From Flavobacteriales bacterium (GTDB lineage: Bacteria > Bacteroidota > Bacteroidia > Flavobacteriales_F > PHOS-HE28): a stretch of 64,000 nucleotides of DNA. The notes beneath the pieces were generated by a model. That model searched no databases. It worked only from the letters and a program-made list of their open reading frames with translations, and was not told the DNA's origin. Made by a program: the position numbers and the translations under genes. Location of the stretch: contig JAMLHB010000001.1 of the NCBI GenBank assembly GCA_023957375.1, positions 1,218,245 to 1,282,244 on the forward strand, in the 5' to 3' direction. How positions within the stretch are numbered: the stretch's first letter is position 1; each line of letters opens with the position of its first letter. Positions 1 through 64,000 of this stretch are shown piece by piece.

Positions 1-1702
1 GGCTGAATGCGTAAAAATCACCGTCCGATGGGGATGCGATCAACGCGCTAATGTTCGCCGGCAGCGCCACGCTCGCGGCCGTGGCAAATGTGTTGTTCGG
101 TTCCAGCGTGTCCAGGCAAGGCACCGGCGTGGTGAACACGAAGCTGCCGCTGAAGGCCGACGCGGAGCCGCCGCAATCGCTCATCACTTGGAATTCGTAA
201 GCCGTGTTCTGGGTGAGGCCGGTAATTCCGTAGCTGTTGGTGGTGAGTCCGGCAACCGTGGTCCATGTGCTGCCGGCCTGCGGTTTCCAACGCAGGGTGT
301 ACCCGGCCACCCCGAGGTTGGGCCAAGTGAGCGTGGCGGAGTTGCTGTACAGGTTGCTTACGGACAGCGGCCCCGGCGGGTCGCAGCTGGTGCCGCATTG
401 GGCCAAGCATGAGGCCGCATTGATGCGGTTGCGGATAAAGGCGGCGGGCTGGGGCCCGAAGCCGTTGTTGAAGTTGATGCCTACGCCGCCGATCAGGTGG
501 CAATAGCTCATGATGGTGCCCCCACCCGTGGGCAAGGAGGCCGTGGGGCACGAACCTTCCGTGTAGCCCGCTGCGGGGCCGCAGCCATCGATGGCCGTGC
601 CGTTGCCGTTCCAGGCACAGGCATGGGTGTGCGGCGAACCGAGGTTGTGGCCTTGCTCGTGGGTTACCACGTTGACGCTCCAACTGTACGTGGGAACGTT
701 TGAATACCCGGTGCCGATGCCACTGTATGCCATGCGGTAAAAGGCACTGGAACAGAGGGTGTTCAGCCAGGCAATTCCTCCTCCGCCGCTAAACCCGAGC
801 AGGTGGGCCAGGTCTCCGTTGAAACTGGTGCGGTAGTTCCCGAACTGGTCCAGGTACCCACCGGTTGTAGGGCCGGTGTAGGGACTGGCCGTGTCCCAAA
901 CGAAAAGTTCCTGCAGTTGCACCTCGACCCCGTCGTTGTCAAAGATGATCGCACTTTGGTTGAAAAGTCCCGTGAGGTAGTTGGTGACCGCAGTGACGCT
1001 GCCCTTGTTCTGAAAGATCGGGTAATCCGCCTCCCAGTACAACTTCACGCAGCGGATGGTGCGGTCGCCGCCTTGATCCTGCAATTCGCTTGGATGAATG
1101 GCACCGCCCGTGTACCGCGCATCGCAGGTGAATGGGATCTGGGAGCGCAAGTCCTGTTCCAGGTAGATGATGTGCATGTCCGGCGCTCCCCCTCCGAGCC
1201 GGCCCAGCACCAGCGTTCCATGGTCCCCGCTCACCATGGCCATCAGTTCATCGCCGAAGATGCTCAGCCCGGCCACGGAATGGTTGTCTCCTTGCATGCG
1301 GCCCCGGTAGTGCAATGCCGGAGCAGCGGGTACGTCGCCCCCGCTGGAAGTGGTCACCTTGAAGCCGTCCGCAAGGGGTTGCCATTTCTCCAGCTCAAGG
1401 GCCACCGGGCCGTCCGCCGTGGGCAGGGTGACCGTGATGTAGGGCGGGGCCATGGCCAGCATGTGGGCCACCACGGGCATGTTCATCCGCAACACGTTGG
1501 CGCGTTTGCATTCGCTTTGCCACAGCGCGTCAGTCTTGGCATCCTGTGGTACCTCAGCAACAAGCTGAACCGGGGTGAACGCCACGCCGCTGGCTTTCAA
1601 CCCGTCTATCCGTGCTGCCACCTGGCCTTCACCGGGGCGGCCATGGGCGTGGAGCAACTGGCCAAAGCCAAATACAAAGATCAGCAGCAGGGAGCGGAGC
1701 AT
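1..1702 (-). CDS. Secreted reprolysin-like zinc metalloprotease, 3' end off the window
   Basis: The minus strand is open from an ATG at 1702 to the window edge, about 567 codons without a stop, so the C-terminus is missing. Residues 1-20 form a signal peptide (MLRSLLLIFVFGFGQ...). A zincin site HEQGHNLGSPHTH begins near residue 348 and is followed by a Met-turn-like IMSYCHL, the arrangement of metzincins of the M12B/reprolysin type. After the catalytic domain comes an FN3-like domain (CDPPGPLSVSNLYSNSATL...) and then what looks like the start of a PPC-type domain (LDTLEPNNTFATAASV...). In this phylum such proteins usually end in a T9SS sorting tail, which would lie outside the window. The role is inferred as extracellular protein degradation. 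The substrate is unknown. Confidence 0.85.
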   Translation of the reverse strand, partial: MLRSLLLIFVFGFGQLLHAHGRPGEGQVAARIDGLKASGVAFTPVQLVAEVPQDAKTDALWQSECKRANVLRMNMPVVAHMLAMAPPYITVTLPTADGPVALELEKWQPLADGFKVTTSSGGDVPAAPALHYRGRMQGDNHSVAGLSIFGDELMAMVSGDHGTLVLGRLGGGAPDMHIIYLEQDLRSQIPFTCDARYTGGAIHPSELQDQGGDRTIRCVKLYWEADYPIFQNKGSVTAVTNYLTGLFNQSAIIFDNDGVEVQLQELFVWDTASPYTGPTTGGYLDQFGNYRTSFNGDLAHLLGFSGGGGIAWLNTLCSSAFYRMAYSGIGTGYSNVPTYSWSVNVVTHEQGHNLGSPHTHACAWNGNGTAIDGCGPAAGYTEGSCPTASLPTGGGTIMSYCHLIGGVGINFNNGFGPQPAAFIRNRINAASCLAQCGTSCDPPGPLSVSNLYSNSATLTWPNLGVAGYTLRWKPQAGSTWTTVAGLTTNSYGITGLTQNTAYEFQVMSDCGGSASAFSGSFVFTTPVPCLDTLEPNNTFATAASVALPANISALIASPSDGDFYAFS

Positions 1703-1962
1703 GGCAGGATCAGTAAGTGAATTGGATGTTGCAAGATAGGACGGCTCAACGGGTGCACAAGTTTCCCCGACATGGGAAGAATTTTCAGGCCAACCCGGTT
1801 GTAGGCGGGGCCCCTCAGGCGGGTTCATCACGGTAGGTTACGCCCAAGGGCCAAAACTGGTTGGCCGTTGCCAATTGTTAGCCACAACAGCAACGGGCAA
1901 CTGGCAAACAACTGCTGATCCTTCCGCAATACACGGCCTGCCCACTGCTAAAGGCACCGCCC

Positions 1963-4098
1963 CTACTTCAACCCCCGCTTCTCCAGCAGCGGCCCCACCT
2001 CAGCATCGCGACCGCGGAAGTCGCGGTAGAGTTCATCCGCAGGCTTGCTGCCGCCCTTGCTCAGGATCGTCTCGCGGAAGTGCATGCCGTTGGCGCGCGT
2101 CATGCCGCCGTGTTCCTTGAACCATTGGAAGGCATCGGCCTCCAGCACCTCGGCCCACATGTAGGCATAGTAGCCGGCGGCATAACCGCCGCCCCAGATG
2201 TGGCTGAAGTAGCAGGTACGGTAACGTGGATACGCGATCGGCAGGTCCAGGCCATAATTGGCCAGGGCGGCTTTCTCGAACTTCTCCGGGTCCTGCAGCG
2301 GTGCGTCGGCGGGCAGCATGTGCCATTGCTGGTCCAGCAGGGCCGCAGCTAAGTATTCGGTGGTCATGAAGCCCTGGTTGAACTTGCTGCTCTTCTTGAT
2401 CTTGTCCACCAGGGTTTGAGGCATAGCCTCGCCGGTCTTCCAATGCTTGGCATAATTGGCGAACACGTTGGGGTCGGAGGCCCAGTTTTCATTGAACTGG
2501 CTGGGGAGCTCCACGAAATCGCGCGGCACGTTCGTGCCGGAGAAGTAGGGGTACTTCTGCGTGCTGAGCAGCCCGTGCAGGGCATGGCCGAATTCGTGGA
2601 ACATGGTGGTTACCTCGTCAAAGCTCAACAACGCGGGCTGTCCGTCGGCGGGCTTCTTCACGTTCAGGTTCTGGGTGATCACGGGCTTCTGCCCCAGCAG
2701 GAAGCTTTGGTCCACAAAACTGTCCATCCACGCTCCGCCCTGCTTGCTGTCGCTGGCAAAGAAGTCGAAGTACACCAGGCCTACCGTGCCGCTGTCCGGG
2801 CCGAATACCTCGAAGACGCGGACATCGGGCTGATACACGGGCAGGTCTTTGCGCTCTTTGAAGGTGAGGCCGTACAACTGTCCTGCGGCGAAGAACACGC
2901 CATCGTGCAGTACGCGGTCCATCCCGAAGTACGGCTTGATCTGGCTTTCGTCCAGGTCGTATTCCGCCTTGCGCACCTTCTCGGCGTAGTAGTCCCAGTC
3001 CCATGGTGCGAGGGTGAATCCGCCCTTCTCCTTGTCGATCACGGCCTGCAGCTTGGCCGCCTCGGCCTTGAGGTTCTTCACGGCTGCGGGCACCATGCCG
3101 GTGAGGAGCTTCACGGCGGCATCGGGGGTCTTGGCCATTTGGTCTGCCAAGGAGTAGGACGCGTAATTGGGGAAGCCCAGCAGTTTGGCGCGTTCGGCGC
3201 GCAGTTGCGCCAGGCGGCTCACCGTGGCACGCTGGTCGCTGGAATCACCGGCCATGCCGCGGTTGATGGAGGCGGTGAAGATGCGCTCGCGCAGGGCGCG
3301 GTCCTTGATCTCCGCCAGCACCGGTTGCATGGTGGTGTTCTGCAGGGTGATCAGCCATTTGCCTTCGTGGCCCTTGTCCTTGGCGGCTGCGGCGGCGGCT
3401 TCGATCTCGGCGTCGCTCATGCCGTCCAGCTGTTTCTTGTCATCCACCAGCACGGCGGCGTTGTTCACGTTCTTCAGCAGGTTGTCCACAAAGAGCGTGG
3501 TGAGCTTGGATTCCTCCTCATTCAGAGCCCGCAGTTTCTTCTGGTCATCCGCATTGAGCAGCGCGCCCGCACGGACCATCTGCGTGTAGTAGCGCTCCAC
3601 CAAGCGGACGGAGACGCTGTCCAGGCCCAGGCTGTCCCGGCGGTCGTAGAGGCTCTTCACGCGGGCGAAGAGCTTCGGGTCCAGGTTGATGGCATCGCTG
3701 TGCGCGGCCAGCTTGGGCGCCATGTCCTTGTTCACCTCCTGAAGTGTGTCGTTGGTGTTGCTGGCCACCAGGTTGAAGAAGACCTTGTTCGCGCGCTTCA
3801 ACTCCTGGCCGCTCTTCTCCAGGGCGATGATGGTGTTGTCGAAGGTGGCGGCATCCGTGTTGTCCGCGATGGCCTTCACCTCGGCCAACTGCTTCTTCAT
3901 GCCCTCCTCCATCGCCGGGGCGAAGTCGCCGTTCTGGATCTTGGTGAAGTCCGGCGCGCCCAAGTAGAGGGTGCTTTCGGTGGCGAACGGATTTTCGCGG
4001 GCGGGTGCGGGGGTGGACATGTCGGTTTTCGTGGTGTCGCTCGTTCCACACGAAGCGGCGAGCAATAAGAGGGACAACGCGGCGAGGGAATGGTTCAT
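1963..4098 (-). CDS. dcp: M3-family peptidyl-dipeptidase, lipoprotein
   Basis: This 711-residue protein is a thimet-oligopeptidase/Dcp-like zinc peptidase. The HEFGHALHG motif starts at about residue 501, with the downstream Glu and C-terminal helical region typical of M3 enzymes. The ATG at 4098 is chosen because it gives a lipoprotein signal (MNHSLAALSLLLLAASCGTS) with the lipobox Cys near residue 17. The open frame runs 52 codons further upstream, but that stretch has no recognisable content. The enzyme is predicted to be anchored in the cell envelope and to remove dipeptides from short peptides. It stands alone. The downstream gene neighbour converges only after a 260-bp gap in which I see nothing. 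Confidence 0.9.
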   Translation of the reverse strand: MNHSLAALSLLLLAASCGTSDTTKTDMSTPAPARENPFATESTLYLGAPDFTKIQNGDFAPAMEEGMKKQLAEVKAIADNTDAATFDNTIIALEKSGQELKRANKVFFNLVASNTNDTLQEVNKDMAPKLAAHSDAINLDPKLFARVKSLYDRRDSLGLDSVSVRLVERYYTQMVRAGALLNADDQKKLRALNEEESKLTTLFVDNLLKNVNNAAVLVDDKKQLDGMSDAEIEAAAAAAKDKGHEGKWLITLQNTTMQPVLAEIKDRALRERIFTASINRGMAGDSSDQRATVSRLAQLRAERAKLLGFPNYASYSLADQMAKTPDAAVKLLTGMVPAAVKNLKAEAAKLQAVIDKEKGGFTLAPWDWDYYAEKVRKAEYDLDESQIKPYFGMDRVLHDGVFFAAGQLYGLTFKERKDLPVYQPDVRVFEVFGPDSGTVGLVYFDFFASDSKQGGAWMDSFVDQSFLLGQKPVITQNLNVKKPADGQPALLSFDEVTTMFHEFGHALHGLLSTQKYPYFSGTNVPRDFVELPSQFNENWASDPNVFANYAKHWKTGEAMPQTLVDKIKKSSKFNQGFMTTEYLAAALLDQQWHMLPADAPLQDPEKFEKAALANYGLDLPIAYPRYRTCYFSHIWGGGYAAGYYAYMWAEVLEADAFQWFKEHGGMTRANGMHFRETILSKGGSKPADELYRDFRGRDAEVGPLLEKRGLK

Positions 4099-4216
4099 CG
4101 GCGTGGGGAATGAGGGGCGAATGTAGCGGCGCAGCGACGGAACTTGTTCTCGCCGGGGATGGACGGGAACGGCATAACTACGGTACACGCCGGGAATGGC
4201 CGGCTTAAGCACCCCG

Positions 4217-4660
4217 CTACTGCTTCTCCCCGTACCCGTGATGCACATAAACATCCCCGCTGGTCTGGTATACCAAGTGCGTGCCGCTGAAGGTGCCGTT
4301 GCCGCTCATGTTGTACGGGCCGCTCACGTTCTGCGAGGGGAAGGAGAAGAAGTTGTTGGAAAGGATGGCGTAGTAGCCCGTTCCGTCATTCCACAGGTTG
4401 TTGAAGTAGAGGGTATCGGACACCGTGCCACCGGTGGAAATGCTGAGCACGTAGGTCTCCGGTTGGTTGATGTACAGTTGGCCATCTAACCAAAGCGAAT
4501 CCGACACCAGCCAAGTGCCGGTGAAGGCCGCGCGCGGATCGGTGGGTGTGGTGGTCTGCCCGCCGGAAGGAGTGGACGGTTCATCGTCGTCCTTCTTGCA
4601 GGCGGTGAAGGCCAAGATGGCGACCAAGGTGGCGAGAAGGCTGAGGTTTAGATGTTTCAT
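4217..4660 (-). CDS. Small lipoprotein of unknown function
   Basis: The protein has 147 residues and starts at the ATG at 4660, giving a clear lipoprotein signal MKHLNLSLLATLVAILAFTACKKDDD. Acidic residues directly after the lipobox Cys resemble the lipoprotein export signal of Bacteroidota, so surface exposure is possible. The mature part begins with a low-complexity Ser/Thr/Pro linker followed by a compact domain (FTGTWLVSDSLWLDGQ...). The 'GTW' opening and alternating beta pattern recall lipocalin-like or META-like small domains, but I cannot assign a family. It lies 118 bp upstream of dcp on the same strand and could be co-transcribed with it. Confidence 0.75.
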   Translation of the reverse strand: MKHLNLSLLATLVAILAFTACKKDDDEPSTPSGGQTTTPTDPRAAFTGTWLVSDSLWLDGQLYINQPETYVLSISTGGTVSDTLYFNNLWNDGTGYYAILSNNFFSFPSQNVSGPYNMSGNGTFSGTHLVYQTSGDVYVHHGYGEKQ

Positions 4661-4735
4661 GGGTTTGGGTTGGGTTGCGGTGTATGACATGAACGGGAGG
4701 CTTATGGTCAAAGATCGAATGCCGAATAGATCGCA

Positions 4736-5311
4736 CTACTCATCAGGGGGCCATAACCGGACTGTGTTTACTATACGCTCTATCTCGCCGGAAGCCACAA
4801 AAGTTTTGAAGTATGCTGTCGAGATCTCATACCAAAGATATAAGTAATACTTCTCGCTTTTTATAAATACAAGAAGGTTGTACGTGTCAAAACCCATGCC
4901 ACCTATCCCTTCACCTAAGACCCAGTATTTATCGTCAATATATCCCTCGCGAATCCGGTTTATCGAACAAGCTACATTAAGCATGAATTGTATATCTGGA
5001 ACCGCCTCAATGCGATAATCCCTTTCAACATGGTCCCAGTTTGTATGTAGCTCCGTTACGACACTCATGTTGTACAAGGGAGGAGTGGTTAGGCAACCGA
5101 CCATGGTAATGTATTGGTTTGGTTTATCTAGTGGCGGATCCACACTCCAGTCACATGAGGCAGAGCGGGGGATTAAGACGCGATAATTACCAAAGGCAAC
5201 AATCGTATCATGAGCTTCCAATTGAACATTGGAAATGCTGGCCTCATTTTGACCAATGCATCCAGAAGTGGAAAGAAGGCAAAATGAGACGAGAATAATC
5301 AGCAATTTCAT
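4736..5311 (-). CDS. Small secreted lipoprotein, hypothetical, AT-richer than neighbours
   Basis: The protein has 191 residues. Its N-terminus, MKLLIILVSFCLLSTSGCIG, is a standard lipoprotein signal with Cys at residue 18. The mature part has several Cys and many aromatic residues (YYLYLWYEISTAYF near the end). I do not recognise the family. Base composition and codon use are visibly AT-richer than in adjacent genes (many ATA, TAT and AAT codons), which suggests recent acquisition. It lies directly beside the REP palindromes and the RAYT gene, which fits an accessory locus. The start is the only plausible Met preceding the signal peptide. Confidence 0.7.
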   Translation of the reverse strand: MKLLIILVSFCLLSTSGCIGQNEASISNVQLEAHDTIVAFGNYRVLIPRSASCDWSVDPPLDKPNQYITMVGCLTTPPLYNMSVVTELHTNWDHVERDYRIEAVPDIQFMLNVACSINRIREGYIDDKYWVLGEGIGGMGFDTYNLLVFIKSEKYYLYLWYEISTAYFKTFVASGEIERIVNTVRLWPPDE

Positions 5312-5322
5312 GTGTGGTCAGC

Positions 5323-5452
5323 CTATTCTAGCGCGAGCGTCCACGCTCGTGCCCATCCGTGCCCATCCCCCTATTCTAGCGCGAGCGTCCACGCTCGTGC
5401 CCTTCCCCATTCCACAACCCCTATTCTAGCGCGAGCGTCCACGCTCGTGCCC
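5323..5452. repeat. Three tandem REP-type palindromes beside a RAYT gene (family A)
   Basis: Three near-identical 32-bp copies begin at 5323, 5371 and 5421, separated by 16-18 bp. Each contains a hairpin with arms cgagcgt and acgctcg around a 2-nt centre, preceded by ctattctag. They lie just beyond the 3' end of the RAYT at 5465-5995. A fourth, inverted copy lies on its other side at 6028-6047. This is the layout described for REP elements mobilised or maintained by their RAYT. Confidence 0.85.
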
Positions 5453-5464
5453 TTCCCCATTCCA

Positions 5465-5995
5465 CTACGCCTCATCGCATTCAAACCCCAAGTATGGATT
5501 TGCACTGCTCCATACGTATGCTGCTTCGTCATTGACCAATCCTGCCCGTAACGGATTCTCGCGAAGATAATTCCGCCGTTGCTCGAATAGCTCCGGCTTG
5601 TCCAGGATGATCGGGCGATTGCTCTGTTGCCAAAACTGATGGTGTACGTTCGATGGATTCGCTGCGCCGTGTTCACGGAACACCCTCAGCATCCATTCCT
5701 TCCGGCTTTCACGCGGGTTTGCGGCAATCAACTTCACCAGCTCCTTGCTCGTGTAGGTCTTGAAGTCGCGCATGATCTCGCCTAAGTTCCCGTTGGCTGC
5801 CGCCGCGATCAAATGCAAATGGTTGGGCATGATCACGAACTCATACAGCCGCAGTCCTTTATTCTTCCGGCAAAAGGTGAGATTCTGCAACAGAAACTCC
5901 GCATACTCACGCCGTGTGAACACATCCACCCAGCCTACTACCGCGAAAGTGATGAAGTGTGCATGGCCTTCCACGAACTTGTATCGTTCACTCAT
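5465..5995 (-). CDS. REP-associated tyrosine transposase (Y1/HUH, IS200-like)
   Basis: The start is the ATG at 5995 (MSERYKFVEGHAHFITFAV), giving 176 residues, a typical RAYT length. The HUH metal site is visible as MPNHLHLI, and a later Tyr in the context FKTYTSKEL is the likely nucleophile. The C-terminal part has the family's FWQQ...RRNYLRENPLRAGLV signature. Known RAYTs cleave and join single-stranded REP hairpins. Here the gene is bracketed by copies of one palindrome, three downstream and one inverted upstream. The reading frame is intact, so the protein may be active. The open frame extends 65 codons upstream through the palindrome, which I treat as non-coding. Confidence 0.9.
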   Translation of the reverse strand: MSERYKFVEGHAHFITFAVVGWVDVFTRREYAEFLLQNLTFCRKNKGLRLYEFVIMPNHLHLIAAAANGNLGEIMRDFKTYTSKELVKLIAANPRESRKEWMLRVFREHGAANPSNVHHQFWQQSNRPIILDKPELFEQRRNYLRENPLRAGLVNDEAAYVWSSANPYLGFECDEA

Positions 5996-6027
5996 GCTGG
6001 TGAAGGTACATGCGTTGTGAAGAAAGA

Positions 6028-6047
6028 CACGAGCGTGGACGCTCGCG
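6028..6047. repeat. Inverted family-A REP copy upstream of the RAYT
   Basis: This 20-bp match to the reverse complement of the repeats at 5323-5452 (cacgagcgtggacgctcgcg) lies 32 bp upstream of the RAYT start. Together with the three downstream copies it brackets the transposase gene in inverted orientation. Confidence 0.8.
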
Positions 6048-6090
6048 TCAGAGGCGGGGTGACCGGTAAAACCTTGCGGAGAAGATCGGG

Positions 6091-6140
6091 TGGTCGTTCC
6101 AAACGACCAGGATGGAACGCCCGCGTTGCAAACGCGGGCG
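6091..6140. repeat. Two adjacent intergenic hairpins (second is REP family B)
   Basis: Hairpin one (6091-6109) has 8-bp arms tggtcgtt and aacgacca around a 3-nt loop. Hairpin two (6118-6140) has perfect arms cgcccgcgtt and aacgcgggcg around a 3-nt centre. The second palindrome recurs at 34500, 40712 and 45534, so it is a dispersed family. Here the pair lies 10 bp beyond the stop of the FTR1 gene and could also act in transcript 3'-end formation. Confidence 0.8.
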
Positions 6141-6150
6141 AGGTTGCGAA

Positions 6151-8082
6151 TCACTGCGCCGCCACGTGCGCCATCCGCATCCTCCCCCACACCACCACGC
6201 CCAGCACCAGCGCCAGCACACAGGCTTGCGTTACCAAGCCCTGCACCGTGGGGTGGATGCCCAGCACCGGCACGGTGATGAAGCGCACGAACGTCGCATC
6301 GAACACGCCCGCTTCCTGCAAGGCGGCCACTCCATTGCCCGAAAAGACCACGGCCATCAACGCCAGCATCCAGCCGGTGACGGCGAAGAAGGGGCCGATG
6401 GGCAGCCGCACGCTGTACTTGAGGATGGCCCCACCGATGAGCACCAGCAGCACAGCCGCCACCCCAATGCCGCCAAACACCGCATGGCTACTGGACGGCC
6501 CCGCCTGGCTAAAGAGCGTCTCGTAAAAGAGGATGATCTCGAAGAGTTCGCGGTACACCGCCAGAAAGGAGATGCCCGCCAGCGCCCATAAGGTCCTTTT
6601 GCCCAAGGCCGCGCCCACCTTGTCCTTCACGAAGCGCTGCCAGGCGCTAACGTTGGATTTATTGTGCAGCCACCAGCCCACGTAGAGCAGCATGGCCGCC
6701 GCCAGCAGCGCGGTGATGCCTTCGGTCAGCTCGCGGTTGGCCCCGGTGATGGTGAGCACGTAGCTGGCCAGCACCCAGGTAAGCACGCCCAGCACCACGG
6801 CCCCGATCCAGCCGGCATGCACGTACTTCAATGCATCGCGGCGGCCGGTCTTCAGCACAAAGGCCAGGATGGCGGCCAGCACCAGGATGGCCTCCAGGCC
6901 CTCGCGCAGCAGGATGATCAAGGAGCCGAGGAACGCGGCCGTGCCGGTGAGTCCACCACCGGAGAGCTGGTCGTCGGCCTGTTCCAGCAAGCTGTTGATG
7001 CGCCCGATGCTGGCGGCCACGGAATCCGCCGGGGCCTTGGCGGTGATCTGCGAACGCAGGGCCATCATCTCCCGTTCCGTCTGCTTGCGCAGCGGCGCGT
7101 CCACGTTGTCCAAGGCCGTTTCGATCAATTCAAAACCTTCCAGGTAGGCACTGATGGAAAGGCGGCGTGCTTCTTCAGGCTGTCCGGCTTTGTAGGCATC
7201 CAGTGCCTGTGCCAAGCGGTCGCGTGTCAGGTTCAAGGGCGAAGGGCCGCTGCTGCCCAATGCTTCCGGATGGGCGGTAAGCCAGGCCAGCACAGCGGCG
7301 AGGTCGGCACCGCCTTTCTTGACCGCATCCTCAGGCGTGGTGGTCACCACGGCGGTGAGGTTGGGGAAATCTTCTTTGCCCACACCGTTCTTCCAAAGTG
7401 CTTCGCCCCGCTTCAGTTCATCCGCAGGCACGCGCAGGTCCGCCACGTGGAAGGCCAGCGCCCAGCGCTCTTCTTCCGTAAGGCCCGTGTACGCTAGCAT
7501 GGAGGTGCCAGCCACGCCCAGCGTGATGGTATTGTACAATCCGAAAGGGCTGCGCACAGCCATGGCCTCCGCATCGTGGAAATTGCGCGGCGCAGGTTCC
7601 AGGCTGGCGGCCTGCGGGCCGTCGCCATGGCCGCTGGCCCCGTGGCAACTGGCGCAGTGGGCCGTGTACAGCGCGGCCGCAGCGGCGAGGTCAGGTGCTT
7701 TGCGCGGGGCCACGGCCACGTTGTAGGCTCTGATCACTTCCTGCCGCAGGGCATTGGCCAGCGCGGTGATCTCCGTGCCGTCCGCCTTGCCCAGGATGCG
7801 CTCCTGCAGTTTGCGTGCATGGACCAGCAGGTCCGGCAACTGGTCCACCTGGGGAAGTGCTTCCAGAATGGCGATGCTCTGCTTGGCGAATTCCAGTTGC
7901 TCCGCGTATTCCGCGGTATCGAGCACTTGGCCGTTTTTCACGAAGGCCGGGTAGTCCACGCCCACGTATTCCAGCATATGGACCACGGTGCGGGCCTGCT
8001 CTTCGGCACCCTGGCCGGCCTTGCAGGGCATAGCTCCGACCCACAACGCCACGAAGGCCAGCAGGTGTCGGAAGCCGGGCAT
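6151..8082 (-). CDS. Cytochrome c-FTR1 iron permease fusion
   Basis: The ATG at 8082 gives 643 residues (a GTG one codon earlier is also open). A signal peptide is followed by a helical region. A cytochrome c domain comes next, with the haem motif CASCH near residue 140 and a distal Met candidate. A linker leads to a C-terminal membrane part of about seven segments. This part carries both FTR1 REXXE motifs: REGLEA near residue 395 and RELFE near residue 510. FTR1 proteins move iron after oxidation at the membrane. A fused c-type haem could pass electrons to or from iron at the permease mouth, but that is inference. The start overlaps the ychF stop by one base (TGATG), suggesting translational coupling. 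Two hairpins lie just past its stop. Confidence 0.9.
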   Translation of the reverse strand: MPGFRHLLAFVALWVGAMPCKAGQGAEEQARTVVHMLEYVGVDYPAFVKNGQVLDTAEYAEQLEFAKQSIAILEALPQVDQLPDLLVHARKLQERILGKADGTEITALANALRQEVIRAYNVAVAPRKAPDLAAAAALYTAHCASCHGASGHGDGPQAASLEPAPRNFHDAEAMAVRSPFGLYNTITLGVAGTSMLAYTGLTEEERWALAFHVADLRVPADELKRGEALWKNGVGKEDFPNLTAVVTTTPEDAVKKGGADLAAVLAWLTAHPEALGSSGPSPLNLTRDRLAQALDAYKAGQPEEARRLSISAYLEGFELIETALDNVDAPLRKQTEREMMALRSQITAKAPADSVAASIGRINSLLEQADDQLSGGGLTGTAAFLGSLIILLREGLEAILVLAAILAFVLKTGRRDALKYVHAGWIGAVVLGVLTWVLASYVLTITGANRELTEGITALLAAAMLLYVGWWLHNKSNVSAWQRFVKDKVGAALGKRTLWALAGISFLAVYRELFEIILFYETLFSQAGPSSSHAVFGGIGVAAVLLVLIGGAILKYSVRLPIGPFFAVTGWMLALMAVVFSGNGVAALQEAGVFDATFVRFITVPVLGIHPTVQGLVTQACVLALVLGVVVWGRMRMAHVAAQ

Positions 8083-9179
8083 CACACGTTGAAGAGGAAG
8101 TGCATCACGTCGCCGTCCTTCACCACGTACTCCTTGCCTTCCACTCGAAGCTTGCCGGCCGACTTGGCACCTGCCTCGCCTTTCAGGTTGATGAAATCCG
8201 CGTAGGCGATCACTTCGGCGCGGATGAATCCTTTCTCGAAATCGGTGTGGATCACTCCGGCGGCTTGCGGGGCCGTAGTGCCCTCATGGATGGTCCATGC
8301 CCGTACCTCCTGCACCCCGGCGGTGAAATAAGTCTGTAGCCGGAGCAGCTTGTAAGCCGCCCGCACCAGCTTGTTCACCCCGGGTTCCTCCAAGCCGAGG
8401 TCTTGCAGGAACATGTCGCGTTCCTCGGCGGTGTCCATGGTGGCGATCTCCGCCTCGATGGCCGCCGTCACGAAGGTGACCTCGGCGTTTTCATGGGCCA
8501 CTGCCTTGCGCACGGCCTCCACGTAGGCGTTGCCTGTTACAGCGCTCTTTTCCTCCACGTTGCATACGTAAAGCACGGGCTTGGTGGTAAGCAGCTGGAA
8601 TTCGGCCACCAGCGCGGGATCATCGTTGACCTGCACTGCGGCGCGGGCGCTTTGCCCCTTCAGCAGGGCCTCCTTGATGCGGTCCAGCAGCTCATACCGA
8701 CGCTTGGCCTCTTTGTCACCCGTGGTGGCCTGCTTCTCCACTTTCTTGATGCGCGCCTCCACCGTCTCCAGGTCCTTTAGTTGCAGCTCAATGTCGATGA
8801 CCTCCTTGTCCCGCACGGGGTCCACGCTGCCATCCACGTGCACCACGTTGGGGTCGTCGAAGCAGCGCAGCACGTGCAGAATGGCATCGCACTCGCGGAT
8901 GTTGCCCAGGAACTGGTTGCCCAAGCCCTCGCCCTTGCTGGCCCCCTTCACCAGGCCGGCGATGTCCACGATCTCCACCGTGGTGGGCACGATCCGCTGG
9001 GGGTTTACAATGGCGGCCAGCTCCTGCAGCCGTTGGTCGGGCACCGTGATGATGCCCGTGTTGGGCTCAATGGTGCAGAACGGGAAGTTGGCCGCCTGGG
9101 CCTTCGCGCTGCTGAGGCAATTGAACAAGGTGCTCTTCCCCACGTTGGGCAAGCCCACGATACCGCACTTCAAACCCAT
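8082..9179 (-). CDS. ychF: Redox-regulated ATPase YchF (Obg-like)
   Basis: The start at 9179 ([17 protein letters not shown]) gives 365 residues, the usual family length. The P-loop GLPNVGKST, the [10 protein letters not shown] switch region and the [18 protein letters not shown]3 segment are all present. A coiled-coil region in the middle and a C-terminal TGS domain ([19 protein letters not shown]) complete the architecture. YchF binds ATP rather than GTP and associates with ribosomes. The open frame continues 102 codons upstream of this start, but that extension is basic and featureless and the known family begins exactly here. The stop overlaps the start of the FTR1 permease. Confidence 0.95.
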
Positions 9180-9519
9180 CTTCGTTCCCGGCCGTTCACG
9201 TTTCCGGCTTTTCGGGCCGCGAAGGTACTTCCCGGAGGGCCGCCCATGAACCAAGCCGTCCTTTCCGCGCCAGTCCATGATGGGCCCCGACCGACCGAGG
9301 CTGCCGATATACAGGTCCAACGGCAGGCGGCCAAGCCGGGAAATTTCACCCCTGGACTTGCCCATTCCTTTGGCACAAGCGACTTTGCGGCCCTTTACCC
9401 ATCGTCCGGAACGGGCGGCGCCATGGCGCTTCCTTGCCGTTGCCACAAGGATCATCCGCATCCATGGGTGCATGGACGCTCCCAATGCTTAGTTTCGCCC
9501 GGTCAACCTATTATCCTCC
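9180..9519. other. Divergent intergenic region, no gene seen
   Basis: This 340-bp gap separates ychF (minus strand) from the M43 protease gene (plus strand), so it should hold both promoters. Open frames across it on either strand are extensions or shadows of the flanking genes. I could not pick out a convincing Bacteroidota -7 element (TAnnTTTG) or any other motif. Confidence 0.5.
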
Positions 9520-12282
9520 ATGAAGCTCACTTCCCTTGCTCCCCACCTGACAGCCCTTGCCATGACCTGCGCTGCAGCGCCCCTGTTCGGGCAGGCCCCG
9601 CTGCGTTGCGGCGCGGATGAGGTCCGCCACCAGATGATCCAGGCCAACCCGGACCTGCTTCGGCAGGAAGCCGAATATGAACTGGGCCTGCAGGAATACC
9701 TGCAAATGAAGGCGGGCCTGCGCGATGATGCGGACACCGTGGTGTATGTGCTGCCCATGGTCTTCCACATCCTTTACGACCCCACGCAAACCTCGGACAA
9801 TCACAACATCTCCAACGACCAGGTGTTCGATGCGGTCAGTGTGATCAACCGGGATTATGCCAAGCAGAACACGGACATCAACCAAGTCTGCTGCGGCTAC
9901 CAGGCCATCGCGGCCAATTCGCGGATCCGCTTCCAGTTGGCCACCAAGGACCCCTTCGGCAATTGCACCAACGGCATCGACCGCATCACCACCATGAGGT
10001 CAACGAATGCCACGGACTATGCAAAGCTCAATCCATGGCCCCGCGAGCACTACATCAACATCTGGGTGGTGAACTCGATCGGCAGGTCCGGCGTGGCCGG
10101 TTATTCCATGTACCCGTCCAACGTGCAAAGTGCGTACGGAGCCTTGGTTGATGGCGTGATCCTGCTGGACAACTACACGGGATCCATTGGAACAAGCTCG
10201 GTATTTTCCTCCCGTACCCTTACCCACGAGGTGGGACACTACCTTAATCTGAGCCACGTTTGGGGCGACACCAATGACCCCGGCGTTGCTTGTGGCGACG
10301 ACGGTGTGGAAGATACCCCCCCGACCAAGGGCCACACGGGATGCACCGACCAGGAGCTCTACGACTCGTTCTGCAGCTGGCAGGCCGTGGATACCTTCTA
10401 CACCTTCCAGGATGTAACCCTTACCTCCGGCACCACGGACCCCACGCCCGTCCCCACCGTATATTGGGACGACACCCTGGTATCCAGCCTCACCTTCAGC
10501 CCCTTCCAGGCGGTGGGCACTTCCGCCAATTCCGCCTTGAACGGCAGCTTCAGCTTCACCGATTGGGGCACGGGCGCACCCGACAGTGCCACCGCCTATG
10601 CCGAGCTCACCGGTTCGCAGGACTTCGGCAAGTACTACTCGTTCACCGTAACACCTGAACCGGGCAAGTCCATGACCCTGCGCAAGATCACCTTCAAGGT
10701 GGGCCGGAGTGCCACAGGGCCGCGCACGTTCTCCGTGCGCAGCAGCATTGGGAACTACGGCACCAACCTCGCTGCGGAAGTGGCCAATACCGACACGGCC
10801 GACCTGGCCATCGCGGGCACCAACATCTTCTTCATGCGCAAGGACACCGCGGACCTGCTTTACACCGCTTCGGTGAACATGACGGGAAACTCGTTCCTCA
10901 ATATCGTCGCGCCGATCACCTTCCGGATCTACGCCTGGAACGCGGAGGACGGCGATGGTGCCTTCACGGTGGATTCGCTCGCAATGGCCGGTGATTTCGG
11001 GATCATTGAGAACGTGCAGAACTACATGGAATATTCCTTCTGCGAGCACATGTTCACCAATGGCCAGCGCGACCGCATGCGCGCCGTCCTCAACAGCGCC
11101 GTAAGTGGCCGCAATGTGCTGTGGAGCGGTGCCAACCACGTGTACGCCGGCATCAATGGACATGAAGCCACCTGTGCCCCGCGCGCCGATTTCTACACGC
11201 GCACCCCCTTCGTATGCGCCGGTACACCGGTGCAATTCAAGGACAATTCCCAACTCGCCACGCCCACTTCCTGGAACTGGACCTTTGAAGGCGGCAACCC
11301 GGCCACCTCCACGCAGCGGAACCCCACGGTAACCTTCAGCCAACCCGGCCCGCACAGCGTATCGTTGACCGTGGCCAACGACAACGGGTCCAACACCATG
11401 ACCAAGTGGGACGGGGTGACCATCGGGGCCAACTACTCCGAAACGGGTGAACCGCCGCATGAGTCGTTCGATTCGCAGGGAGCGTTCAACCGGTGGCCCT
11501 TCCAGAACATCGAGAGCAACGCCAGCTACTGGCAATGGACCAACCAGGCCGGCCATTACGGCCAGGGGTGCGCCAAGCTCAACGCCTCCAACACCTACAC
11601 CTTGCAGCAAGACTACTTCGGTGATTCGCTCTACCTGAAGGACATTGACAACCTGATTACCCCCAGCGTCGCCCTGCCGTTCTACCAGAACATCAAGGTC
11701 AGCTTTTGGTATGCGTACAGCACCATGTCCGGCACGCCGGCCGACGTAACCGAGAAATTGACGGTGTACGTCTCCACGAATTGCGGCCGGACCTGGTTGC
11801 CCCGGATGAACCTGACCGGCGGAAGCTTGGTTACCGCAGGGGTGCGTTCCTCAGGATATATCCCGGCTGCGGACGAGTGGCGGGAAGGCTCGTTCATCCT
11901 GCCCAGCCAATACGCCACCGGGCAACTGCGCCTGAAGTTCGAATACACCAGCGGGCGCTACTCCAACGACCTGTTCATTGACGACTTCAACATCAGCGGC
12001 ACCAACGTGGGCATTGCCGAAGCTGTCCAGAACGGCGGGCTCTACCTCTTCCCCAACCCGGCCACCAACAGCCTCACCGTGGACGTGGACCTGGCCGGTG
12101 CCACCACGGGCACGTTGTCCTTCACCGACATCACAGGCCGTGTGATCCACTCCGAACAGGTGCGTTCGGGCAAGGAACAACTGCAATACGACCTCGCGCA
12201 GATGGGGCTCAGCAGCGGGGTGTACTTCGTGCGCCTCCAACACGCCAACGGCCAGCGCGTGGAACGGTTGGTGGTACGATAG
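9520..12282 (+). CDS. Secreted M43-type metalloprotease with PKD domain and T9SS tail
   Basis: The protein has 920 residues. A signal peptide (MKLTSLAPHLTALAMTCAAA) is followed by a pappalysin/cytophagalysin-like zincin domain with HEVGHYLNLSHVWGD starting at residue 236. An inserted beta-rich region (residues 300-490) separates it from the Met-turn candidate NYMEYSFCEHMFT, after which Cys-containing segments follow. A PKD domain covers about residues 555-640 (ADFYTRTPFVCAGTPVQF), then a beta-sandwich. The C-terminal 80 residues form a T9SS sorting domain (YLFPNPATNSLTVDV ... GVYFVRLQHANG...). It is predicted to be exported by T9SS and attached to or released from the surface as a protease. 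A strong hairpin terminator follows its stop. Confidence 0.92.
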   Translation: MKLTSLAPHLTALAMTCAAAPLFGQAPLRCGADEVRHQMIQANPDLLRQEAEYELGLQEYLQMKAGLRDDADTVVYVLPMVFHILYDPTQTSDNHNISNDQVFDAVSVINRDYAKQNTDINQVCCGYQAIAANSRIRFQLATKDPFGNCTNGIDRITTMRSTNATDYAKLNPWPREHYINIWVVNSIGRSGVAGYSMYPSNVQSAYGALVDGVILLDNYTGSIGTSSVFSSRTLTHEVGHYLNLSHVWGDTNDPGVACGDDGVEDTPPTKGHTGCTDQELYDSFCSWQAVDTFYTFQDVTLTSGTTDPTPVPTVYWDDTLVSSLTFSPFQAVGTSANSALNGSFSFTDWGTGAPDSATAYAELTGSQDFGKYYSFTVTPEPGKSMTLRKITFKVGRSATGPRTFSVRSSIGNYGTNLAAEVANTDTADLAIAGTNIFFMRKDTADLLYTASVNMTGNSFLNIVAPITFRIYAWNAEDGDGAFTVDSLAMAGDFGIIENVQNYMEYSFCEHMFTNGQRDRMRAVLNSAVSGRNVLWSGANHVYAGINGHEATCAPRADFYTRTPFVCAGTPVQFKDNSQLATPTSWNWTFEGGNPATSTQRNPTVTFSQPGPHSVSLTVANDNGSNTMTKWDGVTIGANYSETGEPPHESFDSQGAFNRWPFQNIESNASYWQWTNQAGHYGQGCAKLNASNTYTLQQDYFGDSLYLKDIDNLITPSVALPFYQNIKVSFWYAYSTMSGTPADVTEKLTVYVSTNCGRTWLPRMNLTGGSLVTAGVRSSGYIPAADEWREGSFILPSQYATGQLRLKFEYTSGRYSNDLFIDDFNISGTNVGIAEAVQNGGLYLFPNPATNSLTVDVDLAGATTGTLSFTDITGRVIHSEQVRSGKEQLQYDLAQMGLSSGVYFVRLQHANGQRVERLVVR

Positions 12283-12304
12283 GTACCGTTATTGCGGAAC
12301 AACC

Positions 12305-12334
12305 AAAAGGGGCGCCCATGCAGGCGCCCCTTTT
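12305..12334. terminator. Bidirectional hairpin terminator
   Basis: A perfect 12-bp stem (aaaaggggcgcc paired with ggcgcccctttt) encloses a 6-nt loop. A-rich and T-rich ends allow it to terminate both the M43 protease gene (plus strand) and phoH (minus strand), which converge here. Confidence 0.9.
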
Positions 12335-12357
12335 CATTTCACCGGCCGGGAATTCCG

Positions 12358-13689
12358 CTACAACCGCTCGTTGGCCAAATTGGCCAGTGCGCTGCGTTCA
12401 CCCTTTTCCAATGTAATGTGGGCAAAGAGCGGATCCCCTTTGGCCTTGCTGATCAGGTAGCTCAATCCGTTGCTTTCGGAATCCAGGTAGGGCGTGTCGA
12501 TCTGGTGCACATCGCCTGTGAAGACGATCTTGGTGCCCTCACCGGCGCGGCTGATCACGGTCTTTACTTCCAGCGGCGTGAGGTTCTGGGCCTCATCCAC
12601 GATGAAGAAGATGTTGCTGATGCTCCGCCCGCGGATGTAGGCTAAGGGTGAAACAACGATCTTCTCGTTCTCCACCATCTCATCGATCCGCTTCAGGGTG
12701 GCGTCCTTCCTCTCGAACTGGCTGCGGATCAACTTCAAGTTGTCCCAAATAGGTTGCATGTACGGGTCCATCTTGCTTTGGATGTCGCCGGGCAGGTAGC
12801 CGATGTCCTTGTTGCTCAGTGGCACCACCGGGCGTGTGATGAAGATCTGCCGGTAGTCGCGGCGCTGTTCCATGGCGCACGCCAGGGCCAACAGCGTTTT
12901 GCCCGTGCCTGCCGCGCCTTGCATGGTCACCAGCGGTATGTTGGGGTCCATCAGTGCGCTGATGGCCAGGGTTTGTTCGGCATTCTTGGGCGTGATGCCG
13001 AAAACGGCCTGCTTCTCCACACGGGCCACCGAACGTGCACGGGGATCGTACTTGGCCAACACGCTCTTCTTTCCATTCTTCAGGATGAAGAAGTGGTTGC
13101 CCTCGGGCTCCTCCCCCAGCTTGTCCACCGGCGTGCTGCCTTCCATGAACAGCTCATCGATGACCGCATCGTTCGGTTCCTCGCGCACCGTGAGGCCAGT
13201 GAAGAGCTTGCGCCCCAGGTCCTGCACCTTGCCGGTGAGAAAATCCTCCGCGTGGATGTTCAGACTCTTGGCCTTGAGGCGCAAGGCAATGTCCTTGCTC
13301 ACCAGCACCACCCTGCGCTCGGGGTGCTGCCGCTGCATGGTCAGGGCGGCATTGATGATCTGGTGGTCGTTCTTGCCGTCTTGGAACACCTTCGTGGCGT
13401 CCACGCCATTGAGGTCGTGCTTGGCCACCACCTTGAACTTGCCCTTGGTGGGGCCGTTCAATGGCACCCAGTCGGTGAGCAGGTCGCTCTGCGCGATGCC
13501 GTCCATGTGGCGGATGAACTCGCGCGCCTCGAAGTTGATGGTGTCATTGCCTTTTTTGAACGTGTCCAGTTCTTCCAGCACTTGTATCGGGATGGCCACG
13601 TCGTGCTCCTGAAAGCTTTCAATGGCCGAATGGTCGTAGAGGATCACCGAGGTGTCCAACACAAAGATCTTGCGGTCTTTCTTCTTCAT
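12358..13689 (-). CDS. PIN-domain PhoH-family ATPase
   Basis: The protein has 443 residues counted from the ATG at 13689; an upstream TTG at 13713 is less likely. The N-terminal third is a PIN nuclease domain with acidic residues in FVLDTSVILYD, EELD and LVSKDIAL. The C-terminal part is a PhoH ATPase with Walker A GAAGTGKT and Walker B FFIVDEAQNL. This PIN-PhoH arrangement (PhoH2/YlaK type) has been linked to RNA unwinding and cleavage. It stands alone, convergent with the protease gene across a shared terminator. Confidence 0.93.
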   Translation of the reverse strand: MKKKDRKIFVLDTSVILYDHSAIESFQEHDVAIPIQVLEELDTFKKGNDTINFEAREFIRHMDGIAQSDLLTDWVPLNGPTKGKFKVVAKHDLNGVDATKVFQDGKNDHQIINAALTMQRQHPERRVVLVSKDIALRLKAKSLNIHAEDFLTGKVQDLGRKLFTGLTVREEPNDAVIDELFMEGSTPVDKLGEEPEGNHFFILKNGKKSVLAKYDPRARSVARVEKQAVFGITPKNAEQTLAISALMDPNIPLVTMQGAAGTGKTLLALACAMEQRRDYRQIFITRPVVPLSNKDIGYLPGDIQSKMDPYMQPIWDNLKLIRSQFERKDATLKRIDEMVENEKIVVSPLAYIRGRSISNIFFIVDEAQNLTPLEVKTVISRAGEGTKIVFTGDVHQIDTPYLDSESNGLSYLISKAKGDPLFAHITLEKGERSALANLANERL

Positions 13690-13934
13690 GCGATCAATGA
13701 ACGGGTTGATCAAATGTGGGAAGTTGCAGTGCTGTCCCGAGATCCGGCCCGCTCCACTTATGCACGATCGATCGTGGCCTTCCCCGATGGCTTCTGTTAA
13801 TTCTGCACACGAAGGGCGATCGGCTGTGGTGAATGGTAACTTCGTTCCCCTACCAGGAACACCGCAAGGCGGACCATGGGAGGCGGCACCTTCCTGCCGA
13901 CGAAAGGAACCTCATTCACCAAAACCCTACCCAA

Positions 13935-16577
13935 ATGAAAGAGAACATTACTGCCAACACCCCATGCGCGATGCCGCCTTGGCGCACCGCAGTGCTTGGC
14001 TTGGCTTTGGTGGCCGGGACTTTGGTGCCCGCCCAAGAGCTCTTCAACGAGGACTTTGCCGGAGGCGCCAGCACGGCGGGCTTCACCATTGAGCAAACTG
14101 AGGGCACATGCACTTGGGCGTACAACAACCCGGGCGAAAGGGACATCACCGGCGGCGGCTTCGATGCGGACTTCGCCATCTTCGACAGTGACTTCTGCGG
14201 CAATGGATCCGGCGCTTCCGAAGCATACTTGGTTTCCCCTCCGTTCGATGCGTCCGGGCCGGGCAACTACATCCTCAGCTTCAGCCACCAATACCGCGAC
14301 ATTGCCAACACAGTGGCAAATGTGGAAGTATGGGACGGCACCAATTGGAACGAAGTGTACAGCGTGAACGGCTCAAACGCGGGCTATCCGAATCCGGCCG
14401 TGAGCGAAAGCTTCAACATCACCACGGAAACCGGAGGAAGCACAACGGCGCAAGTCCGCTTCCATTACAGCGGCGACTGGCGCTGGTGGTGGGCCTTGGA
14501 CAACATCAACCTGTCCGTGGTGGCCTGTGCCGCACCCAATGGGCTCGCCGTAACCGGCATCACCACTTCGGGCGGTTCCATCAGCTGGACGGACAACGGC
14601 AGCGCCGGTTATGAATGGGCTGTTACCGCCGGGGGTATTCCCGACGGCACCAATGAAGTGGCCAGTGGCGACGGCAACAACCTCACCATTACCGGCCTGA
14701 ACAGCGGCACCCCGCATACCGCATGGGTACGGGCGGATTGCGGCGATGGCACCTTCAGCAATTGGAGCAACGGCTTCCCCTTCACCACCGGCATCGCCAA
14801 CGATGATTGCAGCGGCGCCATCGCGCTGACGGTGAACAGCGGCACCGATTGCGGCGCCATCACCAGCGGCACCGTGGCCGGTGCCACGGATTCAGGCATT
14901 ACTTCCACTTGCAGCGGCACGGCTGATGACGACGTTTGGTTCAGTTTCACGGCAACAAACGATGCACACATCATCAGCCTGTTGAACATCAGCGGCTCCA
15001 CCACCGACATGTACATGGCCTTGTGGGAGGGTGATTGCGGCAGCCTGGAGCAAGTGCCCGGCACGTGCAGCGACCCCAACAGCATGTTCGTCACCGGCCT
15101 TGATCCAGGCACCACCTACTATTTGCAGGTGTACACCTGGACCTCCGCCCCCGGGCAAACATCGGCCTTCCAAGTATGCGTGGGCACTCCCCCGCCGCCA
15201 CCGGCCAACGATGACTGCCATGGAGCAGTAGCACTTACCGTAAACCCGAACTACAACTGCGACGTGGTAACTCCCGGCACCGTGGCCAGCGCCACCCCGT
15301 CGGGTATCACCAGCACGTGCGGCGGCACTGCCGATGACGACGTGTGGTTCACCTTCACGGCCACCGACACCCTGCACCGCATCAGCCTGACCAACATCAC
15401 CGGCTCCACCACGGACATGTACATGGCGTTGTGGACGGGCGATTGCAGCAGCTTGGCCTTGGTGCCCAACAGTTGCAGCGACCCGCAAACGATGAACATC
15501 GGCGGCCTCACCATCGGCACCACTTACTACTTGCAGGTGTACACCTGGACTTTCACGACAGGCCAAACCTCAGCCTTTGACGTGTGCGTGGGCACCGAGC
15601 CCTTCTGCCAGCCCCCGTTGGACATCACCCTGGACAGCTTCGAGGCACCCGACGCCACCGTGAGCTTCACGGAAAACACGGCCCCCGAGTACGAATACGA
15701 GTTGCGCGAAAGCGGTGATGCCGGTTCCGGCACCACCGGATTGCTGGAGGGCGGCATCGTGCCCGGAAACCCCTTGACCTTCACGGGGCTGGCGGCGGAC
15801 ACCCAATACATGTTGTACATCCGCAGCATTTGTTCCCCGGGTGACACCAGCGCATGGAGCGAAGGACTGAGCCTCTTCGACGGCTATTGCAATACGATCG
15901 ACTTCACAGTCGACGTCGAACCGATCTGCAACGTCACCTTTGCCGGCCTGAACCACGATTCCGATCCCGCCGTGAACGGTTCGCCCGCCTTGGAAGACTT
16001 CACAGCCTTTAGTGCATTCGTGGAGCTGGGGGGCAGCTACCCCATTTCCGTGACCGGCAACACAGCTGGCAGCTTCACCAACTACATCACGGCCTTCTTC
16101 GACTGGGACGGCGACGAAGTGTTTGAAACGGCCGTGGAGGTGGGCAACTTCGCCAGCACGGTGTGCACCGAGGCGGCCACGGCAACCGTGAACGTCCCTA
16201 CCGATGCCGTTGTCGGCACCACGCGCATGCGGGTAGTGAAGAACTTCAACACATCACCCTTGGACGCCTGCGGCACGTACAGCTTCGGCCAAGCAGAGGA
16301 TTATTCGGTGGAGGTGGGCACCGTGGGCGTTGCGCACAACGCGGCCACCGACGGATTCTCCGTACACCCCAACCCGGCAAGCACGGAGCTCTTCCTGCAA
16401 ACACCGGATGGGCAGCCCGTACACGTGAAAGCCTATGACATGGTTGGAAAACTCGTTTTTGAACAGGATCGCACAACCCGCTTGGACGTGGCGCGGTTGG
16501 CACCCGGCAGCTACCAACTGATGATCACCGACGTGCAAGGCAACATCCAGGCACGCACCCGTTTTGTGAAGCAGTAA
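13935..16577 (+). CDS. Large secreted multidomain protein with GEVED domain and T9SS tail
   Basis: The protein has 880 residues from the ATG at 13935, which precedes a signal peptide (PPWRTAVLGLALVAGTLV). An N-terminal beta-sandwich of MAM or jelly-roll type follows (about residues 35-190), then an FN3 domain. Two tandem copies of a domain of about 130 residues come next; each starts NDDC and contains TADDDVWF.FTAT and TTYYLQVYTWT. Another FN3-like domain precedes a GEVED domain (residues 700-795, AFFDWDGDEVFE ... FGQAEDYSVEV). The sorting tail begins FSVHPNPASTELFL and ends with GSYQLMIT. No catalytic motif is visible, so an adhesin or structural surface role is likely. Confidence 0.88.
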   Translation: MKENITANTPCAMPPWRTAVLGLALVAGTLVPAQELFNEDFAGGASTAGFTIEQTEGTCTWAYNNPGERDITGGGFDADFAIFDSDFCGNGSGASEAYLVSPPFDASGPGNYILSFSHQYRDIANTVANVEVWDGTNWNEVYSVNGSNAGYPNPAVSESFNITTETGGSTTAQVRFHYSGDWRWWWALDNINLSVVACAAPNGLAVTGITTSGGSISWTDNGSAGYEWAVTAGGIPDGTNEVASGDGNNLTITGLNSGTPHTAWVRADCGDGTFSNWSNGFPFTTGIANDDCSGAIALTVNSGTDCGAITSGTVAGATDSGITSTCSGTADDDVWFSFTATNDAHIISLLNISGSTTDMYMALWEGDCGSLEQVPGTCSDPNSMFVTGLDPGTTYYLQVYTWTSAPGQTSAFQVCVGTPPPPPANDDCHGAVALTVNPNYNCDVVTPGTVASATPSGITSTCGGTADDDVWFTFTATDTLHRISLTNITGSTTDMYMALWTGDCSSLALVPNSCSDPQTMNIGGLTIGTTYYLQVYTWTFTTGQTSAFDVCVGTEPFCQPPLDITLDSFEAPDATVSFTENTAPEYEYELRESGDAGSGTTGLLEGGIVPGNPLTFTGLAADTQYMLYIRSICSPGDTSAWSEGLSLFDGYCNTIDFTVDVEPICNVTFAGLNHDSDPAVNGSPALEDFTAFSAFVELGGSYPISVTGNTAGSFTNYITAFFDWDGDEVFETAVEVGNFASTVCTEAATATVNVPTDAVVGTTRMRVVKNFNTSPLDACGTYSFGQAEDYSVEVGTVGVAHNAATDGFSVHPNPASTELFLQTPDGQPVHVKAYDMVGKLVFEQDRTTRLDVARLAPGSYQLMITDVQGNIQARTRFVKQ

Positions 16578-16594
16578 CCTGCCCGCATTCATGG

Positions 16595-16623
16595 AAAAAG
16601 GGCTCCGCAAGGGGCCCTTTTTT
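16595..16623 (+). terminator. Rho-independent terminator
   Basis: The stem aaaaagggc pairs with gcccttttt and runs into a T-tract, 18 bp after the stop of the 13935 gene. Confidence 0.85.
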
Positions 16624-16787
16624 ATTCCACCGGCCACGCCCGCATGCCCACCCCAGCCCCCGTTGAGTTTTCAACAAATGGGCCTTCCCTACCAGGCCAT
16701 TACTACCTTTCCTCGCTTTCTACGTGACGTGATGTTTTGATCATGCCGCACTTCGTTCTGAATTCCAACCCAAAAACCACCTGTTCA

Positions 16788-19700
16788 ATGAAAAGAACCC
16801 TACTTCAACGTCAATTGCGCCGCCTGATGGCCGCTGGTGTTCTGGCACTTGGTGCCAGCGCGGCCTTTGCGCAGATCGCTGCCTGGCAGTTCGGCAGCCC
16901 GGCTTCCGCCGGCAATGAGGTCACCTACGCGGCCACCACCTTGGATGCCAACTTGTTTGCCGGAACCGAACTCTCCCGAGGCAGTGGCATTGTCGCTACC
17001 GGATTATTGCGCGCGTTCAGCGCCAACAATTGGGATGCAAGCGCCACGCAAGGCGATGCGATCACCAACAACGAATATTACCAGTTCTCGGTGGAGGCAG
17101 CCTCCGGTTACCAAGTGTCCCTTTCCACCATCGATGCCAAGATCCGGCGCACATCGGCCGGGCCCAATGCGTACCTCTGGCGATACAGCTTGGACGGAAC
17201 GATCTTTACGGACATCGGCACGCCAACCAACTATACCGGCACTCAATCCGATGGGCTCGTGCAAACGCAAATTGACATCTCCGGCATCTCCGCTTTGCAG
17301 GCGGTACAAAGCGGCACCACCGTCACCTTGCGGCTTTACGCATGGGGAGCAACTGACCTCACGGGCACTTTCGCCTTTGGCCGCTATGCTAATGGCATCA
17401 CCACCAACAGCTTGGCCATTGGCGGCACGGTGAGCCCGGGCTCCGGGCCCACGAACACATCAGTGGAGTTCGCCTCCACCTCAGGAAGCGTGGCCGAAAA
17501 CGCCGGATCCACCACGCTCACGCTGTCCATCACCGCCCCCGACCCCGTGAACGCCACCAGCGTGGACGTGGTGTTGGTCAGCGGGGATGCCGCACGCATC
17601 AACAACTACACCACTCAGACCGTCACCTTCCCCGGGGGGAGCAGTGCCGACCAAACCGTGACCATCACCGTGACCGACAACATCAATTGCGACAATGACG
17701 AAGTGCTCACCCTCGAACTGCAGAACATCACTGGCGGCCAAGGAACGCCCGTGATCGGCGGCAATGACACCTTCGTGCTAACGGTGACCAACGATGACAC
17801 GCCCGCGGACCCCGTAGCTGCTGCGGCCACGGGCTTGCTCGCCGATGGCTTCACCGCCAACTGGAACGCCGTGAACGGAGCCACCGGCTACTTCCTCGAT
17901 GTGAGCTCCAGCCCCACGTTCGGAACCTTTGTGCCGGTGACGGTGGATGAAGGCTTCAGCGGTGGCCGCGATGCCCTGCCCACAGGGTGGTCCCATACCG
18001 GCCTCGGCACGGATTACACCTCTGCCGGCAACTTCGGCATGGCCACGCCCAGCTTGAAATTCGACGGCAGCAACGATCAGTTGCTCAGCGACACCTACCC
18101 CGGTCCGGCCACCAGTGTCAGCTTCTGGTACAAGGGACAAGCCACTGCGGGCAGTGCCAGCACCCTGCTCACCGAAGGGTGGAACGGCAGCACTTGGGTC
18201 ACCCTTGGAACGCTGACCAACATCGCCACCAATGCGGTGGGAACGGAAACCTATGCGCTCAATGAATTCGACGGCTACGTACAGTTCCGCTTCACCTACA
18301 CGAAGGTCACCGGCAACTTGTCTTTCGACGATTTCAGCGTGACCTACACCAGTGGTACCCCGGACTATGTGCCTGGCTACGAGAACCTTTCCGTGTCGGG
18401 CACCTCGCAAACCGTTACCGGATTGGACCCGTTGACCTCCTACTACTACAGGGTGCGATCCACCGGTGGTTGCAGCACGGGGAACAACAGCAATGTGGAA
18501 AATGCCACTACCCTGGCAGGCGTGAACCCCGCCCTTTCCAGCACCAGCCTGGCCGACTTCGGCGGCGTTTGCCTGAACACGGGCAGTACGCCCCAATCCT
18601 TCACCGTGAACGGTGCCAACCTCACTGTTGCGGACGTGACCGTGGGGCCGCTTGCGGGCTTCAGCTTTTCCACCACCGAAGTCGGCACATACACCGCATC
18701 GCTCAGCTTCAGCCAGCCAGGAGGCACTTTCTCGGAGGAAGTGTGGGTGATTTTCTCCCCCTCCGCCGAGCAGAGCTATGATGGGGACATCCCCATCAGC
18801 GGCGGCGGTGCCCCCGCAGTGGATGCTTCCGTCACCGGCAACGGCATCAACACCATGGCCACCGCCTCCACGGGCGGCAGTTCCAACGTCACCAACAGCC
18901 AAGCGGAACTTGCGGGCACCATCGATGATGAGGGCTGCTCCGGTGTGATGGATTACGGCATCGAATACAGCACCACCCAAGGATTTGCCCCCGGTACCGG
19001 CACACAGGTGGCCAGCTCCAACCTGTCCGGCGCCGATTTCTCGAGTGTGCTTACGGGCCTCTTGCCCTGCACGGTGTATTACTACGTGGCCTACGCCACG
19101 GACAATGGCGGCACGGCCTACGGGACCGAAAATAGCTTCGAGACCTCCCCCATCGGCGCCACCACGGCCACTCTGCCGGGAACCGTGAACACCAATGACT
19201 TCACCGCCACTTGGGATGCGGCGTTCGGCGCCACAGGCTACCGGTTGGACGTGAGCACCAGCCCCACCTTCGGCACCATCGGGTCCATGAACCTGCAGGA
19301 AGGCTTCGCCGGCGGGCGTTCCAACCTGCCTGCGGGATGGAGCCACACCGGCTTGGGCACCGACTACACCAGCGGCGGCAACTATGGCCTTGCCTCGCCC
19401 AGCCTGAAATTCGACGACAGCAACGACCAGCTCACCTCCACACTGCTCAGCGGGCCCGCCACCAGTCTGAGCTTCTGGTACAAGGGTCAGGGCACCAACG
19501 GAAGTGCCAGCACCCTGCTGGTGGAAGGATGGAATGGCAGCACCTGGAGCACCTTAGGTTCCCTGACCGGCATTGCCAGCAACCATGTGGACACATGGAG
19601 CACAAGCCTGAACCAAGGCGACGGCTACGTCCAGTTCCGCTTCACCTACACCAAGGTCAGCGGCAACTTGGCTTTTGACGACGTAGCCATTGATTACACG

Positions 19701-21152
19701 GGCATCACCCCTTCCTTCCTGCCCGGCTATGAAAACCTGGCCGTAGCAGGCACCTCGCAGGCGGTCACCGGGCTCAACAACAGCACCACGTACTACTATC
19801 GCGTAAGGGTGGAAGGTGGCTCCTGCGTCTCGGGCAACTCCAACACCATTGCGGTCACCACGCTGGCCTGCCCCGGAAACTCCTTCGTGGTGGTCATCAA
19901 CACGGATGCGAACGGAGACCAGATCAGCTGGGAAGTGGTGGATGAAACCAATACGACGGTGGCCGCAGGAGGTCCATACCCCGGACAGAACAACCAGCAG
20001 ATCATTGAGACCGTGTGCCTCGGCAATGCGCCGATGCCCGCCTGTTACGGGCTGCGCCTGTACGATGATGCCGGCGACGGCTTGAGCGGCGCAGGCAACT
20101 GGCAAGTACGGACCACCAATGGCAGGGTGTTGATCGCGGATGACTTTATCTCGGGATACGTTTCCCCCTCCGCCACCCCGCAGACGCCCAGCTACGGCAG
20201 CGACCACAGCTTCTGCCTGCCCGAAGGTCCCTCGCGCATCATGGCCAACGAGTGCAACGTGTTCACCAACGGCATGTACGACAAGGTGTACTGCAGCAAG
20301 GTGACCGGTGCCACCCAGTACCAGTTCGAGTTCAGCAATCCCGATGCAGGCTACATGCGCCGCATCGCACGCCCGCACAACTACGTGGTGTTTTACGAGA
20401 TGGTCTCCAGCCCGCTGGTGCCCGGTGTGAAGTACTTCACCCGCGCGCGTACCAACGAGGCAGGCCCCTTGGCCAGCGCACACTGGGGATCGGGCTGCGA
20501 TCTCGGCTTGGGCATTGCCCAGGTGGTGCAGTGCACCCAGCTGATCCAGGCGCCCGCCTACGGCCACTCCTGCAACGAGACCCGCAGCTTCACCGCGCCG
20601 TACAACTACCTCTACGCCAAGCCCGTGACCGGCGCCACTACCTACACCTTCAAGATCACCGGTGACGACGGCAACTACAACAGCGGCATCGAGTTCGTGC
20701 GCAGCACGTACATCCTGGCACTGGGTTGGGGTACTGACGAGGCACCGGCCTTGACGGACCAAACCACCTACCAAGTGCAGGTGCGGGTAACGGTGAACGG
20801 CATCGAGGGCACGTACTGCGGCAACGTCTGCAACGTCACCATCGACAACAACCCGAACTTGGGGATACGCGTGGCGCAGACCGAGGGGCAGCCTGAGCTG
20901 AACCTCTGGCCGAACCCCAACAACGGGCAGCACCTCAACGTGGCCCTGAGCGGCTTGGACAGCGAGCTCTCCATCGCCGACGTGCTCCTGATGGACCTCA
21001 CCGGCCGCGTGGCCTTGGGCACCCAGCTGAGCGTGGTGGACGGTGCCATCAACAGCGTGATCGAGGTGGGCAATGCCGCCAACGGCACCTACCTGCTGCA
21101 GGTCATCGCCGGTGGCAAGACCTACACCCAACGCGTGGTGATCAACAAGTAA
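16788..21152 (+). CDS. Giant secreted repeat protein with Calx-beta domain and T9SS tail
   Basis: The protein has 1454 residues from the ATG at 16788 (MKRTLLQRQLRRLMAAGVLA). A signal peptide is followed by a beta-rich domain and a Calx-beta-like domain at residues 223-341 (VAENAGSTTLTLSIT). A duplicated module of about 240 residues sits at residues 344-580 and 788-1027. In each copy an FN3 fold (ATGYFLDVSSSPTFGT ... TSYYYRVRSTGGCS) appears to be split by an inserted jelly-roll segment (GWSHTGLGTDYTS ... FWYKGQ ... VQFRFTYTKV). More beta domains follow, and the sorting tail starts at about residue 1370 (LNLWPNPNNGQHLNV). No enzyme motif is evident. It is probably a surface or matrix protein. 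Confidence 0.88.
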   Translation: MKRTLLQRQLRRLMAAGVLALGASAAFAQIAAWQFGSPASAGNEVTYAATTLDANLFAGTELSRGSGIVATGLLRAFSANNWDASATQGDAITNNEYYQFSVEAASGYQVSLSTIDAKIRRTSAGPNAYLWRYSLDGTIFTDIGTPTNYTGTQSDGLVQTQIDISGISALQAVQSGTTVTLRLYAWGATDLTGTFAFGRYANGITTNSLAIGGTVSPGSGPTNTSVEFASTSGSVAENAGSTTLTLSITAPDPVNATSVDVVLVSGDAARINNYTTQTVTFPGGSSADQTVTITVTDNINCDNDEVLTLELQNITGGQGTPVIGGNDTFVLTVTNDDTPADPVAAAATGLLADGFTANWNAVNGATGYFLDVSSSPTFGTFVPVTVDEGFSGGRDALPTGWSHTGLGTDYTSAGNFGMATPSLKFDGSNDQLLSDTYPGPATSVSFWYKGQATAGSASTLLTEGWNGSTWVTLGTLTNIATNAVGTETYALNEFDGYVQFRFTYTKVTGNLSFDDFSVTYTSGTPDYVPGYENLSVSGTSQTVTGLDPLTSYYYRVRSTGGCSTGNNSNVENATTLAGVNPALSSTSLADFGGVCLNTGSTPQSFTVNGANLTVADVTVGPLAGFSFSTTEVGTYTASLSFSQPGGTFSEEVWVIFSPSAEQSYDGDIPISGGGAPAVDASVTGNGINTMATASTGGSSNVTNSQAELAGTIDDEGCSGVMDYGIEYSTTQGFAPGTGTQVASSNLSGADFSSVLTGLLPCTVYYYVAYATDNGGTAYGTENSFETSPIGATTATLPGTVNTNDFTATWDAAFGATGYRLDVSTSPTFGTIGSMNLQEGFAGGRSNLPAGWSHTGLGTDYTSGGNYGLASPSLKFDDSNDQLTSTLLSGPATSLSFWYKGQGTNGSASTLLVEGWNGSTWSTLGSLTGIASNHVDTWSTSLNQGDGYVQFRFTYTKVSGNLAFDDVAIDYTGITPSFLPGYENLAVAGTSQAVTGLNNSTTYYYRVRVEGGSCVSGNSNTIAVTTLACPGNSFVVVINTDANGDQISWEVVDETNTTVAAGGPYPGQNNQQIIETVCLGNAPMPACYGLRLYDDAGDGLSGAGNWQVRTTNGRVLIADDFISGYVSPSATPQTPSYGSDHSFCLPEGPSRIMANECNVFTNGMYDKVYCSKVTGATQYQFEFSNPDAGYMRRIARPHNYVVFYEMVSSPLVPGVKYFTRARTNEAGPLASAHWGSGCDLGLGIAQVVQCTQLIQAPAYGHSCNETRSFTAPYNYLYAKPVTGATTYTFKITGDDGNYNSGIEFVRSTYILALGWGTDEAPALTDQTTYQVQVRVTVNGIEGTYCGNVCNVTIDNNPNLGIRVAQTEGQPELNLWPNPNNGQHLNVALSGLDSELSIADVLLMDLTGRVALGTQLSVVDGAINSVIEVGNAANGTYLLQVIAGGKTYTQRVVINK

Positions 21153-21172
21153 GTGCTCCGATCTCCTTCGCC

Positions 21173-21202
21173 AAAGGGCCGTTCCGAAAGGGGCGGCCCT
21201 TT
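21173..21202 (+). terminator. Rho-independent terminator
   Basis: The stem aaagggccg pairs with cggcccttt 20 bp after the stop of the 16788 gene. Confidence 0.85.
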
Positions 21203-21210
21203 GTGCGTTG

Positions 21211-21724
21211 GTGGTTCGCGCAGGGTCCACTTCGTGTGAACGTGGTTCGCGCAGGGTCCACTTCGTGTGACCCTGCGCGAACCCAAACGAATGCCCGTTT
21301 CGCGAGGGCCTGTGCACCCAACAGGCCCGAAGCGATCTTGTTTTGCTCCTGCGGGCGGAATTACAAGGCGGTATGCGGAAGGCATCGCGGATGAGATCGC
21401 TTCGCGGCCAAATGCGCCGCTCGCGAAATGGGATGTCGGGGAGATCACGGGTGGTTCGCGCAGGGTCCACTTCGTGTGAACTGGTTCTCGCAGGGTCCAC
21501 TTCGTGTGACCCTGCGAAACCCAAACGAATGCCCTTTCGCGAGGGCCTGTGCACCCAACAGGCCCGAAGCGATCTTGTATTGCTCACGCGGGCGGAAGCG
21601 AGGAGGTACGCGGGGGGCTTCGCCGAGGAAATCGCTTCGGCCCAGAGCGGCCTCGCGAAATGGGATGGCGGGGAGATCGCCGGTGGTTCGCGCAGAGCCA
21701 CACTTCGTGTGGCCCTCAGCGAAC
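21211..21724. repeat. 240-bp tandem repeat with long internal hairpins, non-coding
   Basis: A unit beginning gtggttcgcgcagggtccac starts at 21211 and 21451, exactly 240 bp apart, and a third partial, diverged copy begins at 21683. Each unit opens with a direct doublet of its first 30 bp. The second half of the doublet faces an inverted copy (gaccctgcg...gaacc), giving a hairpin with arms of about 15 bp. Further in, the units share the segments gagggcctgtgcacccaaca and cccgaagcgatcttgt. Open frames cross the block on both strands but encode only repeat translation products. It fills most of the 843-bp gap between 21153 and 21995. The rest of that gap shows nothing recognisable. Confidence 0.85.
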
Positions 21725-21995
21725 CAAAAATGACATTCAATGCCTCCGGAACCTGCAGCGGAAGGGTCTTAGGGCATTAGGCATGCCATGCTCTTTCAGC
21801 GGCATAGCGCATCACAGGGCAGTAGTGCCATGATCGGGGAACAAAGACCAAGACCTACGCAAGACTTCCATGCCCAATTCACCTGCAGGCCTTATCTTCG
21901 TCGCAGCCGCATCCCCCCATCCGGTTCCACGGGAAACCGCTTCAGGTCTCCCCTGCCGCGATGGTCCTTGGAGGGGCAACCATGCGGATGCACAC

Positions 21996-22430
21996 ATGTC
22001 AACATTTGAGAAGCGCGAAAAGGAAAAGAAACGCCAGCAGAAGAAGTTGGAGAAACAGCGCCGTAAGGAAGAGCGCAAGTCCAACGCCACTGACGGCAGC
22101 TTGGATTCCATGATGGCCTACGTGGACGAGAACGGCATGATCACCGACACGCCGCCCGACCCCACCAAGCGCGTGGAGATCGATGCCAGCGAGATCATCT
22201 TGGGCATCCCGCCAAAAGAGGAAAGCGAGGAGTCGAACGTCAAGACGGGCGTCATCGACTTCTTCGATACGTCCAAGGGCTTCGGATTCATCAACGAGAT
22301 TGGCAGCCATGGGCGGTACTTCGTCCACATTTCGGGCATGCTGGAAGAGCTGCACGAGGGCAATAAGGTGACCTTTGAACTGGAGCGCGGCCCCAAGGGA
22401 ATGAACGCCGTGCACGTGAAGAAGGCATGA
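21996..22430 (+). CDS. Cold-shock-domain protein with charged N-terminal extension
   Basis: The protein has 144 residues from the ATG at 21996. Residues 1-28 are extremely basic and coiled-coil-like (FEKREKEKKRQQKKLEKQRR). A low-complexity linker is followed by a C-terminal cold-shock domain (about residues 78-143) with the RNP1-like KGFGFINEIG and the RNP2-like RYFVHISGM. Such proteins bind single-stranded nucleic acid. The basic tail would add non-specific RNA affinity. The length is about twice that of a bare CspA. The open frame extends 42 codons upstream without recognisable content. Confidence 0.88.
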   Translation: MSTFEKREKEKKRQQKKLEKQRRKEERKSNATDGSLDSMMAYVDENGMITDTPPDPTKRVEIDASEIILGIPPKEESEESNVKTGVIDFFDTSKGFGFINEIGSHGRYFVHISGMLEELHEGNKVTFELERGPKGMNAVHVKKA

Positions 22431-22731
22431 GCGTTGATCAGACGGGAGGCCTGCTCAGGCACCTAAACTTGCCCGTTGCTCCTTTTGAACCGAAAGCCTG
22501 GGTAGTGCTGCCAATGGGCTGAGCACCTTGTGCCCCGATGCACGCATGATGGGCGGAGGGAGGATGCTCCGCAAGATGGTTTCCGGCCTTTGAGGGCGGA
22601 TGGCACCTCGTATGGACATGGGTCATTGTGCGGACGGCACCCATTGGTGTAGATTACGCTTTATACCGTAGTGTGATACGGAAACATACTGCAGGTCCGC
22701 ACCGTTCCAGCCGCTGAAATTTGCCGCGGCC
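22431..22731. other. Intergenic, nothing recognised
   Basis: This 301-bp stretch lies between the cold-shock gene and the propeller cluster. Short open frames exist, but none has recognisable sequence. No clear hairpin, repeat or promoter element was found. Confidence 0.45.
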
Positions 22732-23913
22732 ATGTTACAGCACCTGTTCCGATCACGCCCCCGGCGCTGGCCTTTGGCCGTGGTGTGCTTCGCAATGGCA
22801 GCCCCTTGGCTACGTGCCCAGGACGATGGGCAGGTGTACCGGGTGATCGACCAGGCAGCGCTGGGCGTGGGCGATACGCACGTACACTCGTGGATCGACC
22901 GCTCCCCGGACGGGCGCACCCTGGCAGTGTCGGCCACGGCCGCCTCGCCGCTGCTGATCATGGACGCCAACGACCTGAGCATACAGAAAAGGCTCGATGT
23001 GGGCGACTGGAAGGTGGGCACCCGCGTGACCCACAGCACCACGGGGAAGTACCTGCTGCTGGAGGCCATTGAGTACCTCCAGTACTCGCCGCGCGGCAAA
23101 CAGGAACGGCGCTTTGCCGTGGTGGATGCAAACTCCGGAGCATTCGTGGTACAAGCCGTTGAGGCCTATGCCGCCGCGATCGCCGCCGATGAACGCTCCA
23201 TGTATTTCGCCGGAAAGGACGGTGTGCAGCGGGTGGCGTTCGCCACGGGCGCCACGGCCAAGCTGCCAGGCCTCCACCGCGTGGCCACGGCCCTGGCCCT
23301 TTCCCCCGACGGGAAACACATTGCCTTGGCCTACGACCCCACGGTAGCGGACCTCGCGCTGATCCCTTCCATCCGCAACGATAAAAAAGCGATCAAGGCC
23401 GCGTTGAAGATCGGGCAGGTGGTGCACGTGCACGAACTCACCACCGGGGCGTTCCAATTCAGTGTCCAGGAACTGTTCGACCGCGCCTTCCGCCTGCGCT
23501 ACGCGCCGGATGGAACGGAGCTCTGGATCCACGCCAAACCCGCTTCCCACAAAAGCGCTAACCCGGATGTTACCCTGAGCTACGTGGATGTGGCCGCCCC
23601 CCGCACCGGGGCCATGCAACGCGCTGCCTTTCCCTCGCACGCCCTGTACGAGCCCACCTTCTGCGCCGATGCCGCCAATACCCGCTTCGCCATTGGGAGC
23701 CAGAAGGGAAACCACTTGGAAGTACACCTCTACGACCGCACCACAGGCTCCATGGGGGGGCGGTTTATCCTGGATGAACGCCTGTTTACCAGATTGAAGC
23801 AACAGAACGAGAAATGGAGCGACAAGCGCATCGGCCTTGCCCTGCTGCCCGATGGCAAGCGCATGCTGATGACCTTCGGTTCCCGCCTGATCGAATGGAC
23901 CTTCCAACCATGA
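22732..23913 (+). CDS. Secreted WD40/YVTN-like beta-propeller protein
   Basis: The protein has 393 residues. An N-terminal signal peptide (RRWPLAVVCFAMAAPWLRA) precedes repeated blade-like segments (HSWIDRSPDGRTLAVSATA, HRVATALALSPDGKHIALAY, LRYAPDGTELWIHAK, LALLPDGKRMLMTF). The recurring SPDGK/APDG/LPDGK turns are typical of YVTN or TolB-like propellers. No catalytic motif is visible. The stop overlaps the next start as ATGA, so this gene and the next two probably form an operon. The function is not known. Confidence 0.8.
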   Translation: MLQHLFRSRPRRWPLAVVCFAMAAPWLRAQDDGQVYRVIDQAALGVGDTHVHSWIDRSPDGRTLAVSATAASPLLIMDANDLSIQKRLDVGDWKVGTRVTHSTTGKYLLLEAIEYLQYSPRGKQERRFAVVDANSGAFVVQAVEAYAAAIAADERSMYFAGKDGVQRVAFATGATAKLPGLHRVATALALSPDGKHIALAYDPTVADLALIPSIRNDKKAIKAALKIGQVVHVHELTTGAFQFSVQELFDRAFRLRYAPDGTELWIHAKPASHKSANPDVTLSYVDVAAPRTGAMQRAAFPSHALYEPTFCADAANTRFAIGSQKGNHLEVHLYDRTTGSMGGRFILDERLFTRLKQQNEKWSDKRIGLALLPDGKRMLMTFGSRLIEWTFQP

Positions 23914-24290
23914 TGAAGCACTTCACCCTGCTGCTACTGGTCAGCTTGGCCTTGGGCGCCCAGGCCCAGAAGAAGGAATTGCTCGAGGACAAGGGCGCCA
24001 TACTGGCCCGGGCCGGCCAAGCCCTGGATGCCGCCATGCAGCCCGGAGGTGCCTTGTATGAGGCCGTGGTGAAGGAGCAGCTCACGGGCACCTACACGCT
24101 GCAAGTGAGCTTTCGTGAAAAAGGGGAGGTGAGCAGCGTGTTCGTCGCCGCTTCCGAGCACCAGGACATCCGCTCGCAAAACCGCTTCAAAGACCTGGTG
24201 CACAACCTGGAGTTGCCATTCAAAATGCCCAAGGGGCGCCAATACCGCATCGACAAAACCTTCGACCTCGACCACAAGACCACCCACTAA
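23910..24290 (+). CDS. Small secreted protein, hypothetical
   Basis: The protein has 126 residues and starts at ATG 23910, overlapping the upstream stop by four bases; a second ATG follows at once. The signal peptide MMKHFTLLLLVSLALGAQAQ precedes a small alpha/beta domain (TYTLQVSFREKGEVSSVFVA ... LVHNLELPFKMPKGRQYRI). The pattern resembles small TonB-C-like or BON-like folds, but I cannot confirm this. The tight coupling between two secreted propeller genes suggests a shared envelope complex. Confidence 0.75.
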   Translation: MMKHFTLLLLVSLALGAQAQKKELLEDKGAILARAGQALDAAMQPGGALYEAVVKEQLTGTYTLQVSFREKGEVSSVFVAASEHQDIRSQNRFKDLVHNLELPFKMPKGRQYRIDKTFDLDHKTTH

Positions 24291-24302
24291 AACACCATCA
24301 CA

Positions 24303-25952
24303 ATGAGAGCACACCTTTCCACCTTCATGCTGGCGGCCTCCCTGGCGGCGTTCGCTCAGGACGAGATGACAACGGTTTGGGAAACCAAGCTGGGGCACCA
24401 GACCCAATATTCGGGCACCGGCACCGAAGACCGCGGCTACAGCTATGCAGCGGATGACAAGGAGATCACCGTGTTCGACAACAAGACCGGCGCCACCAAG
24501 TGGACCGGCCGCTACAAGGACCTCACCCCCAGCCTGCGCAAGGTGGACGAACTGATCCCCTTCTGGGAGAGCGATGCCGTATTCCTCTTCGACCGCAAGA
24601 TGGGCAAAGACCAGATCGCCGTGCTCAACCTCGCCGACGGGAAGCTGCTCTGGAGCACGGACAAGTACCAGAACGTCACCGAGGCTAACGTGGTGTACAT
24701 CCCCGAGAAGGACGGCTTCGCCATCACCCTCAAGGAACAGCTCGTGTTCGTGAAGGCCAAGACCGGCGAAGAACTGTGGGCCACCAGCAAGTTCAAGGGC
24801 GTGGTGGGCGAATATGTGGCCACCCCCGATGGCAAAATGGTGATGGTGAACTTCATGCCCGGCGGACTGGCCGCACTCTTCACCGGGTTCAAGAACCAGA
24901 TCGCCAAGGTCGACCTCGACAACGGCAACATCCTCTGGGAGAACACCTACGTGGGCCGCGCTGAACGCAAGGTGATCACCAAGGAATTCCTCTATGACCT
25001 CGATGTGCAGGGCGACAAGGTCTTCCTGCGCATGAACGGCATGCAGGTGTACGACCTCAACACCGGCGCCAACATTTACTCCGCCGCCTTCGACTACACT
25101 CCGGACAAAGTGGTCGGCGCACCCATGGGCGCCAAAACCTTCGGCGTGTACGAGGCTGTGGCCGACCCCGTGATCGTGGGCGACGACCTGTACGTGCTGG
25201 ACATGAGCAGCAAGAAGAGCCAGTACGTGAAGAAGTATGATCGGAACAGCGGCAAACTGCTGTGGACCAGCCCGGAGATCAAGGGCGGCGCCAAGGCCGT
25301 GCCCAACATGTACGTGGTGGGCGACCGGGTGCTGCTGCAGATCGGCGGCAACGTTGAGGCCCAGGCCTACATTGAGCGGCGCACCACCAATTCCGATGGC
25401 AGCGTGACCATCACCAAGGAATGGCGCGTGTGGCATCCCAACGTGAAGCCCTGCGGCATCCAGGCCTTCAGCACCACCGACGGCAGCTTCATCTGGGAGA
25501 GCGAGCGCTTCAAAAAGGGCATTACCAACGCCGTGGTAGTGGGCGACAAGTTCGTGGTGTGCAGCGGCAAGGAACTGTACAGCCTGGACATGGCCAATGG
25601 TGCCGAGAAGTTCACTGTGCCCGTGGCCAAGGGCGGCGTGGGCAATGCCGAACAGGTGATCACCTACAAGGACATGGTGGTGGTCATCGGCGAGAAGGGC
25701 GTGAGCACCTTCAACATGGATACCGGGGAGCCCGTGGCCAGCGGCAAGTACAAGCGGGCCGACCTGCACTCGGTGACCGGCGACCGCATGATCTTGCAGA
25801 CCGAAGGTGCGGATCTGGCCTGCTTCGACCTGGACAACTGCAGCTTCAAGCAGTTCAAGGCACGCACCGGGGCCATGGCCGCCATGAGCACGGAAGGCGA
25901 CTTTGTGTACGTCTACGACAAGAGGAACGTGACCAAGCTGGCCACGCACTGA
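24303..25952 (+). CDS. Secreted PQQ-like beta-propeller protein
   Basis: The protein has 549 residues with the signal peptide MRAHLSTFMLAASLAAFAQ. Repeated blades have the form 'D...G..LW': DLADGKLLWSTDK-like, AKTGEELWATSKF, DLDNGNILWENTY, DRNSGKLLWTSPEI and STTDGSFIWESERF. These are the tryptophan-docking PQQ-like repeats also found in BamB-type scaffolds. No PQQ-dehydrogenase catalytic residues are obvious. It starts 12 bp after the previous gene, so it is the third gene of the operon. It ends at a terminator. Confidence 0.82.
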   Translation: MRAHLSTFMLAASLAAFAQDEMTTVWETKLGHQTQYSGTGTEDRGYSYAADDKEITVFDNKTGATKWTGRYKDLTPSLRKVDELIPFWESDAVFLFDRKMGKDQIAVLNLADGKLLWSTDKYQNVTEANVVYIPEKDGFAITLKEQLVFVKAKTGEELWATSKFKGVVGEYVATPDGKMVMVNFMPGGLAALFTGFKNQIAKVDLDNGNILWENTYVGRAERKVITKEFLYDLDVQGDKVFLRMNGMQVYDLNTGANIYSAAFDYTPDKVVGAPMGAKTFGVYEAVADPVIVGDDLYVLDMSSKKSQYVKKYDRNSGKLLWTSPEIKGGAKAVPNMYVVGDRVLLQIGGNVEAQAYIERRTTNSDGSVTITKEWRVWHPNVKPCGIQAFSTTDGSFIWESERFKKGITNAVVVGDKFVVCSGKELYSLDMANGAEKFTVPVAKGGVGNAEQVITYKDMVVVIGEKGVSTFNMDTGEPVASGKYKRADLHSVTGDRMILQTEGADLACFDLDNCSFKQFKARTGAMAAMSTEGDFVYVYDKRNVTKLATH

Positions 25953-25981
25953 GCGGGCTTCAGCCCCCCGCTACCGAGGCC

Positions 25982-26018
25982 GGGCCTTCTGCATGGAGCG
26001 GAAGGCCCGACCCTTTTT
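25982..26018 (+). terminator. Rho-independent terminator
   Basis: The stem gggccttc pairs with gaaggccc around an 11-nt loop and is followed by a T5 run at 26014-26018. It lies 30 bp after the PQQ-like gene. Confidence 0.8.
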
Positions 26019-26047
26019 CCGGCGGGGGCGGGCTTCGGCCTCGGATC

Positions 26048-26480
26048 GCCCTCAGCGGCGATGGCACGGTGTGGACCTGGGGCTACAACCAACACGGCGC
26101 GCCCGGTAGCGGTTCCAACAACACCAGCGTCACCGCTGCCCGGTGGCCGGGCTTACCGATGTGGTGGCCATCGCGTAGCAGGGAGGCCAGGGCCACACCT
26201 GCGCGGTGCGCGATGACGGTACGGTCCGGGCCTGGGGCTACAACCTGCGAGGTCAGCCGGGCAACGGCACCAACGCCGACAGCAACGTCCCGGTGCAGGT
26301 CAATGGCATTGTCGATGTCGTGCAGGTGATCTTCGGGATGGGCCACATCCTCGCCTTAAAGGCGGACGGCACGGCCTGGGCCTGGGGCAGCAACGACTGG
26401 GGTCAGTTGGGCATCGGTAGTCCCATTGCCAGCACCACCCCCGTGGCCGTTACCGGGGTCTGCCCGAGCACCGCAAGTCT
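26048..26480 (+). pseudogene. RCC1-repeat protein remnant
   Basis: Three RCC1-type repeats survive in two frames: DGTVWTWGYNQHG at 26048-26131, DDGTVRAWGYNLRGQPGNGT around 26206-26280, and DGTAWAWGSNDWGQLGIGS around 26370-26420. Between the first and second there is a frameshift (about 26132-26142). The restored frame (VAGLTDVVAIA) then hits a TAG at 26176. No start codon or signal sequence remains and the 3' part degenerates before 26530. This is a decayed fragment of a longer RCC1/BNR-like secreted protein. Confidence 0.8.
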
Positions 26481-26673
26481 TGGCGACGGGACGACCCGGA
26501 CGCGTCCAGCAGTGCGCCGGTCATGGTGCAGTAAGCGGTGTGCGGAGCGCGCCGCTCAAGTGCGCCCCGTCCCCGACGTTCATCGAGGCTTGCGCTACGG
26601 CCCGCATGCCCAACTCCGAACTACCTTCGCTGCGCCCGTGCCCGGACCATCCCGGACAGCGGACCCGTGACGC

Positions 26674-28314
26674 ATGGCTGAGAAGATCGACCTGGAGGCA
26701 TCCAAGAACGAAGACCACAACAAGCTCGCCGTCTCCGAGCTGCACAAGCGCTTGGTGAAGGTGTACCAGGGCGGTGGCGAGAAACACATCGCCAAGCACA
26801 AGGCCAAGGGCAAGATGACCGCCCGCGAGCGCATCGACGCCCTGCTCGACCCCAAGAGCCCGCGCATCGAGATCGGCGCCTTTGCCGCCGACGGCATGTA
26901 CAAGGAATACGGCGGGGCTCCCAGCGCGGGCGTGGTGGTGGTGATCGGCTACGTGAGCAAGCGCCAGTGCATCGTGGTGGCCAACGACGCCACCGTGAAG
27001 GCCGGCGCGTGGTTCCCCATGACGGGCAAGAAGAACCTGCGCGCCCAGGAGATCGCCATGGAGAACCACCTGCCGATCATCTACTTGGTCGATAGCGCCG
27101 GCGTGTTCCTGCCCATGCAGGACGAGATCTTCCCCGACAAGGAGCACTTCGGAAGGATCTTTCGCAACAACGCCGTGATGAGCTCCATGGGCATCACACA
27201 GATCGCCGCCGTGATGGGCAGCTGCGTGGCGGGCGGCGCCTACCTGCCCATCATGAGCGACGAGGCCCTGATCGTGGAGAAGACCGGCAGCATTTTCCTT
27301 GCGGGCAGCTACTTGGTGAAAGCCGCCATCGGTGAGGACATCGACAATGAAACGCTCGGTGGCGCCACCACGCACAGCCAGATCAGCGGGGTGACTGACT
27401 ACCAGTGCAAGGACGATGCGGATTGCCTGAAGAAGATCCGCGCCATCATGGACAAGCTCGGCAAGCCCAAGGATGCCGGTTTCAGTAGGGAGAAGTCCGC
27501 ACCCCCGAAGGAAGACCCGAAGGAGATCTACGGCATCCTGCCCGACCAGCGCGCCAAGCCCTACGACATGCGCGAACTGATCAAGCGCTTGGTGGACGGC
27601 AGCGAATTCACCGAATACAAGGAAGGCTACGGCCAGAGCATCCTCACCGCCTACGCCCGCATCGATGGCTGGGCCGTGGGCATCGTGGCCAACCAAAGGA
27701 AGGTGGTGAAGAGCAAAAAGGGCGAGATGCAGTTCGGCGGCGTGATCTACAGCGACAGCGCCGACAAGGCCACGCGCTTCATCGCCAACTGCAACCAGAA
27801 GAACATCCCGCTGGTCTTTTTGCAAGACGTCACCGGCTTCATGGTGGGCAGCCGCAGCGAGCACGGCGGCATCATCAAGGACGGCGCGAAACTGGTGAAC
27901 GCCGTGAGCAACAGCGTGGTGCCCAAGTTCACCGTGGTGGTTGGCAACAGCTACGGTGCCGGCAACTACGCCATGTGCGGCAAGGCTTACGACCCGCGCC
28001 TCATCGTGGGCTGGCCCAGCGCCAACGTGGCCGTGATGGGCGGCGACCAGGCGGCAAAAGTGTTGTTGCAGATCGAAGTGGCCGCGCTGAAAGGCCGCGG
28101 CGAGGAGATCACGAAGGAACGCGAGGAGGAGATCCTGGGCCGCATCCGCAAGAAGTATGAGGACAGCACCAGCCCGTATTACGCGGCGGCCCGGCTGTGG
28201 CTGGATGCAATCATCGATCCGTTGGAGACGAGGACGTGGATTTCGATGGGGATCGAGGCGGCGCAGCAGGCACCGGCGGGGAGGGAGTTTAATATGGGGG
28301 TGTTGCAGGTGTGA
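26674..28314 (+). CDS. Acyl-CoA carboxylase, carboxyltransferase (beta) subunit, methylcrotonyl-CoA type
   Basis: The protein has 546 residues with the two-lobed crotonase-like carboxyltransferase fold. Characteristic stretches are KMTARERIDALLD near the N-terminus, SAGVFLPMQDEIFPD and MGSCVAGGAYLPIMSDEA in lobe one, and NQKNIPLVFLQDVTGFMVG and GNSYGAGNYAMCGKAYDP in lobe two. The segment FLPMQDEIFPDKEHFGRIF matches methylcrotonyl-CoA carboxylase beta chains better than propionyl-CoA ones. It would transfer carboxyl from carboxybiotin to an acyl-CoA in leucine or branched-acid breakdown. The biotin-carrying alpha subunit is not in the window. A near copy of the last 50 codons lies at 37627-37777. 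Confidence 0.92.
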   Translation: MAEKIDLEASKNEDHNKLAVSELHKRLVKVYQGGGEKHIAKHKAKGKMTARERIDALLDPKSPRIEIGAFAADGMYKEYGGAPSAGVVVVIGYVSKRQCIVVANDATVKAGAWFPMTGKKNLRAQEIAMENHLPIIYLVDSAGVFLPMQDEIFPDKEHFGRIFRNNAVMSSMGITQIAAVMGSCVAGGAYLPIMSDEALIVEKTGSIFLAGSYLVKAAIGEDIDNETLGGATTHSQISGVTDYQCKDDADCLKKIRAIMDKLGKPKDAGFSREKSAPPKEDPKEIYGILPDQRAKPYDMRELIKRLVDGSEFTEYKEGYGQSILTAYARIDGWAVGIVANQRKVVKSKKGEMQFGGVIYSDSADKATRFIANCNQKNIPLVFLQDVTGFMVGSRSEHGGIIKDGAKLVNAVSNSVVPKFTVVVGNSYGAGNYAMCGKAYDPRLIVGWPSANVAVMGGDQAAKVLLQIEVAALKGRGEEITKEREEEILGRIRKKYEDSTSPYYAAARLWLDAIIDPLETRTWISMGIEAAQQAPAGREFNMGVLQV

Positions 28315-28348
28315 GGCTACAGCCCGTGTTTCTCATCTTGGACACAAA

Positions 28349-28435
28349 TGGACCCCGATTGGACGCGGGTGGATCCGCGTCCATTCGGGGTCCACTCCGC
28401 TGCATATTGGCCAATAGCATGGCCCACTACCCGAT
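28349..28435. repeat. Palindromic intergenic element, family C
   Basis: Two arms, tggaccccgattggacgcgg and its near reverse complement ending 28394, form a long hairpin. A conserved tail containing ccaatagcatggcccactac follows. The same element recurs at 44995-45075 with a perfect 19-bp stem. It lies between the carboxylase gene and the LytTR regulator, both of which end here. Confidence 0.85.
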
Positions 28436-28447
28436 AGGCCATGCCCC

Positions 28448-29215
28448 TCACATCCGTGCCAGTGCATCCAACAGGTCCTGCCTCTTTCGGCGCGACACGG
28501 TGATGTTCGACCCATCGACCATGATCAACTCGCCGCCCTCCCCCCGGATGTACTTGCGCACATGCCGCACGTTGACCAGATGCGTGTGATGCACCCGGAT
28601 GAATTCCTCCGGCCTCAATATGCCCTCAAAATCCCCCAATGACCGGCAGACCACCAGTCGGGAGCCATCGGTGCGATGCACTTCGCTATACCCCCCCGCC
28701 GATCGGCAATAGACGATGTCATGCGTGGAGATCACCTCCAGCCCATTCGACACGGGCAGTGCGATGCGCCGGTCTTGTGGGGCGGGTAAAAGGTTGCGCA
28801 GCAGAGCGATGAACTGGTCAGAATGCTGCGGCACGGCATCCCTTGCATGCACGGCCTTGTCCACCGCAAGGCCCAATTCATCCGGGTCCACCGGTTTCAG
28901 CAGGAAATCCAGTGCGCTGAACCGGATCGCCTTCACGGCGTAGCCTACATGTGCGGTGGTGAAGATGACATGCGGCCGGTCCATGCCCAATGCCTCCAAC
29001 AGGTCGAACCCCGTGCGATCACCCAGTTCCACATCGAGAAATAGGACGTCCGGGCCCAGGCGTGTGATCAACTCGATACCCGTTCCCACCGATCCCGCCA
29101 TGCCCAACAGCCGCATATCGGGATGGTGGCATGCCAAGGCACCGGAGAGCACTTCCCGGGCGTGCTGATCGTCATCCACGATCACCACTGTGGTGGCGGG
29201 TTTGGCGCCGGTCAT
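28448..29215 (-). CDS. LytTR-family response regulator
   Basis: The protein has 255 residues from the ATG at 29215. A receiver domain (residues 8-125) has acidic residues VDDD and the phospho-acceptor Asp61 in FLDVELGDRTGF. A LytTR DNA-binding domain follows (about residues 150-250: IALPVSNGLEVISTHDIVYC ... FIRVHHTHLVNVRHVRKYI). It lies 53 bp downstream of a LytS-type kinase on the same strand, so the two form a classic pair. The longer open frame upstream overlaps the kinase gene and is not used. Confidence 0.93.
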   Translation of the reverse strand: MTGAKPATTVVIVDDDQHAREVLSGALACHHPDMRLLGMAGSVGTGIELITRLGPDVLFLDVELGDRTGFDLLEALGMDRPHVIFTTAHVGYAVKAIRFSALDFLLKPVDPDELGLAVDKAVHARDAVPQHSDQFIALLRNLLPAPQDRRIALPVSNGLEVISTHDIVYCRSAGGYSEVHRTDGSRLVVCRSLGDFEGILRPEEFIRVHHTHLVNVRHVRKYIRGEGGELIMVDGSNITVSRRKRQDLLDALARM

Positions 29216-29268
29216 GATCCGAAGATAAGGTGAAGCGGGGATGTGCGGGCACCTCAGCTTGCCGCCGT

Positions 29269-31074
29269 TCACGCTGAACTCCACGGCAGGTCCACCACCA
29301 CACGCGTACCGTGGGAAAGATCCTCGTACCGGAAATCGCCTCGGCCGCCGTACTGCCGCCACAACAGGTCCAGGCGTTCCCGGGTGATCCGGGTGCCCAA
29401 AGAACCCGACTTTCCCGGACCGGTCCCGGATGGGGCCGATCGCGCACTGCGTCCCACGCCGTTGTCCTCGATCGTCCATCTCAATTGGCAATGCCTCATT
29501 TCCACGCGCAAGGAGATGTGCCCGCGCCCATCCATGTGGGCGATGCCATGCCAGATGGCATTCTCCACAAAGGGTTGTACCACCAATGGCGGCACCAGGA
29601 CCTTGTCGGGGTCGATCCCACGCTCCACGCTGATGGCAAAGTCGAATTTCCTTTCAAGGCGGAGGTGCTCCAATTCCAAGTAATCATGCAGCGTTTCCAG
29701 GTCTTCCCGCAAAGACACTTCGTGCTGACGGCTATTCTCCAGGACATTCCGCATCACATGGGCGAATTTGGCCAGATAGGCGCGGGTATGGTCGGCATCA
29801 TTCCGTTGCACGAACGCATTGATCGAGTTCAAGGCGTTGAACAGGAAGTGCGGATTCAGTTGCGCACGCAACGCTTGGGTCTGGAGCACGGCTTTCTCCT
29901 TGAGGAAGCGTTCCTGCCTGCGCCGCCGATCGTTGTAATACCATGCAGCGCCTCCTGTTGCAAACAGGAGCCCGGCAACGAGGATGCCAAAGCGGATCGC
30001 CTTCTGCCGCGCGATCTCCTTCCCGGCCAGCGCCTCCTTTCCATCCATCTCCGCGCGGAGCAGGGCTTCCTTCAACCGGTAGTCGAAATCGGTTTTTTGG
30101 CGCAACAGTGCCGCTTGGTTCTCGTCGCTTCGGATCACATCGCGCAGCAAGGTGAACTGCTCCAGCGTCTCCAAGGCCCGCACGGCGTTGCCGGCCTCCT
30201 TGTTCACTTCGTACAGGTTCAGGTAGCACTGTTCAAGGAGCGAACGTTCACCGATCGCCTGTGCAATGGCCAATGCGCGGTCCCCAAAAGCGATGGCCTT
30301 GGCCCGCTCGCCGAGTCGTGCATACAGGTCCGACAGGCCGACCAGCGAGGCGGCCGTGCGCCGCTTGTCGCCCATGTCCTCAGCCACCTTCATACTCTTT
30401 TCATATAAGGGCAGCGCGGCCTGCAGATGGCCCCGCCGCAGTTCATTGTCACCCAAGGCCGTCGCTGCATACTGCACCTCTTTCGGATCTTTGATCAGCT
30501 CCGCGATGGCCAAGGCCTTCCGTGCCTGCGCATCAGCCTCCGCGTAGCGCTCCATTTTTGTATTAGCCAGCGCCATGGAGGTGAGGATGCCGGCTTCCGA
30601 TGCATCACCGGCGCCTTTCTTCAAGGCCCATGCGCGTTCCATGTAGGCAAGCCCATCGTACGCCTGGCCCATCATGAAATGCGTGCCGCCGATATCCTTC
30701 AGGAGCGCTGCCTGGCCATTGATGTCGCCGGACTTCCGGGACAAGGCCAGGGCTTCGCCGTAAAGCTTGAGTGCTGCGGCATGGCTCCCTTGCATGGCCA
30801 TGGCCTTGGCCTGCAGGCCGAGTGCGGCCGCCATATACCGCGTGCTTCCCATGCGCATCGCCGTGTCGTACATCATCCGTGCGATGCCCAATGCACTGTC
30901 ACGGTCCGTGAAGAGGAGCCCATCCCGGACCAGGTCGCTCCAGGCCTCCAGGCGCGTGGTATCGGCCTTGGCCCGGCCTTCCCGGATCGTCCACTGGCTG
31001 TCACCGTCTTCCTGCGCAACCGCCGGTGCGCCCACCAAGCATAGCGTACCCACAAGAAGAGCGGCGTTGTTCAT
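29269..31074 (-). CDS. TPR-containing LytS-type sensor histidine kinase
   Basis: The protein has 601 residues from the ATG at 31074 (a GTG at 31122 is also open). A signal peptide is followed by about six TPR-like repeats (ALGLQAKAMAMQGSHAAALK ... RTAASLVGLSDLYARLGERA), a transmembrane helix (FGILVAGLLFATGGAAW), and a His_kinase domain. Phospho-acceptor His409 sits in LNPHFLFNALNSI. The ATP-binding boxes NAIWHG, IEDNGVG and GSLGTRITRERL are visible. The TPR sensor is predicted to be periplasmic. It is co-directional with the LytTR regulator gene just downstream, its likely partner. Confidence 0.93.
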   Translation of the reverse strand: MNNAALLVGTLCLVGAPAVAQEDGDSQWTIREGRAKADTTRLEAWSDLVRDGLLFTDRDSALGIARMMYDTAMRMGSTRYMAAALGLQAKAMAMQGSHAAALKLYGEALALSRKSGDINGQAALLKDIGGTHFMMGQAYDGLAYMERAWALKKGAGDASEAGILTSMALANTKMERYAEADAQARKALAIAELIKDPKEVQYAATALGDNELRRGHLQAALPLYEKSMKVAEDMGDKRRTAASLVGLSDLYARLGERAKAIAFGDRALAIAQAIGERSLLEQCYLNLYEVNKEAGNAVRALETLEQFTLLRDVIRSDENQAALLRQKTDFDYRLKEALLRAEMDGKEALAGKEIARQKAIRFGILVAGLLFATGGAAWYYNDRRRRQERFLKEKAVLQTQALRAQLNPHFLFNALNSINAFVQRNDADHTRAYLAKFAHVMRNVLENSRQHEVSLREDLETLHDYLELEHLRLERKFDFAISVERGIDPDKVLVPPLVVQPFVENAIWHGIAHMDGRGHISLRVEMRHCQLRWTIEDNGVGRSARSAPSGTGPGKSGSLGTRITRERLDLLWRQYGGRGDFRYEDLSHGTRVVVDLPWSSA

Positions 31075-31254
31075 GGCAAGTGCTCCGAACAGAAGGCAAG
31101 CAAATCTAAAGGCCAACGCCACATGGCCCCCAACAGACGCCAGTTATGTGCAGGTGCCCGCCACTTATGCAATGGGGGAAGGTCTGCTGTCCGCTTCCCG
31201 GTAGCTTGGCACCGGATAACCAGCCTGGCGACCATTCACCCACACCTGCGCACC

Positions 31255-34200
31255 ATGAAACGCCTGTTCACCCTTTCCAGTTGGACCTACCTGTTTCTTG
31301 GCACTGGCTCGCTTTTTGCCCAACTCGGTCCGTTGAACTGGACCCGCCCCGTGGCCGTGGAGGCGAACGGCATCTTCCTGGTCTGGCACGATGCCCCTGA
31401 GATCGGCAACCAGATCCACCAGAAGACGTACTCCTACACGTACGCCGACGCCAATCTGCCAATGGACGAGCGGATCTCCGCCACACCGGGCCAGACGGCA
31501 CCGGGCGCTGGCGCGGCGCCGTTCACCGATGTGGCCACCGGCAAATTTCTCCACGGGGCCCGTGAAGGGGTGGTCTCCGTTTGGGGTCCGGGGCCGTCAG
31601 GGATCACCATGGCCTTTCCACGCTTCGACACCAGCGCCATGGCATGGACCGAAATGACGGAGTACCAGATCACAGGCGATATCCAGGCCGACCGCATCCA
31701 TGTGCGCACTTTGGATGTGGATGGCGACCAACTGGATGAATGTGTGGTGGCCTATCTGAACACCGAGGATTCGCTCCATGTGGAGCTGTACAATGTGGAC
31801 AGCGCGTTGCAGCCCACATTCATGGGCGGTTTTTGCGACTTCCAGGCCATGACGGCCTCCGATCAAAAGGTGCGCATCGCGATCGCCACGGGCGATTTCA
31901 ATGGGGATGGGACCGAGGAACTCGCCGTGCTGCGCAACCTGGGACCATCGGGATACTATGTGGACCTGGAACTGCGCATCTATGCCTTCGGTAGTGGCAC
32001 TTGGACCTTGAAAAGCACCTATGCCAATTTCGAGGTGGGATTCAACCTTCCGTTGCAGCACTTCGAGATGACCTTGGTGCCGGGGCATTTCATGGATGGA
32101 CCGGGCCAGCAGCTCGCATTGGTGGCCAGCTTGTTCCATGGGAGCAGCTTCAGGAAGGTGCAAGTGGGCGTGGTAAGCATCAGCAGCGACCTGCAGACCA
32201 TCACCGGCGGGAGCTACTTCACCTCCTCGTTCACCACGGAGGGGGTCGAGCTTGGCGCGGATGCTGCCAACCTCTATGGCGATGAGCGCGATGAATTGGT
32301 GGTGGTGGCCGGGAAGAATGCATTCCTGATGCAAATGACCACCGGAGATTCCCTGTACGTGCGGCCGGCGCAACCCTTGGACTACGATGGCTTTGCCTAT
32401 GGGGACAACGGCACGCACCCGGTGATGCACGACCATATCCGGCTCACTGATGTCGACCAGGACGGCCACATCGACCTGGTCTCTGTGTACGATGCACTCT
32501 CCAGCGGTAACGGTGGCTTCGATGTCCGTGTACATGCCATCGACAGCCTTAACGGGTTCACCCTGAAGGGGCGATTGCAGTACGATGAGGATGAACCCAT
32601 CAATAACACGGACCCTCCGCAATATGCCTTCCGCCCATATTCCGTGGCCGTGGGGAATTTCAGCGGGCTGAATTACACCATCGGAGAACCCACTCACCAC
32701 GTATCGGCAGCCCTGGTGAACCCGATCGTGATCCTGAACGCGCCACCGGTGCATTTCGATATGCTCGACAGCACCCCGTACGACCTGAACAGCTGTTTTA
32801 ATGGCGGTGATTGCGACTTTGGCGCCACCTACCGCAAATCTTCCACCACATCCATCGAGGTGAGCACCACAGTAAGGTCCGATTGGGCCATTTCATCGGG
32901 ATACTCCGTATCCGGGTCGGTGGAAGTGGGTGTGGAACCCATGGGGATCGGCGTTGCCGTCAGCGTGGATTATGAGAGGCACCTCCTGCTGAACTATGGC
33001 CGGCATTTCAGCCTGACCGATGCCGCCAGCAGCACCGTAACCGTGGGCGTGGAGGTGACGGCAAGGGAGGACGACCGGATCTACAGCACCCTCACCCAGT
33101 ATGATGTGTGGGAATACCCGTTGTACCATGGTGACGAAACGGTTCCACGCAGGACCATCGCGACCTTGGAACCCCTGAACGTGGCCGCCACCTGGTATCC
33201 GAGCAAGAGCTATTTCGCCGTGCAATATGTACCGGACCACGAGGTAGGCAACGTGCTATCCTATCCGGCGTTCACGGCCTTGACCGAAAATCCGGACTTG
33301 GAACAACCAATCGCGGGGAACTACGACACCGACAGCTTCGTGCTGGATGGCAGCTCCAACTACGACTGGTACCTGGAAACGGCGGATTTCACATCCAGCC
33401 AGGCGGACACCTCGAGTTCCGGCGGCGTGGACCTGGGCTTCGGCATCGGTGGATTCCGCTTTGACGGCGACTATTCCCAGGGCCGTGCGCAGACCTACCT
33501 CACCACCGTGACCGACCTGATCGACCTGAACGTACACCTGGGGAGCATGGACATGGGCGTGGGCGATGCGAAGTACACGGTGACCCCATACGCCTATTGG
33601 AACAAGAACGGCGCGCTGGTGGTGGATTACGCGGCCAGGCCCGAGATCGCGCCGCCGGGATTCCCTCCCACCTGGTGGCAACAGCAATACGGCCAACTCC
33701 CGGACCCCACTTTCGTGCTGCCGTGGAAGCTGGACCCGGAGAAAGGCTTCGCCATCAGCGATGAAGCAAAACGCAAACAGACCAAGGACATCATCTTCGA
33801 CAAGGCCTATCCCATGCCAGGCGACACCGTGCTGATCACCGCACGCGTACGCAATTTCAGCCTACTGTCCACACCAGCCCCCGTCACCGTCAGCTTCTAC
33901 CTCGGCGACCCGGATGAGGACGGCACTCCGCTAGTGGGACTGGGCGGAACCAACACGGTGAGCACCGATGGCCCCATCACCGCGCAGGGCCGTGCCGACG
34001 TGAGCATCTCGTGGCCCATCCCCCCGGACCTGTCCGCCTACCCGCGCATCTATGCCGTACTGGATGAGGACAACGCCATGGTCGAGGTCCATGAAGGCAA
34101 CAACACGGGTTTCAATGTACTGGGCTGGGCTTCCGGGCAAGTAGGCGTGGATGAACCGGGAGGCGCCCCCCCGAACACAGGCCTACTCTGCTACCCGAAC

Positions 34201-34431
34201 CCGTTCCTCGCCACCACCACTATCGCGGTGGCCATGTCCACCAGCGGGCACGCCACCCTCACCATCCTCGACCCACTGGGCCGGGAGGTGCGCCACTTGC
34301 TGGACGCCGACCTGCCCGCAGGAAGCCGCACGCTGCAATTCGACGCGAACGGCCTGCCGGACGGTCTGTACATCGCCGTGTTGCGCACGGAGGCAGGCAT
34401 ACGCACCGCCAGATTGATGCTGGCCCGATAG
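31255..34431 (+). CDS. Secreted FG-GAP/CARDB protein with T9SS tail
   Basis: The protein has 1058 residues from the ATG at 31255 (MKRLFTLSSWTYLFLGTG). FG-GAP/VCBS-like calcium-binding loops occur at about residue 215 (ATGDFNGDGTEELAVL) and residue 398 (DVDQDGHIDLVSVYD), suggesting an integrin-like propeller. The central region (about 500-800) has no family I recognise. A CARDB-type adhesion domain lies near residues 850-958 (PGDTVLITARVRNFSL). The sorting tail is LLCYPNPFLATTTIAV ... GLYIAVLRTEAG. It starts 180 bp from the divergent kinase gene. The role is unknown; adhesion or carbohydrate binding is possible. Confidence 0.87.
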   Translation: MKRLFTLSSWTYLFLGTGSLFAQLGPLNWTRPVAVEANGIFLVWHDAPEIGNQIHQKTYSYTYADANLPMDERISATPGQTAPGAGAAPFTDVATGKFLHGAREGVVSVWGPGPSGITMAFPRFDTSAMAWTEMTEYQITGDIQADRIHVRTLDVDGDQLDECVVAYLNTEDSLHVELYNVDSALQPTFMGGFCDFQAMTASDQKVRIAIATGDFNGDGTEELAVLRNLGPSGYYVDLELRIYAFGSGTWTLKSTYANFEVGFNLPLQHFEMTLVPGHFMDGPGQQLALVASLFHGSSFRKVQVGVVSISSDLQTITGGSYFTSSFTTEGVELGADAANLYGDERDELVVVAGKNAFLMQMTTGDSLYVRPAQPLDYDGFAYGDNGTHPVMHDHIRLTDVDQDGHIDLVSVYDALSSGNGGFDVRVHAIDSLNGFTLKGRLQYDEDEPINNTDPPQYAFRPYSVAVGNFSGLNYTIGEPTHHVSAALVNPIVILNAPPVHFDMLDSTPYDLNSCFNGGDCDFGATYRKSSTTSIEVSTTVRSDWAISSGYSVSGSVEVGVEPMGIGVAVSVDYERHLLLNYGRHFSLTDAASSTVTVGVEVTAREDDRIYSTLTQYDVWEYPLYHGDETVPRRTIATLEPLNVAATWYPSKSYFAVQYVPDHEVGNVLSYPAFTALTENPDLEQPIAGNYDTDSFVLDGSSNYDWYLETADFTSSQADTSSSGGVDLGFGIGGFRFDGDYSQGRAQTYLTTVTDLIDLNVHLGSMDMGVGDAKYTVTPYAYWNKNGALVVDYAARPEIAPPGFPPTWWQQQYGQLPDPTFVLPWKLDPEKGFAISDEAKRKQTKDIIFDKAYPMPGDTVLITARVRNFSLLSTPAPVTVSFYLGDPDEDGTPLVGLGGTNTVSTDGPITAQGRADVSISWPIPPDLSAYPRIYAVLDEDNAMVEVHEGNNTGFNVLGWASGQVGVDEPGGAPPNTGLLCYPNPFLATTTIAVAMSTSGHATLTILDPLGREVRHLLDADLPAGSRTLQFDANGLPDGLYIAVLRTEAGIRTARLMLAR

Positions 34432-34499
34432 GCCTGCGGTAGACCGTGGTCGGGGATCAATAACCCAGACCATGGCACATCGCGCCGCCTTCCCCCACT

Positions 34500-34548
34500 C
34501 GCCTGCGTTTGCAACGCGGGCGATCATCCCAGCGCGCTTGCAGCGCGC
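34500..34548. repeat. REP family B doublet
   Basis: Hairpin one (34500-34522) is a variant of the palindrome at 6118. Hairpin two (34532-34548, gcgcgcttgcagcgcgc) follows 9 bp later. The same doublet, with compensating changes in hairpin two (gtgcgc/gcgcac), occurs at 40712-40760. Paired changes that keep the stem suggest that structure is conserved. Confidence 0.85.
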
Positions 34549-34608
34549 ACATTGATGCCGTACTGTGTGGTGACACCCGTGCTATACATATGCTGGTACG
34601 GGGTCTGA

Positions 34609-34768
34609 TCACGCCTCCCCCGCCTCGAGGATCTTTCTCAACTGCTCCACCAAGGGTGGCACGTACTTGTTCGCTATCCGATGGATCTGGACATCGTCGA
34701 TGTTGCCGTAGTCCTGAACGATCCTGTGCCGATGGTCTTGGATCTTGAACTAATCGACTTCAAGCCAA
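34609..34768 (-). pseudogene. HepT (DUF86) 3'-end fragment
   Basis: About 160 bp match the 3' end of the intact hepT at 40821-41165 at roughly 93% by eye, from WLEVD...FKIQ to the stop codon (LLEAGE-like end). The expected Trp codon is TAG, so the fragment is interrupted as well as lacking its 5' half. The match continues beyond the stop into the flanking REP doublet, so the copied unit was gene tail plus downstream palindromes. Confidence 0.88.
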
Positions 34769-34951
34769 TTCGCCAATGGGCGATGGGTGCATTTGGGCAT
34801 CAATGATCTTCCCGAACAGGTGCGCACGTTCATGCGCGCATGCCGTCACGAAATACGCACCGGCCTGGGCTATATCGTATCCTTTCAAACGGATGGTGTG
34901 CCGTTGCGGCAATTCGCGGGGCCTGAACGAATATCGGCATTGCAGGTTCAA
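34760..34951 (-). pseudogene. N-terminal remnant of a second-type RAYT transposase
   Basis: The open frame of 63 codons encodes HTIRLKGYDIAQAGAYFVTA followed by HERAHLFGKIIDAQ, the N-terminal signature of the REP-associated transposases with an 'RLKGYDY...GAYFVT...FG' start. It breaks off at about 34768, where the sequence turns into the HepT fragment, and its stop codon comes from that junction. The HUH and Tyr motifs are missing. From 34952 to 35060, up to mlaE, I see nothing recognisable. Confidence 0.75.
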
Positions 34952-35060
34952 ATGGCCTCTTCATAATTGGCCTGCCTGTTTGCCAGAGGCTGGATCATCG
35001 CAGATGTGGGTCTGCACTACATGCCAGTCCGGATCGATCCGGCGTACTACATTACACGCC

Positions 35061-35837
35061 ATGGCGGTCAAAGGTGGATCCGGTTTCCGTTCGGCCTTGA
35101 CCGAGGTGGGCGAGACCGCCCAGTTCACGGCACGTTTCTTCCGCAACGCCTTCCACCCGCGCTTTGAGTGGCGCGAGCTGATCCGGCAATGTACCGTGAA
35201 CGGGGCACTGACCTTTCCCTTGGTAGGGATCACGGCCTTCATCATGGGCTTGGTGCTTACGGTGCAAAGTCGCCCGACCTTGGCGCGTTTCGGGGCCGAA
35301 AGCATGCTGCCGGCCATGGTCGCCATCAGCATGGTGCGCGAGATCGCACCGGTGATCACTGCCTTGATCTGCGCCGGCAAGATCGGCAGCAGCATGGGGG
35401 CTGAACTGGGCAGTATGCGCGTGACCGAGCAGATCGATGCCATGGAGGTGAGCGGTACCAACCCCTTCCGCTACCTCGCCGTTACGCGCATCTGGAGCAC
35501 CATCCTGATGCTGCCCGTGTTGGTGGTGCTTGCCGACGGCATCTCCATCTGGGCCTCGTGGATCGGCGTGAACCTGCGCGATACCGTGAGCTGGGAGCTC
35601 TTCTACCGCCAAGTGTTCGATTCGCTCGAGTACAGCGATCTCATTCCCGCCTTCATCAAGAGCTTCTTCTTCGGCCTGGCCATTGGCGTGGTGGGCTGCT
35701 ACAAGGGCTTCACCACCAAGAAAGGCACCGAGGGCGTGGGCCGCAGCGCGCACAGCGCCGTGGTGACGGCCTCGTTGCTCATCTTCATCCTGGACCTGCT
35801 CGTGGTGCAGATCACGGACCTGTTAGGCTTTACCTGA
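35061..35837 (+). CDS. mlaE: MlaE-family ABC transporter permease
   Basis: The protein has 258 residues from the ATG at 35061. It has about five membrane segments (LTFPLVGITAFIMGLVLTV, MVAISMVREIAPVITALICA, ILMLPVLVVLADGISIWASW, FFFGLAIGVVGCYKGF, ASLLIFILDLLVVQITDLL). The conserved MlaE motif GKIGSSMGAELGSMRVTEQIDA is present. It is the permease of a lipid-transport ABC system that maintains outer-membrane asymmetry. The stop overlaps the mlaF start by one base. The much longer open frame upstream crosses transposase debris and is rejected. Confidence 0.93.
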   Translation: MAVKGGSGFRSALTEVGETAQFTARFFRNAFHPRFEWRELIRQCTVNGALTFPLVGITAFIMGLVLTVQSRPTLARFGAESMLPAMVAISMVREIAPVITALICAGKIGSSMGAELGSMRVTEQIDAMEVSGTNPFRYLAVTRIWSTILMLPVLVVLADGISIWASWIGVNLRDTVSWELFYRQVFDSLEYSDLIPAFIKSFFFGLAIGVVGCYKGFTTKKGTEGVGRSAHSAVVTASLLIFILDLLVVQITDLLGFT

Positions 35838-36610
35838 TGGCGGATCCCTACCCACCCGGCCAGCCGAACGCGGCAGCGGAGCGCGTGATCCGCATCCAGG
35901 ACCTGCACCTGTCCTTCGGCAGCAACCATGTGATCCGCGGCTTCAGCCTGGACCTGCACCGCGGCGAGAACGTGATGGTACTGGGCCGCAGCGGCAGTGG
36001 GAAAAGCGTGCTCATCAAGTGCATCGTGCGCCTGCTGCGACCCGATAGCGGCCGCATCGAGGTACTTGGGCAGGACATGCTGGCATTGGACCAGGACGCC
36101 CTGGACCACCTCCGGGTGAAGATCGGCTTCCTGTTCCAGAGCAGCGCCCTGTACGACAGCATGACGGTGCAGGAAAACCTGGAGTTCCCCTTGCGCCGCC
36201 ACTGGATAGCCACCACACCCGGCGAGGCCGACGCCTTGGTAGGGGAAGTGCTTGCGGCGGTGGGCCTCTCCGAAACCCGGAACCTCTACCCCAGCGAGCT
36301 TTCCGGCGGCATGAAGCGCCGCATCGGGCTGGCAAGGACCTTGATCCTGAAGCCGGAGATCGTGCTGTACGACGAGCCCACCACCGGCCTGGACCCCATC
36401 ACCGGCAAGGAGATCGTGGAGCTGATCCTCGATCTGCAGCGCCGCTATAACACCAGCAGCATCATCATCTCGCACGACCTGCATGTGGCCAAGCTGGCCG
36501 CCAACCGCATCGCGGTACTGCATGGGGGCCGCAACTACCTTGAAGGCACCTACGAGGAATTGCGCCGATCGGAAGATGAACTGATGAAACGTTTCTTTGT
36601 CTTCATGTGA
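35837..36610 (+). CDS. mlaF: MlaF-family ABC transporter ATPase
   Basis: The protein has 257 residues. Walker A GRSGSGKSVLIKC, Q-loop LFQSSALYDSMTV, signature LSGGMKRR, Walker B IVLYDEPTTGLDP and the H-loop IIISHDL are all intact. It starts at an ATG overlapping the mlaE stop (TGATG) and its own stop overlaps the mlaD start, so mlaEFD is translationally coupled. It powers lipid movement between the membranes. Confidence 0.95.
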   Translation: MADPYPPGQPNAAAERVIRIQDLHLSFGSNHVIRGFSLDLHRGENVMVLGRSGSGKSVLIKCIVRLLRPDSGRIEVLGQDMLALDQDALDHLRVKIGFLFQSSALYDSMTVQENLEFPLRRHWIATTPGEADALVGEVLAAVGLSETRNLYPSELSGGMKRRIGLARTLILKPEIVLYDEPTTGLDPITGKEIVELILDLQRRYNTSSIIISHDLHVAKLAANRIAVLHGGRNYLEGTYEELRRSEDELMKRFFVFM

Positions 36611-37596
36611 CCATGGCCACAACAAGAGATCCATTCCGCTTAGGCGTGTTCCTGCTGGCGGGCACCTTGGTGTTGGCGGTCGGGCTTTACCTGCTGGGCA
36701 GCAAGCGCAACCTCTTCAGCCGCACCATTTCGGTACAAGCCTACTTCCAACATGTGGGCGGCTTGCGGCCCGGCAACAACGTGCGCTATATGGGCATCAA
36801 CGTGGGCACCGTGGAGCGCATCGAACTGACGGGGGACACCGCCGTGCGGGTGGTGCTGGCCATCCGCAACGATGCCCGTGCGCACATCCGGGCCAATGCG
36901 GTGGCTTCCGTGGGCACCGATGGCCTGATGGGCAACCGCTTGGTGAACCTTGCCCCGGGCGATGGCACCGGAGGGGAATTGACGGAAGGAACCGTACTGC
37001 CTTCCAGTGTCCCCTTGGATACGGAGCTGATGCTGCGCACCTTGGACCGGACCAATGAGAACTTGGCCACCATCACCGAAGAGGTGCTCACCTTGGCCCG
37101 CAAGATGAACCGACCGGGCAATGCCCTTGACCTGCTCACCGACACCATGCTGGCCCGGGACCTGTCCGAAGCGCTGGACGGGTTGCGGCAGGCCGCATCG
37201 TATGCACGCCACGCCACGGCCGGAGCGAACGCGCTGCTGGACGATGTGCAGGCCGGCAAGGGGGCATTAGGCACGCTGGTGGCCGACCCCACCTCCGAGG
37301 GCCACGTGCGCCAACTGCTGGGCGACCTGGCCCGCATCAGCGATTCGCTGCAGGTGGCCACGGAACAGGTTAACCGCTTCAGCCACGCATTGGGAAGCGG
37401 GAAAGGAGCCGCCGGCCTGTTGGTGAGCGACACGGCATTCGCGGCGGATATGCGCCGCACCCTCACCCGCTTGGATACCGGCAGCCTCCTGCTGAACGAG
37501 AACCTGCGCGCTCTGAAGAGCAACTGGTTCTTCCGCGGCTATTTCAAAAAACAGGAAAAGGAGCTGAAGAAGCAGGAGAAGGCCGGGAAACCTTGA
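36607..37596 (+). CDS. mlaD: MlaD-family MCE-domain protein
   Basis: The protein has 329 residues. One N-terminal transmembrane helix (LGVFLLAGTLVLAVGLYLL) precedes a single MCE domain at residues 38-115 (ISVQAYFQHVGGLRPGNNVRYMGINVGTVERI). A long helical C-terminal region with regularly spaced 'LL..D...GKGALGTLV' repeats follows, of the kind that forms a periplasmic tube in related proteins. A basic tail (KKQEKELKKQEKAGKP) ends the protein. The start at 36607 overlaps mlaF as ATGA; a second ATG is two codons later. No mlaB or mlaC follows. Confidence 0.93.
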   Translation: MTMATTRDPFRLGVFLLAGTLVLAVGLYLLGSKRNLFSRTISVQAYFQHVGGLRPGNNVRYMGINVGTVERIELTGDTAVRVVLAIRNDARAHIRANAVASVGTDGLMGNRLVNLAPGDGTGGELTEGTVLPSSVPLDTELMLRTLDRTNENLATITEEVLTLARKMNRPGNALDLLTDTMLARDLSEALDGLRQAASYARHATAGANALLDDVQAGKGALGTLVADPTSEGHVRQLLGDLARISDSLQVATEQVNRFSHALGSGKGAAGLLVSDTAFAADMRRTLTRLDTGSLLLNENLRALKSNWFFRGYFKKQEKELKKQEKAGKP

Positions 37597-37626
37597 TCGG
37601 GGGCATCCCTTCGCGAAATACATCGC

Positions 37627-37777
37627 CAGCACCAGCCCGTATTACGCGGCGGCCCGGCCGTGGCTGGATGCGATCATCGATCCGCTGGAGACGCGGACGT
37701 GGATCTCCATGGGGATCGAGGCGGCGCAGCAGGCACCGGCTACGAGGGAATTCAATATGGGGGTGTTGCAGGTGTGA
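37627..37777 (+). pseudogene. Orphan copy of the acyl-CoA carboxylase C-terminus
   Basis: These 151 bp align without gaps to 28164-28314, the last 50 codons of the carboxylase beta gene, including the TGA. I count 11 mismatches (about 93% identity). Only two change the protein (Leu to Pro, Gly to Thr). The match stops abruptly at both ends, starting at cagcaccagcccg and ending at tga. There is no start codon in this frame, so it is a gene-tail fragment rather than a gene. Confidence 0.92.
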
Positions 37778-37926
37778 GTGGTTTGGGCGTGCCCCTCGCC
37801 CATCCCTTCGCTTCGCAGAGCCTCCGCTCGGGACGGCTCGGGTCCGGCTTTCCGCTGCAAGTCCTCGCTCGTTCCTCGCTGCGGGCTTTCCGCTTCAATC
37901 CGTCACGCGGAATGTGGTGAATAATC
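37778..37926. other. Intergenic stretch resembling a dispersed Bacteroidota element
   Basis: The segment contains two ggctttccgct motifs (near 37848 and 37885) and tcctcgctcgttcctcgctg between them, ending ttcaatccg. It has the look of a dispersed intergenic repeat, but only one copy is present here, so this is an inference. No open frame on either strand is convincing. Confidence 0.35.
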
Positions 37927-38532
37927 TCAAGGCGCAACTTCAAAACCGACAGCGAACACGGGATCTCCGTTCACATTTCGTTCGAGCAACTCAGCCACAA
38001 CCGTGAGCGCACCACCGGGTGTTCGAATCAAACTGAGGCGTTTGGGCTTCGGCATTTTGATTGGCATCGGACCCATCTGCAACTTTCCGACTGAAATGTT
38101 CGACAATCCTTCCTTGTACGTGATCGCAGGTAACATCAGAGTTACCTGGCCCTGGATCTTGTCCACGTCCATCGTGGCCTCGCTCCATACTGCATTCACC
38201 TGAATACTGTCTGAGTCAGCCAGGTATGGCTTGAACGATGTAACACCATCCTCGTGCCCCAGAACTACGAACCCCATAGGGAACTTCTTCCTCAAGGAGG
38301 CAATCACTTTAGGCTCGTCACGATCCATGTTGGCAATCGCATCCTTGATGCTTGATACCACCCAGTCTGATTCATTCACAATCTTCTCCTTCGTCTCGTC
38401 CTGGCCCTGTTTGAGGTTCCCGTATCGCTCTTTGTTGTTCAAGGAAGTTTGCTTGTTGTACAGATACGTGCCCAAAGCGACAAGTACAGCGCCGATGAGA
38501 ACCAGTAGCGACCAATCCATCTTGCGTGACAT
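37927..38532 (-). CDS. Membrane-anchored hypothetical protein
   Basis: The protein has 201 residues. A single N-terminal helix (WSLLVLIGAVLVALGTYLY) is followed by a charged coiled-coil-like stretch (NNKERYGNLKQGQDETKEKI) and a beta-rich C-terminal domain. I do not recognise the family. Codon use is AT-richer than in the flanking genes, and it lies between a gene-tail fragment and an IS element, so it may be acquired. The upstream flank of the gene, just 17 bp away, is the left end of the IS5-type element, which may have displaced its promoter. Confidence 0.65.
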   Translation of the reverse strand: MSRKMDWSLLVLIGAVLVALGTYLYNKQTSLNNKERYGNLKQGQDETKEKIVNESDWVVSSIKDAIANMDRDEPKVIASLRKKFPMGFVVLGHEDGVTSFKPYLADSDSIQVNAVWSEATMDVDKIQGQVTLMLPAITYKEGLSNISVGKLQMGPMPIKMPKPKRLSLIRTPGGALTVVAELLERNVNGDPVFAVGFEVAP

Positions 38533-38553
38533 TTATTAGAAATTCGTGCTCAA

Positions 38554-39785
38554 GGGTAGTTCGAAGAACCTGTTGAGAACTTGAGGTTGGAGGATCTTGA
38601 CAATGTGGATCCTGATCGATCACTTCGCAGCATGAAGAAGCGCCCTGCCCGCAGCCTGTTCGACGAGCATTTCAGGGACCAGGCCTTGGAGAAGATCAAC
38701 GACGTGCTGCCCCGGCTGTCACGCTTGGTGAACTGGGAGGCCTTCCGCCCGGAAGTGGAAGCGCACTTCCCGGTACGGGACCCCAAGAAAGGAGGGCAGC
38801 CTCCTTACGACCGCCTGATGCTCTTCAAGGCCGTGGTGCTCATGGAGCTGTACGGGCTGAGCGCCGAGGCGTTGGAATACCAGGTGAATGACCGCCGGAG
38901 CTTCCAGCGTTTCCTGGGCCTGCAGCCCCAGCATCAGGTTCCCGACTCCACCACGGTGCGCCTGTTCGTGGAGCATCTGACCAAGGCCAAGGCCATGGAG
39001 GGGCTGTTCGCATCCTATCACGCCCGGTTGAGCAAAGCGGAATTGGTGGTGAACCAAGGCAAGATCGTTGATGCGAGCATGGTGCATGCTCCCATCCAGC
39101 ACAACAAGCGGGAGGACCGCGAACTGCTTGAGAACGGCGAGGTGCCCGCCAACTGGTCTGCGCGCAAGAAGGCACAGAAGGACCTCGACGCCACGTGGGC
39201 CAAGAAGAACAGCAAGAGCTACCACGGGTACAAGAACCATGTGAAGGTGGACGCCCAGAGCAAGCTGATCGATCATTACGTGGTGACCACGGCCTCGGTC
39301 CCCGATGGGGAGATGGCCTGGGAGCTGCTTGATGAGCGCGATGAGGGCCAGGACCTGTACGCCGACAAAGGCTATGACTGGGAGGATGTGAAGGAGGGCA
39401 TCGCGCTGGCCAAGATGGAGGACCGCACCCACAAGAAAGCTCGTCGCAACAAGCCCCTCACCGAGCAGGAAGAGGCCCGCAACAAGGAGCTCGGCCGGAC
39501 CCGCGCCCGCGTGGAGCATGTGTTCGGCAGCATCCATAAGCAGTTGCACGGGTTGAGCGTCCGCTGCATCGGCCTTAGGCGCGCCACATTCCGGGTGGGC
39601 CTCACCAACCTGTGCTACAACCTGCTGCGCACGCTCACCCTTCTCTCCAAACGACCAGCCATGGGGAGCGTGTGACCTCGTGGATCGAAAAAGCCCGAAA
39701 AACGGGCTGAAAAGCCCTGCCGATGAACCGAAATTCAATCAAGCCAAATGATGCGCTTCGCTCAATACGGTTCTTCGGACCACCG
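38554..39785 (+). mobile_element. IS5-type insertion sequence
   Basis: Imperfect terminal inverted repeats bound the element. The left end ggtagttcgaagaacc starts at 38555, and the right end, read on the minus strand as ggtggtccgaagaacc, ends at 39784. A possible 4-bp target duplication TCAA flanks it (38550-38553 and 39786-39789), which would give an element of 1232 bp. One transposase gene fills it. A small hairpin (agcccg/cgggct) lies at 39692-39708 after the gene. The exact end base and the duplication are tentative. Confidence 0.75.
38632..39675 (+). CDS. IS5-family DDE transposase
   Basis: The protein has 347 residues from the ATG at 38632 (MKKRPARSLFDEHFRD); a TTG 17 codons earlier also opens the frame. 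An N-terminal DUF772-like helical domain (PYDRLMLFKAVVLMELYGLS) precedes the DDE core. Candidate catalytic residues are Asp in GKIVDASMVHAP, Asp in DLYADKGYDW and Glu in RARVEHVFGSIHK. The spacing and the 'YADKGYD' box are typical of IS5. The frame is intact, so the element may still be mobile. Confidence 0.92.
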   Translation: MKKRPARSLFDEHFRDQALEKINDVLPRLSRLVNWEAFRPEVEAHFPVRDPKKGGQPPYDRLMLFKAVVLMELYGLSAEALEYQVNDRRSFQRFLGLQPQHQVPDSTTVRLFVEHLTKAKAMEGLFASYHARLSKAELVVNQGKIVDASMVHAPIQHNKREDRELLENGEVPANWSARKKAQKDLDATWAKKNSKSYHGYKNHVKVDAQSKLIDHYVVTTASVPDGEMAWELLDERDEGQDLYADKGYDWEDVKEGIALAKMEDRTHKKARRNKPLTEQEEARNKELGRTRARVEHVFGSIHKQLHGLSVRCIGLRRATFRVGLTNLCYNLLRTLTLLSKRPAMGSV

Positions 39786-39801
39786 TCAAGATAATTCTAC
39801 C

Positions 39802-39915
39802 TCACCAATTGAACCGGTCCCCTTTCCAATTGGCGGGGTTGTCGCGAATGTATTTTGCAATGCGTTCTTATTCGCCATCATCGCGGATCACGCGGTCCCA
39901 ATAATTGCGTTGCCA
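39802..39915 (-). pseudogene. C-terminal remnant of a RAYT transposase
   Basis: In the minus-strand frame the sequence reads WQRNYWDRVIRDDGE, a TAA, then ERIAKYIRDNPANWKGDRFNW and a stop. This is the usual RAYT C-terminus, interrupted by one nonsense change. Upstream (39916-39934) it is joined to a palindromic cccttcgacaagctcaggg element, which in frame reads PELVEG. It is of the same general type as the N-terminal remnant at 34760 but is not contiguous with it. The remainder up to 39992 has no gene. Confidence 0.8.
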
Positions 39916-39992
39916 CCCTTCGACAAGCTCAGGGCGGCAACGCGTGCCGTGGGGCCGCAACCCTTCGCGGTACGCCACGCGCGTAACCTCCA

Positions 39993-40418
39993 CTACGCCT
40001 TCACATGATCCTTCAGGAACTCCGCAGGCGTCACTATTCTCGTCCGACCGTACTTCTTCAGCACGAGCAGGTCATCATCACCGGTCACCAGCAGATCCGC
40101 CTTTGCGGCCTTGGCCAACGCGAGCAGGAAGTCATCCTTCGCATCGCGGCAGATGGGGATCACCTTCGGTTCGCGCTTCAGCACCTTCGCCACACGGCCC
40201 AAGCGCTCGATGCTCTCCTCCGCCCTGGCCTGCGTGAAGTACTTGCGCAACTTCGGCCGTCGCGTCACTTCGGCGATCTCTGCCAAGGCCCGCGTTGAGA
40301 GGCACAGTTGAAAGAGTTCCTCCATCAGCAAGACATCCAGTTCGCGCAGCCGCTTTCCGATCAACCAACTGATCAAAACGTTGGTATCAACGACGAGCCT
40401 TAGGCGAGCGCGAGGCAT
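39993..40418 (-). CDS. PIN-domain toxin of a toxin-antitoxin pair
   Basis: The protein has 141 residues. Its PIN nuclease fold carries acidic residues in LRLVVDTNVLISWL (Asp11), in the ALAEIAEV region, in RDAKDDFLLALA and in LLVTGDDDLL. It matches the COG1569-like 'putative toxin, PIN family' pattern. PIN toxins cleave RNA. The gene overlaps its upstream partner by 32 bp on the same strand, the arrangement expected for antitoxin then toxin. Confidence 0.85.
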   Translation of the reverse strand: MPRARLRLVVDTNVLISWLIGKRLRELDVLLMEELFQLCLSTRALAEIAEVTRRPKLRKYFTQARAEESIERLGRVAKVLKREPKVIPICRDAKDDFLLALAKAAKADLLVTGDDDLLVLKKYGRTRIVTPAEFLKDHVKA

Positions 40419-40635
40419 GCATCTCCGTCCTTACTTCTTCAACGATGCGCGTGATCTCGCTGTCCTTCAGCGACACCTTGCCCCAGACCTTGTGCAGCCA
40501 CGCGATATCATCCTTGCGTTCCTGCTGCCGAATGGCCTTCATGAAGGCACGCCTATCAGCAGCAGATAGTTCGCTGACGCGCGCCAAGATCCGATCCACG
40601 GCCTGGCTCTGGTTCCCTTTGGTGTCGAAGGTCAT
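40387..40635 (-). CDS. Antitoxin partner of the PIN toxin
   Basis: The protein has 82 residues from the ATG at 40635 (MTFDTKGNQSQAVDRILARV). It is charged and helical, and the C-terminal tail is basic (SRSPKARR). It overlaps the PIN gene start. Small size, position and overlap identify it as the likely antitoxin. The sequence itself does not show a named DNA-binding fold. Confidence 0.7.
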   Translation of the reverse strand: MTFDTKGNQSQAVDRILARVSELSAADRRAFMKAIRQQERKDDIAWLHKVWGKVSLKDSEITRIVEEVRTEMHASRSPKARR

Positions 40636-40711
40636 CCCTCTGTTGCTTGGTGTCCAAAGATACAGGCCGGATCTTGATCCCCACTCATTGAACCGGCCCA
40701 CTTCCCCCACT

Positions 40712-40760
40712 CGCCCGCGTTTGCATTACGGGCGATGTTCCCAGTGCGCTTACAGCGCAC
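40712..40760. repeat. REP family B doublet
   Basis: Hairpin one is at 40712-40734 and hairpin two (gtgcgcttacagcgcac) at 40744-40760. It has the same spacing and order as the doublet at 34500-34548. It lies between hepT and the PIN antitoxin. Confidence 0.85.
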
Positions 40761-40820
40761 ATCTTGCTGCCGCACCGTGTGGTGACGCCCGTGTAATACA
40801 TGTGCTGCCGCGGGGTCTGA

Positions 40821-41165
40821 TCACACCTCTCCCGCCTCGAGGATCTTCTTCAACTGCTCTACCAAGGGTGGCACGTACTTGTTCGCTATCCGATGGATCT
40901 GGACATCGTCGATGTTGCCGTAGTCGTGAACGATCCTGTGCCGCAGGCCTTGGATCTTGAACCAATCGACTTCAGGCCATTTCCCCTTGAGCGGATCAGA
41001 GATATTGTACGCTGCTTCGCCGATCGTTTGCAGCCGATAGACCGTGGCGTCGCGCAGGTCTTCATTCTTCATGAACTCATCCACGGTCACTCCCGCCATG
41101 GAGCGCACCACCTCGGCCGTTTCGAGCATGTCGATGAGCAGCACCTTTTCGCTCCGCTCAGACAT
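40821..41165 (-). CDS. hepT: HepT-like RNase toxin (DUF86)
   Basis: The protein has 114 residues and is all-helical. The catalytic R(x4)HxY motif is visible as RHRIVHDY in the context GLRHRIVHDYGNID. HepT is the toxin of HepT/MntA pairs and is neutralised by the nucleotidyltransferase MntA, which adds AMP to the Tyr of this motif in characterised systems. The start overlaps the mntA stop by 8 bp. A degraded copy of the 3' end lies at 34609-34768. Confidence 0.92.
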   Translation of the reverse strand: MSERSEKVLLIDMLETAEVVRSMAGVTVDEFMKNEDLRDATVYRLQTIGEAAYNISDPLKGKWPEVDWFKIQGLRHRIVHDYGNIDDVQIHRIANKYVPPLVEQLKKILEAGEV

Positions 41166-41448
41166 ACTTCAAATCCTTCTCTATGAAAGGCCAGTAGTGC
41201 GCCTTCACGGCCGTACGCATCACCACATCCACCTTGCGCTGAACGATATTCTCCAAGTCAAAGGTCAGATCGAAATAGTCGAAGTCGGCGTTCGGAACGA
41301 ACTCCACCAGGATATCCACATCGCTGTCCGGCCGGAAGTCATCGCGCGTGGCCGAACCGAACACAGCCATGCTCTTCAGCCCGTACTTGGCGAAGAGGCG
41401 CGCGCGTTCGTGGCGTAAAACTGCGAGGATATCGGCAAGCGTTCCCAT
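41158..41448 (-). CDS. mntA: MntA-like minimal nucleotidyltransferase antitoxin
   Basis: The protein has 96 residues from the ATG at 41448. The catalytic signature GSATRDDFRPDSDVDILVEF carries the GS(x10)DxD pattern with Asp43 and Asp45. MntA-type enzymes AMPylate HepT. The gene precedes and overlaps hepT, the standard order. The open frame extends 61 codons upstream into a dispersed repeat and is not considered coding. Confidence 0.92.
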   Translation of the reverse strand: MGTLADILAVLRHERARLFAKYGLKSMAVFGSATRDDFRPDSDVDILVEFVPNADFDYFDLTFDLENIVQRKVDVVMRTAVKAHYWPFIEKDLKYV

Positions 41449-41590
41449 CCTGTACAAATATCGGCACATCCGGCAGAACCACTGGCCGTACCCTGTTCTC
41501 CGGCCCGCGATCACATACGAGCGCGAAGAGGAAATCCCGGGCCGCCTCCGTGGCCTCCCTTTCTTCCAGCCCAATAGTACCCGGCTATCC

Positions 41591-41625
41591 GTATTCTCCG
41601 TGTTCTCTGTGCCTCTGTGGTTGAA
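41591..41625. repeat. Low-complexity 'cacagag' element
   Basis: On the minus strand the sequence reads ccacagaggcacagagaaca followed by cggag, a short degenerate repeat of cacaga/acacgga type. Similar strings are frequent between genes in environmental bacteria, but only one copy is in this window. It lies in the 258-bp gap between mntA and the CHU_C gene. Confidence 0.4.
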
Positions 41626-41675
41626 ATTCAAGACGATAAGAAGCGATAGCCCTGCCCATCACTTCCGATTTCTTC

Positions 41676-41683
41676 TATTTTTG
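41676..41683 (+). promoter_or_regulatory. Candidate Bacteroidota -7 promoter element
   Basis: TATTTTTG matches the phylum's TAnnTTTG -7 consensus, 24 bp upstream of the ATG at 41707. No clear -33 TTTG is seen at the right distance, so this is tentative. Confidence 0.35.
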
Positions 41684-41706
41684 ACATAAGCGCCATTCCA
41701 TCGTTC

Positions 41707-44700
41707 ATGTCCAAGGGGCCACTACAACGCTCAGTCTTTGGGATCCGGCCAACCCGGCTCGTCCAGGTATTGTGCATGGCGTGCTTTCCATGGGTACTTC
41801 ATGCACAACAACCGGTCACGGTTTCCAGCAGTTGCTTGGGCGAATCACCGGGGCCGTACCACAACCGGGTAATGGGACCTGCCTCCTGGCAATGGCAAGG
41901 AACTGCGGTGAAGGCCGTTGCACTGGCCGACGGCGGCTCGGTGATCATGTCCCAGTACAAGGCGCTGCCGGATTCCGGCATTCAAGTGACGCGCTATGAC
42001 GCCATGGGCGGATTGGTCTGGAACTATTCGTTCACGGATCCCGGCGTGCCCTACATCCAACCGACCTCGATGTGCATGGCCAACGACGGAGGGTACATCA
42101 TTTCGGGACAAACTGCGGGATACACCAACTTCTGGGACCCCTTTCTCCTGAAACTGGATGCTGACGGCAACGCCCAATGGTTCAAGACCTACAGCTGCTC
42201 GCGCAATCTGTTCGTATGTGCCGTTGGGCAAAGCGTGAATGGCAATATCTGCATGGTGGGCGCGGACTACTTCCTCTACACCGCCTTCTGGCAGACCCAC
42301 TGGAACACAGGTTTCGTACCTACCGCGAACGCCGCCGCCGTGATGATCACCGACGGCATGGGCATGCCGGTCAGCTTCAAACCCTATTCGTTCCACTACG
42401 GGGGCGTGGACCGCAAATGGGAGTGTTTCTATGCGGTGGAACCATTGAGCGGCGGGGGCTTCCTCATTGCCGGACAATCCGGCCACAATTGGGATTTCTT
42501 CGCCTTCACCCTGCTGAACGTGGACGACCAGGGCACCGACCAATGGTGCCGCCATTGGAACTGCACCCAGTTTGGCGGCACCTGGAGCAGCGACATGGCA
42601 AAGGCAGTGGTCCAGGACTCTCCCACCAGCGCACTCATTGGCGGGTATGTCAGCGACCATAACCAGTACGAGCTTGGCTGGAGCTACCACGACGCTTTTG
42701 CCGCGCGCGTCAACTTGGCAAATGGCGACCTGATGTGGAGCAAACGCTACGCCAATGCAACCTGCCACGTGACCGGTGCTGCATTGGCAAACGGCCATGC
42801 CTATCTCTCCGGCCAAGCGTACAACCAGCCTTTTACCATCACCGGCGGCACACTCTACGACTTTGACCCGGCCACTGGTGCGCTGAACGGGTTGCACACC
42901 TATCAATACAGCCCCGGCCAGAGCACCACGTTCAGTGACATGGATGCTTACGTGAACGGGGATCTGCTGTTGGCCGGCAGCACCGACCAGAACGGAGCCG
43001 CCCAGGCCTGGATGGTAAGGGCGGATCCGACGGGCGGCTCAGCATGCCTGGACAGCACTTGGACCACCCCGGATCCCGTGGACCTCGTCTGGACCGAGGA
43101 ATTCATGACCATCAACGATGCGGGCGGCGTGAATCCCAGCCCGGTGTACGCCATCGCCGCACAGGCCGTGGACCGGACCTTGCAGCGCAACTGCATCTGC
43201 ATGCGGCCCGGAACGTTTTGCCCGGTGGTGCCCGATACACTGTTCACCCTGGACACGGATACGCTGCCCTGCGCGGGAACAGCCCTGCAGATCAATGCCA
43301 TGTTGGGCAACACGCTCTTGTGCGGCTCGGTGCCCACCTATACCCAATACTGGGCATACTATGCCGACGGAACGGTGGTGGATGGGCACGTCGTGGGCGG
43401 TACGCTCTTCGGAACGGACAGTGGTGACACGCCCCAACCCGTCGTCCCCTTGCCAGGTTCCAATTCACTGCAGGTGCGGCTCCGCATCATCGATTGCTCA
43501 GGAGACACGATCTGCGATGCAGCCGCCTCCGTGGCCGTTGGCGATGCCCTTTTCCAGGAGGATATGTTCGGCCAGGACACTGTGATCTGCGAGCCGCCAT
43601 TCACCTTGCATGCGCCGCCGGGAAGCAGCAACACCACTTTCACCTGGTACGCGGGCCCGATCGGGTCCAGCTTGGCCCAAGCGATGGCCAGCGGTGCCGC
43701 AGGCAGCACACCGCAGTACACGGTGGATTCATCCGGCACCTTCTTCCTGCTTGCCAGCCTGAACGGCTGCATCACCTTCGATTCGATCACGGTGCAGTTC
43801 ACCCCGGTACAATTGAACCTGCCCGATACGGCATGGTTCTGCACGGGTGGCAGCAGCCTGTTGGATGCCTCCACACCGGGTGCCGCCGGATACGCATGGA
43901 GCGGTGTGGCTAATGGCAACGCAGCCATTGCGGAAGTCCACTTTCCGGGAAATGCCATTGTTGAGGTAACGCTGGGCGCTTGCACGGGCACGGACACCAT
44001 TCATGTGGCTGAGCACACATTGCCGGTGCCGAACTTGCCCGACACTGTCCGGTTGTGCGTTGGAAGCACCACGGTGTTGGATGCTACCCTTCCGGGGGCA
44101 ACGGCCTACGCCTGGAGCGGCATAGCCGCCGGCAGTGCCCCCTTGGCCATTGTCTCGTCAGCAGGCAATGCCGTCGTTTCCGTAACCTCGAACGGTTGCA
44201 CCGGAAGCGACACGGCGCTTGTGGTCACGATCGCATTGCCACTGCCCGAGCTGCCCGATGTGGTGACGTTCTGCACCGGGGACAGCGTCGACTTGGACGC
44301 CACCGTTCCCGGTGAAACTGCTTATGCATGGAGCGGTGTGGCCCACGGCACCTCACCGCAGGTGGTGGTTGCTTCACCGGGCATGGCCGTGGTCACGGTG
44401 GAAGTGGGCGGTTGCATCGGAATGGACACGGCAGCCGTGGTGGAAATTGCGCCGCCGGTGTTGGTCCTGCCCGATTCGCTGGCCATCTGCGCAGGTACGC
44501 ACACCGCAGTGCTTGGGATCTCCCAACCGTATGACAGCGTGGCCTGGAGCACAGGTGCAAGCACCCCATACATTACCGTATATGAGCCGGGACTCTACTC
44601 CGCCACCATTGCGGGCCACGGCTGCTGGTCCGCGCCGGCAAGCACCGTGCTTTATTGGGATGACTGTTCATGCGACTTGTACGTGCCCAATGCCTTCACC

Positions 44701-44949
44701 CCGGACGGTGACGGCCTGAACGATGCGTGGGGGCCGGTGATGGATTGCCCATTGCGCTACATCGAACTTCTGGTGTTCAACCGCTGGGGAGAGCTGATCG
44801 CCGAACTGAATGCGCCCGCCAGCACGTGGAACGGCACGTACCACGGACAAGATTGTCCGATCGGGGTGTATCCCTACAAGCTGTGTTACGCAAGCACCTG
44901 GTCCGTGGACCAAGTCGTGAAGTTCGGCCACGTCACATTAGTGCGCTGA
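41707..44949 (+). CDS. Gliding-motility-type (CHU_C) secreted protein, T9SS type B tail
   Basis: The protein has 1080 residues. A signal-like hydrophobic segment (LVQVLCMACFPWVLHAQQ) comes after about 20 residues. The N-terminal half has propeller-like repeats with 'DADGNAQWFKTY' and 'DDQGTDQWCRHW' blades, as in delta-60/SBBP-type proteins. From about residue 698 there are three or four tandem Ig/PKD-like repeats of about 90 residues with the pattern 'LPD...C.G....LDA..PG...YAWSG'. The final 90 residues (CDLYVPNAFTPDGDGLND ... VFNRWGELI ... GVYPYKLCY) are a CHU_C domain, the type B signal for T9SS export. Confidence 0.93.
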   Translation: MSKGPLQRSVFGIRPTRLVQVLCMACFPWVLHAQQPVTVSSSCLGESPGPYHNRVMGPASWQWQGTAVKAVALADGGSVIMSQYKALPDSGIQVTRYDAMGGLVWNYSFTDPGVPYIQPTSMCMANDGGYIISGQTAGYTNFWDPFLLKLDADGNAQWFKTYSCSRNLFVCAVGQSVNGNICMVGADYFLYTAFWQTHWNTGFVPTANAAAVMITDGMGMPVSFKPYSFHYGGVDRKWECFYAVEPLSGGGFLIAGQSGHNWDFFAFTLLNVDDQGTDQWCRHWNCTQFGGTWSSDMAKAVVQDSPTSALIGGYVSDHNQYELGWSYHDAFAARVNLANGDLMWSKRYANATCHVTGAALANGHAYLSGQAYNQPFTITGGTLYDFDPATGALNGLHTYQYSPGQSTTFSDMDAYVNGDLLLAGSTDQNGAAQAWMVRADPTGGSACLDSTWTTPDPVDLVWTEEFMTINDAGGVNPSPVYAIAAQAVDRTLQRNCICMRPGTFCPVVPDTLFTLDTDTLPCAGTALQINAMLGNTLLCGSVPTYTQYWAYYADGTVVDGHVVGGTLFGTDSGDTPQPVVPLPGSNSLQVRLRIIDCSGDTICDAAASVAVGDALFQEDMFGQDTVICEPPFTLHAPPGSSNTTFTWYAGPIGSSLAQAMASGAAGSTPQYTVDSSGTFFLLASLNGCITFDSITVQFTPVQLNLPDTAWFCTGGSSLLDASTPGAAGYAWSGVANGNAAIAEVHFPGNAIVEVTLGACTGTDTIHVAEHTLPVPNLPDTVRLCVGSTTVLDATLPGATAYAWSGIAAGSAPLAIVSSAGNAVVSVTSNGCTGSDTALVVTIALPLPELPDVVTFCTGDSVDLDATVPGETAYAWSGVAHGTSPQVVVASPGMAVVTVEVGGCIGMDTAAVVEIAPPVLVLPDSLAICAGTHTAVLGISQPYDSVAWSTGASTPYITVYEPGLYSATIAGHGCWSAPASTVLYWDDCSCDLYVPNAFTPDGDGLNDAWGPVMDCPLRYIELLVFNRWGELIAELNAPASTWNGTYHGQDCPIGVYPYKLCYASTWSVDQVVKFGHVTLVR

Positions 44950-44962
44950 AACCCATTGGTCC

Positions 44963-45075
44963 CCACTCGCCCGCGTTCTCCCCTTGGGTATAATTGGACC
45001 CCAATGGACGCGGCTGATCCGCGTCCATTGGGGTCCATTCCGAAGCATGCCGACCAATAGCATGGCCCACTACCC
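44963..45075. repeat. Half REP-B plus palindromic element family C
   Basis: A half copy of family B (ctcgcccgcgtt, 44966-44977) runs into element C. That element's hairpin has perfect 19-bp arms (44995-45013 and 45019-45037, tggaccccaatggacgcgg) around the loop ctgat. The conserved tail accaatagcatggcccactac follows, as at 28349-28435. Confidence 0.88.
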
Positions 45076-45087
45076 TATTTTTGGAAC

Positions 45088-45510
45088 ATGGCCACCGCAA
45101 CATCCAAACCCATAAAACTCCTCGCCGGCGGCAATCCGCAGATCGCCAAAGGCTATGGCGATGCTCCGGTACAGGCTTATATGCAAGCCATTCCGGATTG
45201 GAAGCGCGACGTTGCCGTTGATTTGGATGCACTGATCACCCGCGCGGTGCCCAAGGTGCTCAAGGCCGTGAAGTGGAACACGCCACTGTACGGCATGGAG
45301 GAGAACCGGTACTTCATGGGCTTCAGCATGACCAAGAATTACGTCAAGGTGGCCTTCTTTCAGGGTGCGTTGTTGGAGCCGCTTCCGCCCGATGCCAGCG
45401 CGCAAAAGCAGGTGCGTTACCTGCACATCCGTGAAAACGATAAGATCGACAAGAAGCAGATCACCGCATGGGTGAAGCAGGCCGCGAAGTTGCCTGGGAA
45501 TAAGATGTAA
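45088..45510 (+). CDS. DUF1801-domain protein
   Basis: The protein has 140 residues. The DUF1801 pattern is visible (DLDALITRAVPKVLKAVKWNTPLYG ... YFMGFSMTKNYVKVAFFQGA). Proteins of this YdhG-like family are small and cytoplasmic, and their function is poorly known. It is followed after 98 bp, which include a REP-B palindrome, by a larger relative. Confidence 0.85.
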   Translation: MATATSKPIKLLAGGNPQIAKGYGDAPVQAYMQAIPDWKRDVAVDLDALITRAVPKVLKAVKWNTPLYGMEENRYFMGFSMTKNYVKVAFFQGALLEPLPPDASAQKQVRYLHIRENDKIDKKQITAWVKQAAKLPGNKM

Positions 45511-45533
45511 GTATGTGATGAGCGACCTTCACT

Positions 45534-45556
45534 CGCCCGCGTTGCAAACGCGGGCG
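45534..45556. repeat. Single REP family B palindrome
   Basis: This is the same perfect palindrome as 6118-6140 (arms cgcccgcgtt/aacgcgggcg), lying between the two DUF1801-type genes. Confidence 0.85.
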
Positions 45557-45608
45557 AGACCATACGCCGAACCGGACGCTGATCCACGCACGAGTTTATT
45601 TTCGGAGC

Positions 45609-46187
45609 ATGAACCCCAAAGTCGACTGGTTTTTCAACAAGGACACCCAATGGCAGGAGGCCTTCGCGGAATTGCGGGAACTCGCGTTGGAAATCGGCCT
45701 CACCGAGGAACTGAAGTGGGGCCACCCCTGCTACACGCTCAAAGGCAAGAACGTGTTTCTGATCCACGGCTTCAAGGAGTATTGCGCGGTGCTCTTCCAC
45801 AAGGGCGTGCTACTGAAGGACAAGGCGGGCCTGCTGGTGCAGCAAACCGCCAACGTGCAAAGCGGGCGGCAACTGCGCTTCACATCCCTCCGGGAAATCC
45901 AGAAGTTGGCGCCCACCATTCGCGCTTACCTGCAGGAGGCTGCGGAAGTGGAACGGCTGGGCCTGAAGGTGCCGATGAAGAAGACCGCCGAGTTCCATAC
46001 ACCGGAGGAATTTGCACGGGCACTGAAGGAGATGCCCGGATTGAAGGAAGCCTTCAACGCGCTCTCGCCGGGCAGGCAGCGCGGCTACTTGCTCTACTTC
46101 GGTTCAGCGAAGCAGGCCAAGACGCGCCAAGCACGCATTGAGAAGCACGTGGACCGGATCCTGGAAGGAAAAGGATTGGACGATTGA
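45609..46187 (+). CDS. YdeI-like DUF1801 protein
   Basis: The protein has 192 residues. The N-terminal part is DUF1801 (WQEAFAELRELALEIGLTEE ... WGHPCYTLKGKNVFLIHGFK). The C-terminal part is the YdeI/OmpD-associated segment (ALKEMPGLKEAFNALSPGRQ then RGYLLYF ... RQARIEKHVDRILEGKGLDD). The role is not established. A diverged copy of its last 25 codons is found at 54171-54262. Confidence 0.88.
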   Translation: MNPKVDWFFNKDTQWQEAFAELRELALEIGLTEELKWGHPCYTLKGKNVFLIHGFKEYCAVLFHKGVLLKDKAGLLVQQTANVQSGRQLRFTSLREIQKLAPTIRAYLQEAAEVERLGLKVPMKKTAEFHTPEEFARALKEMPGLKEAFNALSPGRQRGYLLYFGSAKQAKTRQARIEKHVDRILEGKGLDD

Positions 46188-46219
46188 GCCGATGCGAGAT
46201 CCAAGGCTGATCGTTGTCG

Positions 46220-46603
46220 TCAGCCCAGCATCCCGCGCACGATCCGCTCCACCTCGCCGAACTGGTCCTTGCCCTTGACCACGTATTGTTCGGCCCCTTT
46301 CTGCACGGTGCGCAGTGCCGTGCCATATTGCTCCTGGCTGCTCAGCATGATGACGTGTACACGCTTGTCGAGCTTCTTGATCTGCTGCAGGATCGCCAGG
46401 CCGTCCGCAGCCTCCTTCACCACATTGTTCAGGTGGTAGTCCAGGATCACCAGGTCCGGATGGTGGCGGAGCTGGGCCAGGCATTCCTCCCCCGTGTGGA
46501 ATACGGAAACGTTGTGCGGCGTGGCCGCGCGCAGGTGGTCGGCCAGCATGGTGGCCAACAGCTGGTCATCATCCACGATGAATATCGTGCGGGCGTTGGC
46601 CAT
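46220..46603 (-). CDS. Stand-alone receiver (REC) protein
   Basis: The protein has 127 residues and is a single receiver domain with acidic pocket VDDDQ and phospho-acceptor Asp55 in LVILDYHLNN. The conserved Ser/Lys positions are at IMLSSQE and YVVKGKDQF. There is no output domain, so it likely works as a phosphate shuttle. It is transcribed divergently from an Hpt gene 56 bp away and lies near a hybrid kinase, consistent with a phosphorelay. Confidence 0.92.
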   Translation of the reverse strand: MANARTIFIVDDDQLLATMLADHLRAATPHNVSVFHTGEECLAQLRHHPDLVILDYHLNNVVKEAADGLAILQQIKKLDKRVHVIMLSSQEQYGTALRTVQKGAEQYVVKGKDQFGEVERIVRGMLG

Positions 46604-46659
46604 TGGATACCGGATCCCGCGAATATAGGGGCAGGGCCGTGCCCAATTATTTTCGCGGC

Positions 46660-47010
46660 ATGGAAGGCGGGTACACGGACCTCACTTTTCTGGGGAATTT
46701 CTGCAAAGGCGACCGCACGCGCATGGAGAAGTACATCCGCCTATACCTCCAAGGCGCACCGGGCGGCTTCGCCCTGATGGAGGAACGACTGGGTGCCGAC
46801 GACGCGGAGGGCCTGGCCGTGGCTGCGCACAGCTTGCGGCCGCAGGCCAACTACATGGGCGCCCAACGCCTTTTCGACCTGCTTACGGAGATCGAAGCCT
46901 TGGCCCGGAACAAGGGGGCTTCGGCGTGCACCGCCCAGGTAAAGGAAGCCGTGGAACTGAACCGGCTTGTCCTGGAAGAGCTCTACGCTTCGCTCACTCC
47001 TCTCCCCTAG
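46660..47010 (+). CDS. Hpt-domain phosphotransfer protein
   Basis: The protein has 116 residues from the ATG at 46660. The Hpt signature AAHSLRPQANYMGAQRL holds the phosphorylatable His57. The fold is all-helical. A TTG at 46603 would add 19 residues with no features. It would carry phosphate between the hybrid kinase's receiver and a response regulator. It is convergent with the next gene, with only 3 bp between the stops. Confidence 0.88.
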   Translation: MEGGYTDLTFLGNFCKGDRTRMEKYIRLYLQGAPGGFALMEERLGADDAEGLAVAAHSLRPQANYMGAQRLFDLLTEIEALARNKGASACTAQVKEAVELNRLVLEELYASLTPLP

Positions 47011-47013
47011 AGC

Positions 47014-47562
47014 CTACGGGCATGGCATGCCGGATGCATCCGGCCCGTAGAGCCCGTCCAGCAACGCTTTGACCAGATCATCCGGCCTTTCATCGCGCGG
47101 GAGGGTGGGGCTGTTCACGCGGGTGATCACACGGATGATGGTGATGGGCACGCAATTGCGCAGTTGCACGTACTGGTCCATCAGCACCGCCGCACCGCCC
47201 AGCAGGCCGCTGTACAGGCCATGCCACACGGAGCCGGACACGTGATCCAGCTCCCCCACCAGCTTCAAGGTGCTGCTCCCCGGCCGGATCGGAGAGCGCA
47301 ACGTGGTTGCACCGCCCGCTTCATGGAGCGGTTTGCGATCTACCAGCACCAAGGATCCCCCGGAGGTTGAATACACCTCCATGCCGGCGCGCTCCACGCC
47401 GTACAGGCAGCCTTCAAATCCTTCCGCGCCGGATGCGGCATGCACGGGATCATGCCGGTCGCATCCGGGTTTCAAGACCTGTTGGAAAGGGATGTTGACT
47501 TCGGTGATCGGCATCGGCTCCATGGGCATGGAAGGAAGGACATTGAGGTTCTGGTCAGCCAT
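47014..47562 (-). CDS. Hypothetical protein beside the NarL regulator
   Basis: The protein has 182 residues from the ATG at 47562 (MADQNLNVLPSMPMEPMPIT). No signal peptide or membrane helix is visible. Gly-rich segments (GGSLVLVDRKPLHEAGGATT, HGLYSGLLGGAAVLMDQY) suggest a compact cytoplasmic fold. I do not recognise the family. Its start faces the NarL regulator gene across a 114-bp region with two inverted repeats, so it may be controlled by that regulator. Confidence 0.65.
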   Translation of the reverse strand: MADQNLNVLPSMPMEPMPITEVNIPFQQVLKPGCDRHDPVHAASGAEGFEGCLYGVERAGMEVYSTSGGSLVLVDRKPLHEAGGATTLRSPIRPGSSTLKLVGELDHVSGSVWHGLYSGLLGGAAVLMDQYVQLRNCVPITIIRVITRVNSPTLPRDERPDDLVKALLDGLYGPDASGMPCP

Positions 47563-47606
47563 GGCAGCAAAGTTTTTCCGCCCGCTCTGCGTGGGGTAGC
47601 GTAAAA

Positions 47607-47651
47607 CCACGGGAAATGAAAAAACCGTGGAACTACGGGTCTCCCGTAGTT
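47607..47651. promoter_or_regulatory. Paired inverted repeats, candidate NarL-type operator
   Basis: Two inverted repeats lie in the divergent region. The first is ccacgg (47607-47612) with ccgtgg (47625-47630). The second has the perfect 9-bp arms aactacggg (47631-47639) and cccgtagtt (47643-47651) around tct. NarL/LuxR dimers bind such palindromes, and the regulator starts 26 bp downstream, so autoregulation is plausible. It could also be an RNA hairpin in the leader. Confidence 0.5.
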
Positions 47652-47676
47652 TCAGCCACCCGATCTTGCAACGCCG

Positions 47677-48348
47677 ATGGCAAGCAACGCTCAAACCAAG
47701 ATCAAGCTCGCGCTCGTGGACGACCAGGTGATGTTCCGCAGGGGCTTGGCCATGCTGCTGCACGACATGCCCGACGTGGAGGTGGTCTTTGAGTGCGCCA
47801 ACGGCAAGGAATTGCTCACCGGCCTGAAGGGCAACGCAATCGACTTGGTGCTGCTGGACCTGGAGATGCCGGTGATGAACGGCGTGGAGGCCATGCGGGC
47901 CGTGAAGGAAAAGCACCCGGAAGTAAAGATCATCGTGCTGAGCATGCACAGTGACGGCAAGCGGATCCTGCAACTGATGGAGCTGGGAGCGAACGGCTAC
48001 GTGCCCAAGACCGCGGAGCCGGACGAGATCGAGAACGCCATCCGGGCGGTGGCCGCCAGCGGGTACCACTTCAGTGAATTGGTGAGCCGCGCCATGTTGC
48101 TGAAGCTGGTGCGGAAGAAGCACGTGAAGCCCGTCTACAACGACCTGGACCCTTTGACGGAGCGCGAACTGGAAGTGGTGCGCCTGATCTGCCAGGAACT
48201 CACCACCACGGAGATCGCGGGGCGGCTCATCCTCAGCCCCCGCACGGTGGAGGGATATCGGAACAACATTCTCCAAAAGACCGGCGCACGCAACTCGGCA
48301 GGCATCGCGGTATACGCCATGAGCAAGGGGCTGTATACCCCGGAATGA
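47677..48348 (+). CDS. NarL/FixJ-family response regulator
   Basis: The protein has 223 residues. A receiver domain (acidic VDDQ, Asp61 in LVLLDLEMPVMNG, Lys in YVPKTAEPDE) is followed by a LuxR-type helix-turn-helix (LTERELEVVRLICQELTTTE then IAGRLILSPRTVEGYRNNI). It sits between the Hpt/REC genes and a hybrid kinase and is the obvious DNA-binding output of the local signalling island. It precedes the kinase gene by 32 bp on the same strand, so the two may be co-transcribed. Confidence 0.94.
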   Translation: MASNAQTKIKLALVDDQVMFRRGLAMLLHDMPDVEVVFECANGKELLTGLKGNAIDLVLLDLEMPVMNGVEAMRAVKEKHPEVKIIVLSMHSDGKRILQLMELGANGYVPKTAEPDEIENAIRAVAASGYHFSELVSRAMLLKLVRKKHVKPVYNDLDPLTERELEVVRLICQELTTTEIAGRLILSPRTVEGYRNNILQKTGARNSAGIAVYAMSKGLYTPE

Positions 48349-48380
48349 ACAGGGTTGGCAGCATGCAAGAAGGAAGGTAA

Positions 48381-52189
<3,809 letters not shown>

Positions 52190-52193
<4 letters not shown>

Positions 52194-54169
52194 TCCGTAC
52201 CGTCACCCTCCGGTTCCTGGTCCGTTGGACAGGCGCATGCCTCCTATGCGGATTGAGCCTCGCGGCGGCCCGTGCGCAAGAGGACCCCATCAGCGAGCTG
52301 AGCGCACTGGTGCAGGAACTCAAGACCGACACGGCCCAATTCCGGTTAGTCACCGCGCCCACGGAGCTGTGGCCCATTGAACGCGAGGCCCGCACGCCGT
52401 ACCGGCAGGCCATGGCCGGTCTTGCACGGGCAGTCGTGCTCAGTTCGCGCCCGGACATCAACTCCGCTGTGATCGTACTGGACCACGTGGTCAACCTGCT
52501 GGACAGCGGGCCGCATGAACGCGCCCTTGCCTTGGCCTATTATTACCTGGGCCGGGCGGAATTGATCCGCAACAACATGGCAGGGTCGATCGTGCAATAC
52601 GAGCGGGCCTTGCACCTCACTGCGCGCGTTCCGTACCCCAAGTTGGAGGCCATGCTGCAATCAGACATTGGCAGCGCTTATGCATCCATCGAGGATTTTG
52701 CCCAGGCCAGTACACATTACAAGGCTGCGATCGCCCTTCCCTTAGACACGATCAACCGTTACTGGACCTTGGGATCGCTCATGGAAGCCATGCTGGAACT
52801 TGGGGACACCAGTGCTGCAAGCCACTACCTCAAACGCATGGAGGTACTGGTCGACAGTGCAGGCATGAACCCGGCACTGGCCGTGCTCGAGCGCGGGGAA
52901 TTGTACTTGGCGCAAGGCGACCCCGGCAAGGCGATCAACCAGTTCAACCAGGCACTCGACCTGTACAGGGCCAGTGGCCAACTCACCTTCATCGCCTGGA
53001 CGCTGAGCCGACTGTCCAATGCGTACCGCGCCGCAGGCCAAACGGCAAAGGCCGTGCAGCTTGCCCGTGAGGGGCTTCAGCTGAGCATGCGCAACAACCT
53101 GCGCAAGGAAATCCAGGACAACGAGGAGCAACTGTACCAGGCGTACGCAGCGGCAGGAGACAAACCCGCGGCCTACGACCATTTCGTCCGTTTCATCGCA
53201 CTGCGCGACAGCGCCACCGGCACCAAGGCATCGGCGCTCCTTACCGCCTCCATGCTCCGCAACCAAATGGAACGGCAGGCCCGTACCGACAGCCTGCTGC
53301 GCGCAGAGAAGGACCTGCGCAGGGCCGAACAGCACCAGGCCGAGCTGGACGAAGAACGCACACAGCGCAACATCTTCCTCCTGGCCAGCATCGCCTTGTT
53401 GGCCTTCGGCGCCAGCACCCTCCGGCAGCGCAACAAGATCAGGAAGGCCAGGGACCGCAGCGATGAACTCCTGCTGAACATCCTGCCGGAAGAGGTTGCG
53501 GAGGAACTCAAGGAAAAGGGCGAGAGCATGGCCCGATCGATCGACCAGGTCACCGTGCTGTTCACCGACTTCAAGGGCTTCACCGGCATGTCCGAAAAAA
53601 TGGGCGCCCAGGAACTGGTCAACGAGATCGATACGTGCTTCCGCGCGTTCGACCGGATCCTTGCCAAACGCGGCGTGGAGAAGATCAAGACCATCGGCGA
53701 TGCCTACATGGCCGCCGGCGGCATGCCCATCCCCTCGGCGGACAGCGCCCGAAGCACCGTGCTGGCCGCGCTGGAGATGCAGGATTTCATGCGCACCTAC
53801 AAAGCCGAACGTGAAGCTGCGGGCAGGCCCTTCTTCGAAATGCGCATCGGCATCCACACCGGCCCCGTGGTGGCGGGCATCGTGGGGGTGAAGAAGTTCC
53901 AGTATGACATCTGGGGCGACACGGTGAACACGGCTTCGCGGATGGAGTCTTCCGGCGAAGTGGGACGGGTGAACATCAGTGAGGCTACGTACAGAGCGGT
54001 TGTCGGTTCTCAATTGTCAGTTGTTGGTCAGGGCGCCGGCAGCCGGGCAACAGACAACCAACAACTGACAACTCCCGCATTCGCGTTCACCCCACGCGGC
54101 AAGGTGCAGGCGAAAGGGAAAGGCGAAATGGAGATGTATTTCGTGGAGCGGAATGAACATGCGGCTTGA
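52190..54169 (+). CDS. TPR-class III adenylate cyclase
   Basis: The protein has 659 residues. A signal-like segment is followed by TPR-like helices (residues 60-350), a coiled coil, a membrane helix ([16 protein letters not shown], about 394-411) and a cyclase domain (452-655). Metal Asp residues are in FTDFKGFT and TIGDAYMA. The Lys in EKIKTIGD and Asp in YDIWGDT are the ATP-type specificity pair. Asn and Arg in NTASRMES are the transition-state residues. All are intact. About 25 extra residues ([12 protein letters not shown]...) interrupt the domain between TYRAVV and [15 protein letters not shown] and are encoded by an inverted-repeat element. The start overlaps the hybrid kinase stop as ATGA. 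Confidence 0.93.
54003..54080. repeat. Inverted-repeat element inserted in frame within the cyclase gene
   Basis: Arms aattgtcagttgttggt (54012-54028) and accaacaactgacaact (54057-54073) pair with one mismatch around a GC-rich 28-bp centre. The composition is AT-richer than the surrounding codons, and the encoded residues have no counterpart in the usual class III cyclase pattern. Confidence 0.82.
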
Positions 54170-54170
54170 T

Positions 54171-54262
54171 CACAAGAATGAGGCACGGAGCATGCGGGTT
54201 GCCCGCATTGAAAAGCACATCGACCAGGTCCCGGAAGGCAAGGGATTGGACGATTGGTCGGG
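54171..54262 (+). pseudogene. YdeI-like gene-tail fragment
   Basis: In one frame the sequence reads RVARIEKHIDQVPEGKGLDDW, matching the C-terminus RQARIEKHVDRILEGKGLDD of the gene at 45609-46187, with its TGA changed to TGG. No upstream domain is present. It lies directly after the cyclase stop. Up to 54340 I see nothing else. Confidence 0.78.
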
Positions 54263-54340
54263 TCCCGGGTTGATGATCTTCAGCCAACGGGTGTTCACAT
54301 TCCGGGACGATCCCGATAAAGGTGAAAGCACCCAACGACC

Positions 54341-55558
54341 ATGAAACCCTTCGTGATCCTTTCCTTAGCCAACATCTTGATGTTTTGCGCATGTGGTCAA
54401 AGTGAAGCGCCCGAAGGGCAAGCCGCCACAGAAACCGACATGAGCGCCTTGCAAGCCCAAGTGGCGGCCATCACCGGAAAAACCTACACTGAACCAGGCA
54501 CCGAGGCTCACCAAGGTTGGAATACCCAGGAAGCCCAAAGTGAGGATCAACAGCCATACGCTTCCTCCGGCCAACAACAGCCCGCACAGGAACAGGGAGG
54601 TCTGCGGACCATCACCGTGCCCAGCAACTTCGCCGGGGTGGCCATGGCCCAGTTGCAAGTGCCCGCCCGTTGGAACGTGAAGACCAACGCCAGCGGATCG
54701 TGGTACGTGGATGAACCGGGCCTGAAGGTGAAGGACGTGAACCTGCAGTCCTTCATTACGCCCAACAGCCAAATGGCGCAGCTGTACCAGCAGAACGGCG
54801 GCAAGGTGCGCCAGCCGATGACCCCGGAACAAGTGCTGCAACAGGATATCGTTCCCCAGCTTGGGAAGCAAGGCTATGAGCTGATCGGCAGCAGCGATGC
54901 ACCGGAGGTGGCCCGCGCAACTCAACCCGGGATGGACGGCCTGTACGCCATCGGCCAGCGGCGCAACACCTGCAAGGCGAACATCAGCACCTGGCGCAAG
55001 GGTGACCAGCGTATGGCCTTATTGATGCATTGGTCCATGATGGAATCGTCCGGCATGGCCAACTGGAACTATTACTTCACCCGGCTGGATGCGCCCGCCG
55101 CCCGGTTCGAGCAGGAGAAAGCCGCCTTGCTCGCCGCCAAGGCGAGCCTGCGCTACAACCCGCAATACTTCGCGGCTTATGCACAAAGTGAACAGCAGAA
55201 GGCCGGACAAAGCTGGGCCGCGCACAACCAGCGCATGCAGACCAACCAGGCCGCCTTCGATGCACAGCAACGGACGCACCGCGAAACGTGGGGCGCCATC
55301 AACGATGCCAGCATGGGCGCTTACCAGGACCGCATGAACAGCATGGACCGCCAGCAGAACGCCACCATCAACGCCATCCGCGGCGAGCAGGACGCCATCA
55401 ACCCGTACACCGGTGAGCAGGGGAAAGTGCAAAGCGGCTACGACCAGTACTGGATGAACAGCGACGGCCAGTACATGGGCACCAACGACGTGATGTACGA
55501 CCCCAATGTGAACAGCGACTGGGTTGACCAGTGGCGGCAGGCGCCCACCAAGCCCTAA
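54341..55558 (+). CDS. Lipoprotein of unknown function
   Basis: The protein has 405 residues. The lipoprotein signal MKPFVILSLANILMFCACGQ has its lipobox Cys at about residue 18. A Gln/Glu/Thr-rich linker (about 25-85) leads to an alpha/beta domain (TITVPSNFAGVAMAQLQVPA ... GWAN-like core). A helical C-terminal region rich in Gln, Met and Asn follows (QQRTHRETWGAINDASMGAY ... DRQQNATINAIRGEQDAINP), and a Tyr/Asp-rich end (YDQYWMNSDGQYMGTND). I recognise no enzymatic motif. It is probably anchored in the envelope. Confidence 0.78.
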   Translation: MKPFVILSLANILMFCACGQSEAPEGQAATETDMSALQAQVAAITGKTYTEPGTEAHQGWNTQEAQSEDQQPYASSGQQQPAQEQGGLRTITVPSNFAGVAMAQLQVPARWNVKTNASGSWYVDEPGLKVKDVNLQSFITPNSQMAQLYQQNGGKVRQPMTPEQVLQQDIVPQLGKQGYELIGSSDAPEVARATQPGMDGLYAIGQRRNTCKANISTWRKGDQRMALLMHWSMMESSGMANWNYYFTRLDAPAARFEQEKAALLAAKASLRYNPQYFAAYAQSEQQKAGQSWAAHNQRMQTNQAAFDAQQRTHRETWGAINDASMGAYQDRMNSMDRQQNATINAIRGEQDAINPYTGEQGKVQSGYDQYWMNSDGQYMGTNDVMYDPNVNSDWVDQWRQAPTKP

Positions 55559-55612
55559 GCCATTGGGTACACGTACCCGTGCAAACAGCGATAGTGGGCA
55601 CTTTTTGTGAGC

Positions 55613-55951
55613 TTAAGCCTTCTTCACGAACTCGCTCTTCAGCGCCATGGCACCGAAGCCCTCAATCCGGCAATCGATGTTGTGGTCGCCTTCCACCAGC
55701 TTGATGCCCCGCACCTTGGTCCCGGCCTTCAGTGCCTTGGGCGCACCTTTCACGGCGAGGTCCTTGATCATCACCACATCATCGCCGTCCTGCAGCACAT
55801 TGCCGTTGGCATCCTTTACCACGAAGCCCGCATCCTCGGCGGCCACTTCCTCCGGGTTCCACTCATGGCCGCATTCGGCGCACATCTGGCTTTGTCCCGT
55901 AGGGTAAGTGATGGCGGAGCGGCATTCGGGGCAGGGTGGCGTGTCGGTCAT
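55613..55951 (-). CDS. phnA: PhnA-family zinc-ribbon protein
   Basis: The protein has 112 residues. An N-terminal zinc ribbon with paired Cys motifs (PPCPECRS ... MCAECGHEW) is followed by the PhnA domain ([20 protein letters not shown] ... [20 protein letters not shown]). Despite its historical name the family is not proven to act on phosphonates. It is divergent from the DUF2461 gene. Confidence 0.93.
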
Positions 55952-56012
55952 TGGAGATCAATTCAGCCGGCGAAGGTACCCCCTGTGCAGGATGCTACCT
56001 TCGCCGGTGCAC

Positions 56013-56708
56013 ATGGCAGAACAACAATCAAGCGTCAGCCCCTCCACCCTCTCCTTTCTGCGCGACCTCGCCAAGCACAACGACCGCGATTGGTTCCAAG
56101 CGCACAAGGAGCGCTACCAAGCGGCCCTGGCCAATATGCGCGGCTTCGCCGATGCGCTGATCGAGCGCATGCGCAAGCACGACCGCATTTCCACCGTGGA
56201 CGGCAAGGACGCCCTGTTCCGCATTTACAGCAACCTGCGCTTCCATCCGGACCGGCCGCCCTACAAGGAGCACTTCGCCGGCGGGCTGGACCGCGTGAAG
56301 CCCGCATTGCGCGGCGGCTACTACTTCCACATCAAGCCCGGCGCTTCATTCATCGGCTGCGGTTTCTGGAATCCGGAGAAGGAGGACCTGCGGCGGATAC
56401 GCATGGACATCCTCTACGACCACGGTACATGGAACAAGATCTTGCAAGGCAAGCGGCTCCATGCCCACTGGGGTGACATGGACACGGAGGATCAGCTCAA
56501 GACCGCACCCAAGGGCTTTCCAAAGGATCATCCCGCGATCCATTTGTTGAGGCAGACACGCTATACCTTCTACCATGCGTTCGCCGACAAGGAGGTGCTG
56601 GCCGCGGATTTCGTTGATCGGGTGGATGAGCACTTCAAGGCCATCCGCCCGTGGTTCGACCATCTCAGCGAGGTGCTGACCACGGACGAGAACGGGGATC
56701 CGTTGTGA
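56013..56708 (+). CDS. DUF2461 (TIGR02453) family protein
   Basis: The protein has 231 residues from the ATG at 56013 (an ATG at 55992 is possible). The family opening STLSFLRDLAKHNDRDWF and the segment LFRIYSNLRFHPDRPPYKEH are characteristic, followed by GGYYFHIKPGASFIGCGFWN. The family is widespread, cytoplasmic and of unknown activity. Its start region is divergent from phnA, with 61 bp between. Confidence 0.92.
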   Translation: MAEQQSSVSPSTLSFLRDLAKHNDRDWFQAHKERYQAALANMRGFADALIERMRKHDRISTVDGKDALFRIYSNLRFHPDRPPYKEHFAGGLDRVKPALRGGYYFHIKPGASFIGCGFWNPEKEDLRRIRMDILYDHGTWNKILQGKRLHAHWGDMDTEDQLKTAPKGFPKDHPAIHLLRQTRYTFYHAFADKEVLAADFVDRVDEHFKAIRPWFDHLSEVLTTDENGDPL

Positions 56709-56752
56709 GTGCCTGCGGATAGTTGCGCGGAATGATGCGTGGCACGCGGACC

Positions 56753-58762
56753 CTACTGCGCTGCCCCGCCCGTGCCGTCCTGCCCCAGTTTGCTGGCCGC
56801 GTCCACTTCCTTCAGCACGGCATTGCCGGTGAAGGTATTGCCCTCCTCCTTCAGCGTGGCTCCGCCCAGCACGGGCCGTTCGCGGCGCAGCACGAACACG
56901 GTGCCATTGCCGGAGAACTCACATCCCTTCACCTGCACGGCTGATCCGTCCAAGGCGGCAATGGCCACCTTGTTGCCGCTGAAACGGCCGCCCTGCACGG
57001 TGGCCTCGCCCGAGCGCGCCACGCGCAGCGCCGTGAAGGGCAGATCGGCGAAGGTGCAGTTGCGCACCAGCACGTCCGAGGCCCGCATGTTTACCGCATT
57101 GCGCCCAGTGGCCAGCGGTGCGGCAGCGGGTTGACCGAAGCCGCAACGTTCGATGGTCCCTTCCGCCTCTGCGAGGTCGATAAAGTCGTGGTGCGCCTCC
57201 ATGAAGTAGGAATCCGCCAAATGGAACGTGCCGCGTGCCCCATGGATGACCGCGTCGCCGAAGGCTTCCGCAAAGGCGCAATTGGTCATGCGCACATCGG
57301 CGCCGATGAAGCTGAGCATGCCGCCGTGGTGCACGCCTTCACACCACAAGTTGCCTCCACCGCTGATGCGCAGGCCGTTGATGCGCACACGGGTCCTGCC
57401 CTTGCCATTCACCGCAATGGAGCCCCAAGGAGCGCTTTCATCCTGCGGGCGGATGAACACGGGGTTCAGCTCGGTGCCGCGCATGTGCAGCTCGCCGTTG
57501 ACCACTACGCTTACACCGGGCGCCATGAACCAGCGAGCGCCCCGTTCCAGCACCACGGCCATTCCCGCGGGCAACACCAGGTCGTGGTCGATGTCGTACT
57601 TGCCGCGCACGAAGCGCAGGGTGTCGGGGTTGGTGCGGAACTGTGCCAGCCAAGGGTCCAAGGTGGGCGTGGCGCGCCGCGGCTGTTCCTCCGCAGAGCC
57701 GAGGAACTCCTGCACATCGGGATGGAACAGGCGCTGCAGGAACTGCTCGCGCCTACGGTCCACTTCCGCCTGCACCAGGCCCAAGTTGCGCCCCTTTGCC
57801 AGCACGGGCACCACCGCAGTGTCGATGGCGATCAAGCATTGGGCCCAAGCTGCACTATCGGCACGAAGCTGCCCGCCCAGTCGGAGGATGCGCCTTTGGA
57901 CCGCTGCATCGGCAAGTGCTTCCCGGAATGCCCCGGCAAGCGCCTCGCCCGGCACAGTGGCGGATGCATCGCGCATGGCGAACACCGGAACGATGTTCCG
58001 TGTGACGGCATCCTGCATGGCTCCCGAGTTGCCGCTCAACAAGTCCGTGCGCCGGGTGGCACAGGCCAACAAACCCAATGCCTCCGTGGCTGATGTATCG
58101 AAGTGGCTGGCCGTGATGCTGCCCTTGCCCGGGCGGCCGATGCTATCGGTGGCGGAGGAACGGAAGCGTCCGCCGTAATTGCTTGCCCCATCGGCCTCCC
58201 CGATCAACTCCATGGCCACCGGTGCATGCTGCAGCACGTAAGCCGGAGTGATGCGCTCCTGGAGCAGATAGGGCTCCGCCTTGCGCCCGTCGCGTTCCAA
58301 CTTCACCACCTTCACGGCTGGCGCCATGATGGGCAGTGAATCCGCAACGGCTTGCGCGTACAGCGCATCCAGAGAAGCCAGGTCGGCGGGGACCAGCACC
58401 AGCGCCACCGCGCCATCGAACGGATGCTCCTCGGGGAAGACCAGCCCGATGATGCGTTCATTCGTCCCAGCGGCGATCAATTTCCCGGTTCCCTCCCGCC
58501 CTTCTGCCTGCAGCCTCGCGTGGCCTTCCCCTTCGTCGGCGAGCCGCAGGACCTCCGCATGGCCTTCGGCATGCTGGCCCGGGCGGTGGTCGAAGAGCTC
58601 CTGGAAGGCCATCACCTCATCGGGCTTGATCCCCAGCGGCCAGTTTCCAACCATGGTTTGGTAGGGCAACAGGGAAAACAACATGAACAGGGCCACGGCG
58701 GGCATGGCCAGTGCGAAGAACCATGCCTGGGCGGAAGGCCTGCTGCGTTTACCTTTTCTCAT
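56753..58762 (-). CDS. Membrane-anchored right-handed beta-helix protein
   Basis: The protein has 669 residues from the ATG at 58762 (a GTG two codons earlier is open). One N-terminal helix (AWFFALAMPAVALFMLFSLL) anchors or exports it. The first half is an uncharacterised alpha/beta region (LVFPEEHPFDGAVALVLVPA ... KVVKLERDGRKAEPYLLQER). From about residue 390 short repeated rungs (ADVRMTNCAFAEAFGDAVIH, SDVLVRNCTFADLPFTALRV, SAVQVKGCEFSGNGTVFVLR) indicate a right-handed parallel beta-helix. The whole recalls CotH-associated envelope proteins, but no kinase motif is convincing. It is 21 bp downstream of a small membrane protein gene. Confidence 0.8.
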   Translation of the reverse strand: MRKGKRSRPSAQAWFFALAMPAVALFMLFSLLPYQTMVGNWPLGIKPDEVMAFQELFDHRPGQHAEGHAEVLRLADEGEGHARLQAEGREGTGKLIAAGTNERIIGLVFPEEHPFDGAVALVLVPADLASLDALYAQAVADSLPIMAPAVKVVKLERDGRKAEPYLLQERITPAYVLQHAPVAMELIGEADGASNYGGRFRSSATDSIGRPGKGSITASHFDTSATEALGLLACATRRTDLLSGNSGAMQDAVTRNIVPVFAMRDASATVPGEALAGAFREALADAAVQRRILRLGGQLRADSAAWAQCLIAIDTAVVPVLAKGRNLGLVQAEVDRRREQFLQRLFHPDVQEFLGSAEEQPRRATPTLDPWLAQFRTNPDTLRFVRGKYDIDHDLVLPAGMAVVLERGARWFMAPGVSVVVNGELHMRGTELNPVFIRPQDESAPWGSIAVNGKGRTRVRINGLRISGGGNLWCEGVHHGGMLSFIGADVRMTNCAFAEAFGDAVIHGARGTFHLADSYFMEAHHDFIDLAEAEGTIERCGFGQPAAAPLATGRNAVNMRASDVLVRNCTFADLPFTALRVARSGEATVQGGRFSGNKVAIAALDGSAVQVKGCEFSGNGTVFVLRRERPVLGGATLKEEGNTFTGNAVLKEVDAASKLGQDGTGGAAQ

Positions 58763-58783
58763 GGCCACGGCAGTAGTGCATGA

Positions 58784-59191
58784 TCAGCGCTTCTTTACCG
58801 GGCTCAGCAGGTACACCAGCACGGCCACGGCGGTGAGGACGATCGCGCTGAGCATCAGGTTCAGGCCGAGCAGTGCGGCGATCATCATCATGGGCACGCC
58901 CATGCTGCGGCCGTTGCCCGTGCGCCCGAAGAACCCGGCGATGATCACGGCTACGGCGATCAGCACCGGTTGCCACACCTCGGAATGGATGTGCCGCACC
59001 AGCAGCGCCAAGCCGAAGGCGGGGATCAGCAGCAAGAGCCGGATGATGGGGCCTCGTTCCACCGGGCGGAATCCGCGGTTGTACGCCCAGCCTACGAGGG
59101 TGAGCGCCACGACCAGCTGCACCAGCAGCAGCAGCGTCCCTCCTGTGCCCTCGGGTAGAAGGTGCATCCATTCGGTGATCCGTTCGCGCAT
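58784..59191 (-). CDS. Small polytopic membrane protein
   Basis: The protein has 135 residues from the ATG at 59191. It has four predicted membrane segments (LLLLVQLVVALTLVGWAY, IIRLLLLIPAFGLALLV, PVLIAVAVIIAGFFG, LMLSAIVLTAVAVLVYLL). The pattern resembles the DUF4956 group, but I am not certain. It is in the same direction as the beta-helix gene and very close to it, so they probably form an operon. Confidence 0.75.
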   Translation of the reverse strand: MRERITEWMHLLPEGTGGTLLLLVQLVVALTLVGWAYNRGFRPVERGPIIRLLLLIPAFGLALLVRHIHSEVWQPVLIAVAVIIAGFFGRTGNGRSMGVPMMMIAALLGLNLMLSAIVLTAVAVLVYLLSPVKKR

Positions 59192-59278
59192 CACGGCGAA
59201 GGTCAACCTGGATTAAAGACGTGCGCGGCCGCCCTTCTGCCTTTCGCCAACAGGGCAACGTGGGAAAAGTAGCAATGC

Positions 59279-59776
59279 TTACAGGTAGCGGGCCATCCAC
59301 GTGTTGCGCAGGGAAGTGCGGAACCGTGCATCCATGTCGCCCTTGGTGGCCACCAGGTCGTCGAACACGATGGTGTCTCCGCTGAGGGTGCCATTTTTCA
59401 CCAATGCTTCGAGCTCAGGTACGCGGCAGGTGTGCAGCACACCATCCTTTTCGTACACCACCACCATGCGGTCGGTGAGTTGCAGGCCGAGGTCGCGTTC
59501 GAGTTCCTTCACCAAGCGGGTGCTGGCATCAATGGCCCCGCCGCAGATGCGCATGTCCTGGATGTCGGCTGCCAAGGCGATGAAATGGTCGTTCAGCACT
59601 TCCATGGCGCCCACCACCTCTTGGCCGTGCGACTTCCATGCGCTGGTAAAGGCAAAGCCGCGCTCCCGGATCAACGACCGTTGTTCCTGCGAGAAGGGAG
59701 TTGCGCTCTTGTAGATCCATACCCGCGCATGGGCGGGCAACAGCTCGAACGTGGGGAGGGTGGCAGAAGCTTGCAT
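59279..59776 (-). CDS. Conserved Bacteroidota protein (often mislabelled ABC transporter ATPase)
   Basis: The protein has 165 residues. The opening LPAHARVWIYKSATPFSQEQ and the segment WKSHGQEVVGAMEVLNDHFI are typical of a small family widespread in this phylum. It has no Walker motifs, so the common database label 'ABC transporter ATPase' is not supported. No signal or membrane segment is seen. The function is unknown. Confidence 0.82.
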   Translation of the reverse strand: MQASATLPTFELLPAHARVWIYKSATPFSQEQRSLIRERGFAFTSAWKSHGQEVVGAMEVLNDHFIALAADIQDMRICGGAIDASTRLVKELERDLGLQLTDRMVVVYEKDGVLHTCRVPELEALVKNGTLSGDTIVFDDLVATKGDMDARFRTSLRNTWMARYL

Positions 59777-59816
59777 GGGGGCAAAGATCGGCCATGCGCG
59801 TGGATCTGGGGGCAGC

Positions 59817-61264
59817 TCAACGGGTCGCGGCCAATTTCACGGTCTGGAAACGGTCCACCACCACCATGTACAGCGCGGCCCCTTTTCCATGAAGGTCAAG
59901 TGCCTCGCTGCGCCCGGCCGTGCTGCCTACCTGGGCATCCAGCACCAAGCGTCCCTGAAGCTCATACACCTGCACCCGGTGCCGCCCGTCCGACAGGCCC
60001 AACAGGGTGAAGGCGCCACCGGGATCCCACACAGCTTGGAGGGCGGCGCCCGCCCTTACGGGTTCCTCCACCCCCAAGGTGGTGCAATTGGTGAAACCGC
60101 CCGTATAGCGCACCAAGCCGAAAAGGTCGGGACGCGGGGGGGATAGGGTTGGCCCGAGACGGCGCCGTACAGTGTATCGCGGTAGAAGGCGATCGGCATG
60201 AAGAAGTCCGCGAAATAATCGCCCTCGGGCAGGCAGAAGTCCGTGCTGTCCCAGGTGCAGATGCCCGCAGCCACCGGCATATGGTTCACGAAGCGGTATC
60301 CCCCGCTGATGTACAGCAGCCCGTCCCGCACCTGCAGGTCGCCAATGCCCGGGGTGTATTGGTCCGAGTAATTGTAGATCTGAAGCCCGCCGCCCACCGG
60401 TCCCAAGGACCGCCATGTTTCCCCATCCCAGCGCATGATGCCTTGGCCCGCGTTGCCCCCCGAATAATAGAAGCCCCCGCCTACGTACAGTTCCTCTTTG
60501 TATTCCGTCATTACGGCCACGTTCCCCACGCCCCCCATCAGGCAATGGTCGCAGATCGGCCCCCAGTCCGTGCCATCGTACTGCAAGGCATCCGTCCACC
60601 ACGGATCGTGCCCAACGAAACTGAAATTGCCCGCCACCACCAGCCTGCCTTGGAAGCGGATGATGTCCATGATCCGGGGATCGCCCAAGAAATTCAGTTC
60701 CGGCCAGCCTGGCAAGGGCTCCCAATGCCCCCCCACGCGCTTGGCCACGCCCTTGCACAACTGCCCGTCCGCATAACGGAAGTCACCCGTCGCAAATAAC
60801 TCCCCGTCCACCACGCGAAGGCGCCAGATGCCGCCATTGGAATTACCATTGTTGGCGAACGGGTGGTACATCTGGAAATTGCCGTACGGGTGCCATTGCC
60901 CGTCCACATAACAGGCAATGCTCCAGATCGAGTCGTTGTGCATCCGATCAAAACCTCCCGCCACCAGCAGTGTGTCGTGGTACACCACCGCCGATCTGGC
61001 CAAGTTCCCGCACAAGCCTACAGTATCCCATGCTGATCCATCATAGCGCAAAACAGGGTAGAATGAACCTTCGCCCTCCAAATGCATGGGCCCCTGGCTG
61101 GCCACGATCAGCCAATCATGTACGGTATCGGCGTAGCAGACCGTGGGTGCCGGTACCCACAGTGGAAGTCCCGCTTCCGCCCAGGGCTGGGCGGAAGCGG
61201 GACTTGCAGGGTGCAGACCCGCCAATGCGGTTAGGCATAGGGCTTGTACCAAATGCTTGTTCAT
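59817..61264 (-). pseudogene. Secreted propeller protein with frameshifted T9SS tail
   Basis: From the ATG at 61264 the frame encodes a signal peptide (MNKHLVQALCLTALAGLHPA) and a propeller protein paralogous to the next gene (VVYHDTLLVAGGF, VVDGELFATGDFRYADGQLC, EELYVGGGFYYSGGNAGQGI). It runs into a foreign frame at a C7 tract (plus-strand G7, 60137-60143) and stops at 60056. The neighbouring frame continues LFGLVRYTGGFTNCTTLGVE through a complete sorting tail to 59817. One extra C would restore the whole 483-residue protein. This is decay, phase variation or an assembly error. Confidence 0.88.
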
Positions 61265-61267
61265 GGC

Positions 61268-62701
61268 TCAATGGATCACGGTAAGCTTAGCTGCCTGCTG
61301 GCCATCCACCCACACCACATAAATGGCATTTGCCTTGGGCTGAAACCGGATGGGTTCCGCAAAGCCCGCCGCGCTGCTGATGTTCGCCCGGGCAGCTAAC
61401 CTGCCCAGCAGGTCCATCACACGAACGGTATGCTGGCCATCCGGCAGCCCGAACAGCATAACGCCGCCGGCTGGATCCCACACAGCATGGAGGGCGGTGC
61501 CCGCCCCTACGGGTTCCTCCACCCCCAAGGTGGTGCAATTGGTGAAACCGCCCGTGTAGCGCACCAAGCCGCTCAACCCGGGGAACGGGGCGGGATTGGG
61601 TAGGCTCGTAGCAGTGCCGTACAGCGTATCGTGGTAGAAGGCGACCGGCATGAAGCTGTCCGCGAAATAATCGCCCTCGGGCAGGCAGAAGTCCGTGCCA
61701 TCCCAGGTGCAGAGGCCCGTAGCCACCGGCAGGTGGTTCACAAAGCGGAACGCCCCGCTGATGTACAGCAGCCCGTCGCGCACCTCCAAGCCGCCAATGT
61801 TGGGGGGGTATTGGTCGGAGTAGTTGTAGATCTGCAAGCCGCCGCCCACCGGACCCAGGGAGCGCATGGTCTCCCCGTCCCAGCGCATGATGCCCTGGCC
61901 CGCATTGCCGCTGCCGTAATAAAAACGGCCACCTAAGTACAGTTCCCCCTTGTACTCCTCCATGCAGGCCACCCCATCAAAGCCCCCCATCAGGCAATGG
62001 TCGCACACCGGCCCCCAGGCCGCGCCGTCGTACTGCAGCATGGCCCTCCACCACGGGTTGAACCCGGGGAAACTGAAGGTGCCCACCACTACCAACTTGC
62101 CCTGGAAACGGATCACGTCCCTGATCCGGGGATCGCCCAAGAAATTCAGCTCCGGCCAGCCCGGCAAGGGTTCCCAATGCCCCCCCACGCGCTTGGCCAA
62201 GCCCTTACAGAGCTGTCCGTCCGCATAGCGGAAATCGCCCATGGCGTACAGCTCGCCGTCCACCACGCGAAGGCGCTGAATCTGGGACGGATTATTCCCG
62301 TCGGGTTGAGTACCTTGGAAATTGCCGTACGGGTGCCATTGCCCGTCCACGTAACAGGCAATGCTCCCGATCGAGGCATTGTGCATCCACTGAAATCCTC
62401 CCGCCACGAACAGCGTATCTTGGTACACCACCGCCGTCTTCATTTGGTGCCCGAACAGGCCCAGGGTGTCCCACGCGAACCCGTTGTAGCGGTACAGTGG
62501 GACATAGTATTGGTCCGTATCTATGACGATCTGGTGGAATCCCCCTGCAAGCAGTTGGTCGTGAACGGTATCTGTGTAGACCATGGTAGGTACAAATTGG
62601 CCAGGTGCCCCTGCAACTTCCCAATACTGGGAAGATGCAGGGGTGGCCAACAGGCAGGTCGATATGGAGGCCATCAGGCCAAGCGCTATCCTGGTTCCCA
62701 T
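61268..62701 (-). CDS. Secreted propeller protein with T9SS-like tail
   Basis: The protein has 477 residues. The signal peptide MGTRIALGLMASISTCLLAT precedes kelch-like or delta-60-like blades (VVYQDTLFVAGGFQWMHN, LRVVDGELYAMGDFRYADGQ, KGELYLGGRFYYGSGNAGQG). After LVRYTGGFTNCTTLGVEEPV a sorting-type domain begins (MLFGLPDGQHTVRVMDLLGR ... NAIYVVWVDGQQAAKLTV). It lies 3 bp upstream of the paralogue at 59817-61264, so the two form a recent tandem duplication and probably an operon. Confidence 0.88.
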   Translation of the reverse strand: MGTRIALGLMASISTCLLATPASSQYWEVAGAPGQFVPTMVYTDTVHDQLLAGGFHQIVIDTDQYYVPLYRYNGFAWDTLGLFGHQMKTAVVYQDTLFVAGGFQWMHNASIGSIACYVDGQWHPYGNFQGTQPDGNNPSQIQRLRVVDGELYAMGDFRYADGQLCKGLAKRVGGHWEPLPGWPELNFLGDPRIRDVIRFQGKLVVVGTFSFPGFNPWWRAMLQYDGAAWGPVCDHCLMGGFDGVACMEEYKGELYLGGRFYYGSGNAGQGIMRWDGETMRSLGPVGGGLQIYNYSDQYPPNIGGLEVRDGLLYISGAFRFVNHLPVATGLCTWDGTDFCLPEGDYFADSFMPVAFYHDTLYGTATSLPNPAPFPGLSGLVRYTGGFTNCTTLGVEEPVGAGTALHAVWDPAGGVMLFGLPDGQHTVRVMDLLGRLAARANISSAAGFAEPIRFQPKANAIYVVWVDGQQAAKLTVIH

Positions 62702-62704
62702 GGT

Positions 62705-64000
62705 TTAGCGTATTGCGGCCAATTTCACGGTCTGGAAACGGTCCACCACCACCATGTACAGCGCGGCCCCTTTTCCATGCAGGTCAAGTGCCTCGCTGCG
62801 CCCGGCCGTGCTACCTACCTGGGCATCCAGCACCAAGCGTCCTTGAAGGTCGTAAACCTGCACCCGGTGCCGCCCGTCCGACAGGCCCAACAGGGCGAAG
62901 GCGTCACCAGCCTCCCACACGGTATGGAGGGCGGAACCAGGAGCCACGCTTTGCTCCGGTTGCCCGATGGTGAGCTCATCACAGAACTCGGTGATGAAGC
63001 CGTCCGAGTAGGCGCCTTGCAGGCCTTGGTAGTTGTAGTGCGGATTGAAGAAATAACCCGCATCCTCCTCACCGGCCAAGGGGAAATAGTTATCTGGGGC
63101 GTCCTCCGGCATGGTGGTGTAGCCCACCGCATACAGGGAGGCCCCCACCCGGTGGATGGCCGTTATGTTCTGTGGCTGCCCCAAGCCTCCGGCATTGCCG
63201 CCGAACAGGGTGGACCACATGCGGTCCTGGTTCAAATTGAACCGCACAAGGAAAGCGTCCAGGGCCATGTTGTCTTCATCCACCTGGTATGCGGGCTGGA
63301 AATAGTGCCCTGCCCACTGCATGGGGGCAAACTGGTCGTCGTTGGTATATCCGCCGATCGTCAAGTCGCCATTGCCCTCCACATGCAGGCAGTAGGGCGA
63401 GTGGTTTCCGCCATGGCCCAAATAACTGATCCACGCGGGATCATTGCTCCCATCGCGGAAGCGGGCCACGAAACCGTTCCAGCCGTTGGGGGTATTGTCG
63501 TACCAGCCCGTTCCGTTCACCATGGTGTTCAACACCCCGCATTTCCCGGTGAGGTACAAGTCCTTGGCAAGGCCCAAGCCTTGGGGCGCCAGATCGTCGG
63601 TGGAGGGGCCGCCGAAATACGTGGCCCATTGGCGCACACCGGCATAGTTGAGCTGGAGGATGAAGATGTCCTGCCCACCATGGTGCGTTTCCATGAAGTT
63701 GGGGGCCGTCCCATGCACCGGAATGTCCGGGCTGTTTGTGTTGCCCGCCAAGATGATACGGTCCGGGTTGCAACGCACCAAGGCCCTGCTTTCCGTGCCA
63801 CTGCCGCCGTAGAACGCGCTCCACTGCACGTTGTCGCCCGTACTGAACAGGGCCACGTACGCATCCCCGTTCCCTTGGTAAGGAAAATTGGCCAACGGGT
63901 TGGGCAAGTCCAGGTTACCCTGTGTGGTGCCGGAGATCAGCAGGTTGCCGGTATAAGGCTTCACGTCCACGGCCTGCACGGAGGTATGCTGCACGCCAAT
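62705..64000 (-). CDS. SBBP-type secreted propeller protein with T9SS tail, N-terminus off the window
   Basis: The frame is open to the window edge, so the start lies beyond 64000. The visible 431 residues hold SBBP/delta-60-type blades (VQWSAFYGGSGTESRALVRC, VRQWATYFGGPSTDDLAPQG, MWSTLFGGNAGGLGQPQNIT) and a sorting tail (LLGLSDGRHRVQVYDLQGRL ... AALYMVVVDRFQTVKLAAIR). The tail is about 95% identical in DNA to that at 59817-60010, although the propellers differ. It ends 4 bp before the next gene. Confidence 0.9.
   Translation of the reverse strand: MGVQHTSVQAVDVKPYTGNLLISGTTQGNLDLPNPLANFPYQGNGDAYVALFSTGDNVQWSAFYGGSGTESRALVRCNPDRIILAGNTNSPDIPVHGTAPNFMETHHGGQDIFILQLNYAGVRQWATYFGGPSTDDLAPQGLGLAKDLYLTGKCGVLNTMVNGTGWYDNTPNGWNGFVARFRDGSNDPAWISYLGHGGNHSPYCLHVEGNGDLTIGGYTNDDQFAPMQWAGHYFQPAYQVDEDNMALDAFLVRFNLNQDRMWSTLFGGNAGGLGQPQNITAIHRVGASLYAVGYTTMPEDAPDNYFPLAGEEDAGYFFNPHYNYQGLQGAYSDGFITEFCDELTIGQPEQSVAPGSALHTVWEAGDAFALLGLSDGRHRVQVYDLQGRLVLDAQVGSTAGRSEALDLHGKGAALYMVVVDRFQTVKLAAIR

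Follow-up and report, generated by a model that had tools for sequence, protein, structure and literature searches.

Exchange of T9SS-type sorting tails between unrelated neighbours in a propeller operon of a Flavobacteriales genus

Bodies and tails of three adjacent genes

Can the export signal of a secreted protein have a history separate from that of the protein it serves? The question is raised by three adjacent genes at one end of the stretch of Flavobacteriales DNA analysed here (64,000 nt in all, hereafter the window). Genes C, B and A are a single tandem operon, all on the minus strand, in which an SBBP-type propeller (gene C, the P gene) is followed by two kelch-like propellers (B and A, the K genes), each with its start codon 3 nt past the stop of the preceding gene (A's start 3 nt after B's stop). 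The order P-B-A is intact. Gene C (62705..64000) is a DUF7948/SBBP propeller with an 868-codon frame that runs past the window end to G000:C1:1283555. Gene B (61268..62701) is intact and encodes a kelch-like propeller that starts with a signal peptide and ends in a divergent tail; its structural model (pLDDT 80.9) is a propeller with a Z score of 23.0 to PorZ. Gene A consists of two frames: a 402-codon body frame (60056..61264), with a signal peptide and a kelch-like beta-propeller, ends early by frameshift, and the tail, whose T9SS-type C-terminal domain occupies 59817..60047 with the stop codon included, goes on in another frame. A run of seven C (60136..60142) lies close to the frame change, for which sequencing error, slippage and mutation are all possible. 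An earlier note on this DNA had placed A at 59817-61264 and C from 62705; both genes stand, although A comprises more than one frame and the start of C lies beyond the window end.

The bodies of A and B share 69% amino acid identity over most of their length and are sisters at 100/99 in a body tree of 15 rows, which bears out the paralogy that the note had proposed. Their tails differ. The tail of A is 93.6% identical in DNA to that of the unrelated gene C over 220 nt (59827..60046 in A, 62715..62934 in C; -227 to -7 nt from the stop), close to the figure of about 95% given earlier, and B has just 22 nt in common with C, at the junction. In the alignment of the three genes that the earlier note had suggested (250 informative sites), the best breakpoint by maximum chi-square falls at 60023/60019, within the 60010-60030 interval first named for the switch. 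Gene A is B-like upstream of this point in gene direction, following B down to 60023, and C-like downstream, following the unrelated upstream gene C from 60019 to 59827, with all C-specific sites within 59827-60019; the common stretch stops at 59827, immediately before the stop codon. The test statistic was reached in 0 of 20,000 permutations (p 5e-5, the lowest value this test can give). Because no homology to A or B was found in C upstream of its tail, this test mainly places the switch, and the age contrast rests on dS, which is 0.17 for the A/C tails, 0.83 for the A/B bodies and about 2.4 for the A/B tails. Judged by synonymous divergence, the bodies of A and B separated long before the A and C tails.

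A DNA search of the genome found only three tail copies of the A/C type, all adjacent. For the tail of B (61271..61498), the same kind of search gave no other source in the genome, apart from the junction stretch and short chance matches. The likeness of A and C could in principle reflect common descent under strong constraint, the tail of B alone having diverged or been replaced. B's tail is indeed an outlier on a long branch, tails of close relatives are nearer the A/C type than the B type, and for this triad a clade of the two K tails (KA+KB) is not rejected by the AU test (p 0.32), an outcome attributable to that long branch. Yet the A and C tails agree at synonymous sites as well, far more closely than the A and B bodies do, and P tails do not form a single clade, so we regard common descent as very unlikely. 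B may be the odd one; a recent exchange between A and C must still have occurred.

To an assembly or sequencing artefact we give scarcely any credence. Gene A is frameshifted close to the seven-C run, and the contigs of several relatives end within tails or repeats, but with about 6% of sites different between the A and C tails, and with different flanks, a single collapsed repeat is excluded, and the same pattern appears in other genomes. Together, these comparisons support the view that body and tail lack one common history.

The tail as a predicted sorting domain

Curated models do not by themselves assign the tail to the T9SS. Against TIGR04183 and PF18962, the tail of C scores 14.4 of the 23 bits and 13.6 of the 27 bits needed, both below cut-off; full-length gene C scores 13.5 bits against TIGR04183 (cut-off 23), and the tails of A and B have no match to either model in a single-sequence search. 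By profile comparison (hhalign), 19 tails aligned to eight type A tails from this genome that exceed the cut-off, with a probability of 96.3% and an E value of 2e-9. The tail is modelled (pLDDT 92.0) as an Ig-like beta-sandwich at the extreme C-terminus, with Z scores of 8.2-8.6 to the C-terminal domains (CTDs) in the RemZ, NucA, PorZ, FspA and mirolase entries, and five of its six best structural matches are T9SS CTDs. Because other Ig-like folds tie with these (DUF3244 at Z 8.9, glycosidase domains at Z about 8), the fold by itself cannot single out CTDs. The best Foldseek E value was 0.0024, and a search of the tail profile against the sequences of solved structures returned seven weak matches, none of them a CTD. 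Profile and fold agree, and they support reading the A, B and C tails as predicted T9SS-type C-terminal sorting domains. The genome encodes SprA (2563.6 bits) and a T9SS sortase (1232.3 bits); with translocon and sortase both present, A, B and C are predicted T9SS cargo.

Tail sharing within operons and across the genus

Among gene pairs with unrelated bodies in the sample taken from this genome, tails more than 60% identical occur in neighbours only. Three of 24 neighbour pairs lie at 62-76% and the other 21 have no excess tail identity, against 0 of 1636 distant pairs above 60% (maximum 59.5%).

The tails of relatives point the same way. A search at family level added no further genus, its 45 genomes all belonging to this one. 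In a tree of 33 genus tails, 7 of 12 P tails (G000, G017c10, G017c19, G023, G031c54, G010c30 and G033c13; the K tail of G017c19 is partial, at a contig end) are supported sisters of the K tail or tails of their own operon and not of their orthologues. Constraining the 12 P tails as one group is rejected (AU p 1e-59). The remaining five (G031c30, G042, G016, G009 and G010c57) are not supported sisters of their own K; that of G031c30 groups with K tails from other contigs (89/66). No shared P/K stretch was found in the tails of G042, G016 or G010c57, and sharing is short in G009 (57 nt) and G033 (50 nt). In the long-sharing operons, measured from the stop codon, the stretch starts at -183 to -227 nt, and its end ranges from -72 to at least +120. 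Over the whole tail in G017, P-P identity (79%) is as high as P-K identity in G017c10 (80%). The tails of the relatives are themselves homogenised. Overall, the comparison, in which tail and body histories differ as the note had suspected, supports recurrent tail exchange across the genus, with tails apparently evolving in concert in many such operons.

How might tails move while bodies stay? Tail segments are the sole homology detected between P and K, and short-tract gene conversion between these roughly 200-nt coding segments within the operon would homogenise tails while bodies diverge; the event linking P and A, in whichever direction, came well after A and B diverged. Unequal crossing-over between tails, duplicating or deleting K genes, might have made the mosaic instead. 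K copies per operon do vary in relatives from one to at least three, and in G023 the 22 nt past the last K stop match the first K's spacer and start at 21 of 22 positions, as expected of recombination past the stop or of a lost-K remnant. In the present triad, however, it is the last gene, A, that carries the P-type tail and not the middle gene, B, and the gene set is complete; one crossover joining the P and A tails would have deleted B. We therefore consider crossing-over improbable here. Gene conversion is the simplest mechanism, preferred over crossing-over on the strength of the intact order P-B-A, and the earlier proposal that the export tail moves as a cassette by conversion gains support as a recurrent process.

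That a converted tail is tolerated probably reflects the interchangeability of sorting domains within one species. In engineered swaps, T9SS CTDs could be exchanged between cargoes within a species, as described in the part of that report consulted (PMC11285876); the swaps proposed here are natural ones, and such interchangeability would explain continued export of cargo with a swapped tail. In open-licence literature, the combination of T9SS and gene conversion was found for gingipains only. The gingipain/HagA family of Porphyromonas gingivalis likewise comprises T9SS cargoes with common modules and a conserved C-terminal domain, for which recombination is reported, but there adhesin domains are exchanged among related proteins and strains; in the sections consulted, tail-only conversion between unrelated tandem neighbours was not found (PMC5266723).

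Short repeats at the 5' ends of P genes

Just beyond the window end, at G000:C1:1283475-1283514, the signal-peptide region of gene C consists of a (CT)20 tract, which as assembled is out of frame with the ATG; read in the propeller's frame, past the repeat, C too begins with a signal peptide. Half of the P-family 5' ends in the count (20 of 40) have a short repeat with a unit of 1, 2, 4, 7 or 8 nt. The corresponding counts are 11 among 1369 background windows and 2 among 61 further T9SS genes. The 40 are the P matches with fetched 5' DNA whose alignment starts at query residue 12 or earlier. Among more distant P genes (ten loci less L194, a copy of L117), seven of nine have no repeat. (CT)n tracts do not mark the P family alone in this genus: a second, intergenic class exists, and seven loci with this element had no match in Rfam.

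We propose that the repeat would turn P on and off by slippage, and that the K genes may be switched along with it by translational coupling. P repeats could also be neutral low-complexity runs or assembly errors in decaying P genes, a reading we think unlikely though less so than the alternatives above. In G042 and G031c30, some P and K copies are interrupted within the body, as are copies in G001 and G002, and most of P is gone in G017:C85. Of the 20 P genes in which no repeat was counted, 5 likewise lack an in-frame ATG. Decay sits poorly with two observations. An open frame of at least 800 codons is retained by 14 of the 16 P genes that have a repeat but lack an in-frame ATG, and several unit lengths arise at one place, with no multiple of 3 among the 21 tracts. 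One pair of copies (98.6% identical) differs by a C11/C9 run as the sole gap in 1873 nt, C11 without and C9 with an in-frame ATG, a difference that could be a homopolymer error; some 110 codons further along, the reading frame of each copy is broken a second time. Assemblies are prone to errors in long homopolymers.

A switch of this kind would have counterparts elsewhere. Hop proteins, the family of the Helicobacter pylori bab adhesins, are outer-membrane barrels. The locus does not belong to this bab/Hop family: K models as propeller plus tail, P matches DUF7948/SBBP, and no Hop-type barrel is present. In organisation it looks like H. pylori bab, making it a candidate phase-variable, tail-converting surface-protein locus. 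According to the portions of the bab report consulted, the bab adhesins have, in the 5' coding region a few codons after the ATG, a (CT)n repeat that is in or out of frame, undergo inter-locus gene conversion and have a common C-terminal region (PMC4552749). Unlike the genes described here, bab genes encode outer-membrane proteins and not T9SS cargo, and are paralogous throughout, whereas no homology was detected between P and K bodies; switching is established there and is a proposal here. Neisseria opa similarly carries a short non-triplet coding repeat that differs between strains (PMC5320596, consulted in part), a CTTCT pentamer there, whereas homologues here differ in the unit itself (1, 2, 4, 7 or 8 nt). 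We put at about even the chance that a contingency system for T9SS cargo, resembling bab and opa, arose independently in this environmental genus. In such a system, repeats of many unit lengths, formed time after time in the signal-peptide region of one propeller family, would switch a translationally coupled P-K-K operon, and tail-only conversion would keep the export signals of its unrelated members alike as exposed propellers diversify. The broader account, namely an operon with recurrent tail conversion, a late P/A event and a P repeat acting as a putative switch, we hold to be highly probable. Among the matches listed from open-licence literature there was no description of phase variation of T9SS cargo in Bacteroidota; PMC9862357 and PMC3796261, as far as the consulted parts go, do not concern it.

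For this genus, these results mean that the export signal evolves as a unit of its own, apart from its cargo and homogenised within the operon, and that tail trees are unfit as cargo trees. Tail homogenisation would explain how a protein can acquire or retain a compatible T9SS tail when its neighbours are unrelated to it. If the repeats do act as switches, T9SS cargo in Bacteroidota would join the known cases of phase variation.

Identity of the operon proteins and the mosaic of gene A

The upstream gene C (62705-64000, minus strand, extending past the window end) is part of an 868-codon frame whose start lies outside the window, and it matches DUF7948 and SBBP; we call its propeller family P. 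The two genes that follow it, B (61268-62701) and its paralogue A (59817-61264, both minus strand), are predicted to be kelch-like propellers (family K). The B model (pLDDT 80.9) aligns with PorZ over residues 25-388 (Z 23.0, rmsd 3.5, 295 residues), with similar Z for many other propellers. At both junctions of the operon, 3 nt separate the previous stop from the start codon of K, a spacing present at 12/12 junctions in the close group of loci (L057-L065 and L069) and at 2/12 in more distant ones.

Against the curated models of type A sorting domains, the tails of A, B and C stay below cut-off. Their profile does match that of the genome's accepted tails (E 2e-9); this genome has at least 150 type A tail matches (150 scored of 214 candidates) and encodes SprA and a T9SS sortase. 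T9SS C-terminal domains make up five of the six top structural matches of the tail model (pLDDT 92.0; Z 8.2-8.6), with other Ig-like folds tying with them and Foldseek E-values of 0.0024 and worse.

The earlier note had described A as a B-like body joined to a C-like tail, and a three-gene alignment bears this out: A is B-like to position 60023 and C-like over 60019-59827. In 20,000 permutations the maximum chi-square statistic was never reached; the test chiefly places the switch point, as C is not homologous to A or B in the part ahead of the tail. A and C share a 220-nt stretch at 93.6% identity, B and C one of only 22 nt, and a DNA search found three copies of the A/C-type tail in the genome, every one at this locus. 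Synonymous distances (dS) of 0.83 for the A/B bodies, 0.17 for the A/C tails and ~2.4 for the A/B tails set the order of events. Divergence between the bodies (60056-61264 versus 61268-62701) is uneven, with dS falling to 0.46 over the final 120 aligned codons, so that they too may have been subject to conversion. One point of the note needs correction: the body and tail of A lie in different frames. A 7-C run (60136-60142) lies close to the frame shift, which may stem from an error in sequencing, from slippage of the tract or from a true mutation.

Tail sharing in the genus and in the source genome

Relatives of K occur in 34 and of P in 35 of 45 genomes of the genus. Among 33 tails drawn from 40 retrieved loci, P and K tails of the same operon have 74-100% nucleotide identity in six operons: 94% for P and A in the source genome (G000), 100% in G017c19 (a partial tail at the contig end), 80% in G017c10 (95.6% over 159 nt), 83-84% in G023, 89% in G010c30 and 74% in G031c54; in G031, P is 89-90% identical to K tails that lie on other contigs. 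P and K tails stand at 41-55% in G042, G016, G009, G033 and G010c57. Between operons, P tails are 32-79% identical, exceeding 65% solely among G017 and G031 operons.

In the 33-tail tree, 7 of 12 P tails are supported sisters of the K tail or tails of their own operon (weakest G033c13, 96/85). A single clade of the P tails is rejected on this tree (AU p 1e-59). The P/K label changes 11 times on the tail tree, a count equally low in 456 to 464 of 500 shuffles. When the A/B/C triad is taken by itself, a clade of the A and B tails is not rejected (p 0.32); the A and B bodies are sisters at 100/99. Where sharing is long, the common P/K stretch begins 183-227 nt before the stop, a boundary that is expected because no further homology between P and K was detected, and that alone is no evidence of a precise mechanism.

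As a control, we compared 61 further genes with such tails, drawn from 20 source-genome stretches that were picked for holding clusters, taking bodies as unrelated at a local BLOSUM62 score <70. Distant pairs with unrelated bodies (n = 1636) had a mean tail identity of 47.3% (maximum 59.5, 99th percentile 55.9). Neighbour pairs with unrelated bodies (n = 24) averaged 49.6%; 21 did not exceed that percentile and three did, namely C2:1080854/1081792 (62%) and the pairs C2:327260/328201 (76%) and C2:327260/329112 (74%), which are non-independent because 328201 and 329112 are paralogous. As only neighbours rise above the distant distribution, tail sharing between unrelated proteins depends on neighbourhood in this sample; it occurs at two further places in the genome and is far from universal.

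A possible route of tail exchange

The simplest account of the A/C tail would be non-reciprocal copying of a 190-220-nt stretch between operon members, preferred because gene order is intact. In G023, just after 1610-3007 (minus strand) of locus L062, the 22 nt past the stop of the last K are identical at 21/22 to the spacer and beginning of the first K, and the sequence past the middle K is unlike that past the last; the match would be either a conversion tract that overran the stop or what is left of a K gene since lost. C-terminal domains are reported (PMC11285876) to be exchangeable between cargoes of one species but not across the two species tested, which might make tail swaps harmless within a cell. 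At L060:4162-4446 (G017:C85), a P gene lacks most of its body, its mature N-terminus being fused to the final tail residues, and an intact K follows.

Repeats at the start of P genes

The signal-peptide region of C carries a (CT)20 tract (G000:C1:1283475-1283514, equivalent to L057:5976-6015), 1.2 kb past the window end. CT repeats of at least 16 nt occur at two places in this genome, the other being (CT)15 at G000:C1:1745778. The tract encodes Leu-Ser in every one of the three frames, and as assembled the ATG of C is out of frame with the propeller. Because of this, we surveyed 40 P-family 5' ends, counting repeats in a 180-nt stretch that reaches roughly to the mature start of each gene. Twenty carried a repeat; their 21 tracts have units of five lengths (1, 2, 4, 7 and 8 nt), and no tract is a multiple of 3. 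Repeats were present in 11/1369 background 180-nt windows of the source genome, 3/1363 of relatives and 2/61 other T9SS genes; the Fisher p-values (3e-26 against source windows, 3e-8 against other T9SS genes) overstate independence, since some rows are near relatives (L076/L077, L114/L115, L126/L127), L120 is cut by a contig end and L126 is masked upstream. More distant P members (n = 9) contributed two additional repeats, both 7-mers. Two other genes for T9SS cargo also have a poly-C run close to the start (C10 at G000:C2:381576, C9 at G000:C3:404499).

An in-frame ATG is missing from 16 of 20 P genes with a repeat versus 5 of 20 without (p 0.001); one of these five, L091, has nine C just beyond the counted stretch. 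If phase were random, two thirds of the genes would be out of frame; the 16/20 thus fits a random-phase switch without proving one. An open frame of at least 800 codons is kept in 14 of those 16 genes. In one orthologous P pair at 98.6% identity, the sole gap is C11 versus C9 in a C run, which as assembled brings the ATG into or out of frame. A second frame break ~110 codons past the mature start, with no repeat at the site, is common to the near-identical P genes L114 (about 1549) and L115 (about 1519); as it is present in both the C11 and C9 copies, neither gene is intact as assembled.

A second (CT)n class, followed by a conserved element, occurs in L097 (four tracts) and L098-L107, across six genomes. 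The element forms a hairpin of GCCCCCGGTG...CACC(A/G)GGGGC type where the contig continues, and a comparison of seven loci with Rfam gave no match. In G002 (L097), all four tracts lie ~290-340 nt upstream of tandem genes with secreted-looking products.

Helicobacter pylori bab, as described in excerpts of PMC4552749, combines a CT repeat after the start codon, inter-locus conversion and a common C-terminal part, a close likeness to the P-K locus. oipA, too, is switched by a 5' CT repeat (PMC10564699), and non-triplet coding repeats are a theme common to opa (PMC5320596, in the portion available) and the P genes. The P-K locus lies outside both the bab and opa families but may work like them. 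Among the matches listed from open-licence papers, we found neither a natural exchange confined to the tails of unrelated T9SS cargoes nor repeats in a T9SS cargo family; any novelty would rest on these two features.
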